From contig CAJWHT010000007.1 in NCBI GenBank assembly GCA_913041495.1, forward strand, positions 1-61,479: 61,479 bases of DNA, read 5' to 3'. Below the pieces are notes generated by a model. The model ran no database searches and was not told where the DNA came from. It saw nothing but the letters and a program-made list of their open reading frames with translations. Each line of letters begins with the position of its first letter. Positions within the stretch are counted from its first letter, which is position 1. Source of the stretch: an uncultured Desulfobacteraceae bacterium. Lineage in GTDB: Bacteria > Desulfobacterota > Desulfobacteria > Desulfobacterales > Desulfobacteraceae. Below, in pieces: positions 1 through 61,479 of this stretch. The position numbers were made by a program, and so were the translations under genes.

Positions 1-301
1 ATACGATGGTGGCGATACCGGACAGGTGCTTCATGGCCTCTTCCCTGTAAATCACGGACCCCCCCGTGGCAATCACCTGATGGGAGCAGGCCAGGCTGTG
101 AAGATGCTTTGCCTCCACATCCAAAAATCCCTGCAGCCCCTTGGCTTCAATGATCTGGGCCAGGCTTTTCCGCTCTTTGGTCTGGATCAGGATATCCGTA
201 TCCTGGAAGGCAAAGCCCATCTTTTTTGCCAGCAGCACCCCCACCGTACTTTTCCCCACGGCAGGCATTCCTATCAACGCCAGGTTTTCTTTCATTTTCA
301 T
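1..301 (-). CDS. aroK: Shikimate kinase, 3' part beyond window edge
   Basis: This gene encodes the ATP-dependent kinase that makes shikimate 3-phosphate in the cytoplasmic aromatic amino acid pathway. The visible 100 residues start MKMKENLALIGMPAVGKST, giving a Walker A loop (GMPAVGKST, residues 11-19). They continue with DTD (shikimate-binding Asp region) and ATGGS, the usual order in shikimate kinase. The coding sequence runs off the left edge of the window, so only the N-terminal part can be seen. Start ATG at 301 is chosen; a second in-frame ATG lies at 295 and cannot be excluded. A sigma-70-like promoter lies about 60 bases upstream, directly after the terminator of a candidate RNA gene. 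Confidence 0.93.
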   Translation of the reverse strand, partial: MKMKENLALIGMPAVGKSTVGVLLAKKMGFAFQDTDILIQTKERKSLAQIIEAKGLQGFLDVEAKHLHSLACSHQVIATGGSVIYREEAMKHLSGIATIV

Positions 302-361
302 CAATTTTACCTATCAGTTTTTCAAAATTCAACAGTTCATGTCCTATATATAAGCAAAATA

Positions 362-389
362 TGAATACATGCCTGAAGTTTCCTGTCAA
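362..389 (-). promoter_or_regulatory. Sigma-70-like promoter of aroK
   Basis: On the minus strand a perfect -35 hexamer TTGACA (384-389) is followed after 16 bases by TATTCA (362-367). Transcription would start about 50 bases before the aroK start codon. It lies immediately after the T-run of the hairpin at 401-422, so aroK would be transcribed independently of the upstream RNA. Confidence 0.6.
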
Positions 390-605
390 GGAAAAACCGT
401 CTTTCCCAGCCGGGAGGGAAAGTGAAACGAGGGGCTCATCTGCCCGGCGGCCGGCCCCGCGGGACCCTCCGTTAAAATCCCGGCGATCGTCCTGATCGCC
501 GGGATAGCGGAAATTCACGGTTCTTTCGGTCCTGACGTCCCGCAAATTTACGCCACTCCGGGCCTCCACGGCACCGGCCGCCTGGCCCTCTTGGTTTGCT
601 GAAGT
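390..605 (-). ncRNA. Candidate structured RNA of about 210 nt, ending in an intrinsic terminator
   Basis: Read on the minus strand, this stretch folds into one long rod of nested complementary segments. The pairs are 594-597 with 425-428, 586-590 with 429-433, 574-582 with 446-454 (9 bp, GC-rich), 537-543 with 459-465 (7 bp), and 517-520 with 469-472. A perfect 12-bp apical hairpin (477-488 with 494-505, loop of 5) closes it. The 3' end is a 7-bp hairpin (401-407 with 416-422) followed by ACGGTTTTT, as in an intrinsic terminator. A -10-like TATAGT lies at 612-617, but the -35 is poor. No convincing protein is encoded. The single long interrupted helix recalls 6S RNA, but no family-defining sequence was recognised, so identity is open. 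Confidence 0.42.
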
Positions 606-617
606 GGGCATACTATA

Positions 618-965
618 ATCCAATATTTTTGTTTTCTGACCTTCAGATAAAGAAGAGTTAAGTGTTGTACTGGCAATGCATGGTTGTGGAGAAAGCTTTT
701 ATCAGTGCATTTTTTCTTGAATTTTCTTTACACGCTTTATTCATGCTGGTATGCACAAGGCAGATGATAACCCCTCTGGTTATCTTTCGATTTTTCATGA
801 TATGCGGTTCGATATCAGGATGCTCAAGCTCATCGGACCCGGTTTATTATATGGCTTTGAAGATATGGGGTTTCATAAATTCATTTTTATCAGAGGCTAA
901 GGGCACTATTTTCCCGTCCATCTTTCTTTAGGAACCGATAGCACGAAAATCATTAAGGTGAGTCC
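618..965. other. Intergenic stretch without a recognised gene
   Basis: This stretch is more AT-rich than its surroundings. It contains short open frames but none with a persuasive start, ribosome site or family resemblance. The last 15 bases carry the AAGGTG ribosome site of the KilA-N gene. Confidence 0.4.
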
Positions 966-1793
966 ATGAGCAAAACCAAAAAAATGGATGTGTTGTCCCA
1001 TCCGGTAAAATTGTTCCAGTACAGGGATGAAGATTTTATTTCACTGACTGATATTGCACGGCACAGGGATACCGAACGAGGCGATTATATCATCCAGAAT
1101 TGGATGCGCAATCGCAACAGTATTGAGTTTTTAGGGATCTGGGAGCAGCTGAACAATCCGGATTTTAATTCCATCGAATTCGATGGGATTAGAAAACAGG
1201 CTGGGCTTAACAGTTTTTCTTTGACCCCGAAAAGGTGGATAAATACAACAGGAGCTATCGGTATCATTTCAAAAACCGGACGTTACGGCGGTACCTTTGC
1301 CCATAAGGATATTGCATTTGAGTTTGCTTCATGGATCTCCGTTGAATTTAAGCTCTATCTGATCAAGGAATTCCAGCGCCTGAAAGATGATGAGCGAAAA
1401 CAACTCGGGTGGGATATTAAACGTAACCTTACAAAAATCAATTACCGGATTCATACCAATGCCATTAAAAACAAACTTATTCCGCCCGAATTGTCAAAAA
1501 AACAGATCAATTTTGTGTATGCTTCGGAAGCTGATGTGTTGAATGTGGCCCTGTTCGGCATGACCGCAAAACAATGGCGGGATGAAAATCCGGGAAAAAA
1601 GGGAAATATCCGGGATTATGCCAATATTTCCCAGTTGGTATGCCTGTCAAACCTGGAAAATCTCAACGCTCTTTTCATCAATGAAGGCATGCCTCAGAAA
1701 GACCGGCTTAAGAGGCTGAACATGATTGCAATTCAGCAAATGGAACTGCTGGTTGTCGATCACAGCATACAACAATTAGAGAACAAAGAATAA
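966..1793 (+). CDS. KilA-N domain protein
   Basis: This 275-residue protein carries a KilA-N domain, a DNA-binding-type fold common in phages and mobile elements. The N-terminal part (FISLTDIARHRDTERGDYII, then WMRNRNSIEFLGIWEQLNNP) and the segment around residues 85-135 (RWINTTGAIGI, YGGTFAHKDIAFEFASWIS) match the domain's usual layout. The C-terminal half (residues 140-275) resembles the helical tail of stand-alone bacterial KilA-N proteins and has no recognised function. Base composition is visibly more AT-rich than the neighbours, consistent with transfer. No integrase, phage structural gene or restriction gene is adjacent, so this is an orphan. The ATG follows AAGGTG. Its role is unknown. 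Confidence 0.8.
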   Translation: MSKTKKMDVLSHPVKLFQYRDEDFISLTDIARHRDTERGDYIIQNWMRNRNSIEFLGIWEQLNNPDFNSIEFDGIRKQAGLNSFSLTPKRWINTTGAIGIISKTGRYGGTFAHKDIAFEFASWISVEFKLYLIKEFQRLKDDERKQLGWDIKRNLTKINYRIHTNAIKNKLIPPELSKKQINFVYASEADVLNVALFGMTAKQWRDENPGKKGNIRDYANISQLVCLSNLENLNALFINEGMPQKDRLKRLNMIAIQQMELLVVDHSIQQLENKE

Positions 1794-1928
1794 TGGCATG
1801 GCACCCTGAATTTCCTGGAAAAAAGAAGGGCAATAAGGCGTCGTATTTACGTTTGACCCGTGATTTTAAATTTCCAAACACATAAGTACTGACGGACAAG
1901 CCGCTGATTCTCGTCTTTTTATATTGCA

Positions 1929-3116
1929 ATGATTGAAATTAAACGCCCAAAAGATCTGAAACGACTGCGCCGCATCGCCCTTGCCGCCCAAGGGTTGCTG
2001 CATGCCCAGCCATTTGGCCGGGGGCTTTCCGGAGCCCTCAAGGCGATTCTGCATCTGGGCTATGTGCAGATCGATACCATATCTGTGGTGGAACGGGCGC
2101 ACCATCATGTGCTTCATACCAGGGTACCTGGTTTCCGGCCGGAGATGATCAATCAAATGCTGCGCCGAAAGGAGATCTTCGAATACTGGACACACGCCGC
2201 TGCATTTCTGCCCATGGCGGACTTTCGATTTTCATTGCCCTACAAGCACGCCCTAAAAAGCGGGCAGACCCATTGGTATAAAGATCGTGATAAGACGCTT
2301 ATGAATGCGTTGCTGTCACGCATTCAAGCAGAAGGCCCGATCCGATCCCGGGATCTGGAAACCGGTGGCCCGAAACGGGCCGGCTGGTGGGACTGGAAAC
2401 CGTCCAAGAAGGCCCTGGAACAGCTGTATATGGAAGGGGAGCTGATGGTCTGCGACCGCAACGGTTTTGAAAAAACATATGATCTGACCGAACGGGTACT
2501 GCCGCCTTCGGTCAATACACAGATGCCTTGTATGGATGAATTTTCAAGACATATTGTTCACCGGCAGATGCGCTGTCATGGTGTGGTTTCATTGAAAGGA
2601 CTGACCTACCAGCGAAGGAATGCCGGACTGCGCGCCGCTGTTAAAGACCTGGTGGACGAAATGCTGGCACAGAGACGATTGGAACAAATACGGCTGGCCA
2701 GCGGCGAGGTAATGCTCATTGAAACAGGGGCACTGGAACAACGTCTCCCGCGGGTGGGCAATCGTTTTGCGATACTATCCCCCTTTGACAACAGCGTCAT
2801 TCAGCGAGACCGGCTGAAGGCATTGTTTCAATACGACTATCGGCTGGAATGTTATCTGCCGGCAGCCAAACGCCGGTATGGTTATTTCTGCCTGCCGTTG
2901 CTTTTTAGAGATGAATTTGTGGGGCGGATGGATTGCAAAGCACACCGGAAAAAAGGGCGTTTGGAGATCAAGGCTCTCCATTGGGAACCCCATGATTTTG
3001 ATGAGGAATTGATCATGCCGGCATTTGAAAATGCCGTTAAAAGGTTTAGTGGATTTCAAAACTGTGATGCTGTGTCTTTCCCCGGTGACGCAGGAAGATT
3101 CGCCAACAGCGATTGA
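1929..3116 (+). CDS. Winged-helix DNA glycosylase of the YcaQ/AlkX (HTH_42) family
   Basis: The 395-residue protein matches the HTH_42 family that includes E. coli YcaQ, a DNA glycosylase that unhooks interstrand cross-links and removes alkylated bases. The catalytic QxD motif of the YcaQ/AlkX branch is seen as Q47-I-D49 in GYVQIDTISVVERAHHHVL. AlkZ-type members carry QxQ instead. The C-terminal winged-helix and beta part follows, with RFAILSPFDNSVIQRDRL and RMDCKAHRKKGRLEIKALHWE typical of the family. Length is normal. It stands alone between the KilA-N gene and an exported protein gene. The start ATG has only a weak upstream ribosome site. Cross-link repair activity is inferred from family and motif. 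Confidence 0.85.
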   Translation: MIEIKRPKDLKRLRRIALAAQGLLHAQPFGRGLSGALKAILHLGYVQIDTISVVERAHHHVLHTRVPGFRPEMINQMLRRKEIFEYWTHAAAFLPMADFRFSLPYKHALKSGQTHWYKDRDKTLMNALLSRIQAEGPIRSRDLETGGPKRAGWWDWKPSKKALEQLYMEGELMVCDRNGFEKTYDLTERVLPPSVNTQMPCMDEFSRHIVHRQMRCHGVVSLKGLTYQRRNAGLRAAVKDLVDEMLAQRRLEQIRLASGEVMLIETGALEQRLPRVGNRFAILSPFDNSVIQRDRLKALFQYDYRLECYLPAAKRRYGYFCLPLLFRDEFVGRMDCKAHRKKGRLEIKALHWEPHDFDEELIMPAFENAVKRFSGFQNCDAVSFPGDAGRFANSD

Positions 3117-3340
3117 TAACGATCATTTAACAGTCCGTATTCACCCGGTCAGGCCGACCGTTTAGAGAAACTTGGTACACAGCGCCCTTTGATCCGTAAA
3201 ACGGTGGTAAACCCGGGGCCGCCGCAGGGGGGGGACGGCCTGTTGCTGCCGCCCTCCCATACTTGACTTTGCACCCCCCTGCCACTATTTTAAATCAATT
3301 ATGCGTAAACTGACCTGAAACCCCTTGGGCATTGGTGGGC

Positions 3341-4210
3341 ATGACACATTTATCTTTCCTTAAAACTTGTTTTCTTGTGATTGCCCTGGCTGCGCTTTTG
3401 ATGCCTGCGGCGGCATCGGCAGAAAGCCCCCAGTGTGTGAAGCAATATGAAAACGGGGCGGTCAACTGGAGTACCGGCCAGGTGATCGTTACCGGCAAGG
3501 CCGCACCTGAAACCAACAGTGAAGGGGTGCCCATGGCCATGCCCGGATCTGCCAGGGCCCATGCCGCAAGAAACATCATCGCCATGCTAAAGCAACTGCG
3601 GATCACGCCGGATCTTACGGTGGGGGAATATGCCTCGGCCCATGATGTGACCCTGGCGGGAATTGAAAAAACCGCCCAGGATGCCGTGATTGTCCGGCAG
3701 TTGTACACCTCTGCCCTGGATGTGGAAGTCCGGGTGGAGACAAAGATTTTCGGGGGGTTTCTCCAGTTGGTGCTGCCGGATCATATCCGGCAGATTCCGA
3801 AGATCGCGGAGCAGAAATCAAAATCAATGGGAAAGGCCGGTGTGTCAAAGTCGATGGAAACCCGGCTGCCCTATACCGGTCTGGTCATTGACGCCAGGGG
3901 GCTGACGCTGGATCCCATCCTGTATCCCACCATCGTAAGCGAGGAGGGCCGTGCCGTGTACTCATCCCTGTTCATCAGCAGGGAATATGCGGTGCAGTAC
4001 GGGGTGGCCGCCTATGTCTGCGATATGTCGGCGGCCCTGTCCTCCCGCAGGATCGGTTCCAACCCCATGGTGTTCAAGGCCCTGCGCAAGGCCGACTCCA
4101 ACACGGGCGCCATTGTGGTGAGTATTTCGGACGCCAAAACCCTGGAGAAGGTGACGGAGCGCCACAAGTTCCTGAAGGAATGCCGGGTGATTATTGTGGT
4201 GGATCAATAA
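3341..4210 (+). CDS. Exported LPP20-like protein
   Basis: A 289-residue protein with a clear signal peptide (hydrophobic stretch LVIALAALLMPAAASA followed by a charged mature N-terminus). The mature start carries ENGAVNWSTGQVIVTGKA, a pattern typical of LPP20-like proteins in Desulfobacterota, then an alpha/beta body with a central VEVRVETKIFGGFL segment. It lacks a lipobox, so it is probably periplasmic. ATG at 3341 is preferred over TTG 3332, because the signal peptide then has normal length. The gene ends 20 bases inside the convergent panC gene (overlap 4191-4210). Function is unknown; distant relatives are flagellar (FlgO/FlgP-like) or surface proteins. Confidence 0.7.
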   Translation: MTHLSFLKTCFLVIALAALLMPAAASAESPQCVKQYENGAVNWSTGQVIVTGKAAPETNSEGVPMAMPGSARAHAARNIIAMLKQLRITPDLTVGEYASAHDVTLAGIEKTAQDAVIVRQLYTSALDVEVRVETKIFGGFLQLVLPDHIRQIPKIAEQKSKSMGKAGVSKSMETRLPYTGLVIDARGLTLDPILYPTIVSEEGRAVYSSLFISREYAVQYGVAAYVCDMSAALSSRRIGSNPMVFKALRKADSNTGAIVVSISDAKTLEKVTERHKFLKECRVIIVVDQ

Positions 4211-5042
4211 GGGCGTTGTCAATGAGACGGGATTTGCCCACCTTCACCGCCAGGGCCAGCACCACCTGGCCGCCGATGGTTTCAACCTCGTCCAGGGTCA
4301 CCGGATCACAGAATTCAATATAGTCGATGGCCGTATGGTCAAACCCGTTGATATGGTCGGTCATTTTATCCCGGATGGCAATGACATCCGTTGCGCCGCC
4401 GGCAATTTGCGTTTTGGCGATGTCGATGGCCTGGGACAGGCAGAGTGCTGATTTCCGCTGTTCCGGTGTCAGGTAGGCGTTTCTGGAACTCATGGCCAGG
4501 CCGTCCGGCTCCCGGACAATGTCCCCCCCCACGATGCGGATGTTGAAATCCAGATCTTCTGTCAGTTGGCGGATCACCCGGAGTTGCTGAAAGTCTTTTT
4601 TTCCGAAAACGGCCACATCGGGCATGACGATGTTGAACAACTTGGTGACCACCGTGGCCACCCCGCCGAAATGAACCGGCCTGGATTTGCCGCAAAGGTG
4701 GTGGGGCAGGTGGTCCAGGGCCACCCGGGTCTGGTAGTTTTCTCCGTACATCTCGGTGTTGTCCGGCAGGAATACGGCCGTGGTGCCGGCGGCCTCTGCA
4801 AGTGCAAGATCGTTGTCAATATCACGGGGGTAGGCGTCCAGGTCTTCGTTGGGGCCGAACTGGGTGGGGTTGACGAAGATGCTCAGCACCAGTTCGTCGC
4901 ACAGGGGTTTGCCCTTTTCCAGAAGGGAGACATGCCCGGCATGGAGATACCCCATGGTGGGCACAAAGCAGATGGTTTTTCCTTGCCTTTTTCTGGCGGC
5001 GGACCAGGCCTGCATCTTAGCTTTTGTCTTTAAAATTTCCAC
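4191..5042 (-). CDS. panC: Pantothenate synthetase (pantoate--beta-alanine ligase)
   Basis: PanC condenses pantoate and beta-alanine with ATP to form pantothenate, the vitamin B5 step of coenzyme A synthesis. The 283 residues are full length. Visible motifs are VPTMGYLHAGHVSLL (the HIGH-type nucleotide-binding loop), SIFVNPTQFGPNEDL, FGKKDFQQL and MSSRN. The start is GTG at 5042, sharing one base with the TAG stop of the upstream sensor kinase gene, so the two are translationally coupled. The 3' end overlaps the convergent LPP20-like gene by 20 bases, and no terminator is seen between them. Neither panB nor panD is nearby. Confidence 0.95.
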   Translation of the reverse strand: MEILKTKAKMQAWSAARKRQGKTICFVPTMGYLHAGHVSLLEKGKPLCDELVLSIFVNPTQFGPNEDLDAYPRDIDNDLALAEAAGTTAVFLPDNTEMYGENYQTRVALDHLPHHLCGKSRPVHFGGVATVVTKLFNIVMPDVAVFGKKDFQQLRVIRQLTEDLDFNIRIVGGDIVREPDGLAMSSRNAYLTPEQRKSALCLSQAIDIAKTQIAGGATDVIAIRDKMTDHINGFDHTAIDYIEFCDPVTLDEVETIGGQVVLALAVKVGKSRLIDNALIDPPQ

Positions 5043-6808
5043 TATTTTTCCAACTCCTCTTTTACCGCAATTCCCATATCCATAACGGTATACGGCTTTT
5101 TGACAAAGCCGCCCGCACCCAATGCTTGGGTTTTTAATACATCTTCTGATTCTGAATGTCCACTGGCAATAATGGCCTTCTGTCCCGGATAGACCTCTTT
5201 AATCAGGCGGTAGGTTTCAAGGCCGGAAATATCAGGTGCCATCACCATGTCCAGGACAAGCAGGTCGGCCGGGGTCTGCCGGACAAATTCCAGGGCATCG
5301 GTGCCGCTGCCCACAGTGAATACGGTGTATCCCAGCGTCCGCAGGATGGTGGCGGCGATTTTCCTCTGGGTGGGCAGATCATCCACCACCAGGAGGACTT
5401 CGCCGTTTCCCCTGATCTCGTCCAGGGAGGGGGGGACTTCTGCCAGGGGCAGCTCTTCCCGGACCGCAGGAAAGAAAAGCTCGAACCGGGTGCCGCCGGG
5501 GCCGGATTCCACAAATATCTTCCCCTTGTGGTCCTGGACCGCGTTGAGAACCACGGTCAGCCCTAAGCCGGTGCCGCTTTTTCCCATCTCTTTCTGGGTG
5601 TAGAAAGGATCGAAGATTTTGTCCAGGCAGTCCTCCGGAATACCGTCTCCGTTGTCGGTGACCGACAGGAGCACATATTCACCGGAAGACAGGTCCCTGG
5701 GGCATTGGGCGGCTTCCGGGGTATTGTCCACATAGTGATTCCCCGTGGCCAGAACCACCCGGCCGTTTTCTTTATCTGCAGTTTCTTCCACGGCGTTGAG
5801 CATGAGATTCATCACCGCTTTTTCAATGTGAAGATAGGACCCGCTGATGTTCAGAAGTTCGGGTTCGGTGTCCACCTCAATCTTTACCTGGGCGTATGTC
5901 TGGCGGATTTTCTCGAATTCTGCCGCCGCCATGTACCGCTGCACCACGGTATTGATGTTGATGATCTGCTTGTCTGCCCGGGCACCCCTGGAGATGGTCA
6001 AAAGATCGCTGACAACGGATGAAGCCTTTCTTCCCGAGGCCTGGATAATGGATAGCCCCTGCCGGACCTTGGGATCCAGGGTGTCGTCCATCAGCAGTAC
6101 TTCGGGGTAGGTGGCGATGCCGGACAGGATATTGTTCAGGTCGTGGGCCACACTGCCGGCCAAAAGCCCCAGGTTTTTCAATTTCTCAGACCGGTCCAGC
6201 TTTTCTTTCAGCTTTTTTTCCTGTATCTCACGCCGCCTTTTTTCCGACAGGTCCCTGATAATTCCCTGGTGGGCATCCTGGTCCGGCACCGGGGAACCTG
6301 AAATTTCCACAGGCAGGACGGTGCCGTCCGTTCTGAGCAGTCCGGACTCAATGGAAAAAGGACTGTTTTGGCGCAGCAGGGTTTCAACTTCAGCACCTTT
6401 GTCTTCGGGCAAAAGTTCAATGAAGCGTTTATGGCGAAGTGCCCGAGGAGTCCTGCCGGTTATCTCTTGGACACTGCCGTAGAGGCTTGAGATTTGCAGT
6501 CTGCTATCGAGGGTCCAGAAAATATCCCGGGTCTGATGGATCAGGTGGCCGATGTTGCCGGCAGAGGTTTTGATCTGCCGCAAAAAGATAAAAAGAACAA
6601 TAAGAAAAAGGGCATTGAGTCCTGCCATGGTATAAAAGAGGTGGTGGGCCCAGGCACCGGGTATTATCAGGTGGAGAATGCCGCCCGACAGAATCAGTCC
6701 GGCCCACACCCATGCCAGGATCACCATTCTGTCGTAAAACCGTTTCTGCCTGGCAGAGATCATTGAGGTGTCTTCCGGACGGATTTTGGGGGGGACGGGA
6801 TCTGCCAT
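5042..6808 (-). CDS. Hybrid sensor histidine kinase (2 TM, PAS, HisKA, ATPase, receiver)
   Basis: A 588-residue membrane hybrid kinase. Two hydrophobic segments lie at about residues 28-50 and 58-77. A PAS domain (about 92-190) is followed by a short coiled coil and a HisKA box AHDLNNILSG with phospho-acceptor H222. The ATPase N box (NLMLNAVEE), G1 (DNGDGIPE) and G2 (GTGLGLTVV) are all intact. A C-terminal receiver domain (about 462-588) has the acceptor Asp in LLVLDMVM and the Lys in VKKPY. The AHDLNN form of the H box is the HWE/NtrB-like type common in Deltaproteobacteria. It is cotranscribed with panC through a one-base overlap; a link to coenzyme A metabolism is only suggested by position. 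No dedicated output regulator is adjacent. Confidence 0.88.
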   Translation of the reverse strand: MADPVPPKIRPEDTSMISARQKRFYDRMVILAWVWAGLILSGGILHLIIPGAWAHHLFYTMAGLNALFLIVLFIFLRQIKTSAGNIGHLIHQTRDIFWTLDSRLQISSLYGSVQEITGRTPRALRHKRFIELLPEDKGAEVETLLRQNSPFSIESGLLRTDGTVLPVEISGSPVPDQDAHQGIIRDLSEKRRREIQEKKLKEKLDRSEKLKNLGLLAGSVAHDLNNILSGIATYPEVLLMDDTLDPKVRQGLSIIQASGRKASSVVSDLLTISRGARADKQIININTVVQRYMAAAEFEKIRQTYAQVKIEVDTEPELLNISGSYLHIEKAVMNLMLNAVEETADKENGRVVLATGNHYVDNTPEAAQCPRDLSSGEYVLLSVTDNGDGIPEDCLDKIFDPFYTQKEMGKSGTGLGLTVVLNAVQDHKGKIFVESGPGGTRFELFFPAVREELPLAEVPPSLDEIRGNGEVLLVVDDLPTQRKIAATILRTLGYTVFTVGSGTDALEFVRQTPADLLVLDMVMAPDISGLETYRLIKEVYPGQKAIIASGHSESEDVLKTQALGAGGFVKKPYTVMDMGIAVKEELEK

Positions 6809-6819
6809 GACTTATCAAG

Positions 6820-6848
6820 TTGACTTATACAGGGTTACAGGTTATGTG
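6820..6848 (+). promoter_or_regulatory. Possible sigma-70 promoter of the HD hydrolase gene
   Basis: TTGACT (6820-6825) and TATGTG (6843-6848) are separated by 17 bases in the gap between divergent genes. The -35 is good and the -10 is poor, so this is a weak call. Confidence 0.3.
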
Positions 6849-6895
6849 GATTGTACCTGAAACCAATGAAAATGCAATGAAATTAAGGATCCCCC

Positions 6896-7474
6896 ATGAA
6901 TTCCTACACCCCCACCCGGGAAGATGCCCTTGAACTTTTAAAAAAATATAACACAAAAGAGGGCCTGATCCGCCATGCCCTGTCCGTTGAATCCGTCATG
7001 GGCCATTTTGCCCGGCTGTTCGGGGAGGATGAGGAAACCTGGCGTATCATCGGCCTGGTCCATGACCTGGATTATGAGATGTATCCGGATGAGCACTGCA
7101 AAAAATGCGTGGCGCTGTTTGAAGCGCACAACTGGCCGGACGCCTATATCCGGGCCGTGGTCAGCCACGGCTGGGGTATCTGTTCGGATGTAAAACCTGA
7201 AAGCCTTATGGAGAAAACCCTTTACGCCGTGGATGAACTCACCGGTCTGGTGGCTTCTGCTGCCCTGGTCCGTCCCTCCAAAAGTATTCTGGACATCAAG
7301 GCCAAGTCGGTGAAGAAGAAGTTCAAGGACAAGCGCTTTGCCGCGGCGGTGGACCGTGATGTGATCACCCGGGGCGCAGCGTTTCTGGATATGGACCTGA
7401 CCCAGTTGATCACGGAGACCATCATGGGTATGCAGCCTGTGGCCCAAGAGATCGGCCTCAAGGGCAACCTTTAG
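6896..7474 (+). CDS. HD-domain metal-dependent phosphohydrolase
   Basis: A 192-residue single-domain HD protein. The metal-binding His/Asp residues are visible as H27 (LIRHALSVE), H56-D57 (GLVHDLDYE) and a later histidine in VVSHGWG. The segment YAVDELTGLVASAALVRPSK is typical of the HDIG-type family seen in many anaerobes. The substrate is unknown; relatives hydrolyse phosphate esters of nucleotides or second messengers. The gene is preceded by a good AAGGA ribosome site. It is divergent from the hybrid kinase gene and followed by a strong hairpin. Confidence 0.85.
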   Translation: MNSYTPTREDALELLKKYNTKEGLIRHALSVESVMGHFARLFGEDEETWRIIGLVHDLDYEMYPDEHCKKCVALFEAHNWPDAYIRAVVSHGWGICSDVKPESLMEKTLYAVDELTGLVASAALVRPSKSILDIKAKSVKKKFKDKRFAAAVDRDVITRGAAFLDMDLTQLITETIMGMQPVAQEIGLKGNL

Positions 7475-7500
7475 ATTCAACGAACTGTCTCTTCCCCCAC

Positions 7501-7537
7501 CCGGCTGTCAGGGCTCTGACAGCCGGCCGTCAGTTTT
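7501..7537 (+). terminator. Hairpin behind the HD gene; possible activator site
   Basis: A perfect 11-bp stem (7501-7511 with 7516-7526, loop GGCT) is followed by CCGTCAGTTTT. It can serve as an intrinsic terminator, although the T-run is eight bases away from the stem. The core TGTCAGGGCTCTGACA (7506-7521) is also a good dyad. It sits 110 bases upstream of a sigma-54 promoter, so it may double as an activator binding site. Confidence 0.5.
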
Positions 7538-7630
7538 CCTTGCAATTATTTCCATATATCTTGGGTTTTAAATAACCCTGAAAATGCCAATTGCCTGATA
7601 TTATAGCTTGTAATGCGATTTTGTGGCATC

Positions 7631-7646
7631 TGGCACATCAATTGCT
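7631..7646 (+). promoter_or_regulatory. Sigma-54 (-24/-12) promoter of the diguanylate cyclase gene
   Basis: The sequence TGGCACATCAATTGCT matches the consensus TGGCAC-N5-TTGCW at every fixed position. It lies 55 bases before the ATG at 7701 with a normal ribosome site in between. Its position excludes translation starts upstream of about 7660. Confidence 0.8.
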
Positions 7647-7700
7647 TCTATCTCTTTCCAACGGAAATTTTACCGTGTACCCATTGAAAGAGGAAGGTCC

Positions 7701-8792
7701 ATGAAACAGACGATCAGCAAAATCAGTGACAGCATGTCGGCATTTTTCAGCCTGGTATTCAGCTCTACGGTTCAAAAGGCGGCTGCCCAGTCAAAGCTGA
7801 CACATCACATCGTTGCCCTGAACAAGAAATCTTCTTCCACGGAGATCATCAATGAAGTGTCGGACTGCCTGAAAGATATCCTGGGCTACCGGCTCTTTGC
7901 ATTTGTGGTCCGCAAGGAAGCGGGTGTTGATGTCTGGCTGGACCCCCGGATGTATAAATCATCCATTGAAGCCATTATATTAAAGGACTTTAACATCCGG
8001 AGTGCTGCGGATCTGAACTATCTTAACCACAACTTCGACCCGGGTGAACATCAGGAAAAATTCAGCCTGGAGACTCTGGTTCACTATGATCTCAAGGAAG
8101 ATAACTGCTACGCCCGCCTTTACATGATGCCTGAAAAGGGAATCACAAAGTTCCACGACCAGGTGGTACGCCTCATCCTCCAGGGATGTGCGGCCGCCCT
8201 GTCCAAACAGATTAAAATCGAGAACCTGAAAGACGCGGCCGTTATTGATCCCCTGACCGGCTGTTACAACCGCCGGGAGTTCGAATCCCAGCTCCAGCGG
8301 CATGTGGCATCCGCCTCACGGCACGGGCACAACCTGTCTGCATTCATGTTTGATCTGGACCATTTCAAAAACGTGAACGATACCTACGGACATCTGGGCG
8401 GTGACCAGGTCTTAAGGGAAGTGGCACGGCTGATCAAAGACAACATGCGGCGGGGGGATGTCCTGGCCAGATACGGTGGTGAGGAGTTCTTTGCCATTCT
8501 GCCGGAAACCGACAAGGTCAAGGCCATGGAGCTGGCAGACCGCCTCAGGGCCAAGATTGCTTCCCTGAGAATCCCCTGGAACGACGGAAATATCCGGGTT
8601 ACGGCCAGCTTCGGTGTGGCGGAACTGACCCCCAATGCCGATATTTCCCGTCTGATCGAGGATGCGGACACCATGCTCTACAAGGCCAAGATCAACGGCA
8701 GGAATACGGTAATGCCGGGGCTGATCAAAGTCTGTAAGGACGACGCTTTCACCAGCCTGAGGGAACAGCGGGACTACTCTACCTCCCACTGA
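7701..8792 (+). CDS. Diguanylate cyclase with N-terminal sensory region
   Basis: A 363-residue protein predicted to make cyclic di-GMP. The GGDEF domain covers about residues 175-345. The active site reads GGEEF (259-263), and an inhibitory I-site RRGD (250-253) lies exactly five residues upstream, implying product inhibition. The N-terminal 170 residues have a GAF-like alternation (LGYRLFAFVVRKEAGVDVWL) without a membrane segment, so the enzyme is probably cytosolic. ATG 7701 is chosen for its AGAGGAAGG ribosome site and because a sigma-54 promoter ends at 7646. Expression therefore probably depends on a sigma-54 activator. The C-terminal 25 residues after the domain are unassigned. Confidence 0.9.
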   Translation: MKQTISKISDSMSAFFSLVFSSTVQKAAAQSKLTHHIVALNKKSSSTEIINEVSDCLKDILGYRLFAFVVRKEAGVDVWLDPRMYKSSIEAIILKDFNIRSAADLNYLNHNFDPGEHQEKFSLETLVHYDLKEDNCYARLYMMPEKGITKFHDQVVRLILQGCAAALSKQIKIENLKDAAVIDPLTGCYNRREFESQLQRHVASASRHGHNLSAFMFDLDHFKNVNDTYGHLGGDQVLREVARLIKDNMRRGDVLARYGGEEFFAILPETDKVKAMELADRLRAKIASLRIPWNDGNIRVTASFGVAELTPNADISRLIEDADTMLYKAKINGRNTVMPGLIKVCKDDAFTSLREQRDYSTSH

Positions 8793-8822
8793 TCAAAAAA
8801 AGCGAAGGATTCAAAAGACGAA

Positions 8823-8867
8823 CCGGGCGGGCCGCTCGACATGCTTTGGCCTGCCCGGCAAAATTTT
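8823..8867 (+). terminator. Terminator between convergent genes
   Basis: An 11-bp stem with one G.T pair (8823-8833 with 8848-8858) is followed by CAAAATTTT. It lies between the diguanylate cyclase gene and the convergent DUF1638-hydantoinase gene. Confidence 0.6.
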
Positions 8868-8897
8868 CCCATCAAGCAAACAGGTTCGCCTCGCCGT

Positions 8898-11696
8898 TTA
8901 TGCCGGTTTCTTTAACACGACATCCGGTCGGCCGGACAGGCTGCCTTTTATAATTCTGCCCACAAAAACCGGATCTCCGGACGCGGTTTTGGGTATCTGA
9001 TCCTTGATTTCCAGGGTGACGGTATTACAGGATGTGCCGGCTTTCATCGCCAGTTCCCGTATCATCCGGGTGAGTTCGGCCCTGGCGATTTCATCGGCGT
9101 CATCGAATTTTTTGATTCGCAGGTTGCCCCGGATACCTTCGATGATGAATCCCCCTTCACCGGGGATGATGCGCAGTTGTTTTTTTACCATCACCCGGGA
9201 AGTGATGGCGCCGATGGCATTGGCCACATCCGCATCTTCGGGCAGCACGGCCTCGGCCCCCAGGGGTTTTACCGCTTCGGACAGGAAATACCGGATGGGG
9301 GCGCCGATACCGATGACCGGCCGTTTCAGGTCGATGCGCACCCGGTAGCCATCGGAACCGCCTGCCATGAGGTTGTCAATCAGGGTGCGGCATACCGGGC
9401 AGGTATTTAAGGATTCGGGGTCGGTTTCGTCATCCAACTGCCGTTTGAGCAGTTCCATGGTGAGCATCCGGGTGGCCTTTTGCAGGAGTTCGGTGACCAT
9501 TTCGGTGGGCTGTCTTCCGGACAGATAGGCCAGCAGGGCGGCATAGCCCCGGGCAAAGTCCGTATCCCATTTTTCAAAATCGCCCTGGATATGGAGAAGA
9601 TCCGTAGGGGTCAGGCCGCAGCGCTGGATCATGAAGTTTTCCTCCAGCCGGGCCAGGGGCAGGCTGTGCTCGGAAAGCACGTCGGCATGGACGGCCAGCT
9701 CGTCAATGGACATGGGCCTTTCCTTGAGCAGTCCGATGATCTGTTCCTCCAGGGGCGTCAGGACCAGTTCCTTTTTTGCCCCGGTATGAACCAGGATCTG
9801 CATCTTTTTCGTGGAAGTCGAGTAGCGGTTGAGGTTGTGGTTCATGTATTCGATGGTCCGGGCCGCTGACGGGTGCTGGGCCCCCAGCCAGGACACGGGG
9901 GCCACCCGGCGGGGGCCGATGAGAAATTCCCCCTTCTCGAAGAGGATCTGGCTGTCGCCCCCTAAGCCTTCTGTCCGGATATCCAGGGCCTTGACATGGG
10001 TCCTGTGGCCACCGACCTTGGAGCCGCTTTCGTTCAGGCTTACCTGGTTGTCCAGAAGCCCGGCCGTATCCGTGGTGGTCCCGCCCATATCCACCACCAG
10101 GGCGTTTTCGATGCCGGTAAGGTGGCGGGCCCCGGCCACACTGGCAGAGGGGCCGGAGAGGATGGTTTCCACGGGCCGTTCCTTGGCCATTTCCGCCCCC
10201 ATGAGGGTGCCGTCTCCCTTGACCACAACGACGGGTGCCTCAATGGTCAGGCCAGCCATGACTTTTTCCAGGTCCAGAAGGAGGCTGGCCAGCCTTGGGA
10301 TGATCCGGGCGTTGAGCATGGCGGTGACGGCCCGGGTCTGGAAGTTCAGGCTGTCGGACAACTCATGGCCGCAGCTCACGAACATCCCGGTTTCCTTCCG
10401 GATGATCTCCTTTACGGCCAGTTCATGGGCCGGGTTGACCGCCCCGGCATATCCGGACACCGCAAAGGCGGTGACATGATGGTTTTTAATCATTTTCCGG
10501 ACGGTGTTGACCACTTCTTCCTCATCCGGTGCCACCCGTTCTTTTCCCGAAATATCCAGTTCCCCCCGGATTACGGCCTTGGGTTCGTAGGCAATGTTTT
10601 CACTCAGGCCAAGCGGCGGCATCAGGATCATGCCCACGGTCTGCCCCTCGTTTTCCACAATGGCGTTGGTGGCCAGGGTGGTGGACAGCGCCACCAGTTC
10701 AACCTGCTTGAGCAGTTCCTGGTCGAGTTTCTTCAGGGCCTTTCCGATACCGATGGTAAAGTCCCACTTGGTGGTCAGGGATTTGGCCTTGCAGAAGGTA
10801 GTGTTGTCCTCAAGGCTGTAGATGACGGCATCGGTGTAGGTGCCGCCGGCGTCGATCCCCAGTCCGATTTTGATATAGCTGCTGTCTTCGGCGGTATCCC
10901 CCTGGATCACCACCAGGTTTTCGGTGGTCCCCTTATTCTCCCGGTCTCCCCACAGGGGATTGGCGGACAGGGTGGCATGGATGGCGTCAAAGGCGATGAC
11001 ATGTTTCGGGGGCACCACAAGGACTTCATCCGTTGAGGCGGTGACGGTCATCATCCGGGCGATCAGGTCAAGACTGCCCTTGATCTTGGCATATTCCCAT
11101 CCGTAGGTCTTAGCCATTTCCCTGGCATGGGCCTCATATTTCGGGGACTGCTTTGACCCGGTTTCGATAAAGGCGGCCCGCTGGTAGTTTTTCTGCCAGG
11201 AGTTCAGAAAGGCAAATGTGGTGTCTGCGGTTTCTTTGCCATGGCTTTTGACAAGATCGTCGAATTGGATTTTTTCAGAGCCGAACCAGGCCCGCTGCTG
11301 CCGATGGGACATGGGCTCGGCATTTTCCTCGCACCAGCCGGCGGACAGATAATAGGTGCCCGGAAATTTTTTGAACTGCTGCTTATACTCCCGGTCTCCC
11401 CCTAAAAAGAGGGCGATGCAGTCATGTACCTTTGGAATGACCAGGGGGATGCCCCTGGACCGCACACCGATGGTTCCCTTGCCGCAGACACCGTAACCGA
11501 TGATGATTCGCTCCCCGTCTCCCCGGTCTGAAATTTCATCAATGGCTTTCTGTAGTTTTTCTTTCAACCGTTTGGGGTTATTGTGAAGCCCCGCTTCCAG
11601 GAATTTGTACTCAAGATCCATCCCGGCCTCCCGGGCATGGGTTTTCATATCAACGGCAAGGACCGCACAGGCAATAACGTATGTTTTCTTTTCCAC
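8898..11696 (-). CDS. DUF1638 - hydantoinase/oxoprolinase (HyuA-type) fusion protein
   Basis: A 932-residue two-part protein. Residues 1 to about 245 look like DUF1638, with conserved-looking cysteines at C10, C71, HDC93 and C122 that could bind metal. From about 276 a HyuA/oxoprolinase ASKHA ATPase begins with [18 protein letters not shown] (phosphate loop) and continues with [13 protein letters not shown] and GLGGDSQI. The family hydrolyses ATP to open cyclic amides or to drive activation reactions; the partner HyuB subunit is absent here. From memory, DUF1638 proteins often sit in corrinoid methyltransferase clusters, so an activation or one-carbon role is possible but not shown. The start is GTG at 11696 behind GGGAG, with a good sigma-70 promoter upstream. 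It is monocistronic between a convergent and a divergent gene. Confidence 0.75.
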
Positions 11697-11735
11697 CGGA
11701 TGCTCCCGAACTATCTAATATGTTAATTTTTTCTT

Positions 11736-11763
11736 ATGATACACCTGTTGCTTTATCTGTCAA
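11736..11763 (-). promoter_or_regulatory. Sigma-70 promoter of the DUF1638-hydantoinase gene
   Basis: On the minus strand TTGACA (11758-11763) and TATCAT (11736-11741) are separated by 16 bases. This would start transcription about 35 bases before the GTG start codon at 11696. Confidence 0.7.
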
Positions 11764-11866
11764 TAAAAAGCCAGGGATGGAAACGGTTTGCTTCTTTACA
11801 TCGCTAGAAAATGTTGATAGGTGGTGCCAGGCGCAGGATCTTTTTCATATAGTTAAGGATATTACC

Positions 11867-12634
11867 ATGTCAAACAAGTGGAGTCTCAAAGGCAAAACCG
11901 CCCTTGTCACCGGCGGAACCAAAGGCATCGGCCTCTCCGTGGCCAAAGAATTTTTGGAACTGGGAGCCGCTGTTTTTATTGTGGCCAGAAACCAGGCGTT
12001 AATCCGGGAAAAGGTGGATGCCTGGAAAAAGGAAGGATATGAGGCAGACGGCCTTGCAGCGGACGTGGCGGATAAAGACAGCCGCAACAGGCTCTTTGAA
12101 GCCCTCGGCAAAAAGTGGGACCGGCTCGACATCCTGGTGAACAACGTCGGCACCAATATCAGGAAAAAGGCGGTGGAATATACGGACGAAGAATACCATG
12201 CCGTTATGGGGACCAATCTCCACTCCGCCTTCGGCATGTGCCGGCAGGCTTTTCCCCTGCTGAGCCGGTCCGGAAGCGGTGCGGTGGTGAATATGCTGTC
12301 CGTGGCCGGCCTGACCCATCTGCGGACGGGCACGCCCTACGGCATGACCAAGGCGGCCGGCCTCCAGCTCACCCGAAACCTGGCCGTGGAATGGGCCGGC
12401 GACAATATCCGGGTGAATGCCGTGGCCCCCTGGTACACCCGGACCCCCCTGGCCGAGCAGGTCCTCAAAGATAAGGCCTATACCGCTGAGATCCTGGCCA
12501 GAACACCCATGGGCAGGATCGCAGAGCCCGGGGAAGTGGCCTCCGTGGTGGCTTTTCTGTGTATGGATAGTGCCTCTTACGTGACCGGGCAGTGTGTTGC
12601 CGTGGACGGGGGATTTACCATCAACGGGTTTTAA
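11867..12634 (+). CDS. Short-chain dehydrogenase/reductase (tropinone-reductase-like)
   Basis: A 255-residue classical SDR. It shows the cofactor loop TGGTKGIG, the NNVG motif, the catalytic Ser in NMLSVAG with Y-x-x-x-K as YGMTK, and the C-terminal [19 protein letters not shown]. The overall pattern resembles tropinone-reductase-like and 3-oxoacyl-reductase-like SDRs, so it probably oxidises or reduces a secondary alcohol/ketone with NAD(P). The substrate is not deducible. ATG 11867 is chosen, with AAGGAT seven bases upstream; an in-frame start at 11681 would overlap the divergent gene and its promoter. The DsbA-family gene follows after 17 bases and is likely cotranscribed. Confidence 0.88.
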
Positions 12635-12651
12635 GGGATAAGGATACGAAA

Positions 12652-13263
12652 ATGCGCCCCGAACTGGAGATATATTCAGACTTTAACTGCACCTGGTGTT
12701 ATTTTGACAAACCTGTGATAGCTGACCTTGTAAAGCAATATGAGATAGAAATACGCTGGCGGGCCTTTCCCCTGCACCCGGATATTCCGGAGGGAGGGAT
12801 GCCCATCATTGAACTCTTCGGGTATAATGAGCCTTTGATGGCCGAGAAGATGGGGGTGCTGGAGGGCAAAGCCGCAGCGTTGGGGCTGCCCCTGGCCAAA
12901 CGGACCATGATTTCCGACAGCAGGCCTGCCCAGGAACTTGGGAAATGGGCCGAAACCTTAGGGCATTGTGATGCCTTCCGGGAGGCGGTATATACGGCTT
13001 ATTTCGGCAAGGGGCTGGATATTGCCGATCTCACTGTGCTGGCTGACATTGCTCAGGAGGCCGGGCTCCCCGGAGATGACGCCGTTAAAGTCATTGACGC
13101 ACAGACATTCGGCGAGGAGGTGGAGGCAGACTGGGAAAAGTCCGAAAAATTGGCGGTCATGGTAGCCCCGACCTACATCATGAACGGGCAACGGCTGGCC
13201 GGATCACAGTCCTTTGAGGCTTTGGAGCAGATGATGATCAGGAACGGTGCCCCTCGCCGTTAG
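12652..13263 (+). CDS. DsbA-family (FrnE-like) thioredoxin-fold protein
   Basis: A 203-residue cytosolic member of the DsbA/FrnE-like group. The N-terminus EIYSDFNCTWCYFDKPVIADL holds a CxxC active site (CTWC) in the first beta-alpha unit. A helical insertion and the cis-Pro region VAPTYIMNGQRLAGSQSFEAL follow, as in 2-hydroxychromene isomerase/FrnE proteins. There is no signal peptide, so it is not a periplasmic DsbA. It may be a disulfide or glutathione-type isomerase acting with the upstream SDR. ATG 12652 gives the normal family length. Confidence 0.8.
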   Translation: MRPELEIYSDFNCTWCYFDKPVIADLVKQYEIEIRWRAFPLHPDIPEGGMPIIELFGYNEPLMAEKMGVLEGKAAALGLPLAKRTMISDSRPAQELGKWAETLGHCDAFREAVYTAYFGKGLDIADLTVLADIAQEAGLPGDDAVKVIDAQTFGEEVEADWEKSEKLAVMVAPTYIMNGQRLAGSQSFEALEQMMIRNGAPRR

Positions 13264-13361
13264 GATTTTTTTCCTTGATTTTATCCGTTGTTTTTCTGAT
13301 AGTTGAAAGAACGCTAACCAGATGTGGCCGAAACATCCATTGGCCGGAAAGGCAGCAGCCC

Positions 13362-14111
13362 ATGGGAAAAACCACCCCCCTTATCACTTATCTGGAAGAA
13401 ACCACCCAAGACACCCCGCCCCCGCCCAAGACGGCAAAGGGATTTTCTGCGCAGAACTTCCGGGAAGGGGATGCCATTTTCACGGAAGGAGACGTAGGGG
13501 AAGACGCTTTTCTTTTGAAGGCCGGCTGTGTGGAAATTTCGGTGATGGACAACGGGGAGAAGCTGGTACTGACCCAGTTGGGCGAGCAGGCCATTTTCGG
13601 GGAGATGGCTCTGATACTGAAAGGCCACAGGCGGACGGCAACGGCAACAGCCGTCAAAGACAGCCAGGTGATCCGGATTCCAAAGAAAATTTTTGCCAAG
13701 CATATGAAGGCGGCACCGCCGGTGATTTCAAAATGTCTGATTGCCATTGCATCACGGCTGGATGAACTCACCGCCAAGGCATCCCTGGCCACACCGGACA
13801 TCTTTGAATCCGCCGCCCGGGTATTCCACCTGATGCAGGTTCACCAGCAGAACAATCTTCTTTACGATGAATGTATCGATACTCTGGTGAAACTGACGGC
13901 CAGGGGCCGGGAAGAGATTCAGGAGACCATCGAGATCATGACGGCCATGAACCTGGTGAAGATCACCCATTCCAAACGGGACCACAAGCGGATCTTTCTC
14001 ATCGGCCGGAGTAGGTTTCTGGAAAAGGCCATGAAAATCAAGGATGTCCTCCACCAATACAAGGACCCGGGCCTGAAAGTCAGCCTGCCCTCGAATCAGG
14101 GTACATACTGA
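13362..14111 (+). CDS. Cyclic-nucleotide-binding (Crp/Fnr-like) protein
   Basis: A 249-residue protein with a cNMP-binding-type beta barrel at about residues 27-140 (FREGDAIFTEGDVGEDAFLLKAG, GEQAIFGEMALI). The C-terminal region (about 160-235) is consistent with a winged helix (CIDTLVKLTARGREEIQETIEIMTAMNLVKI). The helix-turn-helix is divergent from Crp/Fnr, and no Fnr-type cysteine cluster is present. It lies 31 bases upstream of the GlrK-like kinase gene, in the same direction and without a terminator, and may be cotranscribed. Ligand and targets are unknown. ATG 13362 is preferred over upstream starts because the domain then begins at a normal distance. Confidence 0.78.
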   Translation: MGKTTPLITYLEETTQDTPPPPKTAKGFSAQNFREGDAIFTEGDVGEDAFLLKAGCVEISVMDNGEKLVLTQLGEQAIFGEMALILKGHRRTATATAVKDSQVIRIPKKIFAKHMKAAPPVISKCLIAIASRLDELTAKASLATPDIFESAARVFHLMQVHQQNNLLYDECIDTLVKLTARGREEIQETIEIMTAMNLVKITHSKRDHKRIFLIGRSRFLEKAMKIKDVLHQYKDPGLKVSLPSNQGTY

Positions 14112-14142
14112 TGTTTAAGGCCGGACTGCCGGCAGCCATCCC

Positions 14143-15588
14143 ATGACCCTCGGCATTGCAAAAAAATTATCCGTCTTCTTTTTCCTTTTTATTCTGATTT
14201 TCTTCAGCACGGTGGCAGATCTGTTTATAAAGGTGCGGGACATGTCCAGGACCTCAGACAGGATTGTCAGTGTGAATACGGAGATCGGGGCATTGTCTAA
14301 AAATCTCAAGGACAGCCTGATCGATATGGATGCCAATTTTAAAAAATTCAGGCTGCTGAAAAAAGAGACCTATTTTGACTACTTTGAGACCGCGAGAACT
14401 GCCTATAATAAGGATTTGAACCGTATCATCCATCTGAGCCGCAGCGGCGGCAGCAGCGCAAATGCCGAAGGGGAAGCCGCCGCCTGGCTGAAGATCCGGG
14501 ATGATTATAAAGATCTTGCCGGGTTTAAGGCCGGAGAACCCACAGCCATCCCGGACGGTGCCTGGGCCAGCGATGAACGGCTTGCACTGTGGATGGATGC
14601 CCTGAAAGAGGCGGGCCGGACCAATCGGGAAGCGGTGGAGGCCGCCCTGATCCGGATGAATGCCCAGAGCCGGCAGGTCATGCGGAACGGGATCATCGGG
14701 TTCGGTATTTCCATCCTGGTGGGGGCCCTGGGCGTCATTTTTATTTCCAGGTCCGTGCTCTCCCCCCTGCACCGTCTTAAAAAGGGGCTGAACCAGGTGT
14801 CCAACGACAATTACGCCCATGTGCTGCCGGTGACCTCCGGGGATGAGTTCGGAGAACTGGCAGCGGCCTTTAACCGGATGAACCGCCAGCTTAAGGCCGA
14901 TGAAGGACTGCGGTCCGATTTCATCGCTACCCTGAGCCACGAGATCCGCACCCCTTTGTCGTCCATCCGGGAGTCCGTCAACATGATTGGCGAAGAGGTG
15001 CTGGGGCCGGTGAATGACAGGCAGAAGAAGTTTTTGAAGATTGCCGGGGATGAGACCCTTCGGATCACTTACCTGCTCAACCACCTGCTGGACACCTCCG
15101 TTCTTGCGGCCGGGGCGGAGAAGGCCGACCCCGTTCCCCTGGATCCGGAACAATTGGTAAAGGATACGGTGCAGGGCCTTGCGGCACCGGCTGCCGCAAA
15201 GCAAATTGAGATCCACAGGCATCCGGCCCGTGGGCTTCCCCGGGTCATGGGAGAGGCAAAGGAGATCCGCCAGGTGTTGGTTAACCTCATCGGAAATGCC
15301 CTGAAGTTTTCTCCGGAGAACAGCCGGGTGGATATCCGAATGAGCGATGAAAAGGATCGGGTGAGATTCAGTATCTCAGATCGGGGCCCGGGAATCCCCG
15401 AGGAGAAACAGGCGCTTATTTTTAAAAAATATTACCGGGATGAAAGCGTGCGAAAGCATTTGGACGGGGTGGGCCTGGGACTAAGCATAGCCAGGCAGAT
15501 CGTCCGTGCCCACGGCGGAGAAATCAACCTGAAAAACAACAAAGATGGCGGCTGCACCTTTTTCTTTACCCTGCCGGTGGAAAAATGA
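14143..15588 (+). CDS. Sensor histidine kinase, GlrK/QseE-like
   Basis: A 481-residue membrane kinase. An N-terminal membrane helix (about 9-29), a helical periplasmic domain (30-180), a second helix (183-203) and a HAMP domain (204-255) precede the HisKA box SHEIRTPLSS with H266. The ATPase domain has NLIGNALKFSP, DRGPGIPEE and DGVGLGLSIARQ. The all-helical sensor without a PAS fold, together with the gene order kinase, small lipoprotein, sigma-54 activator, is the arrangement of GlrK-QseG-GlrR (QseEGF) in enterobacteria. The next gene starts inside its stop codon (ATGA overlap). Phosphotransfer to the downstream activator is inferred from this context. Confidence 0.87.
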   Translation: MTLGIAKKLSVFFFLFILIFFSTVADLFIKVRDMSRTSDRIVSVNTEIGALSKNLKDSLIDMDANFKKFRLLKKETYFDYFETARTAYNKDLNRIIHLSRSGGSSANAEGEAAAWLKIRDDYKDLAGFKAGEPTAIPDGAWASDERLALWMDALKEAGRTNREAVEAALIRMNAQSRQVMRNGIIGFGISILVGALGVIFISRSVLSPLHRLKKGLNQVSNDNYAHVLPVTSGDEFGELAAAFNRMNRQLKADEGLRSDFIATLSHEIRTPLSSIRESVNMIGEEVLGPVNDRQKKFLKIAGDETLRITYLLNHLLDTSVLAAGAEKADPVPLDPEQLVKDTVQGLAAPAAAKQIEIHRHPARGLPRVMGEAKEIRQVLVNLIGNALKFSPENSRVDIRMSDEKDRVRFSISDRGPGIPEEKQALIFKKYYRDESVRKHLDGVGLGLSIARQIVRAHGGEINLKNNKDGGCTFFFTLPVEK

Positions 15589-16250
15589 CGGTGCGGCTGC
15601 CAAAGCGAGATATAATGCGAACACCCTGTGATTTCCTGAAACTTGCACTGACGGCTGTGATGATGGCCGTCCTGGGGGCGATGCTTTCCGGCTGCGCCCT
15701 TCGTGATTTTATTTCGTTGGAGCCGGCTGCCGTCACCTCGGACAGAGCGGCTTTTGAATCGGCGCAGGCGGCATTTTTAGCCGGCAACTTATCATCGGCC
15801 AGAAAAACCTTCGGCCGGCTTTCTGCCGCGGCATCCCTGCCGGAAATCCGCCGGTCCGCCCGGTACGGACTGGCCTGTGCGGACATGGTCCAGGCTGAGG
15901 ATACCGAAGGTTTCCAGACCGCCGTGGAATCTTTTTTGCAAGTAATCAGTGATTCGGTCAATGATCTGGGTACCGGCCTCGGGGGCGATTCCGAAGCCTC
16001 AAAACGCAGCCAAAAAAGCTTTCCCAAAGCGGATCCGGTCCTTCTGGCCAGGGGACTGAGCCGGGGGATGGCGTTAACCTGTCAGGCGCGGAAGGCCGAC
16101 CGGAAAAAACTGTCCGCAGGGCAGGCAAAGGAAAAAAAATGGAAAAAGGAAAGGGCGAAGATGCAGCATTTGATAGACACCCTCCAGCATCAGATTACCG
16201 TGCTTGAACGCATTGACCAGGAACGCCAGGAAAAGAGGCGGGTTCAATGA
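15585..16250 (+). CDS. QseG-like lipoprotein
   Basis: A 221-residue lipoprotein with a signal peptide ending in the lipobox LSGC (C37). The body is helical, with TPR-like spacing (FESAQAAFLAGNLSSARKTF), and ends in a short charged coiled coil (HLIDTLQHQITVLERIDQE). That C-terminal coiled coil and its position between a GlrK-like kinase and a GlrR-like activator are the features of QseG, which contacts the kinase sensor domain in enterobacteria. Overall sequence similarity to QseG is not obvious, so the match is by architecture and context. The start overlaps the kinase stop by ATGA and the stop overlaps the next start by ATGA. An alternative start at 15615 would still keep the signal peptide. 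Confidence 0.68.
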   Translation: MTVRLPKRDIMRTPCDFLKLALTAVMMAVLGAMLSGCALRDFISLEPAAVTSDRAAFESAQAAFLAGNLSSARKTFGRLSAAASLPEIRRSARYGLACADMVQAEDTEGFQTAVESFLQVISDSVNDLGTGLGGDSEASKRSQKSFPKADPVLLARGLSRGMALTCQARKADRKKLSAGQAKEKKWKKERAKMQHLIDTLQHQITVLERIDQERQEKRRVQ

Positions 16251-17626
16251 CAAGGGTGCCCAGAATACTTATCGTAGATGACGATCCCAGCATTCTTGAG
16301 GTGTTATACGCCAGGCTGACCGCATCGGATTTTTTAGTGGAAAAGGCCGGGGATGCGGAGGCGGCTGCCCGTATTCTGAAGGAGAAACCCGTGGATCTGC
16401 TGGTTTCTGATATGAAGATGCCCAAAAAAAGCGGGATGGAACTCTTTGCCGAGATCCGGCAGCACCTGCCCGATCTGCCGGTGATTTTCCTGACGGCCTA
16501 CGGCACCATTCCCGATGCTGTGGATGCCATCAGGCACGGGGCCGTGGACTATATTTCCAAGCCTTTTGACGGCAGGGAGCTGATCCGGAAGATCAACGCC
16601 GTCCTGGCCGCCCGGAAAATCGATGATGAGAGCGAGCCTCTGGGTGACGGGTCGTATTACTGGGGAAACAGCCCCGGCATGCGGCACCTTAAGGATATGG
16701 TGGCCAAAGTGGCGGCCACCCCGGTGAATGTCCTGATTCTGGGGGAAAGCGGTGTGGGCAAGGAGCGGATTGCCGGCCTGATCCACAAAAAAAGCCTGAG
16801 AGCGGATCACCCTTACGTGGTGGTGGACTGCGGCTCCACCCCGGCAGGTATCCTCGAAAGTGAGTTGTTCGGCCATATCAAGGGGGCCTTCACCCACGCG
16901 GTCAAGGACAAGCAGGGGCTCATCCAGGCGGCCCATACCGGCACCCTGTTCCTGGACGAGATCGGGAATATCTCCCACGACATGCAGTGCCGGCTGCTGC
17001 GGTTTCTGGAGGATGGTAAGATCCGCCAGGTGGGGGCGGTGAAGGCGCAGGCGGCGGACTGCCGGGTCCTGGCTGCGACCAATGCCGATCTCCCCGCTGC
17101 CATTGAGGCCGGCACCTTCCGCCAGGACCTGTACTACCGGATCAAGGGCATCACCCTGACCATTCCCCCCTTAAGGGAGCGGCTGGCGGATATCCCGGCC
17201 CTGTCGGCCCTGTTTCTGGACAGGTACGCCGGAGATCAGGGCCTTGAACGGCCGAGGATCTCCGCGGCCGCCATGAAGGTGTTGACAGACCATGCCTGGC
17301 CGGGGAACATCCGGGAGCTGAAAAATGTGATCGAGGCCGGCGCGGTCCTCTGCCGGGACAACACCATCCAGCCCTGGGATCTTCAAATCGAAACGCTCCG
17401 GGAAAATGCCGCCATGGTGTCGGATCTGCCGGATACCGCTTCGGGTGAGGGCGATGATGCCTTTTCCCTGGAAGCCAGCGAGCGGGATACCATTGTCCGC
17501 GCCCTTAGAAAGTCCCGGGGAGTGCAAAAGGCTGCGGCAGATCTCTTGAACATCAGCAAGCGGGCCATGCACTACAAGGTAAAGAAATACGATATTGACC
17601 CCAAGGCATATAAAAACGGTATTTAG
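16247..17626 (+). CDS. Sigma-54-dependent response regulator, GlrR/QseF-like
   Basis: A 459-residue NtrC-family activator. The receiver domain (1-120) has D55 as phospho-acceptor in LLVSDMKMP. The AAA+ domain (about 135-370) has Walker A GESGVGKE (166-173), the sigma-54 contact loop GAFTHA (213-218), Walker B LFLDEIGN and the arginine-finger region (DLYYRIKG). A Fis-type helix-turn-helix ends the protein (QKAAADLLNISKRAMHYKVKK). The fifth residue of the sigma-54 loop is His instead of the usual Gly. It completes an operon with the kinase and lipoprotein. A divergent pair of sigma-54 promoters about 500-800 bases downstream, with repeated sites, is the obvious candidate target. Confidence 0.9.
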   Translation: MTRVPRILIVDDDPSILEVLYARLTASDFLVEKAGDAEAAARILKEKPVDLLVSDMKMPKKSGMELFAEIRQHLPDLPVIFLTAYGTIPDAVDAIRHGAVDYISKPFDGRELIRKINAVLAARKIDDESEPLGDGSYYWGNSPGMRHLKDMVAKVAATPVNVLILGESGVGKERIAGLIHKKSLRADHPYVVVDCGSTPAGILESELFGHIKGAFTHAVKDKQGLIQAAHTGTLFLDEIGNISHDMQCRLLRFLEDGKIRQVGAVKAQAADCRVLAATNADLPAAIEAGTFRQDLYYRIKGITLTIPPLRERLADIPALSALFLDRYAGDQGLERPRISAAAMKVLTDHAWPGNIRELKNVIEAGAVLCRDNTIQPWDLQIETLRENAAMVSDLPDTASGEGDDAFSLEASERDTIVRALRKSRGVQKAAADLLNISKRAMHYKVKKYDIDPKAYKNGI

Positions 17627-17644
17627 AGAAGGAGTGCGCCGATA

Positions 17645-17683
17645 AAAAAGCGGAAAGGCCCTGGATGGGCCTTTCCGCTTTTT
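17645..17683. terminator. Strong bidirectional terminator
   Basis: A perfect 17-bp stem (17645-17661 with 17667-17683, loop TGGAT) has an A-run on the left arm and a T-run on the right arm. It therefore terminates in both directions. It separates the GlrKR-like operon from the convergent small exported protein gene. Confidence 0.93.
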
Positions 17684-17718
17684 ACCCTCAGGGTATCTGC
17701 GGCGACCAAATATCCGTC

Positions 17719-18087
17719 TTAGTTTGCCACGGTGACTTCTTTTACGAAGATACGGGCGCCTGCCTCATTTTTCTCCAGGTCACCGCTGATGCTCACCAGC
17801 TTGCCGATCATCTTGTCCAGGGTTTCCTTATCCATTCCTTCAACGTTTCCGAACCCGGATAGCTGATAGGTTTCTTTTCCGTCAAAGAGGGCCAGTCCCT
17901 CTTCGGTTTTTTCCATCACCCCCCTGACTTTGATGGGGCCGGGGGCCACTTCGGCCGCAGCCGGGGTTTCCATGACTTTGGCCGAGGCTTTGTCCGTCGT
18001 TTTCTGTTTCTGGTCTCCGCTGGCAAGGGCCAGTGCTGTCATTCCTAAAACTGCGATAATGATTCCGGTGGTAATAATGTGTTTCAT
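17719..18087 (-). CDS. Small exported protein, sigma-54 controlled
   Basis: A 122-residue protein with a clear signal peptide (IITTGIIIAVLGMTALALAS) and an Ala/Lys-rich linker. A compact beta domain of about 70 residues follows (IKVRGVMEKTEEGLALFDGKE, then GKLVSISGDLEKN and ARIFVKEVTVAN). The pattern of strands suggests an OB-like fold of periplasmic type. No family was recognised. A perfect ribosome site (AAGGAGATAAACC) precedes the ATG, and a canonical sigma-54 promoter lies 60 bases upstream. It is divergent from the PilZ-like/Pal-like pair and probably shares their activator. A role in envelope response is inferred from context only. Confidence 0.75.
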   Translation of the reverse strand: MKHIITTGIIIAVLGMTALALASGDQKQKTTDKASAKVMETPAAAEVAPGPIKVRGVMEKTEEGLALFDGKETYQLSGFGNVEGMDKETLDKMIGKLVSISGDLEKNEAGARIFVKEVTVAN

Positions 18088-18147
18088 TGGTTTATCTCCT
18101 TAATTTTTTGGTGTACAACGGGTCGCCAAATTACCTGTCCTGATGAT

Positions 18148-18163
18148 AGCAACGCCTGTGCCA
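18148..18163 (-). promoter_or_regulatory. Sigma-54 promoter of the small exported protein gene
   Basis: On the minus strand the sequence reads TGGCACAGGCGTTGCT, a full match to TGGCAC-N5-TTGCW. It is one of a divergent pair with the promoter at 18401. Confidence 0.85.
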
Positions 18164-18228
18164 GAGTGGTAATCGTTTGTTTTTAAAGGGTGTTTTGGTT
18201 TTATCAGGTTCGAAATTCTTAAGCGCAA

Positions 18229-18338
18229 GTTACGAAAACATCCCCCCAAGGGTTACTTTTTTTGCATCCCCGTCTGTTTTCCGGCTTCGTTCCGGTAAGG
18301 TGCAAATTTCGTAACCCGGGGTGCTGTTTTCGTAACCC
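18229..18338. promoter_or_regulatory. Repeated activator-type sites between divergent sigma-54 promoters
   Basis: The nonamer TTTCGTAAC occurs three times. Two direct copies start at 18307 and 18328, extend to TTTCGTAACCC, and are exactly 21 bp (two helical turns) apart. One inverted copy lies at 18229-18237. The right-hand pair ends 63 bp before the plus-strand promoter. The inverted copy begins 66 bp before the minus-strand promoter. Each copy thus has the same orientation and distance to the promoter it faces. This is how an enhancer for a sigma-54 activator would look; the neighbouring GlrR-like protein is the natural candidate. Confidence 0.6.
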
Positions 18339-18400
18339 TGAATGAGGAGATGACCGTGCCTTTTTTGTGAATTATATTGAAATTCAGCCGGTTAGTTTTC

Positions 18401-18416
18401 TGGCACACAAGTTGCC
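18401..18416 (+). promoter_or_regulatory. Sigma-54 promoter of the PilZ-like/Pal-like operon
   Basis: TGGCACACAAGTTGCC matches the -24/-12 consensus at all positions except the last base. It lies 68 bases upstream of the TTG start at 18485. Confidence 0.8.
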
Positions 18417-18484
18417 AATGTAGGGGATGAAATTACAGTTAAAAATTTGCGTATATCAGACGGAAGAAAGGAGAAACTTATATT

Positions 18485-18817
18485 TTGGAACTTAAGGAGA
18501 AGACGGCAGCCTATACCAGCGCGGAGTTCCGTCTGGATAGTCCGGGTATATTCTTTCAGTTTAAACTGCGGACCATGGCGGAAGAGCCCATGTTCGCCCT
18601 GGTAAATAAGGAATCAAAGGCCATGGGGTCCCTCACCCCCGGGGACCTGATTCCCATGATCTACCATTTCGGGGATAAAACCATACCGGCTGAACAGCGG
18701 ATCACCCGGATCAAATCGGTCCGAGACGGCAGCCGTATCGGCTATGAGGATTACTATATCGTTGCCCTGGAAATAAACGAAAATCTCTATGAAAGACCCA
18801 TCAAGGAGGCGCAATGA
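18485..18817 (+). CDS. Small PilZ-like protein (tentative)
   Basis: A 110-residue protein without a signal peptide or membrane segment. The order FRLDSPGIFFQFKLRTM, FALVNKESKAMGSLTPGD, ITRIKSVRDG and YIVALEINE resembles the small divergent PilZ-like proteins frequent in Desulfobacterota. The cyclic-di-GMP-binding RxxxR and DxSxxG motifs are not convincingly present. The start appears to be TTG at 18485, eleven bases after AAAGGAG. Its stop overlaps the next start (ATGA), so it is translationally coupled to the lipoprotein gene and driven by the sigma-54 promoter at 18401. Function is unknown. Confidence 0.62.
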   Translation: MELKEKTAAYTSAEFRLDSPGIFFQFKLRTMAEEPMFALVNKESKAMGSLTPGDLIPMIYHFGDKTIPAEQRITRIKSVRDGSRIGYEDYYIVALEINENLYERPIKEAQ

Positions 18818-19446
18818 AATTTACAATTAAGCTAATGCCCCTGATCATCCTGGCAGGCCTTGTAACGCTTGCGGCCTGCGGCAAACAAAAGATCCCGGTA
18901 AATGCAGGCGGCCCTGCACAGCAGGAGGCCGGCGCCGCAGACGGAACCAAAGCCCCGGCGGATGAGACCCTGGCAGACGATGGCAGCAGAATTCAAGCTT
19001 CGGAAATCCAAGAACACCTGGCCCTAAAAAAAGCCGCTGAAAAGCAAGCGGAAATGAAAAGGCGGGAAGCGGCAAAACAGGCATTCACCGGGCACCACAT
19101 CCTCTTTTCCTTTGACAGCGCCCACCTGGATGACACCGCCAAAAAACTGGTTCGGGAAAAAGCGGCCTGGCTGGCACAAAACCCTGCCGTCTCCGTGATG
19201 GTGGAAGGCCATTGCGACCAGAGGGGCACCACGGTTTACAACCTGGCCCTCGGGGAGCGCCGGGCCCTGGCGGTAAAAAACTATCTGGAAGCCCTCGGCA
19301 TCGAGCGAAACCGGGTGTCCTGGGTCAGCTTCGGTGAGGAACGCCCCTTACACAACGGAGGCGATGAGGCCGCCCACAGCCTGAACCGCCGGGCACAGTT
19401 CCGCATCCAGCCCCCCGGGGATGCCATGCAGACCGCCTGGAACTAA
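18814..19446 (+). CDS. Pal-like OmpA-domain lipoprotein
   Basis: A 210-residue lipoprotein with the lipobox LAAC (C22), an Ala-rich linker, a charged helix (about 65-90) and a C-terminal OmpA/Pal peptidoglycan-binding domain (about 92-205). The domain shows ILFSFDSAHLDD, then VEGHCDQRGTTVYNLALGER and NRVSWVSFGEERP. Pal anchors the outer membrane to peptidoglycan. This copy is not in a tol operon and is coupled to the PilZ-like gene under sigma-54 control, so it is probably a specialised paralogue induced under envelope stress. That inference fits the adjacent GlrKR-like system. Confidence 0.88.
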   Translation: MKFTIKLMPLIILAGLVTLAACGKQKIPVNAGGPAQQEAGAADGTKAPADETLADDGSRIQASEIQEHLALKKAAEKQAEMKRREAAKQAFTGHHILFSFDSAHLDDTAKKLVREKAAWLAQNPAVSVMVEGHCDQRGTTVYNLALGERRALAVKNYLEALGIERNRVSWVSFGEERPLHNGGDEAAHSLNRRAQFRIQPPGDAMQTAWN

Positions 19447-19542
19447 TTTGGACCGGAGATTTTACGGCCCATCATTTTACCCTCTCCCATAGCTTACCAT
19501 CCGTGCATACCAAACCGGTGAACTCCCCGGTTTAAACGGCAC

Positions 19543-19600
19543 AACCCGGCAGGGAAACCAAACGGCATTGCCCTCGCGCCGCTCCCTGCCGGGTTCCTTT
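19543..19600 (+). terminator. Hairpin between convergent genes
   Basis: A perfect 13-bp stem (19543-19555 with 19583-19595, loop of 27) is followed by CCTTTAT. The long loop and short T-run make it a moderate terminator between the Pal-like gene and the convergent aldehyde dehydrogenase gene. Confidence 0.5.
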
Positions 19601-19611
19601 ATCACAGCCGC

Positions 19612-21576
19612 CTAATCGCGACCCTTCTTAGCCAGCTTGCCCACATAAGACTCCAGCTTCAATCCGCTGATGGCAAACTTCACAAAATTCACAATACTTT
19701 TGGGGGAATAAAGCGCCCGGGTCAGATCAGAAAAAATCTGATACTTCTTCGGGGTGTAGGGGAACCAGTTGGCCTCCATCTTCTTTGAATCCTTATCCAC
19801 GAGGATCGCCTTGATATTGGTAAAGGCATAAAACCCGAATTCGCCTTTATACCTGCCGAAGCCGCTCTTCTGAACGCCGCCGAAGGGCAGGGCATGGTTG
19901 CCCTCGGTGAGCATGACATTGTTGATGGAGACGTTACCCGTATAAATGGCCCGGGCGACCCTGTCGGCCCGTTTCAGATCCTTGGACCAAACCGAGGCGG
20001 ACAAGCCGTACTCCGGATCATTGGCGAGATTAATGGCCTGGGATTCACTGGAGAAGGGATAGATGGGCAAAAGCGGCCCGAAGTTCTCCTCCTGGTCGAT
20101 AAGCATATCCGGGGTGACGCCTTCCACGATCATGGGGGGAACAAGGTCGCTGTCGCCATCCCAGTCTGCGCCGGTCAGGAAGACCGCACCTTTTTCCTTG
20201 GCATCGGCCACCTGGGCGGCGATTGCCTCTACCTGGCCCCGGGTGCACATGGGGCCGATGTCGGCGCTGCCGTCGTTGTCCCGTTTCTGGACAAGTTTTT
20301 GGGTTTCCCGGATCAGGGTCTCCTTAAAGGATTCATAGATATTTTCATGGACAAAGAGGCGTTCCACCGAGGTGCAGGACTGGCCGGTGGTGGTAAAGGC
20401 CCCCCAGACGGCGCCGGCCACGGCCCGGTCAATATTGACGTCGTCGAACACCACCATGGGGTCTTTGCCCCCCAGCTCCAGTTCCACCGGGATCAGGTGC
20501 TCGGCCGCCTTTTTCATGATGTGTTTTCCCACGGACTGGCTGCCGATGAGGAAGATTTTGTCCGGCTTGCCGTCCACCAGGGCATCCCCGACTTTGCTGC
20601 CGCTGCCGTAGACTACCTGGACCCAGCCCGGCTTAAAGCTGGCCTTGGCCAAAAGTTCCTCCACCAGGCCCGTGAGGGGGGTGGCGGAAGAGGGTTTGAA
20701 AACCACGGCGTTGCCGGCGATAAAGGCCTGGGTGATGGGAACGATGGCCTGGTAAAAGGGGTAGTTCCAGGGAGAGATGAGCAGCGCTGTGCCCAGGGGC
20801 TCGAAAAAGACCTTGGAGGATTTGCCCATCAGGGCCAGGGGGGTGGGGACCTTCCGGTCTCCCAGATGCTTGACCGCGTTTTTCTCCAGGTAATCCAGGA
20901 AGTCCAGGGTGCCGAAGATTTCAGCGGTGATGGCATCGAACCTGGATTTGCCGGTATCTGCCTGGAGGCGGTCCAGGATATACTCCTGGTTTTCCAGGAT
21001 CACGGCCTTGAGGGCGGTGATGAATTCCACCCGCTTTTTAACGGGCCAGTCCCGGATCTCGGACTGTGCGGCCCGGGCCTTTTCATAGACGGCGGTGATA
21101 TCTTCGCTGGACGGATCTTCCAGGTTTACGGACATGGCCTTTTCCGGCAGTTCATCCTCCCGGAGCACCAGCTTGGGGTGCCAGTCAATGGCGTCGTGAA
21201 CCTTTTTGCCGGTGTAGCCCGGGGCGGTGAGGTTGGCATAATAGGGGGAAAATACCGCCCCCTTGATCCCGATTTCCAGCATGCGAAGGGCAGCGCCCAA
21301 AGGCCCGGGGAAACTGCCGCTGCGGTTGCACAGGGCAAAGATCAGGCGGATTTTCCATCGGGGCGTCCAGCGGAAGAGGAAGAGCAGCAGCCGCAGGCCT
21401 CCGAGGTCATCCGGGGAAAGGTAGGCCGCCATTTTATCCATGTGGTCGATGCAGCCGGTGTCGGAAAAGGCGGGGGAGGTTTCCGTGCCGGGCAGCATGA
21501 TGTCCCCGGCTTTGATCAGGCCCCTGAGCTGTGCCTGTGAGAAATATTTTGAAACGGGCAGGGTTGAATATGTCAT
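19612..21576 (-). CDS. Aldehyde dehydrogenase with N-terminal gluconate-dehydrogenase-subunit-3-like domain
   Basis: A 654-residue protein, about 150 longer than usual aldehyde dehydrogenases. The C-terminal 500 residues are a complete NAD(P)-dependent ALDH: PWNYPFYQ, GSQSVGK, the general base in LELGGKDP, the nucleophile in TTGQSCTSVER, and LPFGGVQKSGFGRYKGE. The first 130 residues (LRGLIKAGDIMLPGTETSP, then YLSPDDLGGLRLLLFLFRW) resemble the small subunit-3-like domain that accompanies GMC-type membrane dehydrogenases. The adjacent upstream gene is a GMC oxidoreductase. Together they could oxidise an alcohol to an acid through a bound aldehyde. The C-terminal basic tail may touch the membrane. 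It is the last gene of the TetR-led operon. Confidence 0.85.
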   Translation of the reverse strand: MTYSTLPVSKYFSQAQLRGLIKAGDIMLPGTETSPAFSDTGCIDHMDKMAAYLSPDDLGGLRLLLFLFRWTPRWKIRLIFALCNRSGSFPGPLGAALRMLEIGIKGAVFSPYYANLTAPGYTGKKVHDAIDWHPKLVLREDELPEKAMSVNLEDPSSEDITAVYEKARAAQSEIRDWPVKKRVEFITALKAVILENQEYILDRLQADTGKSRFDAITAEIFGTLDFLDYLEKNAVKHLGDRKVPTPLALMGKSSKVFFEPLGTALLISPWNYPFYQAIVPITQAFIAGNAVVFKPSSATPLTGLVEELLAKASFKPGWVQVVYGSGSKVGDALVDGKPDKIFLIGSQSVGKHIMKKAAEHLIPVELELGGKDPMVVFDDVNIDRAVAGAVWGAFTTTGQSCTSVERLFVHENIYESFKETLIRETQKLVQKRDNDGSADIGPMCTRGQVEAIAAQVADAKEKGAVFLTGADWDGDSDLVPPMIVEGVTPDMLIDQEENFGPLLPIYPFSSESQAINLANDPEYGLSASVWSKDLKRADRVARAIYTGNVSINNVMLTEGNHALPFGGVQKSGFGRYKGEFGFYAFTNIKAILVDKDSKKMEANWFPYTPKKYQIFSDLTRALYSPKSIVNFVKFAISGLKLESYVGKLAKKGRD

Positions 21577-21684
21577 GGGATATTCCTTATATAATGTTTA
21601 TATGAAAGAACCACACAACCAATTGAAATCTTTCATAGTTTGTTGTGGATACACTGAATAACATTCATGGGTGGCCCATGGCCG

Positions 21685-23097
21685 TTATTGGCCGTAATTC
21701 GTCTGTTTGAGAATGGCGTCCGCCGCCCGTTTGGACATGGCCATGATGGTCAGGGACGGGTTGATGCCCGGGGCGTTGGGGAATATCGAAGAATCCGCCG
21801 CAAAAATATGGGAATGGCCGTGGAGGTGGAAATCCGGGCTGACCACCGAGGTGGCGGGGTCCGTTCCCATGGCGCAGCAGCCCATGAGGTGGAGGCCGAT
21901 GCCGAAGCGGCCGTGGATGATTTCCCTGGCATTGGTGGACTTGAAAATGTTTTCAATCACCCGGGTGCCCTTGTCCTGACGCCTGCGGTCCTCCTCGTTC
22001 TGGACCTTGCGGATCAGGGCCTTTCCTTTCCGGTTCACCTTTATCCGGCCCGGATGGGTATCCCGGGTGCAGACCTCGATGCAGGCGAAGTGAGAGAGTT
22101 TTTCCATGGCCTCCTGGTGGGGCAGGCCGAAGTCGGGCACCAGAAGGGCGATGGCTTCAGGGCCGGCATAGACGTTTTCCAGCTTGAAGCCTTCTTTTCT
22201 GAACCCCGTGTCGTCGGATTTAAAGGCCTGGAAGGCGCCGGTGTGGGAGTTGATCTTTTCATCGTATACCCCGAAGCTCATGAATTGGGGATGACAGTAA
22301 AAGCCTTTGCCGATGTGGGGCAGTTCCTTGCCGAACCCGGAGTTGAGCAGCAGCCGGGCGTTCCCGATGGCACCGCCCCCAAGCACCAGGTGGCGGCCCC
22401 TGAAGATTGCTTCGCCGCCGCCTTTTTCCAGGCCCAGGACACGGATGTCGCCTTTATTATCTTCCACCCGGATCACCTCGGTGTCGGAAACCAGGGTCAG
22501 GCCGTTTTCCAAAGCGGTTTTGAGAACGGTTTCAGGCGTTGACTGTTTGGAGCCCAGGCGGCAGCCGTTGAGGCATTCAATACAGCAGTTGCCCTCTTCC
22601 AGGCGGCAGTTGGACTGGGCACGGCGCAGGGGGGCATTCTGATAGTTCATGTTCTTGAACCCCTGGTCAAAGATTTCGGCGTTCTTGTTTCTGAATTTGG
22701 CCGGGATTTCCTGGATCTCAATGGCATCTTCCGCCTTGTCGTACCAGGGGGCCATATCTTCAACGTTGAAAAAGTCCACCCCGGACTGGGAGCGCCAGGA
22801 GTTCCAGGCATCCGCATCGAACCTATCCACCAGGGCCTGGTTGACGATGGAGCCGCCTCCCACCACCTTGGGCCTAAGGAAGGCAAGCTTGCAGTCATGT
22901 CCAAGTTCCAGGCCGCCGGACCAGTAGAGCTGGGAGTTGCCGTCCAGGCCGTTGGTGGGGTAAGTTTTCCGGGTGTACTTCTTGCCCGCCTCGATCAGCA
23001 GGCAGTCGGCGCCGGCCCGGCAGAGTTCATCCGCAATGAACGGGCCTGAGATGCCGGCCCCCACGATGATAAAATCAAAAATCCGGAATGGTTCCAC
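21685..23097 (-). CDS. GMC-family FAD oxidoreductase
   Basis: A 470-residue flavoprotein with the ADP-binding loop DFIIVGAGISGPFIADEL at the N-terminus, the GMC loop RPKVVGGGSIVNQ and a C-terminal GMC signature. In the signature, HLMGCCAMGTDP is followed by IFAADSSIFPNAPGINPSLT. A cysteine-rich stretch (NCCIECLNGC, about residues 170-179) suggests a bound metal or Fe-S centre, as in some long-chain alcohol and sterol oxidases. No signal peptide is seen. The probable role is oxidation of a hydrophobic alcohol, with the aldehyde passed to the downstream ALDH 108 bases away. Substrate assignment is inference. Confidence 0.87.
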   Translation of the reverse strand: MEPFRIFDFIIVGAGISGPFIADELCRAGADCLLIEAGKKYTRKTYPTNGLDGNSQLYWSGGLELGHDCKLAFLRPKVVGGGSIVNQALVDRFDADAWNSWRSQSGVDFFNVEDMAPWYDKAEDAIEIQEIPAKFRNKNAEIFDQGFKNMNYQNAPLRRAQSNCRLEEGNCCIECLNGCRLGSKQSTPETVLKTALENGLTLVSDTEVIRVEDNKGDIRVLGLEKGGGEAIFRGRHLVLGGGAIGNARLLLNSGFGKELPHIGKGFYCHPQFMSFGVYDEKINSHTGAFQAFKSDDTGFRKEGFKLENVYAGPEAIALLVPDFGLPHQEAMEKLSHFACIEVCTRDTHPGRIKVNRKGKALIRKVQNEEDRRRQDKGTRVIENIFKSTNAREIIHGRFGIGLHLMGCCAMGTDPATSVVSPDFHLHGHSHIFAADSSIFPNAPGINPSLTIMAMSKRAADAILKQTNYGQ

Positions 23098-23147
23098 GTC
23101 TCCTCCTTAGGGTGTTGGGGTGATAGTATTCGGGTCTGTCTTGATGG

Positions 23148-24380
23148 TCAGAGAAAGGCCTTGCCCTGCCCCCGGTAAGTCGGGGCGGTACCGATAATAT
23201 TATTGTCCCGGACCAGGGTGATCTGGTTGAACCGTTCACAGAGTTCCCCGGCCTTGGCATGCTGGAAGAATACCGGATCTCCCAGGGTCAGTTCCGGTGC
23301 GTTTTCCGGCAACACCAGATTTTCCGGCAGCACTATGGGGGTCTGAACCTCGCCGGCCCCCTCCATGGGCAGGTAGGACAATCCTTCCGGCATCACAGGC
23401 CAGGGCAAGCGGTTGGGGTTCACTTCCCCGGAGCCCACGTAGCCGCCTCCCAGGCAGGTGACCATGCCCGGCTTGGGGATTCGTACCACCTGGAGGCCGA
23501 AAAAGGCGGCGGGTTCGAAGTTCACCTCGTGGAAATGGGTGAACAGCCCCGGTGCATAAAAAGCAGACCCGGCAGTCACCTCGGTGACGCAAGGATCTTT
23601 GCCCGTGGATTTCAGGCTGCCGCTGCCGCCGCCGTTGACCACCTCAAGGTTCAGGCCCAGCGATTTCAGCCGTTTGATGATATCGGTTCTCCGCCGGGTC
23701 AGCTCCCCGACGGACCTGCGCTTGAAGGTTCTTAAAAACAAATTTTTCAGCCCCTGTCCGGGAACGGCGTCGTTCAGCGAGGCGATCTGTGCCTCGTACC
23801 CCATGATGCCGGTGATCTTGATGCCGGTCAGTTCCCGGGCCGCTTCGGCCAGCTCAACCACCTGGTCTGGTGTATAAAGGGGGCTTCGGCGGACGCCCAA
23901 ATGGACCCGCTGCCCAAAGGTGCGGAAGGACATGTCCACATCCAGGCAGACCTTGAGGACGACCCCGGCCCGGTTCCCGGCCCCGGAAATGAGTTTGAGG
24001 TGGTCAAGGGAGTCGGCCATCAGGGAGATATTGGCACCGGCCCGGGTTTTTTCGACGAATAAATCAAGATCGCCGGGCTGAACGGAAGGATAGGCCACGA
24101 TGATATCATCCAGGCCGTTGTCGATAAGGAAAGCGGCTTCTTCCACAGTAAAGGCGAGAACGCCTCTGTATGCAGGGCCGCCGATGTCAAATACCCGTTT
24201 TAACAACTCAAGGCAGCGGATGCTCTTGGAGGCCACCCGGATGGTTTTGCCGGTGGCGGCCTGGGTGGACGCCACATAGGCCACGTTCCGGTCGAACCGG
24301 TCCAGGTCCACGAAGGCCAGGGGAAACCGGGCGCTTCTGAAAATCTCTTTATAGATACCGTACCTGTTGTGCCAGTCCAT
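23148..24380 (-). CDS. PLP enzyme of the amino acid deaminase/D-threonine aldolase type
   Basis: A 410-residue fold-III (alanine-racemase-like) PLP enzyme. The PLP lysine is K52 in IRVASKSIRC, close to the N-terminus as expected. The C-terminal D-serine-dehydratase-like domain contains a metal-site type motif (FFQHAKAGELCERFN). Relatives are annotated as amino acid deaminase/aldolase and sit beside FAD oxidases in actinobacteria and proteobacteria. It may release an aldehyde or alcohol from a hydroxy-amino acid for the GMC and ALDH enzymes downstream, but the substrate is not known. It lies 18 bases after the TetR gene in the same operon. Confidence 0.8.
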   Translation of the reverse strand: MDWHNRYGIYKEIFRSARFPLAFVDLDRFDRNVAYVASTQAATGKTIRVASKSIRCLELLKRVFDIGGPAYRGVLAFTVEEAAFLIDNGLDDIIVAYPSVQPGDLDLFVEKTRAGANISLMADSLDHLKLISGAGNRAGVVLKVCLDVDMSFRTFGQRVHLGVRRSPLYTPDQVVELAEAARELTGIKITGIMGYEAQIASLNDAVPGQGLKNLFLRTFKRRSVGELTRRRTDIIKRLKSLGLNLEVVNGGGSGSLKSTGKDPCVTEVTAGSAFYAPGLFTHFHEVNFEPAAFFGLQVVRIPKPGMVTCLGGGYVGSGEVNPNRLPWPVMPEGLSYLPMEGAGEVQTPIVLPENLVLPENAPELTLGDPVFFQHAKAGELCERFNQITLVRDNNIIGTAPTYRGQGKAFL

Positions 24381-24398
24381 GCGTCTCCTCCCTTGGGT

Positions 24399-25007
24399 TT
24401 ACCCGGCTGATAAGTTGCCGGCCGTGTCGATGAAAAAGCGGATGATGTTCCGGGTGGTCTCCAGGGTTTTTGTAAGATCCACCGCCTCAGGGTCGGCAAA
24501 CCACTGGAGTTCGATACCTTCGTGAATGGCCACCACGGTGGCGGCAAGCAACTGCTTTTTTTCCGGCGCAAGGCTGCTGAATCCCGGCATCAGTTCCAGG
24601 TGGGTCGTGATCGCCTCCCTGAACCCGTTGAACAGTTCCGCCAGGGTCTGCCTAACCTTCGGGTTCTGGCGCGCCACAACGCAGCACTCCAGAAAAAAAC
24701 CGGTGTGTGCATCACCGATCATCCCGTTGGAAAAGATGAACTCAAGCCCTGTGTCCGGTGCTGCTGATCCTGCAGCCGCCATCCGGGTCCGGAACTCTTT
24801 AAAGCATTGCTCCGCGAACCAGGTCACGGCCTCTTCAATGATCTCTTCTCTGTTGCTGAAATAATGATGGAGGGTGGAGGGCTGAACCCCGGCCCGGGTG
24901 GCGATTTTCCGGATGGAGGCGTTGGCCGCCCCCTGTTCCACCACACTATGGTAAAAGGCCTGGATGATCTGGATCCGCCTTTCGTCTGCTTTGCTCTTTC
25001 TTCCCAT
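24399..25007 (-). CDS. TetR-family transcriptional regulator
   Basis: A 202-residue regulator with the TetR N-terminal helix-turn-helix (about 28-60: ASIRKIATRAGVQPSTLHHY and FSNREEIIEEAV). The ligand domain is helical (FFLECCVVARQNPKVRQTL). It is the first gene of the operon with the PLP, GMC and ALDH enzymes. Its promoter overlaps a 26-bp dyad, so it probably represses its own operon until a ligand (perhaps an alcohol, aldehyde or fatty compound) binds. Confidence 0.9.
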   Translation of the reverse strand: MGRKSKADERRIQIIQAFYHSVVEQGAANASIRKIATRAGVQPSTLHHYFSNREEIIEEAVTWFAEQCFKEFRTRMAAAGSAAPDTGLEFIFSNGMIGDAHTGFFLECCVVARQNPKVRQTLAELFNGFREAITTHLELMPGFSSLAPEKKQLLAATVVAIHEGIELQWFADPEAVDLTKTLETTRNIIRFFIDTAGNLSAG

Positions 25008-25026
25008 GGTTTCCTTTTTGCTTTAA

Positions 25027-25076
25027 AAATTGATCGGACGTATGGCCAATTTATTTTTAAAAAGAGGAGATGTCAA
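25027..25076 (-). promoter_or_regulatory. Promoter and candidate TetR operator
   Basis: On the minus strand TTGACA (25071-25076) and TAAATT (25048-25053) are 17 bases apart, a strong sigma-70 promoter. An interrupted dyad AAATTG...CAATTT (25027-25052) has six perfect outer pairs and an ACGT centre. It covers the -10 and start region and ends 20 bases before the regulator's ATG. The layout fits autorepression. Confidence 0.7.
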
Positions 25077-25192
25077 CCGTTTTTTTAAGTCATTCCGGTA
25101 CCCCCACCGTTTACACGCATGGCCCATCGGTGGTATGACTTGTACACTGGTGCCGCCGGCGATTTTTTATGACAACCCTTTGAGGAGTACCC

Positions 25193-27301
25193 ATGACAAC
25201 ATCCGGACCCATGTCCTTGAAACAGGTGGAAGCAAAAGCCAAAAAAGCCATGAAGCAGGGCAATGCCACCCTGGCCATAGAACTGTTTACCGCAATCTTA
25301 AAGCAGTACCCCGGTCATAAGTTTGCCAGGAAAAATCTGAAAAAACTTCAGAAGGCGAATCCCGGTGCCGCAGACCGCACGAAAAATGACCTGAATGCCC
25401 TGATCAAGCTGTATGAAGCAGGGCAGATGGCCGCCGCTGTACTAAAGGGAAAGGAAATGCTGAAGGCCCGGCCGGATCTCAAGGCGGTGCGCAACATCAT
25501 AGGGGCTGCCCTCATCGGCCAGGGAAAAGCGGAAGAGGCCCTTCTGGTGTTCGATGATATCGTTGCCAAACATCCGGATGATCCCGAAGCCCATAACAAC
25601 AGGGGGATTGCCCTCAGGGACATGGGAGACTACGAAGCGGCCAGGCTAAGTTATACCCGGGCCATTGAACTCAAAGGGGACTATGCCGAGGCCTACAGCA
25701 ACCGGGGGGCTGTCTGCCACGATCTTGGGGATCTGGAGGCCGCTGTGGCAGATTACGACAGGGCCATCGCGTTGAAACCCGGCTATGCCAATGCCTACAA
25801 CAACAGGGGAACGACCCTGTCCCGCCTGAACATGCTGGAAGCGGCACTGGACAGTTTTGAAAAAGCCATCGAGTCAGACCCGTCCCACGCCGAGGCCTAT
25901 TTCAACCTCGGGTTCGCCTATAAAACCTCGGGGCTGCTGGAAGAGGCGGTGGAAAACTATGAAAAGGCGGTGGATTTAAGACCTGTCTATCCGGAAGCCT
26001 GGCACAACTTAGGCGTTGCCCTCCATGATCTGGGGCAGATTGATATTGCCCTTGAAAAATTTGAGAAGGCGGTTGAGTTGAAGCCGGATTATCCGGATGC
26101 CTACCTGAACCACGGCCAGGTGCTGGTGGATATGGGGCTTCTCAAGGATGGAATTGCCGTCTATGACAAGGCCTTGGCAAAAGTGACCGCCAAGGCAGAT
26201 CTTCCCCTGATTTATTACGCCCGGGGTGTTGCCCAGGAAAAGGCAGGCCTCAGGACGTCTGCCGTGGAAAGCTGTAAACAGGCCCTGAAGCTGGCGGCAG
26301 GGTTCGGTGAGGCCATCCGGTTTATGACCACGCTGCAGGCAATATCCCCGGACGATACCCTGGTGTCCTTTGCCCAGGGATTGCTGGATGATCCGGCCCT
26401 TGGCGATACGGACCGCATGCATCTGAACTTTGCCCTGTCAAGGGTTTATGAAGACGCCGGAGACATCACCCTGAGCCATGATTATCTGGACGCCGGAAAC
26501 CTGCTCCAAAAGGACGTGATTTCCTATGATATGGATGAGGCATTGGACGGGCTGCGCCTGATTCGTGACGGATTTCGCATGCCGCATCTGTCTTTTGACA
26601 TTGGCGATTCGCCTTCTTCCCGCCCGGTTTTTATCCTGGGAATGCCCTGCACCGGCATCGGCCTTGTGGATAATATCCTTGCCGCCCATTCCGGTGTGCA
26701 TGCCGCAGGTCAACTGGAAAGCATGAACAAGTGTATGGGCCTGATGCCCTCAGAACTGCTTGACAGGGATGCTGACTGGTACGACGAGGCGGATTTGGCG
26801 GATGAAATTAAAACACTTAGGCAGCGCTATAAATCCAACCTGGACATGTTCAAAACGGATCTGCCGGTGATTACGGACAGCAACCCCATGAATTTCAGGT
26901 GGATCGGGTTTATCCTGGCGGCCTTTCCGGATGCTTCGGTGATTCACATGACCCGTGATCCCCTGGCCACCTGCGGCAGTATTTACAAAGAGTACTTTGC
27001 CCAGGCCGGCCTCCGTTTTGCCTGTGACCAGGACTGGATTGCGGATTACTACCGGGAATACCAGGCGCTCATGGCCTTCTGGCATACACAGTTTCCAGGA
27101 AAGATCCTGGACGTAAGTTTCGAATCCCTCACCGCCGAACCGGATGCTGAAATAGAAAAAGCCTTAGGGTTCTGCGGACTTTCGTGGGAAGATGCCTGCC
27201 GTAACGCCTACAGATCCGGTGTTGAAGCGCGTAGGGATCCAGAGGCGTGGCGAAAATTCGACCCTTGGCTCACCCCGCTGAAAACAGCCTTTCCCGGTTA
27301 A
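25193..27301 (+). CDS. TPR protein with C-terminal sulfotransferase-like domain
   Basis: A 702-residue cytosolic protein. About ten TPR units fill residues 75-350 (repeating NNRGIALRDMGDYEAA-type units). A sulfotransferase-like domain follows from about 475. The region FRWIGFILAAFPDASVIHMT, RDPLATCGSIY and ILDVSFESLTAEPD matches the sulfotransferase family that follows TPR repeats in many bacteria. However, the 5'-phosphosulfate loop that is normally GMPRSGTTL reads GMPCTGIGL here, losing Arg, Ser and Thr. The enzyme may be inactive or use another substrate. ATG 25193 follows TGAGGAG. No operon partner is evident; a capsule or glycan link is not supported by neighbours. Confidence 0.8.
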   Translation: MTTSGPMSLKQVEAKAKKAMKQGNATLAIELFTAILKQYPGHKFARKNLKKLQKANPGAADRTKNDLNALIKLYEAGQMAAAVLKGKEMLKARPDLKAVRNIIGAALIGQGKAEEALLVFDDIVAKHPDDPEAHNNRGIALRDMGDYEAARLSYTRAIELKGDYAEAYSNRGAVCHDLGDLEAAVADYDRAIALKPGYANAYNNRGTTLSRLNMLEAALDSFEKAIESDPSHAEAYFNLGFAYKTSGLLEEAVENYEKAVDLRPVYPEAWHNLGVALHDLGQIDIALEKFEKAVELKPDYPDAYLNHGQVLVDMGLLKDGIAVYDKALAKVTAKADLPLIYYARGVAQEKAGLRTSAVESCKQALKLAAGFGEAIRFMTTLQAISPDDTLVSFAQGLLDDPALGDTDRMHLNFALSRVYEDAGDITLSHDYLDAGNLLQKDVISYDMDEALDGLRLIRDGFRMPHLSFDIGDSPSSRPVFILGMPCTGIGLVDNILAAHSGVHAAGQLESMNKCMGLMPSELLDRDADWYDEADLADEIKTLRQRYKSNLDMFKTDLPVITDSNPMNFRWIGFILAAFPDASVIHMTRDPLATCGSIYKEYFAQAGLRFACDQDWIADYYREYQALMAFWHTQFPGKILDVSFESLTAEPDAEIEKALGFCGLSWEDACRNAYRSGVEARRDPEAWRKFDPWLTPLKTAFPG

Positions 27302-27321
27302 TCCCAGGGTTAACCTCAGGG

Positions 27322-27350
27322 TTGACTGGATACAAGCTTTCACATATGAT
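27322..27350 (+). promoter_or_regulatory. Sigma-70 promoter of the chemotaxis cluster
   Basis: TTGACT (27322-27327) and TATGAT (27345-27350) are separated by 17 bases. This gives a leader of about 140 bases before cheD. No sigma-28-type element was seen. Confidence 0.6.
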
Positions 27351-27498
27351 GGGTGGCAACTCTTTCATCGCGCATCCGGAAAAAAAGAACCGGCAAATGA
27401 CACGACGATATGCAGATACATTTTAGGTTATCCGCATGGGAATAAAATAGGTTTCCCGGCGCATGGATTCGCCCTTACTCGAACAGCGTTGAGGCGTT

Positions 27499-27981
27499 AT
27501 GAAACATATTGTTGGCGTTGCAGACATGAAAACCAGTAACCTTGCGGGTGATTCCATCGTCACCTACTCTTTGGGGTCCTGCATCGGCCTGGCCATCTAT
27601 GATCCCATAGCCAGGGCCGGCGGAATTCTTCATTACATGCTGCCCGACTCTTCCATCGACAAGGAAAAAGCCAGGGCCAAACCTTATATGTTTGCGGATA
27701 CCGGCATTCCGCGGCTTTTCAAAGAATCCTATTCCCTGGGGGCCAAAAAGAACCGGATCAAGGTGTTTGTGGCCGGCGGGGCCGAGATTCTTGACCAGCA
27801 GGGGTTTTTCAATATCGGCAAGCGCAATTATATGGCCTTGAAAAAAATGCTGTTTCGGAATAACGTTTTAATAGAGAAACAGGTCGTGGGCGGTAATGTC
27901 AACCGGACCGTCCGGTTGGAGATCGCCACGGGTCATATTTACATTAAAACCTCCGGCTCACGCGAAGCGAGGATCCTATGA
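27499..27981 (+). CDS. cheD: Chemoreceptor glutamine deamidase CheD
   Basis: CheD deamidates glutamines on chemoreceptors and is recruited by CheC/CheX-type partners. The 160 residues carry the catalytic Cys28 (YSLGSCIGLAIYD) and His45 (GGILHYMLPD) at the positions usual for the family, and the later GGNVNRTVRLEIATG segment. Full length. The next gene starts within its stop codon (ATGA). The cluster cheD, HDOD, cheY, cheX, cheB lacks cheA, cheW and cheR, so a kinase core must be elsewhere. Confidence 0.93.
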   Translation: MKHIVGVADMKTSNLAGDSIVTYSLGSCIGLAIYDPIARAGGILHYMLPDSSIDKEKARAKPYMFADTGIPRLFKESYSLGAKKNRIKVFVAGGAEILDQQGFFNIGKRNYMALKKMLFRNNVLIEKQVVGGNVNRTVRLEIATGHIYIKTSGSREARIL

Positions 27982-28826
27982 CCGCCATCCAGGTTTTGAT
28001 ACGGGAAATAAAGAACTTAAAGCCGATTCCGGCTGTGGTTCATCCCCTTCTGGCTGCGGTGGAAAATCCGAAATCGAGTATGGAGGATATTGCCGGGATC
28101 ATCCAATACGACCCGGCCATTACCGCATCGGTTATAAGGACCACCAACTCCGCATTTTTCGGCCTGAAACAGCCGGCAGAATCCATCAAGGATGCGGCCA
28201 ATCTTCTGGGGACGGACCAGATTGTGGAAATGGTGCTGCTAAAATCCTCCGCCAAAGCCCTGTCCGGCTCCCAGAAGGGATATGATCTCCATGCGGGGGC
28301 CATGTGGAAATACGCGGTCTCTTCGGCCGTTATCGCCAAACAGATTGCGACTCAGCTTGCCATTCCCCACAGGAGCACCATATTCACGGCTGCGTTGCTC
28401 AAGGATATCGGTAAGACGGTGCTGGATAAGTTCGTGCAGGATGCCTTCGGAAAGATCCAGTCCCTTGTGGCCGAACAGAACGTGAGCTTCATGGAGGCGG
28501 AGAAAAAGGTCATCGGTGTGGACCACACCGAACTTGGGGGAATGATCGCAAAGATGTGGAAGTTTTCCCCCAGGATGGTAAAAATTATTCGAAACCACCA
28601 CCTCAGCGACGATAGCATGATTCAGGACAAGGACACGGCGGTCGTCTACCTGGCGGACTGTATCTGCATGATGATGGGCATGGGAGTGGGGGCGGACGGA
28701 CTGGCGTACAGGTTTCACGAATACGCCATGGAAGAGCTCGGCATGGAAGCCGATGATATTTCCAGGACGATTGCTGAATTTGCTTATAAAATGCAGGAAG
28801 TGGAGGCGCTTTTACAGGTGGTCTGA
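27978..28826 (+). CDS. HDOD-domain signalling protein
   Basis: A 282-residue protein consisting mainly of an HDOD domain (about 15-210: LKPIPAVVHPLLAAVENPKS, then DPAITASVIRTTNSAFFGL and LKDIGKTVLDKF). HDOD domains are HD-like but usually lack phosphohydrolase residues and act in signalling. The gene overlaps cheD by four bases and lies within the chemotaxis cluster, where HDOD proteins are frequent in Deltaproteobacteria. A link between cyclic-nucleotide or stress signals and receptor adaptation is possible but unproven. Confidence 0.87.
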   Translation: MTAIQVLIREIKNLKPIPAVVHPLLAAVENPKSSMEDIAGIIQYDPAITASVIRTTNSAFFGLKQPAESIKDAANLLGTDQIVEMVLLKSSAKALSGSQKGYDLHAGAMWKYAVSSAVIAKQIATQLAIPHRSTIFTAALLKDIGKTVLDKFVQDAFGKIQSLVAEQNVSFMEAEKKVIGVDHTELGGMIAKMWKFSPRMVKIIRNHHLSDDSMIQDKDTAVVYLADCICMMMGMGVGADGLAYRFHEYAMEELGMEADDISRTIAEFAYKMQEVEALLQVV

Positions 28827-29256
28827 TCCGGTGCCACGATACCGGATACAGGTACTTGACGGAAAGGTGATTAAATGACGTTTTCAATCATGGTTGTAGA
28901 CGACTCCCTGCCCATGCGGGGGGTGCTTAAAAAAACACTGAGAGCTGCAGGTTACGGGGCATCTGAATTCCTTGAAGCGGAAAACGGCAACCATGCGCTG
29001 GAGGTGATGGGCCAGCATCCGGTGGATATCGTTATCACGGACTTTAATATGCCGCGGATGAACGGGCTTGAGTTGATCCGTGCCATGAAAGCGAACGCCT
29101 TGCTTCGTAAAATTCCCGTGATTGTGGTCAGCACCGAGGGAAGCCTTGAAAAAGTCACGGAGATCATTGACGAAGGGGCCGCAGGCTATGTAAAAAAACC
29201 TTTTTCCCCGGAACAGATAAGGGACCTGCTTATAGAACTATTGGGAGAGCCAAGTG

Positions 29257-30773
<1,517 letters not shown>

Positions 30774-30793
30774 GGCCACCACTTTACTCCGGT

Positions 30794-32848
30794 TTAAATA
30801 TGAAACTTTTCCGTCATGGCCCGCAGGCGGCTCATGACCTCTCCTAAGGTTTCGGCTTTCTTTTTGACATCCCCGGAAAACGCGGAAATCCGGCGTGAGG
30901 TTTCCAGCACATCCGTAATTTCCTTTGCCACATCCCCGGACACCGCCGAACTCTGGGCCACATTTTCCGTTACCTCCTGAATTCCCTGGGTGACCTGGCT
31001 GATATTTTCCGCGATGTCGCCTGTGGTGGCGGACTGGGCTTCGATGGCTTCGGCAGCCTTGGAGACGAATTCGTTGATTTCCTGGACAGAGTCTGAAATG
31101 GTCTGGATTTCTCCCACCGCTCCCTGGATCTGGTCTTGGATATCCCGGATATTCTGGCCGATGTCTTCGGTGGCCTCGGCGGTCTGCCCGGCAAGGGCCT
31201 TGATTTCATTGGCCACCACCACAAAGCCTTTGCCGGCCTCTCCGGCCCGGGCAGCCTCAATGGTGGCGTTCAGGGCCAGCAGGTTGGTCTGGGATGATAT
31301 GGAGGTGATGGTATCGGTGACTTTGTTGATTTCTTCGGCGGCCCTGCCCAGTTGCTCAACCCGGGCGGAGGTTGCCCTGGCCTGTTCAACGGCCCTGCCG
31401 GTAATGTCGCGGGTGCGCACGGAATCCTTTACCACCGCCTCAAGGCCTTCCCGCATACGGCCGGTACCGTCGGATACCGTTTCCACGTTGGTGCTGGCCT
31501 CTTCCATGGCTGCGGCCACGGAGTCCATGTTGACGCTCATCTCTTCGGCCGCAGAGGCCACATTGTTGACCTTTTCAACGGAGGTAGCCGCACCCTCTTT
31601 CATAAGATCGGAAATCCGGTTCAGCTCTCCCGACGCTTCACTCAGGGTATCCACCCCTGAGTTGAGGCCGCCGATCATCTGGGCCAGCTCGGTCACCATG
31701 TCGTTCATGGCGGTAACGGTATCCCGGATGGCGTCCTTTGCCTTGTAATCAAAGCTGTGGTTGAAGTTGCCCCGGGCCACTTCCTTGGCCATGGTGGCCA
31801 TGCCGTTCATGCTGGTCATGAGCTGGCGGTTCATAAAGGCAATAACAGCCAGGCCCATAACCAGGGCGATGACCCCGCCGGTGCCGGCGGATTTCAGGAT
31901 CTGTTCGTTGATGCCGGCCATGAGTTCCGCCTCGGAAACCGCAACGGTAAAGTGGAGATCCCAGGGTTTAAAATAGGTGGTGTAGCCGTAGTAGGACCGG
32001 CCGTCCCTGTTGTAGGAGACAAATCCCTTTTCGGTTTTCAGTACGGCATCCCCGCCGGAAATATCGCTGACGGAAATTCCCCGGTAGGCCGGGTCCGGAT
32101 GGACCAGGATTTTCCCGTCGCCGTCACTGATAAAGGCATAGCCTTTGCCGTTCACCGTGGCTTTTTCCACGAGGATTTTCAGATTATCGGTCAGGACCTT
32201 CCGGCCGATGCCGAAGGCGCCGGCAACAGATCCGTCAACATCTTTACAGGAGGAAAGGACCTGCAGGGTTTTGTCATGCCCGGATCCTGTCAGAAGCAGG
32301 TGCTTTTCTCCCCCGGCTACAGCCTTGAAGGGAGAGGTGCCTGAATTGAAGTAGGCACCGATCGCCCGTTTGTCATCGGAGGTTTTCAGGCTGGTGGACA
32401 CTTTGACCAGGCGGTTGTCACGAAGCTGGAAAAACATGATCTCGGAGTCGCTCATGGCCGCGACCTTGTCCACGATTTCATAGTCGGCAGTGAGGAACTT
32501 CAGGCCGGCGAGTAACTTGGGCATTGTGATCTTGGTGGTGGCCCCGGTATCAATGTCCACCCCCTGGATGTCTACGGTTCTATCCTCCATCAGGATTAAG
32601 TTGCCGCTGCTCTCTGCTTCTGTGATGAGCATGCCAAGATCGGAGTCAAGCTTTGACTTTTGAAGGCCGTACTGGATGTCGATGGTGTTTTCAAGGACCT
32701 CCGAGACGCTTTGGATTCCGGTCATGCCCTTGGCCAGGAAGCTTTTTTTCGTCTGGTAGAAATTGACCCCTGCGACGATAAATATCGTCATTAAAATAAT
32801 GCCTACGGATGAGATGTAGAGTTTTTTCCCAAAACCGATCCCTGCCAT
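30794..32848 (-). CDS. Methyl-accepting chemotaxis protein with double-Cache-type sensor
   Basis: A 684-residue chemoreceptor. An N-terminal membrane helix (about 12-33) is followed by a periplasmic domain of about 300 residues with Cache features ([36 protein letters not shown]). A second membrane helix precedes HAMP and a long coiled-coil signalling domain. The hairpin tip ([20 protein letters not shown] and [13 protein letters not shown]) is intact. No C-terminal CheR pentapeptide is seen. ATG 32848 is chosen over 32911 because GGAGGCAAC precedes it directly. It is convergent with cheB, only 20 bases away, and may be a client of the neighbouring CheD/CheB. Confidence 0.93.
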
Positions 32849-32892
32849 GTTGCCTCCGACTGTTAGGTGTTGATTCGCATCCCGGTTCAGCA

Positions 32893-32921
32893 TACTCATC
32901 AGAAATGGCATCGTATGTCAA
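32893..32921 (-). promoter_or_regulatory. Possible promoter of the MCP gene
   Basis: TTGACA is found on the minus strand at 32916-32921, but the matching -10 (TGAGTA, 32893-32898) is weak. No sigma-28-type element was recognised. Confidence 0.32.
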
Positions 32922-32978
32922 GTTATCAGGCCGGTTTATTTCCGGAATGCCCTGTTACAGAGGGCTTTCGTGCAGGTT

Positions 32979-33018
32979 CCCCGCAGGAAACAACTGGTCG
33001 TGTTCGCTTCCTGCGGGG
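32979..33018 (-). terminator. Hairpin after the unknown sigma-54 gene
   Basis: A perfect 11-bp stem (32979-32989 with 33008-33018, loop of 18) follows the stop of the gene at 33046. It lacks a T-run on either strand, so it may be an RNA-stabilising hairpin and not a true intrinsic terminator. Confidence 0.4.
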
Positions 33019-33045
33019 AGTTTAGAGGCTCGGGTGGCATTTTTA

Positions 33046-33618
33046 TCAGCTTATGGGCACGCCCCATTTTTTTACGAACTTGTCCGTGTCAGATACGGCC
33101 ACGTGGAGATCCTGCTCACTTTCCGCCGGCATGATGCTCAGGTTCATGTGGAAGTTCAGGGGATTGCGGACTTCCATGGAGGGCTGGGTATCGATGGTCA
33201 GGACCAGGTCGCCGCCGGAGGTTTCCACCAGGCCGGAAAGATCACTTTCGTTGGCGTGGAAGCATTTGTAGTATTTCTTGTTGGCATTGTCGTACTTGTA
33301 CACGTTGAACTGAAAGGTCACTTCGGTGCTGTCCAGGGTGTTCAGTGTCAATCCGGCCAGGTTGGTCTGGTTGGTGTTGGATACCTTAGCGTCGAAGGTG
33401 ATGCCGTGGGCATAGCCCCCTTCCCAGAATACGCCGGACATGACGCCCACCACACTGACCTTGTCACCGGAGATATCGGTGGGATCGGTTACCCCGATGT
33501 CCGCGGACAATTCAGTGTCGCCTATTTTCAAAGAGGTGATGTGTCCTACGATGTCCTGTACGTCTTTTACGAAGTTGAATCCCTGTTCTACACTGCAATC
33601 ATAACTTAATGCGGCCAT
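33046..33618 (-). CDS. Unknown 190-residue beta-rich protein under sigma-54 control
   Basis: No family was recognised. The protein has no signal peptide and no membrane segment. It is rich in Asp, Thr and Ser and in alternating beta strands (EVTFQFNVYKYDNANKKYYK, GGDLVLTIDTQP, FHMNLSIMPAES), suggesting a soluble beta-sandwich or a structural protein. There are two cysteines (C8 and one near residue 121). A strong ribosome site (AAAGGAGAAAGACA) precedes the ATG, and a perfect sigma-54 promoter lies about 70 bases upstream. The gene is monocistronic between the MCP gene and cooA. High expression under a particular condition is likely; function is unknown. Confidence 0.72.
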   Translation of the reverse strand: MAALSYDCSVEQGFNFVKDVQDIVGHITSLKIGDTELSADIGVTDPTDISGDKVSVVGVMSGVFWEGGYAHGITFDAKVSNTNQTNLAGLTLNTLDSTEVTFQFNVYKYDNANKKYYKCFHANESDLSGLVETSGGDLVLTIDTQPSMEVRNPLNFHMNLSIMPAESEQDLHVAVSDTDKFVKKWGVPIS

Positions 33619-33686
33619 TGTCTTTCTCCTTTATGTTTGGTTTTGTCTTGCGTGTTTTTTTGTCCTCGCTCTTGGTTAAGTAGAAT

Positions 33687-33702
33687 TGCAAGGGGTGTGC
33701 CA
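33687..33702 (-). promoter_or_regulatory. Sigma-54 promoter of the unknown 190-residue protein gene
   Basis: On the minus strand the sequence reads TGGCACACCCCTTGCA, matching TGGCAC-N5-TTGCW at every fixed position. A loose dyad TTGC-N10-GCAA (33732-33749) lies 30 bases further upstream and could bind an activator or bending protein. Confidence 0.82.
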
Positions 33703-33869
33703 TGTTGTTTTTGTTTTAATATTACAAGTGGTTGCGAGTTGTTTGGCAATAATGTTGTCACGGAGTGGCGATTCATTTCTGAAAATAGCCGTGCGTCTGG
33801 CAACTTTGTTTGGTTTTTTGTGGGGGTCACCGTGATTCCCGGGGCAATCGGCTTATGATATACTAGGGA

Positions 33870-33912
33870 TGTCGCCCAGCCGACAGTATTTTTCAAAATG
33901 CCCGGGTATAAT
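33870..33912 (+). promoter_or_regulatory. CooA-type operator and promoter of cooA
   Basis: A perfect dyad TGTCG-CCCAGC-CGACA (33870-33885) is followed by a consensus -10 box TATAAT (33907-33912). The dyad centre is 29.5 bp before the -10 box, which places it near -41.5, the class II activator position. This form agrees with the TGTCR-N6-YGACA type of site known for CooA. It predicts positive autoregulation. Confidence 0.75.
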
Positions 33913-33946
33913 GAAGAATATGCCGGAAAACCAGGAGGCCTCCACC

Positions 33947-34609
33947 ATGAAGTTTTTAAAAGAGAATCTGCTTGACCATCTGCAGCGCCCCGAATTTGCC
34001 GAGCTACACGCATCCTTGATAAAGCGGTCCTATAAAAAAGGGGCCTTTGTCTGCCAGCCGGACGTCGGGGAAAACCGGGTGTTCATCATTGCCAGAGGAC
34101 GGGTCCGGGTGTACCTGGGGTACGAGGACAAGGAGTTCAGCCTGGGCATACTCACCAAAGGCGATATCTATTCCACCCACACCGGCACCTTTGTCCAGGC
34201 CCTTGAAGACATCGAGATATTGATGGCAGACATTCATACCTTCCGGCAGAAACTGGTGGGAGACCCGGAAGTGACCAAAGCCATGGTCCGGGTGCTCGGA
34301 GACGTTCTCAAAACCTCTTTTTCCATCATCGACGGGCTTGCGTTCAAGGATGTCAATGCCCGCCTGGCGGCGCTTCTGGTGAACGCCGGCCGACGGCACG
34401 GCAAATCCTCTGATGACGGCAGTATTTTCGTTCAGCTTGATCTGTCCGTGGAGCAGATCGCCCGGCTGGTGGGGGCCACCCGCCAGACCGTATCCACCCT
34501 GTTAAACGACCTTTCCCGGGCCGGACTGATCAGCAGGCCGGACCGGGCCACCTTTCTTATTCCGGATCTTGCCGCCCTGGAAGCCGTGGGCGGTATCGGC
34601 AGCCACTGA
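33947..34609 (+). CDS. cooA: CO-sensing transcriptional activator CooA
   Basis: A 220-residue Crp/Fnr-family haem sensor that binds CO and activates CO dehydrogenase genes. The sequence GRVRVYLGYEDKEFSLGIL and GDIYSTHTGTFVQALED closely follows CooA, especially the Carboxydothermus type. H78 corresponds to the haem ligand His77 of Rhodospirillum CooA; Cys75 of that protein is Ser76 here. DIHTFRQKL and the recognition helix LVGATRQTVSTLLNDL complete the match. ATG 33947 is preferred: AGGAGG lies eight bases upstream and the predicted transcript starts near 33919. An alternative ATG at 33920 would give Pro2 but almost no leader. It sits directly upstream of cooS. Confidence 0.9.
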   Translation: MKFLKENLLDHLQRPEFAELHASLIKRSYKKGAFVCQPDVGENRVFIIARGRVRVYLGYEDKEFSLGILTKGDIYSTHTGTFVQALEDIEILMADIHTFRQKLVGDPEVTKAMVRVLGDVLKTSFSIIDGLAFKDVNARLAALLVNAGRRHGKSSDDGSIFVQLDLSVEQIARLVGATRQTVSTLLNDLSRAGLISRPDRATFLIPDLAALEAVGGIGSH

Positions 34610-34624
34610 TTTTTCTTTTCCCTT

Positions 34625-34667
34625 TGTCGCCTGGCCGACAGACGCGATCCTCCCTGTCCGCTATTTT
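34625..34667 (+). promoter_or_regulatory. CooA-type operator and promoter of cooS
   Basis: A second perfect dyad TGTCG-CCTGGC-CGACA (34625-34640) is followed by TATTTT (34662-34667). The centre-to--10 distance is again 29.5 bp, identical to the cooA promoter. The poorer -10 suggests stronger dependence on activator. Confidence 0.75.
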
Positions 34668-34684
34668 TTTGTTGAGAAAATGAT

Positions 34685-34719
34685 ATCCGCCGGCAGTTTG
34701 TCTGCTGCCGCATGCGGAT
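34685..34719 (+). other. Hairpin in the cooS leader
   Basis: Two stacked 6-bp stems (34685-34690 with 34714-34719, and 34691-34696 with 34705-34710) with a CAT bulge form a stable hairpin in the predicted 80-base leader. It may affect message stability; no riboswitch family was recognised. Confidence 0.45.
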
Positions 34720-34755
34720 CAAGGAACACATCGGGAGAAGCAATAAGGAGGCGCA

Positions 34756-36666
34756 ATGGCCAATCAACCCAAGCCGGCAGAGGGATTAAGCATCTGGAAA
34801 GATGCCAGAAAAATGATAGACAAGGCACGAAAAGACGGGGTGGAAACGGTCTGGGACCGTTTTGAACAGCAGACCCCGGCCTGCAAATTCTGCGAGCTGG
34901 GGCTGACCTGCAAAAATTGCAACATGGGGCCGTGCAGAATCAGCCCCAAGAAAAACGGGAAAATGCAGCGGGGCGTCTGCGGGGCGGATGGGGATGTCAT
35001 TGTGGCCCGGAACTTCGGCCGGTTTGTTGCCGGGGGCTCTGCCGGCCATTCCGATCACGGCAGGGACCTTATCGAAGTGCTGGAAGCCATTGTTGAAGGA
35101 GATGCCCCGGAATATAAAATTAAGGGTGTGGAAAAACTGCGCAGGATTGCCCGGGAAACAGGCATTAAAGTTGACGGCCGGTCTGTCAAGGAGATTGCCA
35201 AAGATCTGGCAGACATCTGTTTTGCGGATTTCGGCAGCCGGAAAAAGGCGCTCGCCTTTGTGAGCCGGGTGCCTGAAAAACGGCAGGAGATCTGGGAAAA
35301 ATTCAACGTGGTCCCCCGGGGAATTGACCGGGAAATCGCCGAAATGATGCACCGCACCCACATGGGCTGTGACAATGATGCGGTAAGCACCCTGCTGCAT
35401 GCGGCAAGAACAGCGCTTGCCGACGGTTGGGGCGGATCGATGATCGGCACCGAATTATCGGATATTGTTTTCGGGGTACCCGCACCATCAAAATCCCGGG
35501 TGAATCTCGGGGTGATCCGAGAAGACCAGGTTAATATCCTGGTGCACGGCCACAATCCCGTGGTGTCGGAAATGGTGCTGGCCGCCGCCGGAGCGCCGGA
35601 TATGATTGCCCGCGCCAGGTCCGCAGGGGCTTCCGGCATAAATATCGGCGGGCTGTGCTGCACCGGGAACGAGCTTCTCAGCCGCCAGGGGATTCCCATG
35701 GCAGGGAACCATCTGATGACCGAACTTGCCATTGTCACAGGAGCGGTCGAAGCCGTGGTGGTGGATTACCAGTGCATCATGCCGAGCATGGTCCAGGCGG
35801 CGGCCTGTTACCATACCCGGTTTATCACCACCTCGGACAAGGCGCGGTTCACCGGTGCCGACCATATCTCCTTTAGCCCTAAAACTGCTGCAGCCCAGGC
35901 CCGGGAGATTGTGGGCATGGCCATCGACGCCTTTGCAGGAAGGGATGAAGGCCGTGTGGAGATTCCGGATGAACCCGTGGATATCGTCTGCGGGTTTTCC
36001 AACGAGGCGCTGCTTGAGATGCTGGGGGGCAGCCTCGATCCTTTGCTGGATGCGGTAAAGTCCGGCGCCATCCGCGGATTTGCCGCCATTGTGGGCTGCA
36101 ACAATCCCAAGTTTCAGCACGATTCCCAGAATGTGGGGCTGGCAAAGGAATTGATCAAACGGGATATCCTGGTCCTGGCCACAGGCTGTGTGACTACGGC
36201 GGCAGGTAAAGCCGGTCTCCTGGTGCCTGAGGGGGCAAAGATGGCGGGGGAAGGCCTTGCCAAGGTCTGTGAATCCCTGAATATACCGCCGGTGCTCCAC
36301 TTCGGCTCCTGTGTGGACAACTCCCGGGTGATTCATCTGTGCGGAATGATTGCGGATGCGTTAGGGACGGATATCTCCGATCTGCCGGTGTGGGGATCTT
36401 CCCCGGAATGGTACTCGGAGAAAGCCGTGGCCATCGGTTTGTACTGTGTTGCCTCGGGCATTCCCGTGCATATCGGGACACCGCCGCATATTACAGGATC
36501 AAAGCTGGTGACGGACCTGGCCTTGAACGGGCTGGAGGAGGTATTCGGCGCCTCCTTTCTGGTGGAGCCGGATTTTGAAAAAGCGGCTGCGGCCATGGAT
36601 GCCCGGATATCTGCCAAAAGGCTGACGCTGGGGCTGACCGATCCGGCCGGTGAGGGAATAAATTAA
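34756..36666 (+). CDS. cooS: Ni-Fe-S carbon monoxide dehydrogenase catalytic subunit
   Basis: CooS oxidises CO to CO2 at a NiFe4S4 C-cluster. The 636-residue protein has N-terminal cluster cysteines C43, C46, C52, C55, C60 and C75. C43-x2-C46 with Thr51 replaces the CX7C D-cluster motif of the Carboxydothermus enzyme and matches the CX2C form with a 2Fe-2S D-cluster known from Desulfovibrio vulgaris. C-cluster ligands are visible in VHGHNPVVSEM (His), NIGGLCCTGNELL, VVDYQCIMPS, AAIVGCNNPK, LATGCVTTAAGK and HFGSCVDNSR. The gene has AAGGAGG four bases before ATG. No cooF (ferredoxin) or cooC (Ni insertion) gene adjoins it, and a terminator follows directly. The enzyme probably supports CO detoxification or CO-driven reduction. 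Confidence 0.96.
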   Translation: MANQPKPAEGLSIWKDARKMIDKARKDGVETVWDRFEQQTPACKFCELGLTCKNCNMGPCRISPKKNGKMQRGVCGADGDVIVARNFGRFVAGGSAGHSDHGRDLIEVLEAIVEGDAPEYKIKGVEKLRRIARETGIKVDGRSVKEIAKDLADICFADFGSRKKALAFVSRVPEKRQEIWEKFNVVPRGIDREIAEMMHRTHMGCDNDAVSTLLHAARTALADGWGGSMIGTELSDIVFGVPAPSKSRVNLGVIREDQVNILVHGHNPVVSEMVLAAAGAPDMIARARSAGASGINIGGLCCTGNELLSRQGIPMAGNHLMTELAIVTGAVEAVVVDYQCIMPSMVQAAACYHTRFITTSDKARFTGADHISFSPKTAAAQAREIVGMAIDAFAGRDEGRVEIPDEPVDIVCGFSNEALLEMLGGSLDPLLDAVKSGAIRGFAAIVGCNNPKFQHDSQNVGLAKELIKRDILVLATGCVTTAAGKAGLLVPEGAKMAGEGLAKVCESLNIPPVLHFGSCVDNSRVIHLCGMIADALGTDISDLPVWGSSPEWYSEKAVAIGLYCVASGIPVHIGTPPHITGSKLVTDLALNGLEEVFGASFLVEPDFEKAAAAMDARISAKRLTLGLTDPAGEGIN

Positions 36667-36677
36667 ACCACAAAAAA

Positions 36678-36716
36678 ATAGGGTGCCGGATCATTCCGGC
36701 ACCCTATGATTAATTT
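36678..36716. terminator. Terminator between cooS and hisHF
   Basis: A perfect 13-bp stem (36678-36690 with 36695-36707, loop TCAT) has an A-run before it and GATTAATTTTA after it. It can act for both convergent genes. Confidence 0.85.
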
Positions 36717-36731
36717 TACGAATTGCTTGGG

Positions 36732-38315
36732 CTACTGCCGCACTTCGATTCCCTTGTCCGCCAGGTGCTGTTTCACTGCCTGGATGGGGACTTCCTCCCT
36801 GTGAAAGATCCCTGCGGCAAGGGCGGCTTCGGCACCGGTTTTTTCAAACACCTCAGAGAAATGGGCCTCGCAGCCGGCCCCGGAGGAGGCAATCACCGGG
36901 ATGGTGACAGCGTCTCGCACTGCTGTGATGAGTTCCAGGGCAAAGCCTGAGTTGGTGCCGTCCTTGTCGATGCAGTTGAGCAGGATTTCTCCTGCCCCCA
37001 GGGCCTCGCAGGCTTTTGCCAGGGCCACGGCGTCAATGTCCCGGGCCTCGCGGCCACCCTTTACCGTACACTGGTACCAGCAGTAGCGCTGGCCTTCAGG
37101 GCCGGTTTCCGGGGATGCCATGACGTGGTGTTTGGGAGCGTCTTCCGGGGCAGTGACCCATACCCGCTGGGGATCGATGGAGATCACCACGGCCTGGGCC
37201 CCGTACTTCAGGGAAATCTGTTCAATGGCAGATTTACCGGTCTTTTCCCCTGTCTTGATATAGTCTTCGGCCACATAGACGGCATCGGAACCGATGGAGA
37301 TTTTGTCCGCACCGGCCCGAAAGTAGCGGGAGGCCACATCCAGGGCGGTATAGTGTTTGCCGTTGCTGTCCGTGAACTCCCGGATCCCCCCGCCGATGGT
37401 CAGGGGGACGAAAACGTTTTTGGAGGTTTCTTCCAGCACCTGGAGCATTGGCATATCCTCCAGGGGAAAATCCCGGAACCCGGTGATGTTTAAGAAGGTG
37501 ATCTCATCCGCCCCCTGTTCGTAATACTTGCCGGCCAGGGAAACGGGTTTGCCCAGGTTACGGACGCTGCCCTCCTCCCGGACATCGTACTGGTCGCCCT
37601 TGGTGACCACCAGGTCTCCGTTGTCGTTGGACCGGACGTCCAGGCAGGCGATGACGCGTTTGGACAGGCCGCGGGCCGGGGTGTCCAGGGGGCCTTTGGC
37701 CCTGAGATCATCTACCTCAATAAAGTTTTTCAGCAACTGGAGGCCTGCCTGTCCGCTTTTTTCCGGGTGAAACTGGGTGCCCATGATGTTGCCCTGCTGG
37801 ACGGCTGAGGCGTAGGGGTAATCGTAGGTGGTGGTGGTCAGGATGATGTCCTTGTCCTCGGGCACGATGTGATAGGAGTGGACAAAGTAGAACTTGGTGT
37901 CCGGCTCCACACCGGCGAGCAGGGGGGAATCCTGTTTGATGCTGACCCCGTTCCACCCGATATGGGGTACGGAAAGATCTGTTTTGAACCGTTCTACCCG
38001 TCCCTTGAAAAAGCCGATGCTTTCGCCGGGGATGAGTTCTTCCTCAGACCCTTCAAACAGGGCTTGCATGCCTACGCAGATGCCTAAGAAAGGCCGGTCG
38101 GCACGCAGGTATTCTCTCAGGGGCGTTACAAAATCCCTCTGATGGAGAATGTCCAGCATGGAGGCGTAGTTTCCCACACCGGGGAAGATCAGTTTGTCTG
38201 CATCCAGGATATCCTGGGGTTTTTCCACCATTTTAACGGTGCCGCCCATTTTTTCCACGGCGTTCACCAGGCTGCGGACATTGCCTGCACCGTAGTCCAG
38301 TACGGTTATTATCAT
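36732..38315 (-). CDS. hisHF: Imidazole glycerol phosphate synthase, fused HisH-HisF
   Basis: The single 527-residue protein joins glutaminase (HisH, 1 to about 210) and cyclase (HisF, about 228-527), which are separate subunits in most bacteria. The glutaminase nucleophile is C80 in FLGICVGMQALFEG, with the His-Glu pair in GTQFHPEKSG. The cyclase has VIACLDVR and LLNCIDKDGTNSGF (the two catalytic Asp) and PVIASSGAG. The cyclase carries insertions and the segment YCWYQCTVKGGREARD, as in yeast HIS7 and plant homologues. It is a fused eukaryote-type enzyme, not a chance joining of bacterial genes. ATG 38315 is chosen because the glutaminase begins there and GAGAGGATAAACC precedes it. Other his genes are absent. 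Confidence 0.93.
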   Translation of the reverse strand: MIITVLDYGAGNVRSLVNAVEKMGGTVKMVEKPQDILDADKLIFPGVGNYASMLDILHQRDFVTPLREYLRADRPFLGICVGMQALFEGSEEELIPGESIGFFKGRVERFKTDLSVPHIGWNGVSIKQDSPLLAGVEPDTKFYFVHSYHIVPEDKDIILTTTTYDYPYASAVQQGNIMGTQFHPEKSGQAGLQLLKNFIEVDDLRAKGPLDTPARGLSKRVIACLDVRSNDNGDLVVTKGDQYDVREEGSVRNLGKPVSLAGKYYEQGADEITFLNITGFRDFPLEDMPMLQVLEETSKNVFVPLTIGGGIREFTDSNGKHYTALDVASRYFRAGADKISIGSDAVYVAEDYIKTGEKTGKSAIEQISLKYGAQAVVISIDPQRVWVTAPEDAPKHHVMASPETGPEGQRYCWYQCTVKGGREARDIDAVALAKACEALGAGEILLNCIDKDGTNSGFALELITAVRDAVTIPVIASSGAGCEAHFSEVFEKTGAEAALAAGIFHREEVPIQAVKQHLADKGIEVRQ

Positions 38316-38370
38316 TGGTTTATCCTCTCGACCACCTCTAATAATAGTCTTTTGGCCCGATTTCAGCGTT

Positions 38371-38429
38371 GCCACAAAATTTTAATCCTCGAAATGCTCC
38401 ATGTATTCCTCCGGTTAAAATTTTGTGGC
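38371..38429. repeat. Imperfect palindromic element with 15-bp inverted arms
   Basis: GCCACAAAATTTTAA (38371-38385) and its exact complement (38415-38429) flank a 29-base spacer. The spacer on the minus strand contains CGGAGG followed by a six-codon mini-ORF (ATG to TAA). Just beyond, TACTCTCATGCTG and TATTCTCATGCTG repeat 23 bases apart (from 38467 and 38487, 20 bp period). The element lies in the leader region of hisHF. It could be a dispersed repeat of this lineage, but only one copy is in the window. Confidence 0.55.
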
Positions 38430-38508
38430 GCCTCGAACTCGAACCAAAATCCTGATTATTATGAGGTACTCTCATGCTGTTTGGCGTATTCTCATGCTGC
38501 CTATTAAT

Positions 38509-39399
38509 TTAAGGAAACAGGGGGCGTAGCTTTTCCCCGTAAATTCCCTGGAGTCTGTCATTAAAGGTTACCTTCTGGAATCCGGCCTGTTTCAGCCGTT
38601 TCATGGCGTTGTTCACAAACCGGTCCTGTCTGGTAATTTTTTTGGGGCTGCCCGTATAGTGGAACAGCCGGCCCCCCTCCCGCATCACACGGAAAAGTCC
38701 AGAGTAAAAGGCCTTGCCGTAAAGATCTCCCGTGGCGGAGGTGAACCTGGGGGGATCGTGGATCACTGCGTCAAAGGCGTTCTCTTCCAAGGTGGTGATC
38801 CGTTCGGTGATATCGGCGTTTTCCAGGTTGATCCGTTTCATGGCGCTTTCCGTCTGCCAGTCCCGGGCACCCGTAAAAAGCCAGGGATTCTGTTCCCTGA
38901 TCCGGATCACCTCACGGCTTTTTTCCGTGGAGATCACACGGGCGGCTCCGGCCTTTACGGCAAAAAGGGCAGAATATCCCAAGCCCCCGCAGGTGTCCAG
39001 TACAATGTTGCCCTGCCGCACGACCAGCTCGGTTTTAAGCCGGGCATCCTCCAGGGGATCAATATCCTTGGAGCGGTGCATCTTCACCCCGTCGATTTCC
39101 AGGGTGGGGGCGGAATCCGTGGGCACAAGTTTGTAGTAGCCGGCGGCCCTGACTTCAATTGGGGAAAGCGTCCTGCCGTCATAGCAAAATACCCTGCTGC
39201 CGGACGCGGCCACAGATTCAAGATCGGTCAGTGCTATCGCTGTGCCGTCTTCATTCAGGACCAGGGTGTTGTCCCTGAGCTGCCAGGTCCTGGCCGTTAG
39301 GTTCAGGTCCAGGGAAAGATCAACGGAAGACTGGCCATCCCGGGCTGCGGTAAGAATCATCTGTGCCGCACCGGGATGGAAGTAATAGGAGTTACCCAT
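38509..39399 (-). CDS. Class I SAM-dependent methyltransferase
   Basis: A 296-residue predicted methyltransferase. A beta-rich N-terminal part (1-110) precedes a Rossmann domain with motif I (VLDTCGGLGYSALFA), an acidic residue after strand 2 (VISTEKSREV) and motif IV DPPRF (VIHDPPRFTS). The DPPRF variant and overall layout resemble archaeal-type predicted RNA/protein methyltransferases. The substrate is unknown. It starts three bases after the stop of asnS and is certainly cotranscribed with it, so a translation-related substrate (tRNA or rRNA) is a reasonable guess. Confidence 0.8.
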   Translation of the reverse strand: MGNSYYFHPGAAQMILTAARDGQSSVDLSLDLNLTARTWQLRDNTLVLNEDGTAIALTDLESVAASGSRVFCYDGRTLSPIEVRAAGYYKLVPTDSAPTLEIDGVKMHRSKDIDPLEDARLKTELVVRQGNIVLDTCGGLGYSALFAVKAGAARVISTEKSREVIRIREQNPWLFTGARDWQTESAMKRINLENADITERITTLEENAFDAVIHDPPRFTSATGDLYGKAFYSGLFRVMREGGRLFHYTGSPKKITRQDRFVNNAMKRLKQAGFQKVTFNDRLQGIYGEKLRPLFP

Positions 39400-39402
39400 A
39401 TC

Positions 39403-40782
39403 TTAAAAGTCGATGCTGCCCGGGGTTCTGGGGAACGGGATGACGTCCCTGATATTGGTGATGCCGGTGATCATCATCAAGAAGCGTTCGAAGCCAAGAC
39501 CGAATCCTGAGTGGGGTGCCGTGCCGTAGCGCCTGGAATCCAGGTACCACCAATAGTCGTCCTTGGGCAGGTTCATCTCGTCCATGCGGGCTTCCAGGCG
39601 GTCCAGGCGCTCTTCTCTCTGGCTGCCGCCGATGAGTTCGCCGATCCGGGGCACCAAAAGGTCCATGGCGGCCACGGTTTTTTCATCATCGTTCATCCGC
39701 ATGTAAAAGGGCTTGATCTCCCGTGGGTAGTTGATGAGGAATACCGGCTTCTTAAAGTACTCCTCGGCCAGGAATCGTTCGTGTTCGGACTGAAGATCGA
39801 TGCCGTAGGCCACGGGGAACTCGAATTTTTTGCCTGATTTTTCCAGGATCTCAATGGCGTCGGTGTAGGGCAGCCGGGCAAACTCTTCATCCATCAGGGT
39901 TTTCAACAGGGCCGGCAGGCTTTTGTCAACGAATTTGCCGAACAGGTTCATGTCGGCTTCGCAGTGCTCCATGGCGTGGCCCACCAGGGTCTTCACCAGT
40001 TCTTCCCCGTGGTCCATGTTGCCTGCAAGATCGCAGAAGGCCATCTCCGGCTCCAGCATCCAGAATTCCGCCACGTGGCGGCTGGTGTTGGAGTTTTCCG
40101 CCCGGAAGGTGGGGCCGAAGGTGTAAACATCCCCAAGAGAAAGGGCGAACATCTCGGCGGAAAGCTGGCCGGAAACGGTGAGGTTGGATTCCTGGCCGAA
40201 AAAGTCTTTACCAAAATCCATTTTCCCGTCCTCGGCCACCTGAGCCGGGGAAAGGCTTGTGACCCGGAACATCTCCCCTGCGCCTTCGCAGTCGGAGCCG
40301 GTGATCAACGGAGAGGTCAGGTAACGAAACCCCTTGTCCCTGTAAAATTTATGGATGGCATAGGCCATTTCGGAGCGGATTCTGAAGGCGGCACCGTATT
40401 TGTTGGTCCTGGGGCGCAGATGGGCAATACTTCTTAAAAACTCGTCGGAATGCCTCTTTTTCTGCAGCGGATAATCTTCCGGGGCAATGGAGATGACCTC
40501 GGCGCTGCCCGCCTGGATTTCCCATTTCTGTCCTTTGCCCGGGGATTCAACAAGTTCCCCTGTAATACCCACGGCAGAGCCTGTGGTCAGGCGCTGGACA
40601 TCTTCATAATTTGCCAGGTCGTTGCCGGCAATCACCTGGATATTGGCCAGGCAGGACCCGTCGTTGATCTCTAAGAAAGAAAAATCCTTGGAATCGCGTT
40701 TGGTTCTGACCCAGCCCTTGACAAGCACCTGACCGGGGGATGTGCCCAGTTCCAGAAGTGCCTTGATCTTTGTTCTTTCCAT
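39403..40782 (-). CDS. asnS: Asparaginyl-tRNA synthetase
   Basis: AsnRS charges tRNA-Asn. The 459 residues have the N-terminal OB-fold anticodon domain ([20 protein letters not shown]) and the class II core. Motif 2 is seen in [20 protein letters not shown] and motif 3 in [32 protein letters not shown] and the C-terminus [15 protein letters not shown] are typical of AsnRS as opposed to AspRS. Full length. The methyltransferase gene follows after three bases. It is divergent from the radical SAM gene, with an AT-rich 95-bp gap. Confidence 0.96.
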
Positions 40783-40800
40783 TGTAATTTCCGTAAAAAA

Positions 40801-40806
40801 ATTATA
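40801..40806 (-). promoter_or_regulatory. -10 box upstream of asnS
   Basis: A perfect TATAAT on the minus strand lies 18 bases before the asnS ATG. No good -35 occurs at 16-18 bases, so the call rests on the -10 alone. Confidence 0.4.
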
Positions 40807-40877
40807 TAGTTATTAATTTTGATTGATAACAACCAAATCTTAGTCCTTAAGGGTAATTTTAAATAAAAATCAGTATC

Positions 40878-43385
40878 ATGCATAACAAAATTTATCAAGA
40901 AATCCTTGCCCGGGTCCAGACGCCGACCCGATATGCCGGCACCGAGATCAACGCCGTAAAGAAGGTCCACGGCAGCGTGGACCTCACCTTTGCCCTGGCC
41001 TTTCCGGACCTGTACGAGATCGGAACCTCCCACTTCGGCCTCCAGATCCTTTACTCCATATTGAACCAGCGCGAAGATATAGCCGCAGAGCGTTTCTTTG
41101 CCCCGGCCCCTGACCTGGAAGCCCTGATGCGGGAAAAAAGGGTGCCCTGCCTGTCCATGGAAACCCGGACGCCTTTGGCCGACTTCGATGTCATCGGGGT
41201 GAGTTTGCTGTATGAGCTGAACTTTACAAACATCCTGACCCTCTTTGATCTTTCCGGGATTCCCTTTTACGCCAAGGACCGGGACGACAGCCTTCCCCTG
41301 ATCATTGCCGGCGGCCCCTGCGCCTTCAACCCCGAACCCCTGGCCGATTTCTTCGATGCCTTTGTCATCGGGGACGGAGAAGAATCCGTGGTGGCGGTGG
41401 CCGATGCCGTGCTGGCCTTCAAACGGGACGGGGACGGTAAAAAATCCACCCTGCTTCGGGAATTGTCAAAAATCCAAGGGGTTTATGTGCCGGCCTTTTT
41501 CACTCCGGCCTGGGATGAGAATGGTATCCAGACCCTGACCCCGGTGTACGAAGATTATACCAGCGTCAAACGGGCTATCCTGCCGGAGCTGACCATGGAC
41601 AATTTTCCCATGGATCCCATCGTTCCCTATGCCAAACCGGTGCACGACCGGCTGCGCCTGGAAATTGCCCGGGGGTGTTCCCGGGGCTGCCGGTTCTGCC
41701 AGGCCGGGATGATCTACCGTCCCGTTAGGGAGCGTTCCCTGGAAGATCTTATGGCCATCACCCGGGAGTCCCTGAAATCCACGGGGTATTCGGACATCTC
41801 TTTGCTGTCCCTGTCCACGGGGGATTACTCCGAGCTGCCCGCCCTGATGAAAGAACTGCTGCTGCTGAGCCAGGGCCAGTGCAATGCCATCTCCCTTCCC
41901 TCCATCCGGGCGGAAAAACTCACCCCGGAGCTGATGGAACTGATCAAAACCGTGCGGAAAACCGGGTTCACCATCGCCCCGGAAGCCGGCACCCAGCGGC
42001 TGCGCAATATCATCAACAAAAACCTCACCGAGGAAAGCATCGAGGCCACGGTGGAAAATGCCCTGGCCCTGGGGTGGAAGAACATCAAGCTTTACTTCAT
42101 GATGGGCCTGCCCTTTGAGGAAATGGAAGATGTGGAAGGCATCGCAGGACTTTCCTCACGCCTGGCCGCAGCCCATGCCAAAGGCCGCCAGATGGTCAAT
42201 GTTTCCACCACCTGCTTTATTCCCAAGGCCCACACGCCGTTCCAGCGCCACGCCCAAATGACCCTGGCACAGACCTGGGAAAAACTGGATTTTCTCAAAT
42301 CCACCCTGCGTCATCCCAAAGTTAAGCTGAAATGGCAGGACCCCAGGATGAGCCAGTTGGAAGGGGTCTGGGCCCGCGGGGACCGCAAACTTTCCGCCCT
42401 CCTGGTAAAGGCGTACGAACTGGGATGCCGCCTGGACGGCTGGAGCGACCATTTCGACTATTCCGTCTGGGAAGAGGCCTTTGCCGCCACCGGTATCGAT
42501 CCGGTATTTTACACGGCCCGGGAAAGAGCGGAAGACGAGCCCCTGCCCTGGGACCACATTGATTCGGGGATTTCCGGCCGTTTTCTGAAAAAAGAATTTC
42601 AGCGGGCCAAAGACGTGTCCCAGACACCGGACTGCCGGGAGGCGGACTGCACGGGCTGCGGTATCTGCGACTTCAAAGCAGTCAAGCCGGTGCTCCACAG
42701 CCTGGACAAGGCTGCCGTATCGGCTCAGGAACCGGCCGTGTCATCAGCCATGCTGCCCGATGACGCCTTTATCAAATACGATGTCATCTTCACCAAAACA
42801 GGAGACGCCAGGTTTTTCGGCCACCTGGAAATGGCCACCATTTTCCAGCGGGCCGTCAAACGGGCCGGACTCACCGTCAAGTATTCCAAAGGCTTCAATC
42901 CCATGATGAAGATGTCCTTTGAAAATGCACTTCCCTTAGGCATGGAGAGTGAGGAAGAACGCATGTTCATCTACCTTACAAAAGGCCTGCGCCCGGCGGA
43001 CATCCGGGATGCCCTGGACGCCCAGTTGCCGGAAGGGATGTCCGTGGTGGACTGCCACCTTCATCTCAAATCCAAAACCCAGGATGATGCCGCCGTCACC
43101 TATGAGATCCGGCTGGCTTCCAACTGCCCGGACCAGGCCGCCATTGATAAATTTTTGGCCCTGCCTGAATTTATTGTTGAAGATATCAGCAAAAAAGGTA
43201 AAACCAGAAGGACGGATATTCGAAAGTCCGCCTCCGAGATCAAACTGACGGGTCCGGGCTGTCTTCGTATGACCCTTACACGCTATAACACAAGAACGGT
43301 CAGGCCTTCCGAGGTACTGGCCAAGGGATTTTCCCTGGATGAAGACAGCATCCTGACCGCAAGAATAAAAAAATTAAGAACCTGA
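40878..43385 (+). CDS. B12-binding-type radical SAM protein fused to DUF2344 domain
   Basis: An 835-residue protein of the TIGR03960 type. The N-terminal cobalamin-binding-like domain (30-200) is followed by a radical SAM core with the cluster motif CSRGCRFC in LEIARGCSRGCRFCQAGMIY. A short Cys-rich linker (CREADCTGCGICDF) leads to the C-terminal TIGR03936/DUF2344 domain (about 620-835; FTKTGDARFFGHLEMATIFQ). The family is nearly always next to RNase G, as here, and its reaction is unknown; a role in RNA or ribosome maturation has been suggested from such neighbourhoods. In many species the two parts are separate genes; here they are fused. Confidence 0.9.
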   Translation: MHNKIYQEILARVQTPTRYAGTEINAVKKVHGSVDLTFALAFPDLYEIGTSHFGLQILYSILNQREDIAAERFFAPAPDLEALMREKRVPCLSMETRTPLADFDVIGVSLLYELNFTNILTLFDLSGIPFYAKDRDDSLPLIIAGGPCAFNPEPLADFFDAFVIGDGEESVVAVADAVLAFKRDGDGKKSTLLRELSKIQGVYVPAFFTPAWDENGIQTLTPVYEDYTSVKRAILPELTMDNFPMDPIVPYAKPVHDRLRLEIARGCSRGCRFCQAGMIYRPVRERSLEDLMAITRESLKSTGYSDISLLSLSTGDYSELPALMKELLLLSQGQCNAISLPSIRAEKLTPELMELIKTVRKTGFTIAPEAGTQRLRNIINKNLTEESIEATVENALALGWKNIKLYFMMGLPFEEMEDVEGIAGLSSRLAAAHAKGRQMVNVSTTCFIPKAHTPFQRHAQMTLAQTWEKLDFLKSTLRHPKVKLKWQDPRMSQLEGVWARGDRKLSALLVKAYELGCRLDGWSDHFDYSVWEEAFAATGIDPVFYTARERAEDEPLPWDHIDSGISGRFLKKEFQRAKDVSQTPDCREADCTGCGICDFKAVKPVLHSLDKAAVSAQEPAVSSAMLPDDAFIKYDVIFTKTGDARFFGHLEMATIFQRAVKRAGLTVKYSKGFNPMMKMSFENALPLGMESEEERMFIYLTKGLRPADIRDALDAQLPEGMSVVDCHLHLKSKTQDDAAVTYEIRLASNCPDQAAIDKFLALPEFIVEDISKKGKTRRTDIRKSASEIKLTGPGCLRMTLTRYNTRTVRPSEVLAKGFSLDEDSILTARIKKLRT

Positions 43386-43407
43386 TTTAAAGACATAGGA
43401 TACACCC

Positions 43408-44988
43408 ATGTTAAAAGAGCTCGTTGTCAATTCCGCCCCCCATGAGACCCGGGTTGCCCTTCTGGAAAACGGTACCATTGTGGAAGTCTTTATCGAACGC
43501 AGGGATGAAACCAGTATTGCCGGAAATATCTATAAAGGCCGTGTCCAAAGGGTGCTGCCCGGTATGCAGGCCGCCTTTGTGGACATCGGTTTTGACCAGG
43601 CCGCCTTCCTCTACGTGGATGATGTCCTGGATACGGCCAGCCTGAAGCTCTGCAGAAAATTCGAGCAGGATCCGGACACCGCCGACACCGAAGCCGAAGA
43701 CCGGGATACGCAGGAAATGGAAGAGGAAGAACGGGAAAAAGAGCAAACCACATGGACCCCCCGTCCCGTCCCGGAATGCTCCATTGAAGACCTGCTCACC
43801 GAAGGCCAGGAGATCATGGTGCAGGTGGCCAAATCCGCCATTGCCAGCAAAGGCCCCCGGGTCACCACCCACATTTCCCTTGCCGGCCGCTACATGGTGC
43901 TGATGCCCACCGTTGACCATATCGGCATTTCCAAACGCATCAGCGATGAAGCCGAACGCACCCGCCTGCGGGATATGCTGCTGAACATCCGGGAAAATGA
44001 TTTCGGCTATATTTTCCGCACCCAGGCCAGGGATATTGATGAGGCCACTTTGAAAAAAGAGGTGGAGTTCCTCAACAAAACCTGGGAAGACATCCAGACC
44101 AGGAGCAAAAAGCTGTCGGCCACCGCCCTGGTGTACAAGGACCTCAACGTCACATTCCGGGCGGTCCGGGATCTTCTGGCCAACGAGGCGGACAAGCTGA
44201 TCATCGATTCCAAGTCCGAGTACGACAATGTCCAAAGTTTTCTGCGCAAACTCATGCCGGACGTCAACCTTTCCGTGGAATACTACAACGACAGGGAGCC
44301 CATTTTCGATGCCTACAACATCGAAGGGGACATCGCCCGGGCCCTGAAGAAAAAAGTCTGGCTGAAATCCGGTGGCTACATCGTTATCGAACAGACCGAA
44401 GCCCTGGTGGCCATTGACGTCAATACCGGCCGCTACGTGGGCAAGCACAACTTTGATGAAACCATCCTTAAAACCAACCTGGAAGCGGTGAAGGAGATCG
44501 CCTACCAGATCCGTCTGCGGAACATCGGCGGCATCATCATCATCGACTTCATCGACATGCGAAGGGAATCCCACAAGGAAAAGGTCATGACCCGCCTTCA
44601 CGAGGCCATGAGACGGGACAAGAGCCAGACCAACATCCTGCCCTTAACTGAACTTGGCCTGGTCCAGATGACCCGGAAACGCACCCGCCGCAACCTCACC
44701 CGCACCCTGTGCGAGCCCTGCTTTTACTGCAACGGCAACGGCCATCTGCTTTCCGGCACCTCCATCTGCCACAAGATTTACAGGGACCTGGTGTCCGAAG
44801 CCGGCGACATGATGGGCAACCAGTTTACGGTGAAGGTCCATCCCGAGATCGCCCAGCTTCTTCACGGCAGCGAGAAACATCTTATCGCCTCCCTGGAAAA
44901 CCAGTTTTCAAAGCCCATTGCCATCTACCCCGAGCCCCATTACCACATTGAGGAGTACCACATCTTCGAATCCCTGGTGAAAAAGTAG
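43408..44988 (+). CDS. rng: Ribonuclease G/E family endoribonuclease
   Basis: A 526-residue RNase G-type enzyme that cleaves single-stranded AU-rich RNA. The S1 domain (about 38-170) contains an acidic insertion (EAEDRDTQEMEEEEREKEQ). The catalytic DNase-I-like domain has the two metal Asp in VAIDVNTGRYVG and IIIIDFIDMRRESHK. The zinc-link cysteines appear in CEPCFYCNGNG. It lacks the long C-terminal scaffold of RNase E, so RNase G is the better name. It follows the radical SAM gene by 22 bases and precedes a small membrane protein gene by eight bases; the three form one operon ending at the terminator near 45.4 kb. Confidence 0.93.
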   Translation: MLKELVVNSAPHETRVALLENGTIVEVFIERRDETSIAGNIYKGRVQRVLPGMQAAFVDIGFDQAAFLYVDDVLDTASLKLCRKFEQDPDTADTEAEDRDTQEMEEEEREKEQTTWTPRPVPECSIEDLLTEGQEIMVQVAKSAIASKGPRVTTHISLAGRYMVLMPTVDHIGISKRISDEAERTRLRDMLLNIRENDFGYIFRTQARDIDEATLKKEVEFLNKTWEDIQTRSKKLSATALVYKDLNVTFRAVRDLLANEADKLIIDSKSEYDNVQSFLRKLMPDVNLSVEYYNDREPIFDAYNIEGDIARALKKKVWLKSGGYIVIEQTEALVAIDVNTGRYVGKHNFDETILKTNLEAVKEIAYQIRLRNIGGIIIIDFIDMRRESHKEKVMTRLHEAMRRDKSQTNILPLTELGLVQMTRKRTRRNLTRTLCEPCFYCNGNGHLLSGTSICHKIYRDLVSEAGDMMGNQFTVKVHPEIAQLLHGSEKHLIASLENQFSKPIAIYPEPHYHIEEYHIFESLVKK

Positions 44989-44996
44989 GCAGGCCC

Positions 44997-45407
44997 ATGA
45001 TTGCTGAGGCACTGCTCTGGAGCATCCCGGTGGGCATCATCCACTTTGCCGTCATGGGCGCCCTTTACGGCAATCCCTTTGTGGATAAAATTTACATGGC
45101 TGCCCAGCAAAACGGTACCGGGGTCCGGCGCTGGCCTTCCAAACCCCGGTACCTCATTACCCAGTTCTTTGGCACCCAGGTGGAGGTGATTATCCTGGTT
45201 GCAGCCTATCTCTGGCTGAGGCCGGATACGTCCGGCATGACGGCTGCCTTGGGTTTGGGACTGGTCTTTACCGCTATAAGGGTGTATCCCAGGTTCTGGA
45301 ATATGTGGATCCAGACCGATTATCCCAGGAATATGCTGGCCATTGAGGCGGTTAACGGTACCATCGGCACCTTTCTTATTGTGGTGTGCACCGAACTTTT
45401 CTGCTGA
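44997..45407 (+). CDS. Small integral membrane protein
   Basis: A 136-residue protein with four likely membrane helices (about 3-25, 58-76, 80-98 and 115-135) separated by a polar loop with a basic patch (RRWPSKPR). No family was recognised. The start lies eight bases after the RNase G stop with AGGCAGG upstream, so it is cotranscribed with rng. Function is unknown. Confidence 0.7.
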   Translation: MIAEALLWSIPVGIIHFAVMGALYGNPFVDKIYMAAQQNGTGVRRWPSKPRYLITQFFGTQVEVIILVAAYLWLRPDTSGMTAALGLGLVFTAIRVYPRFWNMWIQTDYPRNMLAIEAVNGTIGTFLIVVCTELFC

Positions 45408-45421
45408 GATTATAGTATTAG

Positions 45422-45466
45422 GGATGACCCGGCAGATGCCACCGAACGCCGGGTCATCCTGTTTTA
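45422..45466 (+). terminator. Terminator of the radical SAM-rng operon
   Basis: A perfect 12-bp stem (45422-45433 with 45448-45459, loop of 14) is followed by TGTTTTA. Confidence 0.8.
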
Positions 45467-45609
45467 GCCTGCCCCTTTTGTGATACCCGGTAGCCGGCTT
45501 TGATGCCCTTAAGGCGGATGACGATCAAAGGACCTTGCCGGCCGGTATGAACGCTTCCTGAAAACAGTAAACAGGTTGCCCGACGCTTAGGGGGAAAAGA
45601 AAGGGAAAC

Positions 45610-47262
45610 ATGAGACGGCTGTTCGTACACTATATTCAATATCTTTACCTGGCAGCCGCCCTGGCCGCTACTGCAGGATCGGTGTGGGCGCCCCACCTGG
45701 TTTTGCAACTGTTGCTGGGCTGGGGAGCGGTCTCTTTCTGGCTTGTCACCTCCGCCTATTTCATGAATGCCGGCTGGATTTTCAGGAAGCGCAGTGACGG
45801 AAGCATTCCGGTTTACGTGCGCTGGCTTTTTATCCCGGTATTTTTCATCATAAGGGGATATCACATGTGGGCCCTGGGTAAAGATGATCCTCCCCCCCTG
45901 CAGAAAATTGATGACCATCTTTTTTTGGCCCGCAGGCTTCTGGTCTCGGAAATGGATAAGATCGAGGCTGGTAAAATTGATGCGGTACTTGATGTTACGG
46001 CGGAATTCGGTGCACCGGACTGGACGATTGCAGGAGAAACGATCCATTATTTGAATATCCCAGTGCTCGATCACAAAATACCCTCAAAGTCCCAGCTTAT
46101 CCAGGCCGTCAACTGGATACACCGCCATGTCAAGACGGGCAAGAACGTGATGGTCCACTGCGCCCTGGGCCGCGGCCGGTCCGTACTGGTGATGGCGGCG
46201 TATCTGCTTAGCCGTGATCCGGACCTGGACGTGGAGACAGCGCTTTCAAAGATCAGCGGTATCCGGGGCACGGCCCGCCTGAACCCCAGGCAACTGAAAC
46301 TGCTGAACCGCTTATATCAAGACGCGGCCCTGATCCTTCGGCAACAGGCCTGGATTATCGCCAATCCTGCCTCGGGCGGTGGCAAGTGGGACCGGTACCG
46401 AACGGAAATCGTCGATGCCCTGACCCCATATTTTACGCTTGAGATCAATACCACCAGCAAAGACAGGGACGCAGAAGAAATTGCACGCGATGCCGTAGAC
46501 GCCGGTGCCGACCTGGTGATTGCCTGCGGCGGCGACGGCACCGTATCAAACACCGCGGGCGTACTTGTCCGGACAAAGGTCGCCATGGGAATTATTCCCC
46601 TTGGGACGACAAATGCCTTGGCACACGTCCTCTGGGGCATACGGTCCAAGCTGGCTCCGGTGGCAACGGCCTGTGATATCATTGTAAAAGGTGTGAGAAA
46701 ATCGATTGACACCGGGCGTTGTAACGGAAAGGTTTTTCTTTTGATTACAGGAATCGGATTTGAACAGCAGATGATCGCCTACGCCGACCGGGAAGAAAAG
46801 GACAATATGGGGCAGCTTGCCTATATCAAGGGACTGTTTCAGGCCGTGGGCCGGAATCGGCCGATTCATCTGGATCTGTGTGCAGACGAAAATCCGGCTG
46901 AGAAAATCGTTACCACCAGCCTGATCGTTGCCAATGCCGCTCCCTTTTCCACTCTTCTGGCCCAGGGTGGCGGGGCACCGGACCATCAGGACGGGCTTTT
47001 GGATATTACCTGGATCGAATATGCGGACGGCACAGGACCGGTATTCAGCCTGGTTGAGCTGGGACTGGCGGCAATGGAGATCGGATACCGGGGGGACCGG
47101 GTTCGCCATCTGCATGCCCGAAGGCTTCTCATTACGGGTGATTCCTCCATTGAATACGCCATGGACGGGGAACCCCACACCGCAGACGCACTGGATATTT
47201 CCATCCAACCCGCGTCACTGAACGTGCTGCTTCCAGAAGAAGACATCATCGCTACCCCATAA
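45610..47262 (+). CDS. Dual-specificity phosphatase - diacylglycerol kinase-like fusion
   Basis: A 550-residue membrane protein with three parts. Two or three hydrophobic helices (about 10-52 and 70-85) anchor it. A dual-specificity/PTP phosphatase domain (about 98-235) carries HCALGRGRS near residue 181, the HCx5R signature. A lipid-kinase (DAGKc/YegS-like) domain from about 248 shows WIIANPASGGGKWDRY and CGGDGTVSNTAG near residue 306. Together they suggest phosphorylation and dephosphorylation of lipids or phosphoinositide-like molecules at the inner membrane. It is monocistronic. The substrate is unknown, and the pairing of opposite activities in one chain is notable. Confidence 0.85.
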   Translation: MRRLFVHYIQYLYLAAALAATAGSVWAPHLVLQLLLGWGAVSFWLVTSAYFMNAGWIFRKRSDGSIPVYVRWLFIPVFFIIRGYHMWALGKDDPPPLQKIDDHLFLARRLLVSEMDKIEAGKIDAVLDVTAEFGAPDWTIAGETIHYLNIPVLDHKIPSKSQLIQAVNWIHRHVKTGKNVMVHCALGRGRSVLVMAAYLLSRDPDLDVETALSKISGIRGTARLNPRQLKLLNRLYQDAALILRQQAWIIANPASGGGKWDRYRTEIVDALTPYFTLEINTTSKDRDAEEIARDAVDAGADLVIACGGDGTVSNTAGVLVRTKVAMGIIPLGTTNALAHVLWGIRSKLAPVATACDIIVKGVRKSIDTGRCNGKVFLLITGIGFEQQMIAYADREEKDNMGQLAYIKGLFQAVGRNRPIHLDLCADENPAEKIVTTSLIVANAAPFSTLLAQGGGAPDHQDGLLDITWIEYADGTGPVFSLVELGLAAMEIGYRGDRVRHLHARRLLITGDSSIEYAMDGEPHTADALDISIQPASLNVLLPEEDIIATP

Positions 47263-47396
47263 AACAGCCCTCCGACACTCCGGCTGTCCGGTTTCCTGTA
47301 TAAAGGTGTCGGCTGCCCGTATTTCTCCAGGGCCGCTTGTCTTCCCACAGCGGCTTTGCTATCAGGAAACCGTTGCTGTCATATCAGGAGGTAAAA

Positions 47397-47702
47397 ATGA
47401 AAATTTCGGAATGGCTGGACGACCAGCAGGCCAATGGGAAAGATACGGCGCACATCGAACTGCCCCGGGGCATGCTCCATGACGATGATCCGGATGAGAT
47501 GGTCTTTTTTGAAGAGTATAAACCCTGTGGATATTTTTGTGCGGAAAACCACCCGTTTTCATCTGTTGTGCGGTTCGGGCACTGGTTTTATTGCAAAGGG
47601 CAGAAAAAAGCCGCGGGTATCCACTCGGAAAAAATGACATGGCACCTGTTCACCAAAGACAGGGACACTGCGCTGAAAACCGCCAGGGAGAATATGGAAT
47701 AA
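47397..47702 (+). CDS. Unrecognised 101-residue soluble protein
   Basis: A small acidic protein without a signal peptide or membrane segment. It contains three cysteines and several histidines (PCGYFCAENHP, GHWFYCKGQKK), so metal binding is possible. An excellent ribosome site (CAGGAGGTAAAA) directly precedes ATG 47397, which strongly supports this start. No homologue was recognised. It follows the phosphatase-kinase gene by 134 bases. Confidence 0.6.
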   Translation: MKISEWLDDQQANGKDTAHIELPRGMLHDDDPDEMVFFEEYKPCGYFCAENHPFSSVVRFGHWFYCKGQKKAAGIHSEKMTWHLFTKDRDTALKTARENME

Positions 47703-47878
47703 TATGAAGGGTTAAAAATGGCGAGGATGGGGTTGTTCGGCAGTTTCAGTAAGGCAGATCACAGCAAGAGTTTTTTGCGCAGAACAGGCGGGCCAACTGC
47801 CGTCATGTAAGACCATGACAGTCAACGTGAACTGAATGGGGCTCCACCTCGGTTCCTCTCGCATATATCGTTCAGCCT

Positions 47879-50230
47879 TCACGCCAGCGCACTCTCATCC
47901 CCTGAATCCTGGGTGAACAGGCAGGAAGCGCCGGTGGCATCTTTGATGGAGAAAAGGAACCCTGCGTCAAAGGTTTTTGGCAAAGGAAATACGTTGAGGT
48001 CCGCCCGGGGCGCCTTGCTGGCGAACCTGCCGAAATCCCCGTCCGCCACATGGACAGCGGTCTGGGACGGCAGCCTGGCAAGATCCACCAGGCGATCCAG
48101 AAACTTGCCCGCACGTTCCCTGTGGTTCGGGTTTTCCACCACCCCGATGACCGTGAGTTCTGCATTTCTCCAGCTGTCCAGCATGCGGTAGGCCAAAAGA
48201 ATCGCCAGATCGAGGTTGCCGAATTCCATTTCCAGCTCCCACTTGGGTCCCCGGTCCGGCAGCCAGAGGTTGACCTTTTGCCGCCTGCCCAGGCCTGAAT
48301 CCTCGTGAAGCACGAGAACGGCCGCCCCCATCCGCTGGCGCTTGGCTTCATCCACAAGGTCCGCGATGGCCTCATGGGTGGCCGGATCTTTGGGCAGGTC
48401 CATGAACAGCAGGTTGGGCCTGAAAAAAGAGCCCCCCATGGCCTGAAGGCCAACCTTGACCGCATTAGGGAAATCGTCTGCTTCGATCACTGTGGATGAG
48501 GTGAAGACCCCTTCGTTGATAAACGCCTGCCGTGAATCTTCCAGGCGTTTGACCAAAACGTCGGAATATTTCCGGGAGGCCGCAACGCCCATAAGCTTGA
48601 GTGATCCCATGGGGTATGCCAGGTGGCTGACCAGTTTGAACGCCCCCCGCAGCCGCCGGGGGTCGTGGGTGGGCATCAGAATATTGGGTTTCCATGCCCG
48701 CTGGTTGTTCCCCCGGGAAAGGGAGACCTGTTTTGCACCCCATTCGGCAACTGCGGAAAAAAGGCCGCTGCGGACATCACCATATGGGGAGGTAAGCCGC
48801 CGCCGCATCAAGATAAAGTAAAGCACCACCACCAGCACCATGGCCACAAGGCCGAATACCGGATTGATTATGAACATGGCCAGAAGGCATCCGCAAAGGC
48901 CGGTTAAGGGAATCAGCCGGTTGACGGCAAACAGGGGGCGGTAGCTGATCAGCCGAAGGTTTTGTTCAATGCTCACCACAAGGTTGATGGTGGCGTATGT
49001 CAGCAGGAATATCATGGTGATCAGGGGGGCGACGGCGTTGAGTTCCCTGAGCATGATAGCGGCCAGAACAATGGCGGCGGTGACGATCATGGCATTGATC
49101 GGTTCGCCTTTCCGGGAGCGCCGGGCGCAAAAGGCCCCGGCAGGAACGATGTTGTGGCTGCCCAGGGCCTGGAGAATACGCGGTGCGCCCACAAAGGAGG
49201 CCAGGGCCGAGGAAAAGGTTGCGGCCAGAAGGCCGGCAAGGACGACCGGGCCGTAGAAGGCCTTGTCAATCATCACTGTATAGTTGCGGGTCAGTTCATC
49301 CATGGAAACCGAGCGGGCCAGCCAGTATGCCACGGCCATATAAACGATGAAGCTGAGACCGATGGCCGCCATGGTGCCGACAGGAATGGATTTACGGGGG
49401 TTTTTCAATTCCCCGGACATATTTGCCCCGGCCATGATACCTGTGGATGCCGGAAAGAAAACAGCGAAAACCGCCCAGAAATGGGTGCCGGAAAAATCGC
49501 TTTCAAGGGAGCCGGGATAGCTGCCCCACCATACAACGGTTTTGTCCATGGGGATTGTGACAGCGGCGGCTGCAACCGATAGCAAGGCCAGGATGATGGT
49601 CGCCAGGATGAGGTATTGGGCCCTGAAGGCCAGCCGGGTGCTGATAAGGGTAATTCCTGTGATCAACGCGAACACCGTAAGGTCAATGGCGATGGCCGGA
49701 ACGTCCGGAAATCCCATGGCCTGGCTGGCCCATTGCCAGCCGGCCCGGAATCCGAAGATATACATCACCACGGCCAGGGCCTGGGACAGGTAGAGCGGCA
49801 GGCCCACGGCCCCACCCACCTCAAGACCTAACGACTGGGAGATCATGGAAAAGGCCCCGCCCGGCCCCACCCGGATATTGGTGACAAAAGACGACATGGA
49901 AAGACCCGTGGCCCCGGCAATACAGAAAGAAAGCGCAATGATGACCCAGGCGCCCCCTAATCCGGCGTTGCCGATGACCCATCCTTCTCTTAAGAAAAGG
50001 ATTACCCCCAGTATCGTCAGCAGTGTCGGGGTGAAGACTCCGGCAAATGTGCCGTATTTGCGGGGCTGATCCGAATCATGGGCTTCGGCCTGCTTCTGGA
50101 TGTCTTTGCCGCTTTCGCCTGTGGCATCCTTTCCCGCCACGATTCCGGACTGCTGCTGGGAATCCGCTTCGTTTGGGTTTTCAGGCGGGCTTTTCTCTTC
50201 TTGTGTTGCCGTTGTGTTGCCGTCTGTCAT
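47879..50230 (-). CDS. SLC12-type (cation-chloride cotransporter-like) permease
   Basis: A 783-residue transporter. A polar 55-residue N-terminus precedes about 12 membrane helices (FTPTLLTILGVILFLREGWV, the signature of the cation-chloride cotransporter branch of the APC superfamily). A soluble C-terminal domain of about 270 residues (NILMPTHDPRRLRG, LLFMDLPKDPATHEAI) corresponds to the SLC12 regulatory domain, which has a universal-stress-protein-like fold. Archaeal and bacterial members are poorly characterised; some move cations with chloride, others amino acids. It lies 62 bases after the flavin reductase gene and is probably cotranscribed with it. Confidence 0.87.
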   Translation of the reverse strand: MTDGNTTATQEEKSPPENPNEADSQQQSGIVAGKDATGESGKDIQKQAEAHDSDQPRKYGTFAGVFTPTLLTILGVILFLREGWVIGNAGLGGAWVIIALSFCIAGATGLSMSSFVTNIRVGPGGAFSMISQSLGLEVGGAVGLPLYLSQALAVVMYIFGFRAGWQWASQAMGFPDVPAIAIDLTVFALITGITLISTRLAFRAQYLILATIILALLSVAAAAVTIPMDKTVVWWGSYPGSLESDFSGTHFWAVFAVFFPASTGIMAGANMSGELKNPRKSIPVGTMAAIGLSFIVYMAVAYWLARSVSMDELTRNYTVMIDKAFYGPVVLAGLLAATFSSALASFVGAPRILQALGSHNIVPAGAFCARRSRKGEPINAMIVTAAIVLAAIMLRELNAVAPLITMIFLLTYATINLVVSIEQNLRLISYRPLFAVNRLIPLTGLCGCLLAMFIINPVFGLVAMVLVVVLYFILMRRRLTSPYGDVRSGLFSAVAEWGAKQVSLSRGNNQRAWKPNILMPTHDPRRLRGAFKLVSHLAYPMGSLKLMGVAASRKYSDVLVKRLEDSRQAFINEGVFTSSTVIEADDFPNAVKVGLQAMGGSFFRPNLLFMDLPKDPATHEAIADLVDEAKRQRMGAAVLVLHEDSGLGRRQKVNLWLPDRGPKWELEMEFGNLDLAILLAYRMLDSWRNAELTVIGVVENPNHRERAGKFLDRLVDLARLPSQTAVHVADGDFGRFASKAPRADLNVFPLPKTFDAGFLFSIKDATGASCLFTQDSGDESALA

Positions 50231-50292
50231 GGGCCGCTCCCAAGATTTTTTTTAAGTGTCAGGAACAAATAGTCCTCGGTGGCCGGGACCGT

Positions 50293-51984
50293 TTATTTAA
50301 ACCGGGAAGCTGCCGACTTGACGGCTTGTTCAAGTGCTCCCCAGGCCATATCCATGCCCGCCTTCATATCTTCCCAGGCATCGTCTCCCGAGGCCTTTAA
50401 TTCTTTGAGCTTTTCTTCGGAACTCCGCTGCATGGCCCGCAGCTTGTCTATCTGCCTGTGGTATTCCATTCTGGCTTCCAACTCGGCCTTATCCGCTTTT
50501 CTTTTTAATTCGTCGATTCCGGCGCGCCATTTCTCCAGCTGTTCTTCCATTTTTTCTTCATAGGCGTCTTTGCTTTTCATGAAATCTTTCCTTTCATTCT
50601 CTGTTGTTTTTACGTCTGTCAGCGGTTCGAGCATATAGGTCAGGTCGCTTATCCGGGACGGATAGGGAACCATGATACTGTCCCGGTAAAGCCGGGAAAC
50701 CTGAGTGCCGTCGGCCATGGCCCGGCTGAATGTATGGATCATGCCCGCGGCATGGTCGGAGACCACATGGGCCCCCAGAATACGCCCGTCTTCGGAGGTC
50801 AGCACTTTAAATCCGGCATGGCGCAGGCCCACACGGCGGTAGGTGGGCCAGTCAAGCCCTTCGGCCGTGTGTTTTTTATACGGTATTCCCTCGGATGCCA
50901 GGGCTGCTTCGGTCTTGCCTGCCATGCCGCACTGGGGATAGGTAAACAACACAAATGGGACGGCCCTGTAGTCCACGCGGCTGGATACGCCGTCTTTATC
51001 GCGAAGGGATATAATGTTCTCTGCCGCCACCCGGGCTTCATAATCTGCCACCCTGGCCAGGGCAGGGGAGTCTGCGCAGTCTCCTACGGCAAAAATGTGG
51101 GGCAAATCGGTTTGCATATGTTCGTTCACCCGGATCCCCTTCGGGGTGCTCCGGACACCGATGCCATCAAGGTTCAGTCCGTCCGTATCCGGCGATCTGC
51201 CGGCACCGTGGACCACAAGGTCGGTTTCAAAGGCCTCGCCGCTGGCCGTCCGGACGACAAAGGCGGCATCACGCTTTTCAATTCCGGATATACCCGTTTC
51301 AGTCTTTACCGTGATGCCTTCTTCGGCCGAAGCTTTTTGCAGCAGTGCCACCATATCCGCATCAAAGATGCGCAAGGGCCGGTCATGGGTTTCGAGTATG
51401 GTGATTTGGCGGTTTTTGCCGCCGATTCTGGCGGCAAAATGGGCGAATTCAAAGGAGATGAATCCGCCCCCCACAAATGTAATCCGGCCGGGCAGGTCGC
51501 CTTGATCCAGAAAATCGGCGCTGGAAACCAGGTGTTCTTTTCCTTCAAAGTCCATGTCAGCGGGTTTCGCTCCGGTGGCCACCACAAAGGCGTCCGCTCT
51601 GAGCCTTGAATCTTTGGCTTCAAGGGTATAGGCGTCCTTGAATACGGCGTTTCCCCGGATGAAGTCGATGCCCTTTTGGGTCAGGCGCTTCACCGTGGAC
51701 TGGGGAACACTGTCGGTAAACCGCCGTTTCTGTTCCCTGACCCCTTGCCAGTCTCCCCAGGCGGCCGTGGACAGCCCCCTGTCTTCCAGGTGCCTTGATT
51801 TGGCAACCACCTCCGCCACTTCGTAAAACCATTTTTTCGGTTGGCAGCCAGTCAGGGCACAGGTGCCTCCGGGGCGCCGGGCTTTTTCGACCAGTGCAAC
51901 ATCCAGCCCCGACTTTTTCAGTTCATAAGCTGCGGTCTGTCCCCCTGTTCCCGATCCGATAACGATCACATCATAGGTTTTCAT
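50293..51984 (-). CDS. Pyridine nucleotide-disulfide oxidoreductase with fused C-terminal coiled coil
   Basis: A 563-residue flavoprotein. Residues 1-460 are a complete mercuric-reductase/lipoamide-dehydrogenase-like enzyme: VIGSGTGGQTAA (FAD), the redox pair C42/C47 in GGTCALTGCQPKK, ITFVGGGFISFEFA (NAD(P)) and HIFAVGDCADSP. The usual C-terminal His-Glu dyad is not evident, so the partner of the disulfide may differ. From about 469 a 95-residue Lys/Glu-rich coiled coil follows. That tail begins with Met (minus-strand ATG at 50580) preceded by AAAGGAAAG, so it may also be made as a separate small protein. The downstream gene is the SLC12-like transporter. Confidence 0.85.
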   Translation of the reverse strand: MKTYDVIVIGSGTGGQTAAYELKKSGLDVALVEKARRPGGTCALTGCQPKKWFYEVAEVVAKSRHLEDRGLSTAAWGDWQGVREQKRRFTDSVPQSTVKRLTQKGIDFIRGNAVFKDAYTLEAKDSRLRADAFVVATGAKPADMDFEGKEHLVSSADFLDQGDLPGRITFVGGGFISFEFAHFAARIGGKNRQITILETHDRPLRIFDADMVALLQKASAEEGITVKTETGISGIEKRDAAFVVRTASGEAFETDLVVHGAGRSPDTDGLNLDGIGVRSTPKGIRVNEHMQTDLPHIFAVGDCADSPALARVADYEARVAAENIISLRDKDGVSSRVDYRAVPFVLFTYPQCGMAGKTEAALASEGIPYKKHTAEGLDWPTYRRVGLRHAGFKVLTSEDGRILGAHVVSDHAAGMIHTFSRAMADGTQVSRLYRDSIMVPYPSRISDLTYMLEPLTDVKTTENERKDFMKSKDAYEEKMEEQLEKWRAGIDELKRKADKAELEARMEYHRQIDKLRAMQRSSEEKLKELKASGDDAWEDMKAGMDMAWGALEQAVKSAASRFK

Positions 51985-52110
51985 TGTGTTCCGGTTCCTT
52001 CTGCTGGTTTATCTTTCAAAAAGGATACCCGGAAAAATGGAGGGCGAACAATGGGGTGAATCCCCTATATGCGCCGGCAGGGATGTGTATTTGCGCCCCA
52101 GGCCCTTTTG

Positions 52111-53106
52111 CTATTCCTTTTTTTGGGGCGCTTTTTGTGAGGTGCCTTGCATAAGTTCTACGAACAGGGGAAAATGGTCCGAGCCGATATCCGGCAGGCG
52201 CCGGATGGAACTAAGTGTAAAATGGGGGCTGTGGAAAACATGGTCCAAAGGCCAGCGGATGAAAGGATACCGGGCATGGAATGTATTGAACATTCCCCTG
52301 CCCACCCGGGGATCCAGAAGACCGCTTATTTTCCTGAAGGACCTCGTTGTGCGCGACCAGGCCACATCGTTGAGGTCTCCTGCAACAATTGTCGGACTGC
52401 CGTTTTCGGCAACGGTCCGGGCCACAATCTGCAGTTCCGCATCCCGCTGGGATGCCTTGGGGTTTTCCGTTGGGCTTGGCGGGGCGGGATGGAGAATATG
52501 CAATTGTACGGCATCTCCCGTGCCCAGTGTGACCCGGCAGTGAATGGAGGGCACGTCATCCTGGACCAGAAAGGAAATCCGACTGTTTTCAAGGGGCCGC
52601 CGGGAATAGACATGCATGCCGTATAGATTGTCCTGGGGCTGTTTGATCGCGTAGGGCATTTCCGGAGCCAGGGTATCAAGGCGGTCCTGCCACCAGTTGT
52701 CGGATTCAACGGTCACCAGGATATCGGGCCGGTACTTCCTGACAACACGGATCAGCCTGGCACTGTCGCGGTTCGGGGTAAGCACGTTGGCGGTGAGGAT
52801 GCTCAGGCGCTTTGCCTTGTCATGGCCTGTGCAGTCTTTGACCTCTGTGGGCCAGAACTTGGAATACGGCGCAATCCGGGTCAGGTGCCACACCAGGCAT
52901 AAAAGAGCCGGCAGAACAACGCGTAAGTCCGCGGACTTGCCGAATGCGGTTATCGCCAATTGCGCAGTGAGTATAAAGGCGGCGAAGGCGGCCAGTTGTA
53001 TACGTGGAAAATCCAGGCCCCGGACAGTCCAGTGGGGATGCCGCCACAGGGGGAGCAGGGTAAGAACGCATAAAAGTATGGTTGCTGACGGTAGTATAAA
53101 GGGCAT
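52111..53106 (-). CDS. Membrane-anchored endonuclease/exonuclease/phosphatase-family protein
   Basis: A 331-residue EEP-fold hydrolase. Two or three N-terminal hydrophobic helices (about 3-20, 35-55 and 60-76) anchor it, and the catalytic domain (about 98-320) is predicted to face the periplasm. Catalytic motifs are visible in order: TANVL (Asn), VTVESDNWW (Glu), VAGDLNDVAWS (Asp/Asn) and GSDHFPLFVE (Asp-His). This is the layout of the membrane EEP proteins annotated as YafD/VanX-associated hydrolases. The substrate may be a nucleic acid or a phospholipid. It stands alone. Confidence 0.82.
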   Translation of the reverse strand: MPFILPSATILLCVLTLLPLWRHPHWTVRGLDFPRIQLAAFAAFILTAQLAITAFGKSADLRVVLPALLCLVWHLTRIAPYSKFWPTEVKDCTGHDKAKRLSILTANVLTPNRDSARLIRVVRKYRPDILVTVESDNWWQDRLDTLAPEMPYAIKQPQDNLYGMHVYSRRPLENSRISFLVQDDVPSIHCRVTLGTGDAVQLHILHPAPPSPTENPKASQRDAELQIVARTVAENGSPTIVAGDLNDVAWSRTTRSFRKISGLLDPRVGRGMFNTFHARYPFIRWPLDHVFHSPHFTLSSIRRLPDIGSDHFPLFVELMQGTSQKAPQKKE

Positions 53107-53382
53107 TTTAATCTGTTGGTCCGAAAGGCAATAAGGGGTGGTATTGTTATTTTAATCCGGGTTCATCCGGTATCAGGTTCCGTTGTGATGCCGTTCCTGG
53201 TGTGCTGCTGCCAATAGATGCGACTTCTTTTTTTTGACTCAACTCTGATACTCTGATTGGCGTTAATTGGTTAATCGAACGGTATTACGCGTTTATGAAA
53301 TCGTTACATATTGTCCGATCTCTCGGTGACTTCCTTCGGTTCATATTGAATGCATAATTATTAAATAGAAAAGTAATTCTAT

Positions 53383-53611
53383 ATGAATTGTAGTGAAAAA
53401 GAAAGGGGCTGGATTTTGAGTAAAATCATAGTGGTTATCGCAGAGGAACACTGCATTTTAAGAGACGGGCTGCGGGTGATGCTGGAAAGCACTGATCAAT
53501 TTGATATTGTCAGCGAGGCTGAAGACGGCCTTTGCGTCCCTGGAGAACGACACACCAGATCTTCTGATTCTTGATTTGTCCATGCCCAAGTACAACGGGC
53601 TGTCCGTTTAA
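53383..53611 (+). pseudogene. Decayed NarL-type response regulator (receiver fragment)
   Basis: The first frame encodes a receiver start (KIIVVIAEEHCILRDGLRVM, FDIVSEAEDG). After about 53525 the sense continues in another frame with ENDTPDLLILDLSMPKYNG, which contains the phospho-acceptor Asp. A TAA at 53609-53611 then ends it before the rest of the receiver. The LuxR-type DNA-binding domain is missing altogether. At least one frameshift and one large deletion are needed, so this is a relic. The likely start was TTG 53416 behind GAAAGGGG. Confidence 0.75.
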
Positions 53612-53834
53612 ATCTTGCCCCCCAACCTTGGGTCCACAACCCTAACGGCCTGCGTTTCGGTTTGGGATGGGGGATTTCACCGGTATAAATACAGGATTTC
53701 CCGGCTTTTGCCACTTGGGGCTATCAGATACATATGAGAAAGCCTGCAGGAAAACCAGTCGGCAACAAGAGTGACATTTCGAAGCCGATGGCTCATCTCA
53801 AACTGATAAACCGAATGCAATCAAGGGAGGCTGC

Positions 53835-55070
53835 ATGGATCTTTTTTTAAGGCGATGGGGGGAATCCGCCCATACAAGCCTTGGCTTTTTCTGGATGGCC
53901 CTGTGGGCATTTGCCCTGGGGTATATCATTTCCAGTCTCATACAGGTTCTTGTGACACAGAAACGCATGAAGGCGGCTATGGGAGACACCGGTCCCAAAA
54001 GCATTGCCCTGGGCACGTTTTTCGGTTTCATTTCAAGTTCCTGCAGTTTTGCCGCATTGTCCACCACCCGTGCCTTGTTTCAAAAAGGGGCCGGTTTGGT
54101 ACCGTCATTGGCCTTCATGCTCTCATCCACCAACCTGGTCATAGAGCTGGGAATTGTCATCGCCATCTTCTTGAGCTGGCAGTTTGTTGTGGGGGAATAT
54201 CTGGGGGGGCTTCTATTAATATTTTTGGCCTGGGGCTATGTACGCCTTACCCGGCCGGACCGCCTGGTCAAATCGGTACGGGAGCGGTTTGACCGCGAGC
54301 ATGAAGATACCGGGGGCGAGAAAACGGACTGGAAGGAAAAGGCCTTGTCGCTCAATGGCTGGCAGCAGATCGGGATGCAATATGTGATGGAGTGGCAGAT
54401 GGTATGGAAAGATGTCTTGATCGGATTTACCGTCGCAGGTATTATCGCCGCATTTGTTCCGGATGCTTTTTTTGAAGCCCTGTTTACAGGGTCCGGCAGC
54501 GGGGCGTCAGGTGAACTTGGCTTCCCGTCCCTGCTTGCCCAGACCCTGGTGGGTCCCCTGGCTGCATTTTTGACCTTTATCGGTTCAATGGGGAATATTC
54601 CGCTGGCAGCCCTGCTGTTTGACCGGGGGGTGAGTTTTGCAGGCGTCATGGCGTTTATTTTTTCCGATTTGGTCGTCCTGCCGGTACTCCGCATAAATGC
54701 GGAATATTACGGTTGGAAAATGGCGCTTTATATTATGTCGCTGCTGCTGACCTGCCTTGTGGCAGCCGCGTTGCTGATGCACTACGGTTTTTTGATGTTC
54801 GGCCTCCTGCCGGAGAATTCCCCGGGCACGTCAATTTCGGAACGGGCCTTTTTTGAATTCAACTACGGCTTTTTTCTAAATATCCTTTTCATGGCGGTCA
54901 GTGCCGTGCTGGTATGGCTGTGGCGGGGCCGGAAAAAAAATATGGATCACGACCATCATCACGGAGATTCAAAGACAGGCCTGTCTGAAAAAATACTCCG
55001 GGTGATCAGCATCCTGGCACTTGCCTGGCTGTCTTGCGGGATGATCGTATATCTTGTTTATCCGGGATAA
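53835..55070 (+). CDS. ArsP-like (COG0701) permease
   Basis: A 411-residue membrane protein with about ten helices in two halves. The first half has the signature FFGFISSSCSFAALSTTRAL and the second FIGSMGNIPLAALLF, as in the permease family that includes the organoarsenical exporter ArsP and related uncharacterised permeases. The C-terminal loop is His-rich (MDHDHHHGD), which may bind a metal ion. The start ATG is preceded by AGGGAGGCTGC. No arsenic regulator or arsenate reductase gene is adjacent, so the substrate is open. Confidence 0.8.
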   Translation: MDLFLRRWGESAHTSLGFFWMALWAFALGYIISSLIQVLVTQKRMKAAMGDTGPKSIALGTFFGFISSSCSFAALSTTRALFQKGAGLVPSLAFMLSSTNLVIELGIVIAIFLSWQFVVGEYLGGLLLIFLAWGYVRLTRPDRLVKSVRERFDREHEDTGGEKTDWKEKALSLNGWQQIGMQYVMEWQMVWKDVLIGFTVAGIIAAFVPDAFFEALFTGSGSGASGELGFPSLLAQTLVGPLAAFLTFIGSMGNIPLAALLFDRGVSFAGVMAFIFSDLVVLPVLRINAEYYGWKMALYIMSLLLTCLVAAALLMHYGFLMFGLLPENSPGTSISERAFFEFNYGFFLNILFMAVSAVLVWLWRGRKKNMDHDHHHGDSKTGLSEKILRVISILALAWLSCGMIVYLVYPG

Positions 55071-55235
55071 CTCGTTCATCAGGCCGAATAATTTGTGGCC
55101 CAGATCAAAAGCCGGATCGGTGAGCATGGGGCTGAGAACGTAACCTTGCTGAGTGCAGATTGAAATCGGTCTTGCCGAACATATATTAATTATATTACAT
55201 GAATTTTGATGCCGTACATAGGAACAGGAGGAAAT

Positions 55236-55667
55236 ATGAACAAGTGGAAAGAACTGGTTGCCTTTTGTGCAATAAGCCTGTTTTGTCTGGGAGCGATGAC
55301 TGGGTGTACATCGGTGAGTTTGACGGCAGGGGATTCGCCGGGGTCTATTGAACACAGACGGGGTAACGGCCCCCCTCCCTGGGCGCCTGCCCATGGCTAC
55401 AGAGCAAAACACAGCTACAGGTATTATCCGGATAGCCGGGTTTATTACGAACGAAGCCGCGGGGTTTACTTTTATTATAGAAACGGAGAATGGCAGGTAT
55501 CGGCAAGTCTTCCGGCCGAAATTCGAATCGGGCTCGGCGATTATGTCACCGTTGAGATGGATGCAGACAGGCCCTATGTGTATCATTCCGATGTCGAGGC
55601 CAAATACCCGCCGGGCCAGGCCAAAAAATGGAAGGGCAAAGGAAAGAAAAAAGGGAAAAAATGGTAA
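55236..55667 (+). CDS. Small lipoprotein, Tyr/Lys-rich
   Basis: A 143-residue lipoprotein with lipobox MTGC near residue 24. The mature part has a Tyr-rich strand segment (YRYYPDSRVYYERSRGVYFY, then YRNGEWQVSASLP) like the repeats of small periplasmic proteins. It ends in a very basic Lys/Gly tail (KKWKGKGKKKGKKW) that could bind nucleic acid, lipid A or peptidoglycan. ATG 55236 follows CAGGAGGAAAT. A plausible promoter (TTGAAA 55160-55165, TATATT 55182-55187) lies upstream. The family was not recognised. Confidence 0.72.
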   Translation: MNKWKELVAFCAISLFCLGAMTGCTSVSLTAGDSPGSIEHRRGNGPPPWAPAHGYRAKHSYRYYPDSRVYYERSRGVYFYYRNGEWQVSASLPAEIRIGLGDYVTVEMDADRPYVYHSDVEAKYPPGQAKKWKGKGKKKGKKW

Positions 55668-55707
55668 GCCCTGTGAGGCTGAGTGCACTGCGTAAAGGAA
55701 CTGGTTT

Positions 55708-56541
55708 TTAGACCACCCGGTTCTTACCGCGTTCCTTGGCCTCATAAAGCCGTTTGTCTGCCTTTTCAACGAGATCTTCCACGGTATTGACGGTGTCTCC
55801 GCTCTGGGCGACGCCGATGCTGACCGTGACCGCAATATCTTTGGCCCGCATCTTTTCAACATTTTTTCTGATGCGCCGGGCCACGTCATGAGCCTGTTTT
55901 AACGGGGTCCCTGGCATGATGACCGCAAGCTCCTCCCCCCCGTATCTGGCAGCAAAATCCATATCCCGGATAGATTTCAAAACGGTTTTTCCCAATTTTT
56001 CCAGAACGCAGTCGCCTGCCTGGTGGCCGTGGGTATCGTTGACGACCTTGAAGTCATCGATATCGATCATGAGAAGGGAAACCGGTGTTTTGCCCCGGTT
56101 GGACTCCTCAACTTCTTTTTTAAGGATCACGGTGAACACCTCTTTCAGGTAGAGTCCGGTCAACTGGTCCACGGTGGTGTTGTCTGTGACAAACCCGCTT
56201 TTTTGTTCTTCAATAATTTTGGGCTCTGCCAAAGCCGGTACGATATTGGTCATATAGTCCAGGCAGGCCACGGTAATCCCCACATTTCTGCCAAGCTTTC
56301 GGTTGAGCAATTTCATGTGGGAAAGAATATTCTCCCAAAGATTTTTGGCCTTGGTATTCTCAAAGGATTCATGTGTGAGGGACAGGAGAATCAACGTGTA
56401 GATCCGGTCCTTGTATGCCTGTTCGTATTTCTTCAATAGAGGTTCATTCTCTGCGATCCGTTCAATTTCCTTCACCGATAACGTATTTTCATCCAAATCC
56501 ACGATGTCTTTAAGGTGTTCTTCTTTTTGGGGATCATCCAT
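55708..56541 (-). CDS. Diguanylate cyclase (cytosolic)
   Basis: A 277-residue protein with an all-helical N-terminal half (1-120) and a GGDEF domain (about 122-277). The active site is GGEEL (201-205), with an I-site RDMD (192-195) five residues upstream. GGEEL retains the needed residues, so activity is likely. There is no membrane helix. ATG 56541 is chosen; a TTG ten codons upstream has no better ribosome site. The promoter region carries a tandem 17-bp repeat. The downstream neighbour on the other side is the convergent lipoprotein gene. Confidence 0.87.
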   Translation of the reverse strand: MDDPQKEEHLKDIVDLDENTLSVKEIERIAENEPLLKKYEQAYKDRIYTLILLSLTHESFENTKAKNLWENILSHMKLLNRKLGRNVGITVACLDYMTNIVPALAEPKIIEEQKSGFVTDNTTVDQLTGLYLKEVFTVILKKEVEESNRGKTPVSLLMIDIDDFKVVNDTHGHQAGDCVLEKLGKTVLKSIRDMDFAARYGGEELAVIMPGTPLKQAHDVARRIRKNVEKMRAKDIAVTVSIGVAQSGDTVNTVEDLVEKADKRLYEAKERGKNRVV

Positions 56542-56579
56542 GTGTGTGTCTTCTTTGTTTGGTGGGTTCAACCGGGTTA

Positions 56580-56618
56580 TTGAGGATCACTATAAGTTGA
56601 GGGGCACTATAAGATCAA
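56580..56618 (-). promoter_or_regulatory. Promoter region with a tandem 17-bp repeat
   Basis: TTGAGGATCACTATAAG (56580-56596) and TTGAGGGGCACTATAAG (56597-56613) are adjacent direct repeats differing at two bases. On the minus strand each contains TATAGT. TTGATC (56613-56618) lies 18 bases before the TATAGT at 56589-56594, forming a plausible sigma-70 promoter for the diguanylate cyclase gene. The repeat may bind a regulator or result from a small duplication. Confidence 0.5.
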
Positions 56619-56669
56619 TCCGGGATGCTTGTAAAGCGGATAAAATGCATCATAGCCGGGTTGCCCCAA

Positions 56670-58592
56670 TCAGGAAGCCGCAAAATTTTTGTAGCTGTCC
56701 AGCTTCCGGTAGAGTGTGGCCCTTGAAATGCCCAGCCGTTTGGCGGTAAGCGCTCGGTTGTTGTTCGTCTGTTTCAAGGTGGCCTCAATGGTTTCTCTCA
56801 CCACCTCTTCCAGGGTACCGCCGGCCGGAGACGACTTGTCTGTCTTGGTCTTTGAAATCCCTAAGTGGGTGGTGTCAATGGCGTCGCCGCCGCAAAGGTG
56901 AAGGGCCCTTTGCATACAGTTTTCCAATTCCCTGACGTTCCCGGGCCAGTGGTAGCTCACCAGGAGGTCCCTGGCCTCGGGGCTCAAGTGCGGCGGGGAC
57001 GGGGTGTTTTCAGACAGAAACAGAGCGGCAAGGCGGAGGATATCTTTTTGTCCCCTGTCCTTGAGCGGGGGGATGCGGATGGGGAAAACGTTGAGCCGGT
57101 AGAAGAGGTCTTGCCTGAACCGGCCCTCCCGGATGGCTGTGGGCAGGTTGACATGGGTGGCGGCGATGATCCGGGTGTCAACGTTTACGGGCTTGTCGGC
57201 ACCGATGCGGTACACCTCCCCGGTCTGGAGTACCCGCAGCAGCTTAACCTGCATCCGGTGGGGCATATCCCCGATTTCATCCAGGAGAATGGTGCCGGTG
57301 TTGGCCAGTTCGAATTTTCCCGGCTTCCCCCCTTTGGCTGCACCGGTGAAGGTGCCGTCCACATAGCCGAATAACTCGCTTTCCAGGAGGTTGGCGGGGA
57401 TGGCGCCGCAGTTGATGGGGATAAAGGGATTCTGGTGCCTGCTGCTCCGGTTGTGGATGGCCTGGGCAAACAACTCCTTGCCCGTGCCGGTTTCCCCCTG
57501 GAGCAGGACGGTGCTGTCCGAAGAGGCCGCGCCCTTGGCCAGTTGCACCGCTTCGAGAAAGGCAGGTGATGATCCCACGATGCTGTCAAAGGTGAAATGG
57601 GCCCGGGTACCGGCGATGGTATCGGCCAGTTTATAAATATCCCTGACTTCGTTGAAGGAGATAACGGCGCCCAGCCGTTCTCCCCCCCGTGACACCACCA
57701 GCTGCACCGTGTGGATAAAACTGATGTTGTGATTCCGGACTTTCAGGCGGGCCTCTTTGTTGATCCAGGATTCGGGGTGGGCAGCCACGTCATCCAGGTC
57801 GATGTCCAGTCCCTTTAGTACGGACAAGGGCCTGCCTTCCAGATCGTCATTTTTCAGGATCTCCGCACCTTTTTGGTTCACCCGCCAGATCTGTTTTTCA
57901 CTGTTGATGATGATCAATGCCGTTCTTGAGTAAGAGATGATCCGGTCAAGGAAATTCAGGTTGGCGGCCAGGGCTTTGTTCCGCCGCAATACCCTGAGCT
58001 GCTGCTCGGCGGCACGGGCGGCCGTGGTCACCATGTAAAGGGTGTGGGGGTGGGTGTGGGCAGAAGAACCGGAGACAGCTATAATGCCGATGAGCTTCTT
58101 GTCCTTTCCGAAAATCGGTGCGGTGGAGCTGGTCAGGCCGTGGGCCTGGCGGCAGAAATGCTCGTCATCCACAAGCTGAATGGGGATCTTGAGTTTCAGC
58201 GCCAGGGAAATGGCCGTGGTGCCCACATCCTTTTCGGTCCAGCGGTAGCCGGGAACGCAGTTCCGTGACGCCGAGTCCTCGATCAGCTCTTCTTTTCCCC
58301 TGATATGCAGAATGTATCCGTCGGCATCCACTGCGGCAATGATGAAATCGTTGGGGGACAGGAGATTGTAAAACTCCTCAAACTGGGGCAGGAGAATATC
58401 CAGCAGTTCCGCGTTCCGGTGCCGCCGCTGGGAAAGCTCCGCAGGGGAGAGGATTTCCTGGTTCTTGTTCCTCAGGATCGGATCAATCCCGTATTCCCGT
58501 GAACGCCGGAAAGAGAGTGCGATCTGCTCCTTCATGGCCCCGGGGCTGATCATTTGTCCTCTTTCTATCGCAGGTGTCTCTTTTTCATACAT
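56670..58592 (-). CDS. Sigma-54 activator, AcoR type (GAF-PAS-AAA-Fis)
   Basis: A 640-residue activator without a receiver domain. A GAF-like sensor (about 60-200; FIIAAVDADGYILHIRG, CVPGYRWTEKDVGTTAISLA) is followed by a PAS region (205-320). The AAA+ domain (about 335-565) has Walker A GETGTGKE, the sigma-54 loop GTFTGA (Thr for Ala at position 2) and Walker B ILLDEIGDMP. A Fis-type helix-turn-helix ends it (ALTAKRLGISRATLYRKL). The order and the sensor motifs are those of AcoR-like regulators that respond to small metabolites. It is divergent from the three-gene FAD/2Fe-2S oxidase operon, which has a sigma-54 promoter, so it is the likely regulator. Confidence 0.92.
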   Translation of the reverse strand: MYEKETPAIERGQMISPGAMKEQIALSFRRSREYGIDPILRNKNQEILSPAELSQRRHRNAELLDILLPQFEEFYNLLSPNDFIIAAVDADGYILHIRGKEELIEDSASRNCVPGYRWTEKDVGTTAISLALKLKIPIQLVDDEHFCRQAHGLTSSTAPIFGKDKKLIGIIAVSGSSAHTHPHTLYMVTTAARAAEQQLRVLRRNKALAANLNFLDRIISYSRTALIIINSEKQIWRVNQKGAEILKNDDLEGRPLSVLKGLDIDLDDVAAHPESWINKEARLKVRNHNISFIHTVQLVVSRGGERLGAVISFNEVRDIYKLADTIAGTRAHFTFDSIVGSSPAFLEAVQLAKGAASSDSTVLLQGETGTGKELFAQAIHNRSSRHQNPFIPINCGAIPANLLESELFGYVDGTFTGAAKGGKPGKFELANTGTILLDEIGDMPHRMQVKLLRVLQTGEVYRIGADKPVNVDTRIIAATHVNLPTAIREGRFRQDLFYRLNVFPIRIPPLKDRGQKDILRLAALFLSENTPSPPHLSPEARDLLVSYHWPGNVRELENCMQRALHLCGGDAIDTTHLGISKTKTDKSSPAGGTLEEVVRETIEATLKQTNNNRALTAKRLGISRATLYRKLDSYKNFAAS

Positions 58593-58761
58593 ATTTTAAA
58601 ATACCCAGGAATTTCGATGATATTTAGCCGGTGATATCCTTCTATCCATCGGTTGTTAGTAAACGGTTCCGAGTATACAGAAGGTGAGCGTGTATTTCAA
58701 CTGCCGGAAGATAAAGGGAAATGGCATATTCAGTTTGCTGTATATGTCTATGGCATTGGTT

Positions 58762-58778
58762 TGTCTCAAAATCAGACA
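58762..58778 (+). promoter_or_regulatory. Candidate enhancer site for the AcoR-type activator
   Basis: TGTCT-CAAAATC-AGACA is a perfect dyad in its half-sites and lies 213 bases upstream of the sigma-54 promoter, a usual enhancer distance. Only one clear copy was found. Confidence 0.5.
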
Positions 58779-58990
58779 TGTTTCAAATCGAGTCATTTGC
58801 CGTTGATTCCGCGTCAATTCAGGGCTTGGTTTGTATGGACGGTTGGAGGATGTATTAAAATGAGTCACATTCCCCTGAGGAAAATCTGCTATAGGATCAC
58901 ATGAAATTGTAAAATGATGCGATGCTTTAGTTACAATGTCGTAAGAATACGGGGGGTTGCGAAGTTTTTGCCCCTGGGGAACCAGGAGGG

Positions 58991-59006
58991 TGGCATACCC
59001 TTTGCT
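58991..59006 (+). promoter_or_regulatory. Sigma-54 promoter of the oxidase operon
   Basis: TGGCATACCCTTTGCT matches the -24/-12 consensus with one substitution (T for C at the sixth base). It is 78 bases upstream of the GTG start at 59084. Confidence 0.75.
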
Positions 59007-59083
59007 TTTAGAGGGGCAGTGGAGACCGCCAGGTCTCGGAAATAGATACATTAACCGCCGGACATCCGGCAAGGAGAGCGTTT

Positions 59084-60205
59084 GTGAGAACAGCGGATAT
59101 CTTGGTCATCGGCGCTGGTATTACCGGATCTTCAACAGCCCTGGGACTGGTTCGCAAGGGGGCGGGACGGGTGGTGCTTCTGGACGAGCAGCTTAAAAGC
59201 CAGCGGCTGTCCCGGGGAAACTTCGGCCTGACCTGGTTCATGTGCAAAGGGGCCGGTTACCCGGGTTATGCCCTGTGGTCCCGGAAGGCTGCCGTGGCCT
59301 GGCCTGATTTTGCAAAAGGCCTTGAAGAGGAAACCGGTTACGATGTTGAACTGGACTGGACCGGCGGTGCTGTCCATGCCTTTGGCCAGGCGGAGCTGGA
59401 CGGCTTTGCCAAATCCGTTGGAACCATCAGGGAAGGCTGCCGCAGCGTGGACATTGATTATCCCGTGGAGATCCTTGACCGCAAACAATTCGCAGCGCTG
59501 ATGCCGGAGATGAGCCTGGGAGAGGAGGTATCGGGAGGCATGTACACCAGTGAACAGGGGCATGTAAACCCCTTAAAGCTTCTCGGTGCGGTACGGTGTG
59601 CTTTCCAGAAACTGGGGGGCGTCTACCATGCGGCCCAGGGGGCAAGACAGATCCTGCCCCAGGCAAACGGCACCATTCTGGTAAAGACCTGCAGCGACAC
59701 CTATGAATGCAAAAAGCTGGTTATTGCTGCCGGCCACGGCTCTGCCCGTCTTGTTGCGTCCCTGGGTGAAACCCTTCATATCTATCCCCAGCGCGGCCAG
59801 CTCATGGTAACGGCCCGGTGCCGGCGCAAACTCCATGTCCCCCTGCTCAGCGTTCGCCAGACCCAGGACGGCACTTACATGATCGGGTTGTCCACGGAGA
59901 ATACGGCCCTGGACACCCGGGTTTCCGCAGATGCCATGAAATCCCAGGCCGCCACTGCGGTCCGCATCTTTCCGGAGCTGGGAAACCTCAACTGGGTTAG
60001 GGCCTGGGGGGCCATCCGGGTCATGACACCGGACGGCGGCCCCATTTATAGTCAAATCGGGGACCATGAGAACATCAGCGTTCTTGCCCTTCACAGCGGG
60101 ATCTCCCTGGCCCCGCTCCATACCGGCTCCATCGCCCCCTGGATCCTGGGGGAAACCACAGACAACCAGATTTCAGAATTTTCCAACGGACGGTTCCATG
60201 CGTAA
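59084..60205 (+). CDS. FAD-dependent amino acid/opine oxidase subunit (DAO family)
   Basis: A 373-residue flavoprotein of the D-amino-acid/glycine oxidase fold with DILVIGAGITGSSTALGL (FAD loop) at the N-terminus and the C-terminal HSGISLAPLHTGSIAPWILG. It corresponds to the beta/C-type subunit of the HcnABC, opine oxidase and hydroxyproline dehydrogenase complexes. The two other subunits follow in the same operon. The substrate is probably an amino acid or opine; electrons would pass through the 2Fe-2S and second FAD subunits. The start is GTG with AAGGAGAG seven bases upstream. Expression appears to depend on sigma-54. Confidence 0.87.
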   Translation: MRTADILVIGAGITGSSTALGLVRKGAGRVVLLDEQLKSQRLSRGNFGLTWFMCKGAGYPGYALWSRKAAVAWPDFAKGLEEETGYDVELDWTGGAVHAFGQAELDGFAKSVGTIREGCRSVDIDYPVEILDRKQFAALMPEMSLGEEVSGGMYTSEQGHVNPLKLLGAVRCAFQKLGGVYHAAQGARQILPQANGTILVKTCSDTYECKKLVIAAGHGSARLVASLGETLHIYPQRGQLMVTARCRRKLHVPLLSVRQTQDGTYMIGLSTENTALDTRVSADAMKSQAATAVRIFPELGNLNWVRAWGAIRVMTPDGGPIYSQIGDHENISVLALHSGISLAPLHTGSIAPWILGETTDNQISEFSNGRFHA

Positions 60206-60545
60206 AGAATACACAACAACCGGGGGGAGCACTCCCGGTTTCACATCAGACGATACCCGGACCGAAACCGTTTTCGTCATCCTGGACGGAACGGCCGTCG
60301 CCCTGCCAAAGGACGTCAGTGTTGCCGCAGGACTCCTGGGGATCGGTGAGATGATCTCCCGGATATCCCCTTCATCCCAAAAGCCCTGCTCTCCCCACTG
60401 CCTGATGGGCGTCTGCTACGAGTGCATGATGGAGATCAACGGCGTACAGCGCCAGGCCTGCCTGACTGATCCCGAGGAGGGCATGGTGATCAACCGCCGG
60501 CTGAATTCCCAAGGGTATGAGAGAGTCAAAGGAGATAAGGCATGA
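60198..60545 (+). CDS. 2Fe-2S subunit of the oxidase complex
   Basis: A 115-residue protein with a ferredoxin-type cysteine pattern (CSPHCLMGVCYECMMEINGV, then RQACL) as in HcnA/OoxA-type small subunits that bind one 2Fe-2S cluster. ATG 60198 lies inside the end of the preceding gene (8-base overlap), and the stop overlaps the next start (ATGA), so the three subunits are translationally coupled. The N-terminal 25 residues are polar and variable. Confidence 0.88.
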   Translation: MRKEYTTTGGSTPGFTSDDTRTETVFVILDGTAVALPKDVSVAAGLLGIGEMISRISPSSQKPCSPHCLMGVCYECMMEINGVQRQACLTDPEEGMVINRRLNSQGYERVKGDKA

Positions 60546-61479
60546 GCCACCACTACGACGTGATTGTCATCGGCGCCGGCCCTGCCGGCCTGAGTGCCGC
60601 CACCCTCCTGACCCGCATGGGACTGGACGTCCTGGCACTGGACGAACAGCCGCGGCCTGGCGGGCAGATTTACAGAAATGTTGAGGGTGCCGGCGCCCAA
60701 AGGCTGACCCTTTTCGGCACGGACTACAGCGACGGTCTCGACCTGGTGCGTGATTTCAGAGCGGCGGGTGTGGCTTATGAATCGGGCGCTTCGGTATGGC
60801 AGGTGGAACCGGACGGCCGGGTCTGCTACTCAAAGGACGGGGCATCCAAACAGATCTCTGCCAACTATATTATCGCCGCCACAGGGGCCATGGAACGGCC
60901 GGTGCCCATCGCGGGCTGGACTCTTCCCGGGGTCATGGGCGCGGGGGCAGCCAACAATCTGGCCAAGGAAGCAGGGCTTTGCCCGGCCGGAAAAGTCGTT
61001 CTTGCCGGCAGCGGACCACTCCTGCTTTTAGAGGCCTCTATCCTGATGAAGAAGGGCGTGGAGATTGCGGCCATCCTGGAAACCACGGATCTTATCCCCG
61101 GGGCGGATGCCGCGGCCAAGCTGCCCAAAGCCCTCATGGGATGGGAACTATTGTCCAAAGGCGCTGCCATGCTGATGGAACTTCGCAAGGCGGGTATTCC
61201 CCACCACCGGGGAGTCCGCCACATCAGAGCCCTGGGAACCGATGCCCTGGGCGGTGTGGAAGCCAGCGTAAAGGGGAAAAACCTGGTGCTTGACGCAGAC
61301 CTGCTGCTGCTTCACTTCGGGGTGATTCCCAACACCCATATTTTCAGGCAGGCCGGCTGCCGGATGGTCTGGGACCAAAAGCTTCGGTACTGGTACCCGG
61401 CCAGCGACGACTGGGGCCGTACCAACTTTGAAAAGATCTTTGCGGCAGGTGACGGCAGCCGGGTCCACGGGGCGGTTGC
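60542..61479 (+). CDS. FAD/NAD(P)-type oxidoreductase subunit (HcnB/OoxA-like), 3' part beyond window
   Basis: The visible 312 residues begin YDVIVIGAGPAGLSAATLL, continue with a second dinucleotide loop region (GKVVLAGSGPLLLLEASIL), and end in IFAAGDGSRVHGAV, the C-terminal FAD-binding motif. This is the large alpha subunit of the three-part oxidase (HcnB, opine oxidase A or hydroxyproline dehydrogenase type). The coding sequence leaves the window, so the C-terminal Cys-rich domain sometimes found in this family cannot be judged. The start overlaps the stop of the 2Fe-2S gene by ATGA. Confidence 0.88.
   Translation, partial: MSHHYDVIVIGAGPAGLSAATLLTRMGLDVLALDEQPRPGGQIYRNVEGAGAQRLTLFGTDYSDGLDLVRDFRAAGVAYESGASVWQVEPDGRVCYSKDGASKQISANYIIAATGAMERPVPIAGWTLPGVMGAGAANNLAKEAGLCPAGKVVLAGSGPLLLLEASILMKKGVEIAAILETTDLIPGADAAAKLPKALMGWELLSKGAAMLMELRKAGIPHHRGVRHIRALGTDALGGVEASVKGKNLVLDADLLLLHFGVIPNTHIFRQAGCRMVWDQKLRYWYPASDDWGRTNFEKIFAAGDGSRVHGAV

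Follow-up and report, generated by a model that had tools for sequence, protein, structure and literature searches.

The window, a stretch of 61,479 nucleotides from an uncultured Desulfobacteraceae bacterium, carries cooA, a gene for a CRP/FNR-type regulator, followed on the same strand by cooS, a gene for a Ni-dependent CO dehydrogenase (CODH). The features of the region are collected in Table 1. The start of cooA was set at this position because all 20 relatives first fetched have their start codon at the same place (GTG in one of them) and show no protein conservation upstream of it. Among solved structures the regulator is closest to the CooA proteins of C. hydrogenoformans (2fmy, E 4e-50) and R. 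rubrum (1ft9, 8e-41); the best full-length match not named CooA is 7ets (1.9e-14). His78, within GDIYSTHTG, aligns with His77 of R. rubrum CooA, the proximal heme ligand, and Cys75 of the R. rubrum protein is replaced by Ser76. The N-terminus reads MKF and is without Pro2, the N-terminal distal heme ligand in R. rubrum CooA; in other CooAs the amine of the N-terminus probably serves as distal ligand. The recognition helix keeps R-Q-T-x-S (ATRQTVSTLLN in the window, against SSRQTTSTALN). By its sequence, then, the regulator is a CooA homologue.

Table 1. Features of the cooA-cooS region of the window, and CooS-C genes at other loci
Feature	Position	Strand	Basis
Extended -10-like element TGATATACT	33856-33864	+	Candidate CooA-independent basal promoter; speculative
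CooA operator A	33870-33885	.	Exact TGTCG-N6-CGACA upstream of cooA; -49 to -34 of inferred start
-10 box TATAAT, cooA promoter	33907-33912	+	Sequence; spacing 29.5 bp
cooA ribosome-binding site AGGAGG	33933-33938	+	Sequence reading
cooA, 220 aa, CRP/FNR-type regulator	33947-34609	+	Start set by N-terminus conservation in relatives
CooA operator S	34625-34640	.	Exact TGTCG-N6-CGACA between cooA and cooS
-10 box TATTTT, cooS promoter	34662-34667	+	Sequence; spacing common in relatives
cooS, 636 aa, Ni-CODH, D. vulgaris type	34756-36666	+	CXXC-X5-C D-cluster motif
CooS-C genes	L037:5691-6332, L038:4263-4934, L039:5685-6281, L041:5667-6185	-	CooS homology

CooS matches the profile TIGR01702 with 697.5 bits, and its best solved match is 6b6v, the D. 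vulgaris enzyme. The D-cluster motif is present as C43-X2-C46-X5-C52, and Cys302, 340, 448, 478 and 519 are identical in the alignment, leaving the C-cluster cysteines complete. According to the sections of the literature consulted, the C-X2-C-X5-C motif marks CODH structural group E-2 (PMC6344411). Judged by this motif and the best match, CooS is a Ni-CODH of group E-2 and of D. vulgaris type. The open reading frame that follows cooS lies on the opposite strand and is not cooC. Divergent from cooA lies a gene for a 190-aa protein (33046-33618, minus strand) with no Pfam or NCBIfam match.

The initial annotation had described perfect dyads before both genes at the same distance from a -10 box. 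Both dyads are indeed exact, and a script run on the sequence confirmed that the distance from the dyad centre to the first base of the -10 hexamer is 29.5 bp at each promoter. If the hexamer is numbered -12 to -7, each operator has its centre at -41.5 and covers -49 to -34. Transcription of cooA would then start at about 33919, giving a leader of 28 nt, and that of cooS at about 34674, giving a leader of 82 nt. The TATTTT box of cooS is a weak -10 when taken alone because it is part of a run of T (34664-34670), and it is plausible that the better -10 of cooA provides a basal level of the sensor. No pair of sigma-70 hexamers was found between 33600 and 34800, which is weak evidence since shuffles lead one to expect only 0.7. 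We considered whether operator A could serve the divergent gene and rejected this, as there is no TAnnnT at 29.5 bp on that side (the sequence there is ATTGCC). Reading frames from a mechanical listing overlap both dyads (the cooA frame extended up to an ATG at 33869, and others of 135, 98 and 111 aa) and are taken as chance frames.

The window contains two exact dyads where 0.04 are expected, and none of 100 shuffles reaches two. When up to two mismatches are allowed, the matches (13) fall below expectation (19.5), so the excess is confined to exact dyads. There are three exact dyads in the 5.77 Mb genome, against about five expected from base frequencies (ten fixed letters; our own estimate). 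There is therefore no genome-wide enrichment; the remarkable point is the placing of two of the three on either side of cooA. The third (C77:12226, L003), the one locus inspected for gene context out of 15 from the dyad scan, falls within a 543-aa reading frame. The frequency of TAnnnT in the window is 0.0072 per position, so that the probability of two occurrences at a preset spacing is about 5e-5, and that of the second matching the first, with the first taken as given, about 0.7%. A genome scan for further dyads with a -10 box, as suggested in the initial annotation, returned no third site: the composite TGTCR-N6-YGACA-N21-TAnnnT occurs without mismatch only at the cooA and cooS promoters. 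One-mismatch dyads were rejected as extra regulon members, being scattered over 35 places in the genome with no third exact composite. The CooA regulon in this genome probably consists of these two promoters.

In 40 genomes (that of the window included) the number of exact composites ranges from 0 to 3, and some of the genomes that have one lack a cooA match. The composite alone is therefore no proof of a site, and its position decides. One composite, TGTCAATCCTTTGACA-N21-TATTTT with small variations, is present in nine genomes of the window's genus, including one with no cooA match (G1055). It was rejected as a promoter: in the example inspected (L092:1501-1543) it lies within a response-regulator-like reading frame adjoining flgB/flgC-like genes (the names are our reading of the translations), and it is taken as conserved coding sequence.

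We compared the cooS promoters of relatives, using 20 loci first fetched (5 + 15) and eleven further matches added later, of which L066 matches L042 exactly at the site, while L075 covers the same place as L068 and was left out of the counts. A TGTCR-N6-YGACA dyad lies 114-132 bp before the cooS start in all 16 first-fetched relatives that have cooS beside cooA. For the spacing we used a set of 20 de-duplicated cooS promoters, with the window excluded and L066, L070 and L071 (near L069) and L068_S (near L068_A2) removed. TAnnnT stands exactly 29.5 bp from the dyad centre in 16 of these 20, several of which come from one genus and so are not fully independent; any other offset is found in at most two, and in 5000 shuffles the maximum was six, none being as high as 16. 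Without dropping rows the count is 18/24. To the other side of the dyad, TAnnnT at 29.5 bp occurs in 1/25 cooS rows (the window and the duplicate L066 included), 0/6 cooA rows and 0/11 cooS-C rows. The exceptions among the 20 are L033 and L034 (28.5 bp), L025 (30.5 bp) and L069, which has TACCAG at 29.5 bp; TACCAG or TACCAC is found at this distance throughout L069-L071. Two loci with no cooS match in the flank, L067 (box at 30.5 bp) and L074 (no such box), stand outside both cooS counts, and neither has TAnnnT at 29.5 bp.

The geometry rests far more firmly on this conservation than on the twin spacing. As far as promoter sequences can tell, the comparison gives good support to the class II activation of cooS that had been proposed from the matching spacings, with CooA as the activator. 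The comparison also provides a rule for predicting CooA targets beside cooA, namely a dyad, 21 bp and TAnnnT. With this rule a cooS that CooA probably controls can be told apart from the genome's other cooS copies. There are two further full-length cooS genes in the window's genome (L017 and L018), and no TGTCR-N6-YGACA with fewer than two mismatches was found in their flanks (about 1.4 kb upstream of each); in the flanks examined, only the copy adjoining cooA, of three, has the site. At one related locus (L043:5001-5663) the cooA frame stops after 92 codons and similarity runs on to the end. The neighbouring cooS can be aligned over 628 residues and still has its operator.

The site upstream of cooA is more variable. 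Among the 20 relatives first fetched, a dyad of consensus form is found upstream of cooA in three (L030, L032 and L033) and a degenerate one in a fourth (L031); none was found in the other 16. The four dyads lie 130-143 bp upstream of the start and outside any reading frame of at least 80 aa. Two of these loci belong to cultured bacteria, Desulfopila aestuarii DSM 18488 (L032) and Desulfosediminicola flagellatus (L033), which also have the site before cooS. TAnnnT follows at 29.5 bp in L032, at 28.5 bp in L033 and only at 36.5 bp in L030 and L031. It is also found at 29.5 bp in L068, where the order is cooA1-site-cooA2-site-cooS (L068:1501-3123) and both TGTCR-N6-YGACA sites have the box at this distance; judged by sequence, this locus, from a different family, shows the twin layout independently. 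In a tree of CooA proteins the window, L030-L033, the owners of CooS-C (described below) and others without the site form one well-supported group of 15 rows (100/99); the labels for owners of an upstream site did not include L068. Gain and loss of the site are indistinguishable because the group is poorly resolved inside.

In the sections of published studies consulted, cooA is induced by CO in D. vulgaris and C. pertinax and unchanged by CO in Calderihabitans maritimus (PMC7306483), and cooA of Citrobacter Y19 shows no CO response (PMC5371261). Positive autoregulation of cooA had been claimed for the window on the same grounds as activation of cooS. Operator A and its -10 box do stand in the activating position, but the site varies among relatives and only one of the four is at 29.5 bp. 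Autoregulation of cooA thus appears likely, although less conserved than the control of cooS, and its positive sign is plausible. Close relatives with and without the upstream site allow autoregulation of the sensor to be compared.

Taken together, the data make it likely that both dyads are operators of the heme CO sensor CooA, acting in class II activation of cooS and cooA. CO-bound CooA would sit near -41.5 on each operator, overlapping the -35 region, and would recruit RNA polymerase to a -10 box that has no good -35 partner. In this way it would switch on cooS and also, with an identical geometry, its own gene, and more of the sensor would be made under CO. The CO dependence and the positive sign of the cooA loop are what we infer from this arrangement, as are the transcription starts given above.

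A promoter switch at cooA is an unlikely alternative. Here the extended -10-like element TGATATACT, which the initial annotation does not mention, would form a basal promoter that feeds the sensor without CO, and CO-bound CooA would block it and open the class II promoter; the net effect of CO on cooA could then be small or even negative. The element differs from TGnTATAAT at one position, and transcription from it would begin at about 33871, within the dyad of operator A; the unchanged cooA of C. maritimus shows that self-induction is not required of a sensor (PMC7306483). A single such match is weak evidence, however, because the window holds 39 one-mismatch matches to TGnTATAAT (22 expected). 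None of the 20 relatives has an element like TGATATACT in a similar position; two of them have a one-mismatch extended -10 elsewhere, at -25 (L032) and -60 (L037) from the cooA start, and the search for sigma-70 pairs described above also yielded no partner for a basal promoter.

We think it improbable that operator A is the site of a repressor, or of autorepression by CooA, with cooS alone being activated. CRP-type regulators can both activate and repress; operator A nevertheless lies upstream of the -10 box at the spacing conserved for cooS and covers neither the -10 nor the start. A role of the dyads in RNA, as hairpins or weak terminators instead of operators, is very improbable. A terminator scan does flag dyad A, followed by GTATTTTTCA, as terminator-like, but the stem has only five pairs, the three terminator-like hits compare with 2.1 expected, and the operator S region does not fold clearly better than shuffled sequence (z -0.5 and -0.8); terminators are rejected on these grounds. 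In addition, the T tract after the dyad is absent from several relatives that keep the dyad and the -10 box (for example L026-L029 and L042). A stable RNA structure in the cooS leader was also looked for and nothing was seen (z -0.45). Finally, that the dyads and -10 boxes arose by chance is scarcely credible: the three exact and 35 scattered one-mismatch dyads in the genome, and the composites in genomes without a CooA match, would allow it, but location and conservation contradict it, and for cooS conservation already does so.

With the window's own genome counted, CooA was found (E <= 1e-30) in 6/242 genomes of the order and 11/395 of the phylum, and (E <= 1e-40) in 9/19 genomes of the genus. 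The exact composite is present in all nine cooA-bearing genomes of the genus. In two of them, the window's genome and G1049, it precedes cooS, the site of G1049 being the one also seen in L031; in the remaining seven it precedes a gene derived from cooS. The promoter rule has brought to light a CODH-derived gene that follows a CooA-type promoter. This gene, which we call CooS-C, has about 170-227 codons, is homologous to the C-terminal third of CooS and is convergent with cooA in 11 loci. The hosts belong to four phyla: two are Spirochaetota and one each belongs to Verrucomicrobiota and Kiritimatiellota (together L037, L038, L039 and L041, with L038 from Cerasicoccus maritimus NBRC 105382), and seven (L106-L112) are in the window's genus. 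A CooA-type dyad precedes the CooS-C gene in 11/11 loci, with TAnnnT at 29.5 bp in ten (L039 is without the box).

In a Pfam search of three CooS-C proteins, Prismane scored above the cut-off in two and weakly below it in one. An AlphaFold2 model of the L038 protein, made from a four-row alignment (mean pLDDT 74 for the best model and 73, 52, 43 and 34 for the others), best matches CODH chains (6b6y, E 9.5e-12, TM 0.67 on the query, rmsd 5.6). At the C-cluster positions 448, 478 and 519, Cys is found in 3 of 33 cells across the 11 proteins (two in L038 and one in L106). All 11 share a tail, H-x-[KQ]-R-L-x3-W-[SC]-D-R, which is absent from the two CooS aligned. CooS-C is probably a shortened, non-enzymatic version of CODH.

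In the four hosts of other phyla, full-length CooS was searched for by tblastn; none was found in their draft genomes, where the CooS query gave no match longer than 211 residues. The CooA proteins of these four hosts group together (98/99) in the CooA tree described above, which was made without the seven members of the genus. Searches with CooA around three of the hosts, covering the surrounding order or class, found the CooA/CooS-C pair in the host alone (1/132, 1/46 and 1/240), and the pair is sporadic in this sense. Searches of a partial library found no literature on a stand-alone CooS-C protein.

On balance we lean towards a view of the CooA class II promoter as a mobile module, with CooS-C having replaced the target enzyme in some lineages, so that CO sensing would drive a CODH-derived non-enzyme beside or instead of CO oxidation. 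If this is true, such a protein would be driven by CO sensing in seven members of the window's genus and in hosts from three other phyla, Spirochaetota, Verrucomicrobiota and Kiritimatiellota. What it would do there is a guess, one option being a CO-responsive regulatory or protective partner.

The proposed promoters can be compared with several known systems. The class II promoters of E. coli CRP have the operator at -41.5 and do not need a good -35; the operator position is the same as in the window, and the effector is cAMP rather than CO bound to heme as in CooA. R. rubrum CooA, a heme CO sensor, activates PcooF and PcooM in a class II-type manner. The kind of sensor, the type of activation and the sites are the same as proposed here; the operators are centred near -43.5 and -38.5, compared with -41.5 in the window. 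The consensus quoted for CooA sites is TGTC(A/G)-N6-(C/T)GACA (PMC5371261).

For D. vulgaris and D. desulfuricans the CooA regulon has been described with a 16-bp palindrome, consensus TGTCGGCNNGCCGACA, upstream of cooSC, and the table rows consulted give sites before cooSC and cooMKLXUHXF and none before cooA (PMC545781). The window resembles these species, as far as the rows go, in the 16-bp palindrome upstream of cooS and in the type of CODH. It differs from them in that cooA has a dyad of its own and the frame after cooS is on the opposite strand and not cooC. In Calderihabitans maritimus KKC1, cooA is directly upstream of cooS6, TGTC-N8-GACA precedes cooS6 and cooS6 rises with CO; the sites named in the part of the study consulted are before cooS2-ech1 and cooS6 only (PMC7306483). 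The order cooA-cooS with a site before cooS is shared with the window; cooA of that strain, as noted above, is unchanged by CO. In summary, the proposed CooA-driven promoters of cooS and cooA are of a known kind, and the CooS-C branch may be new.
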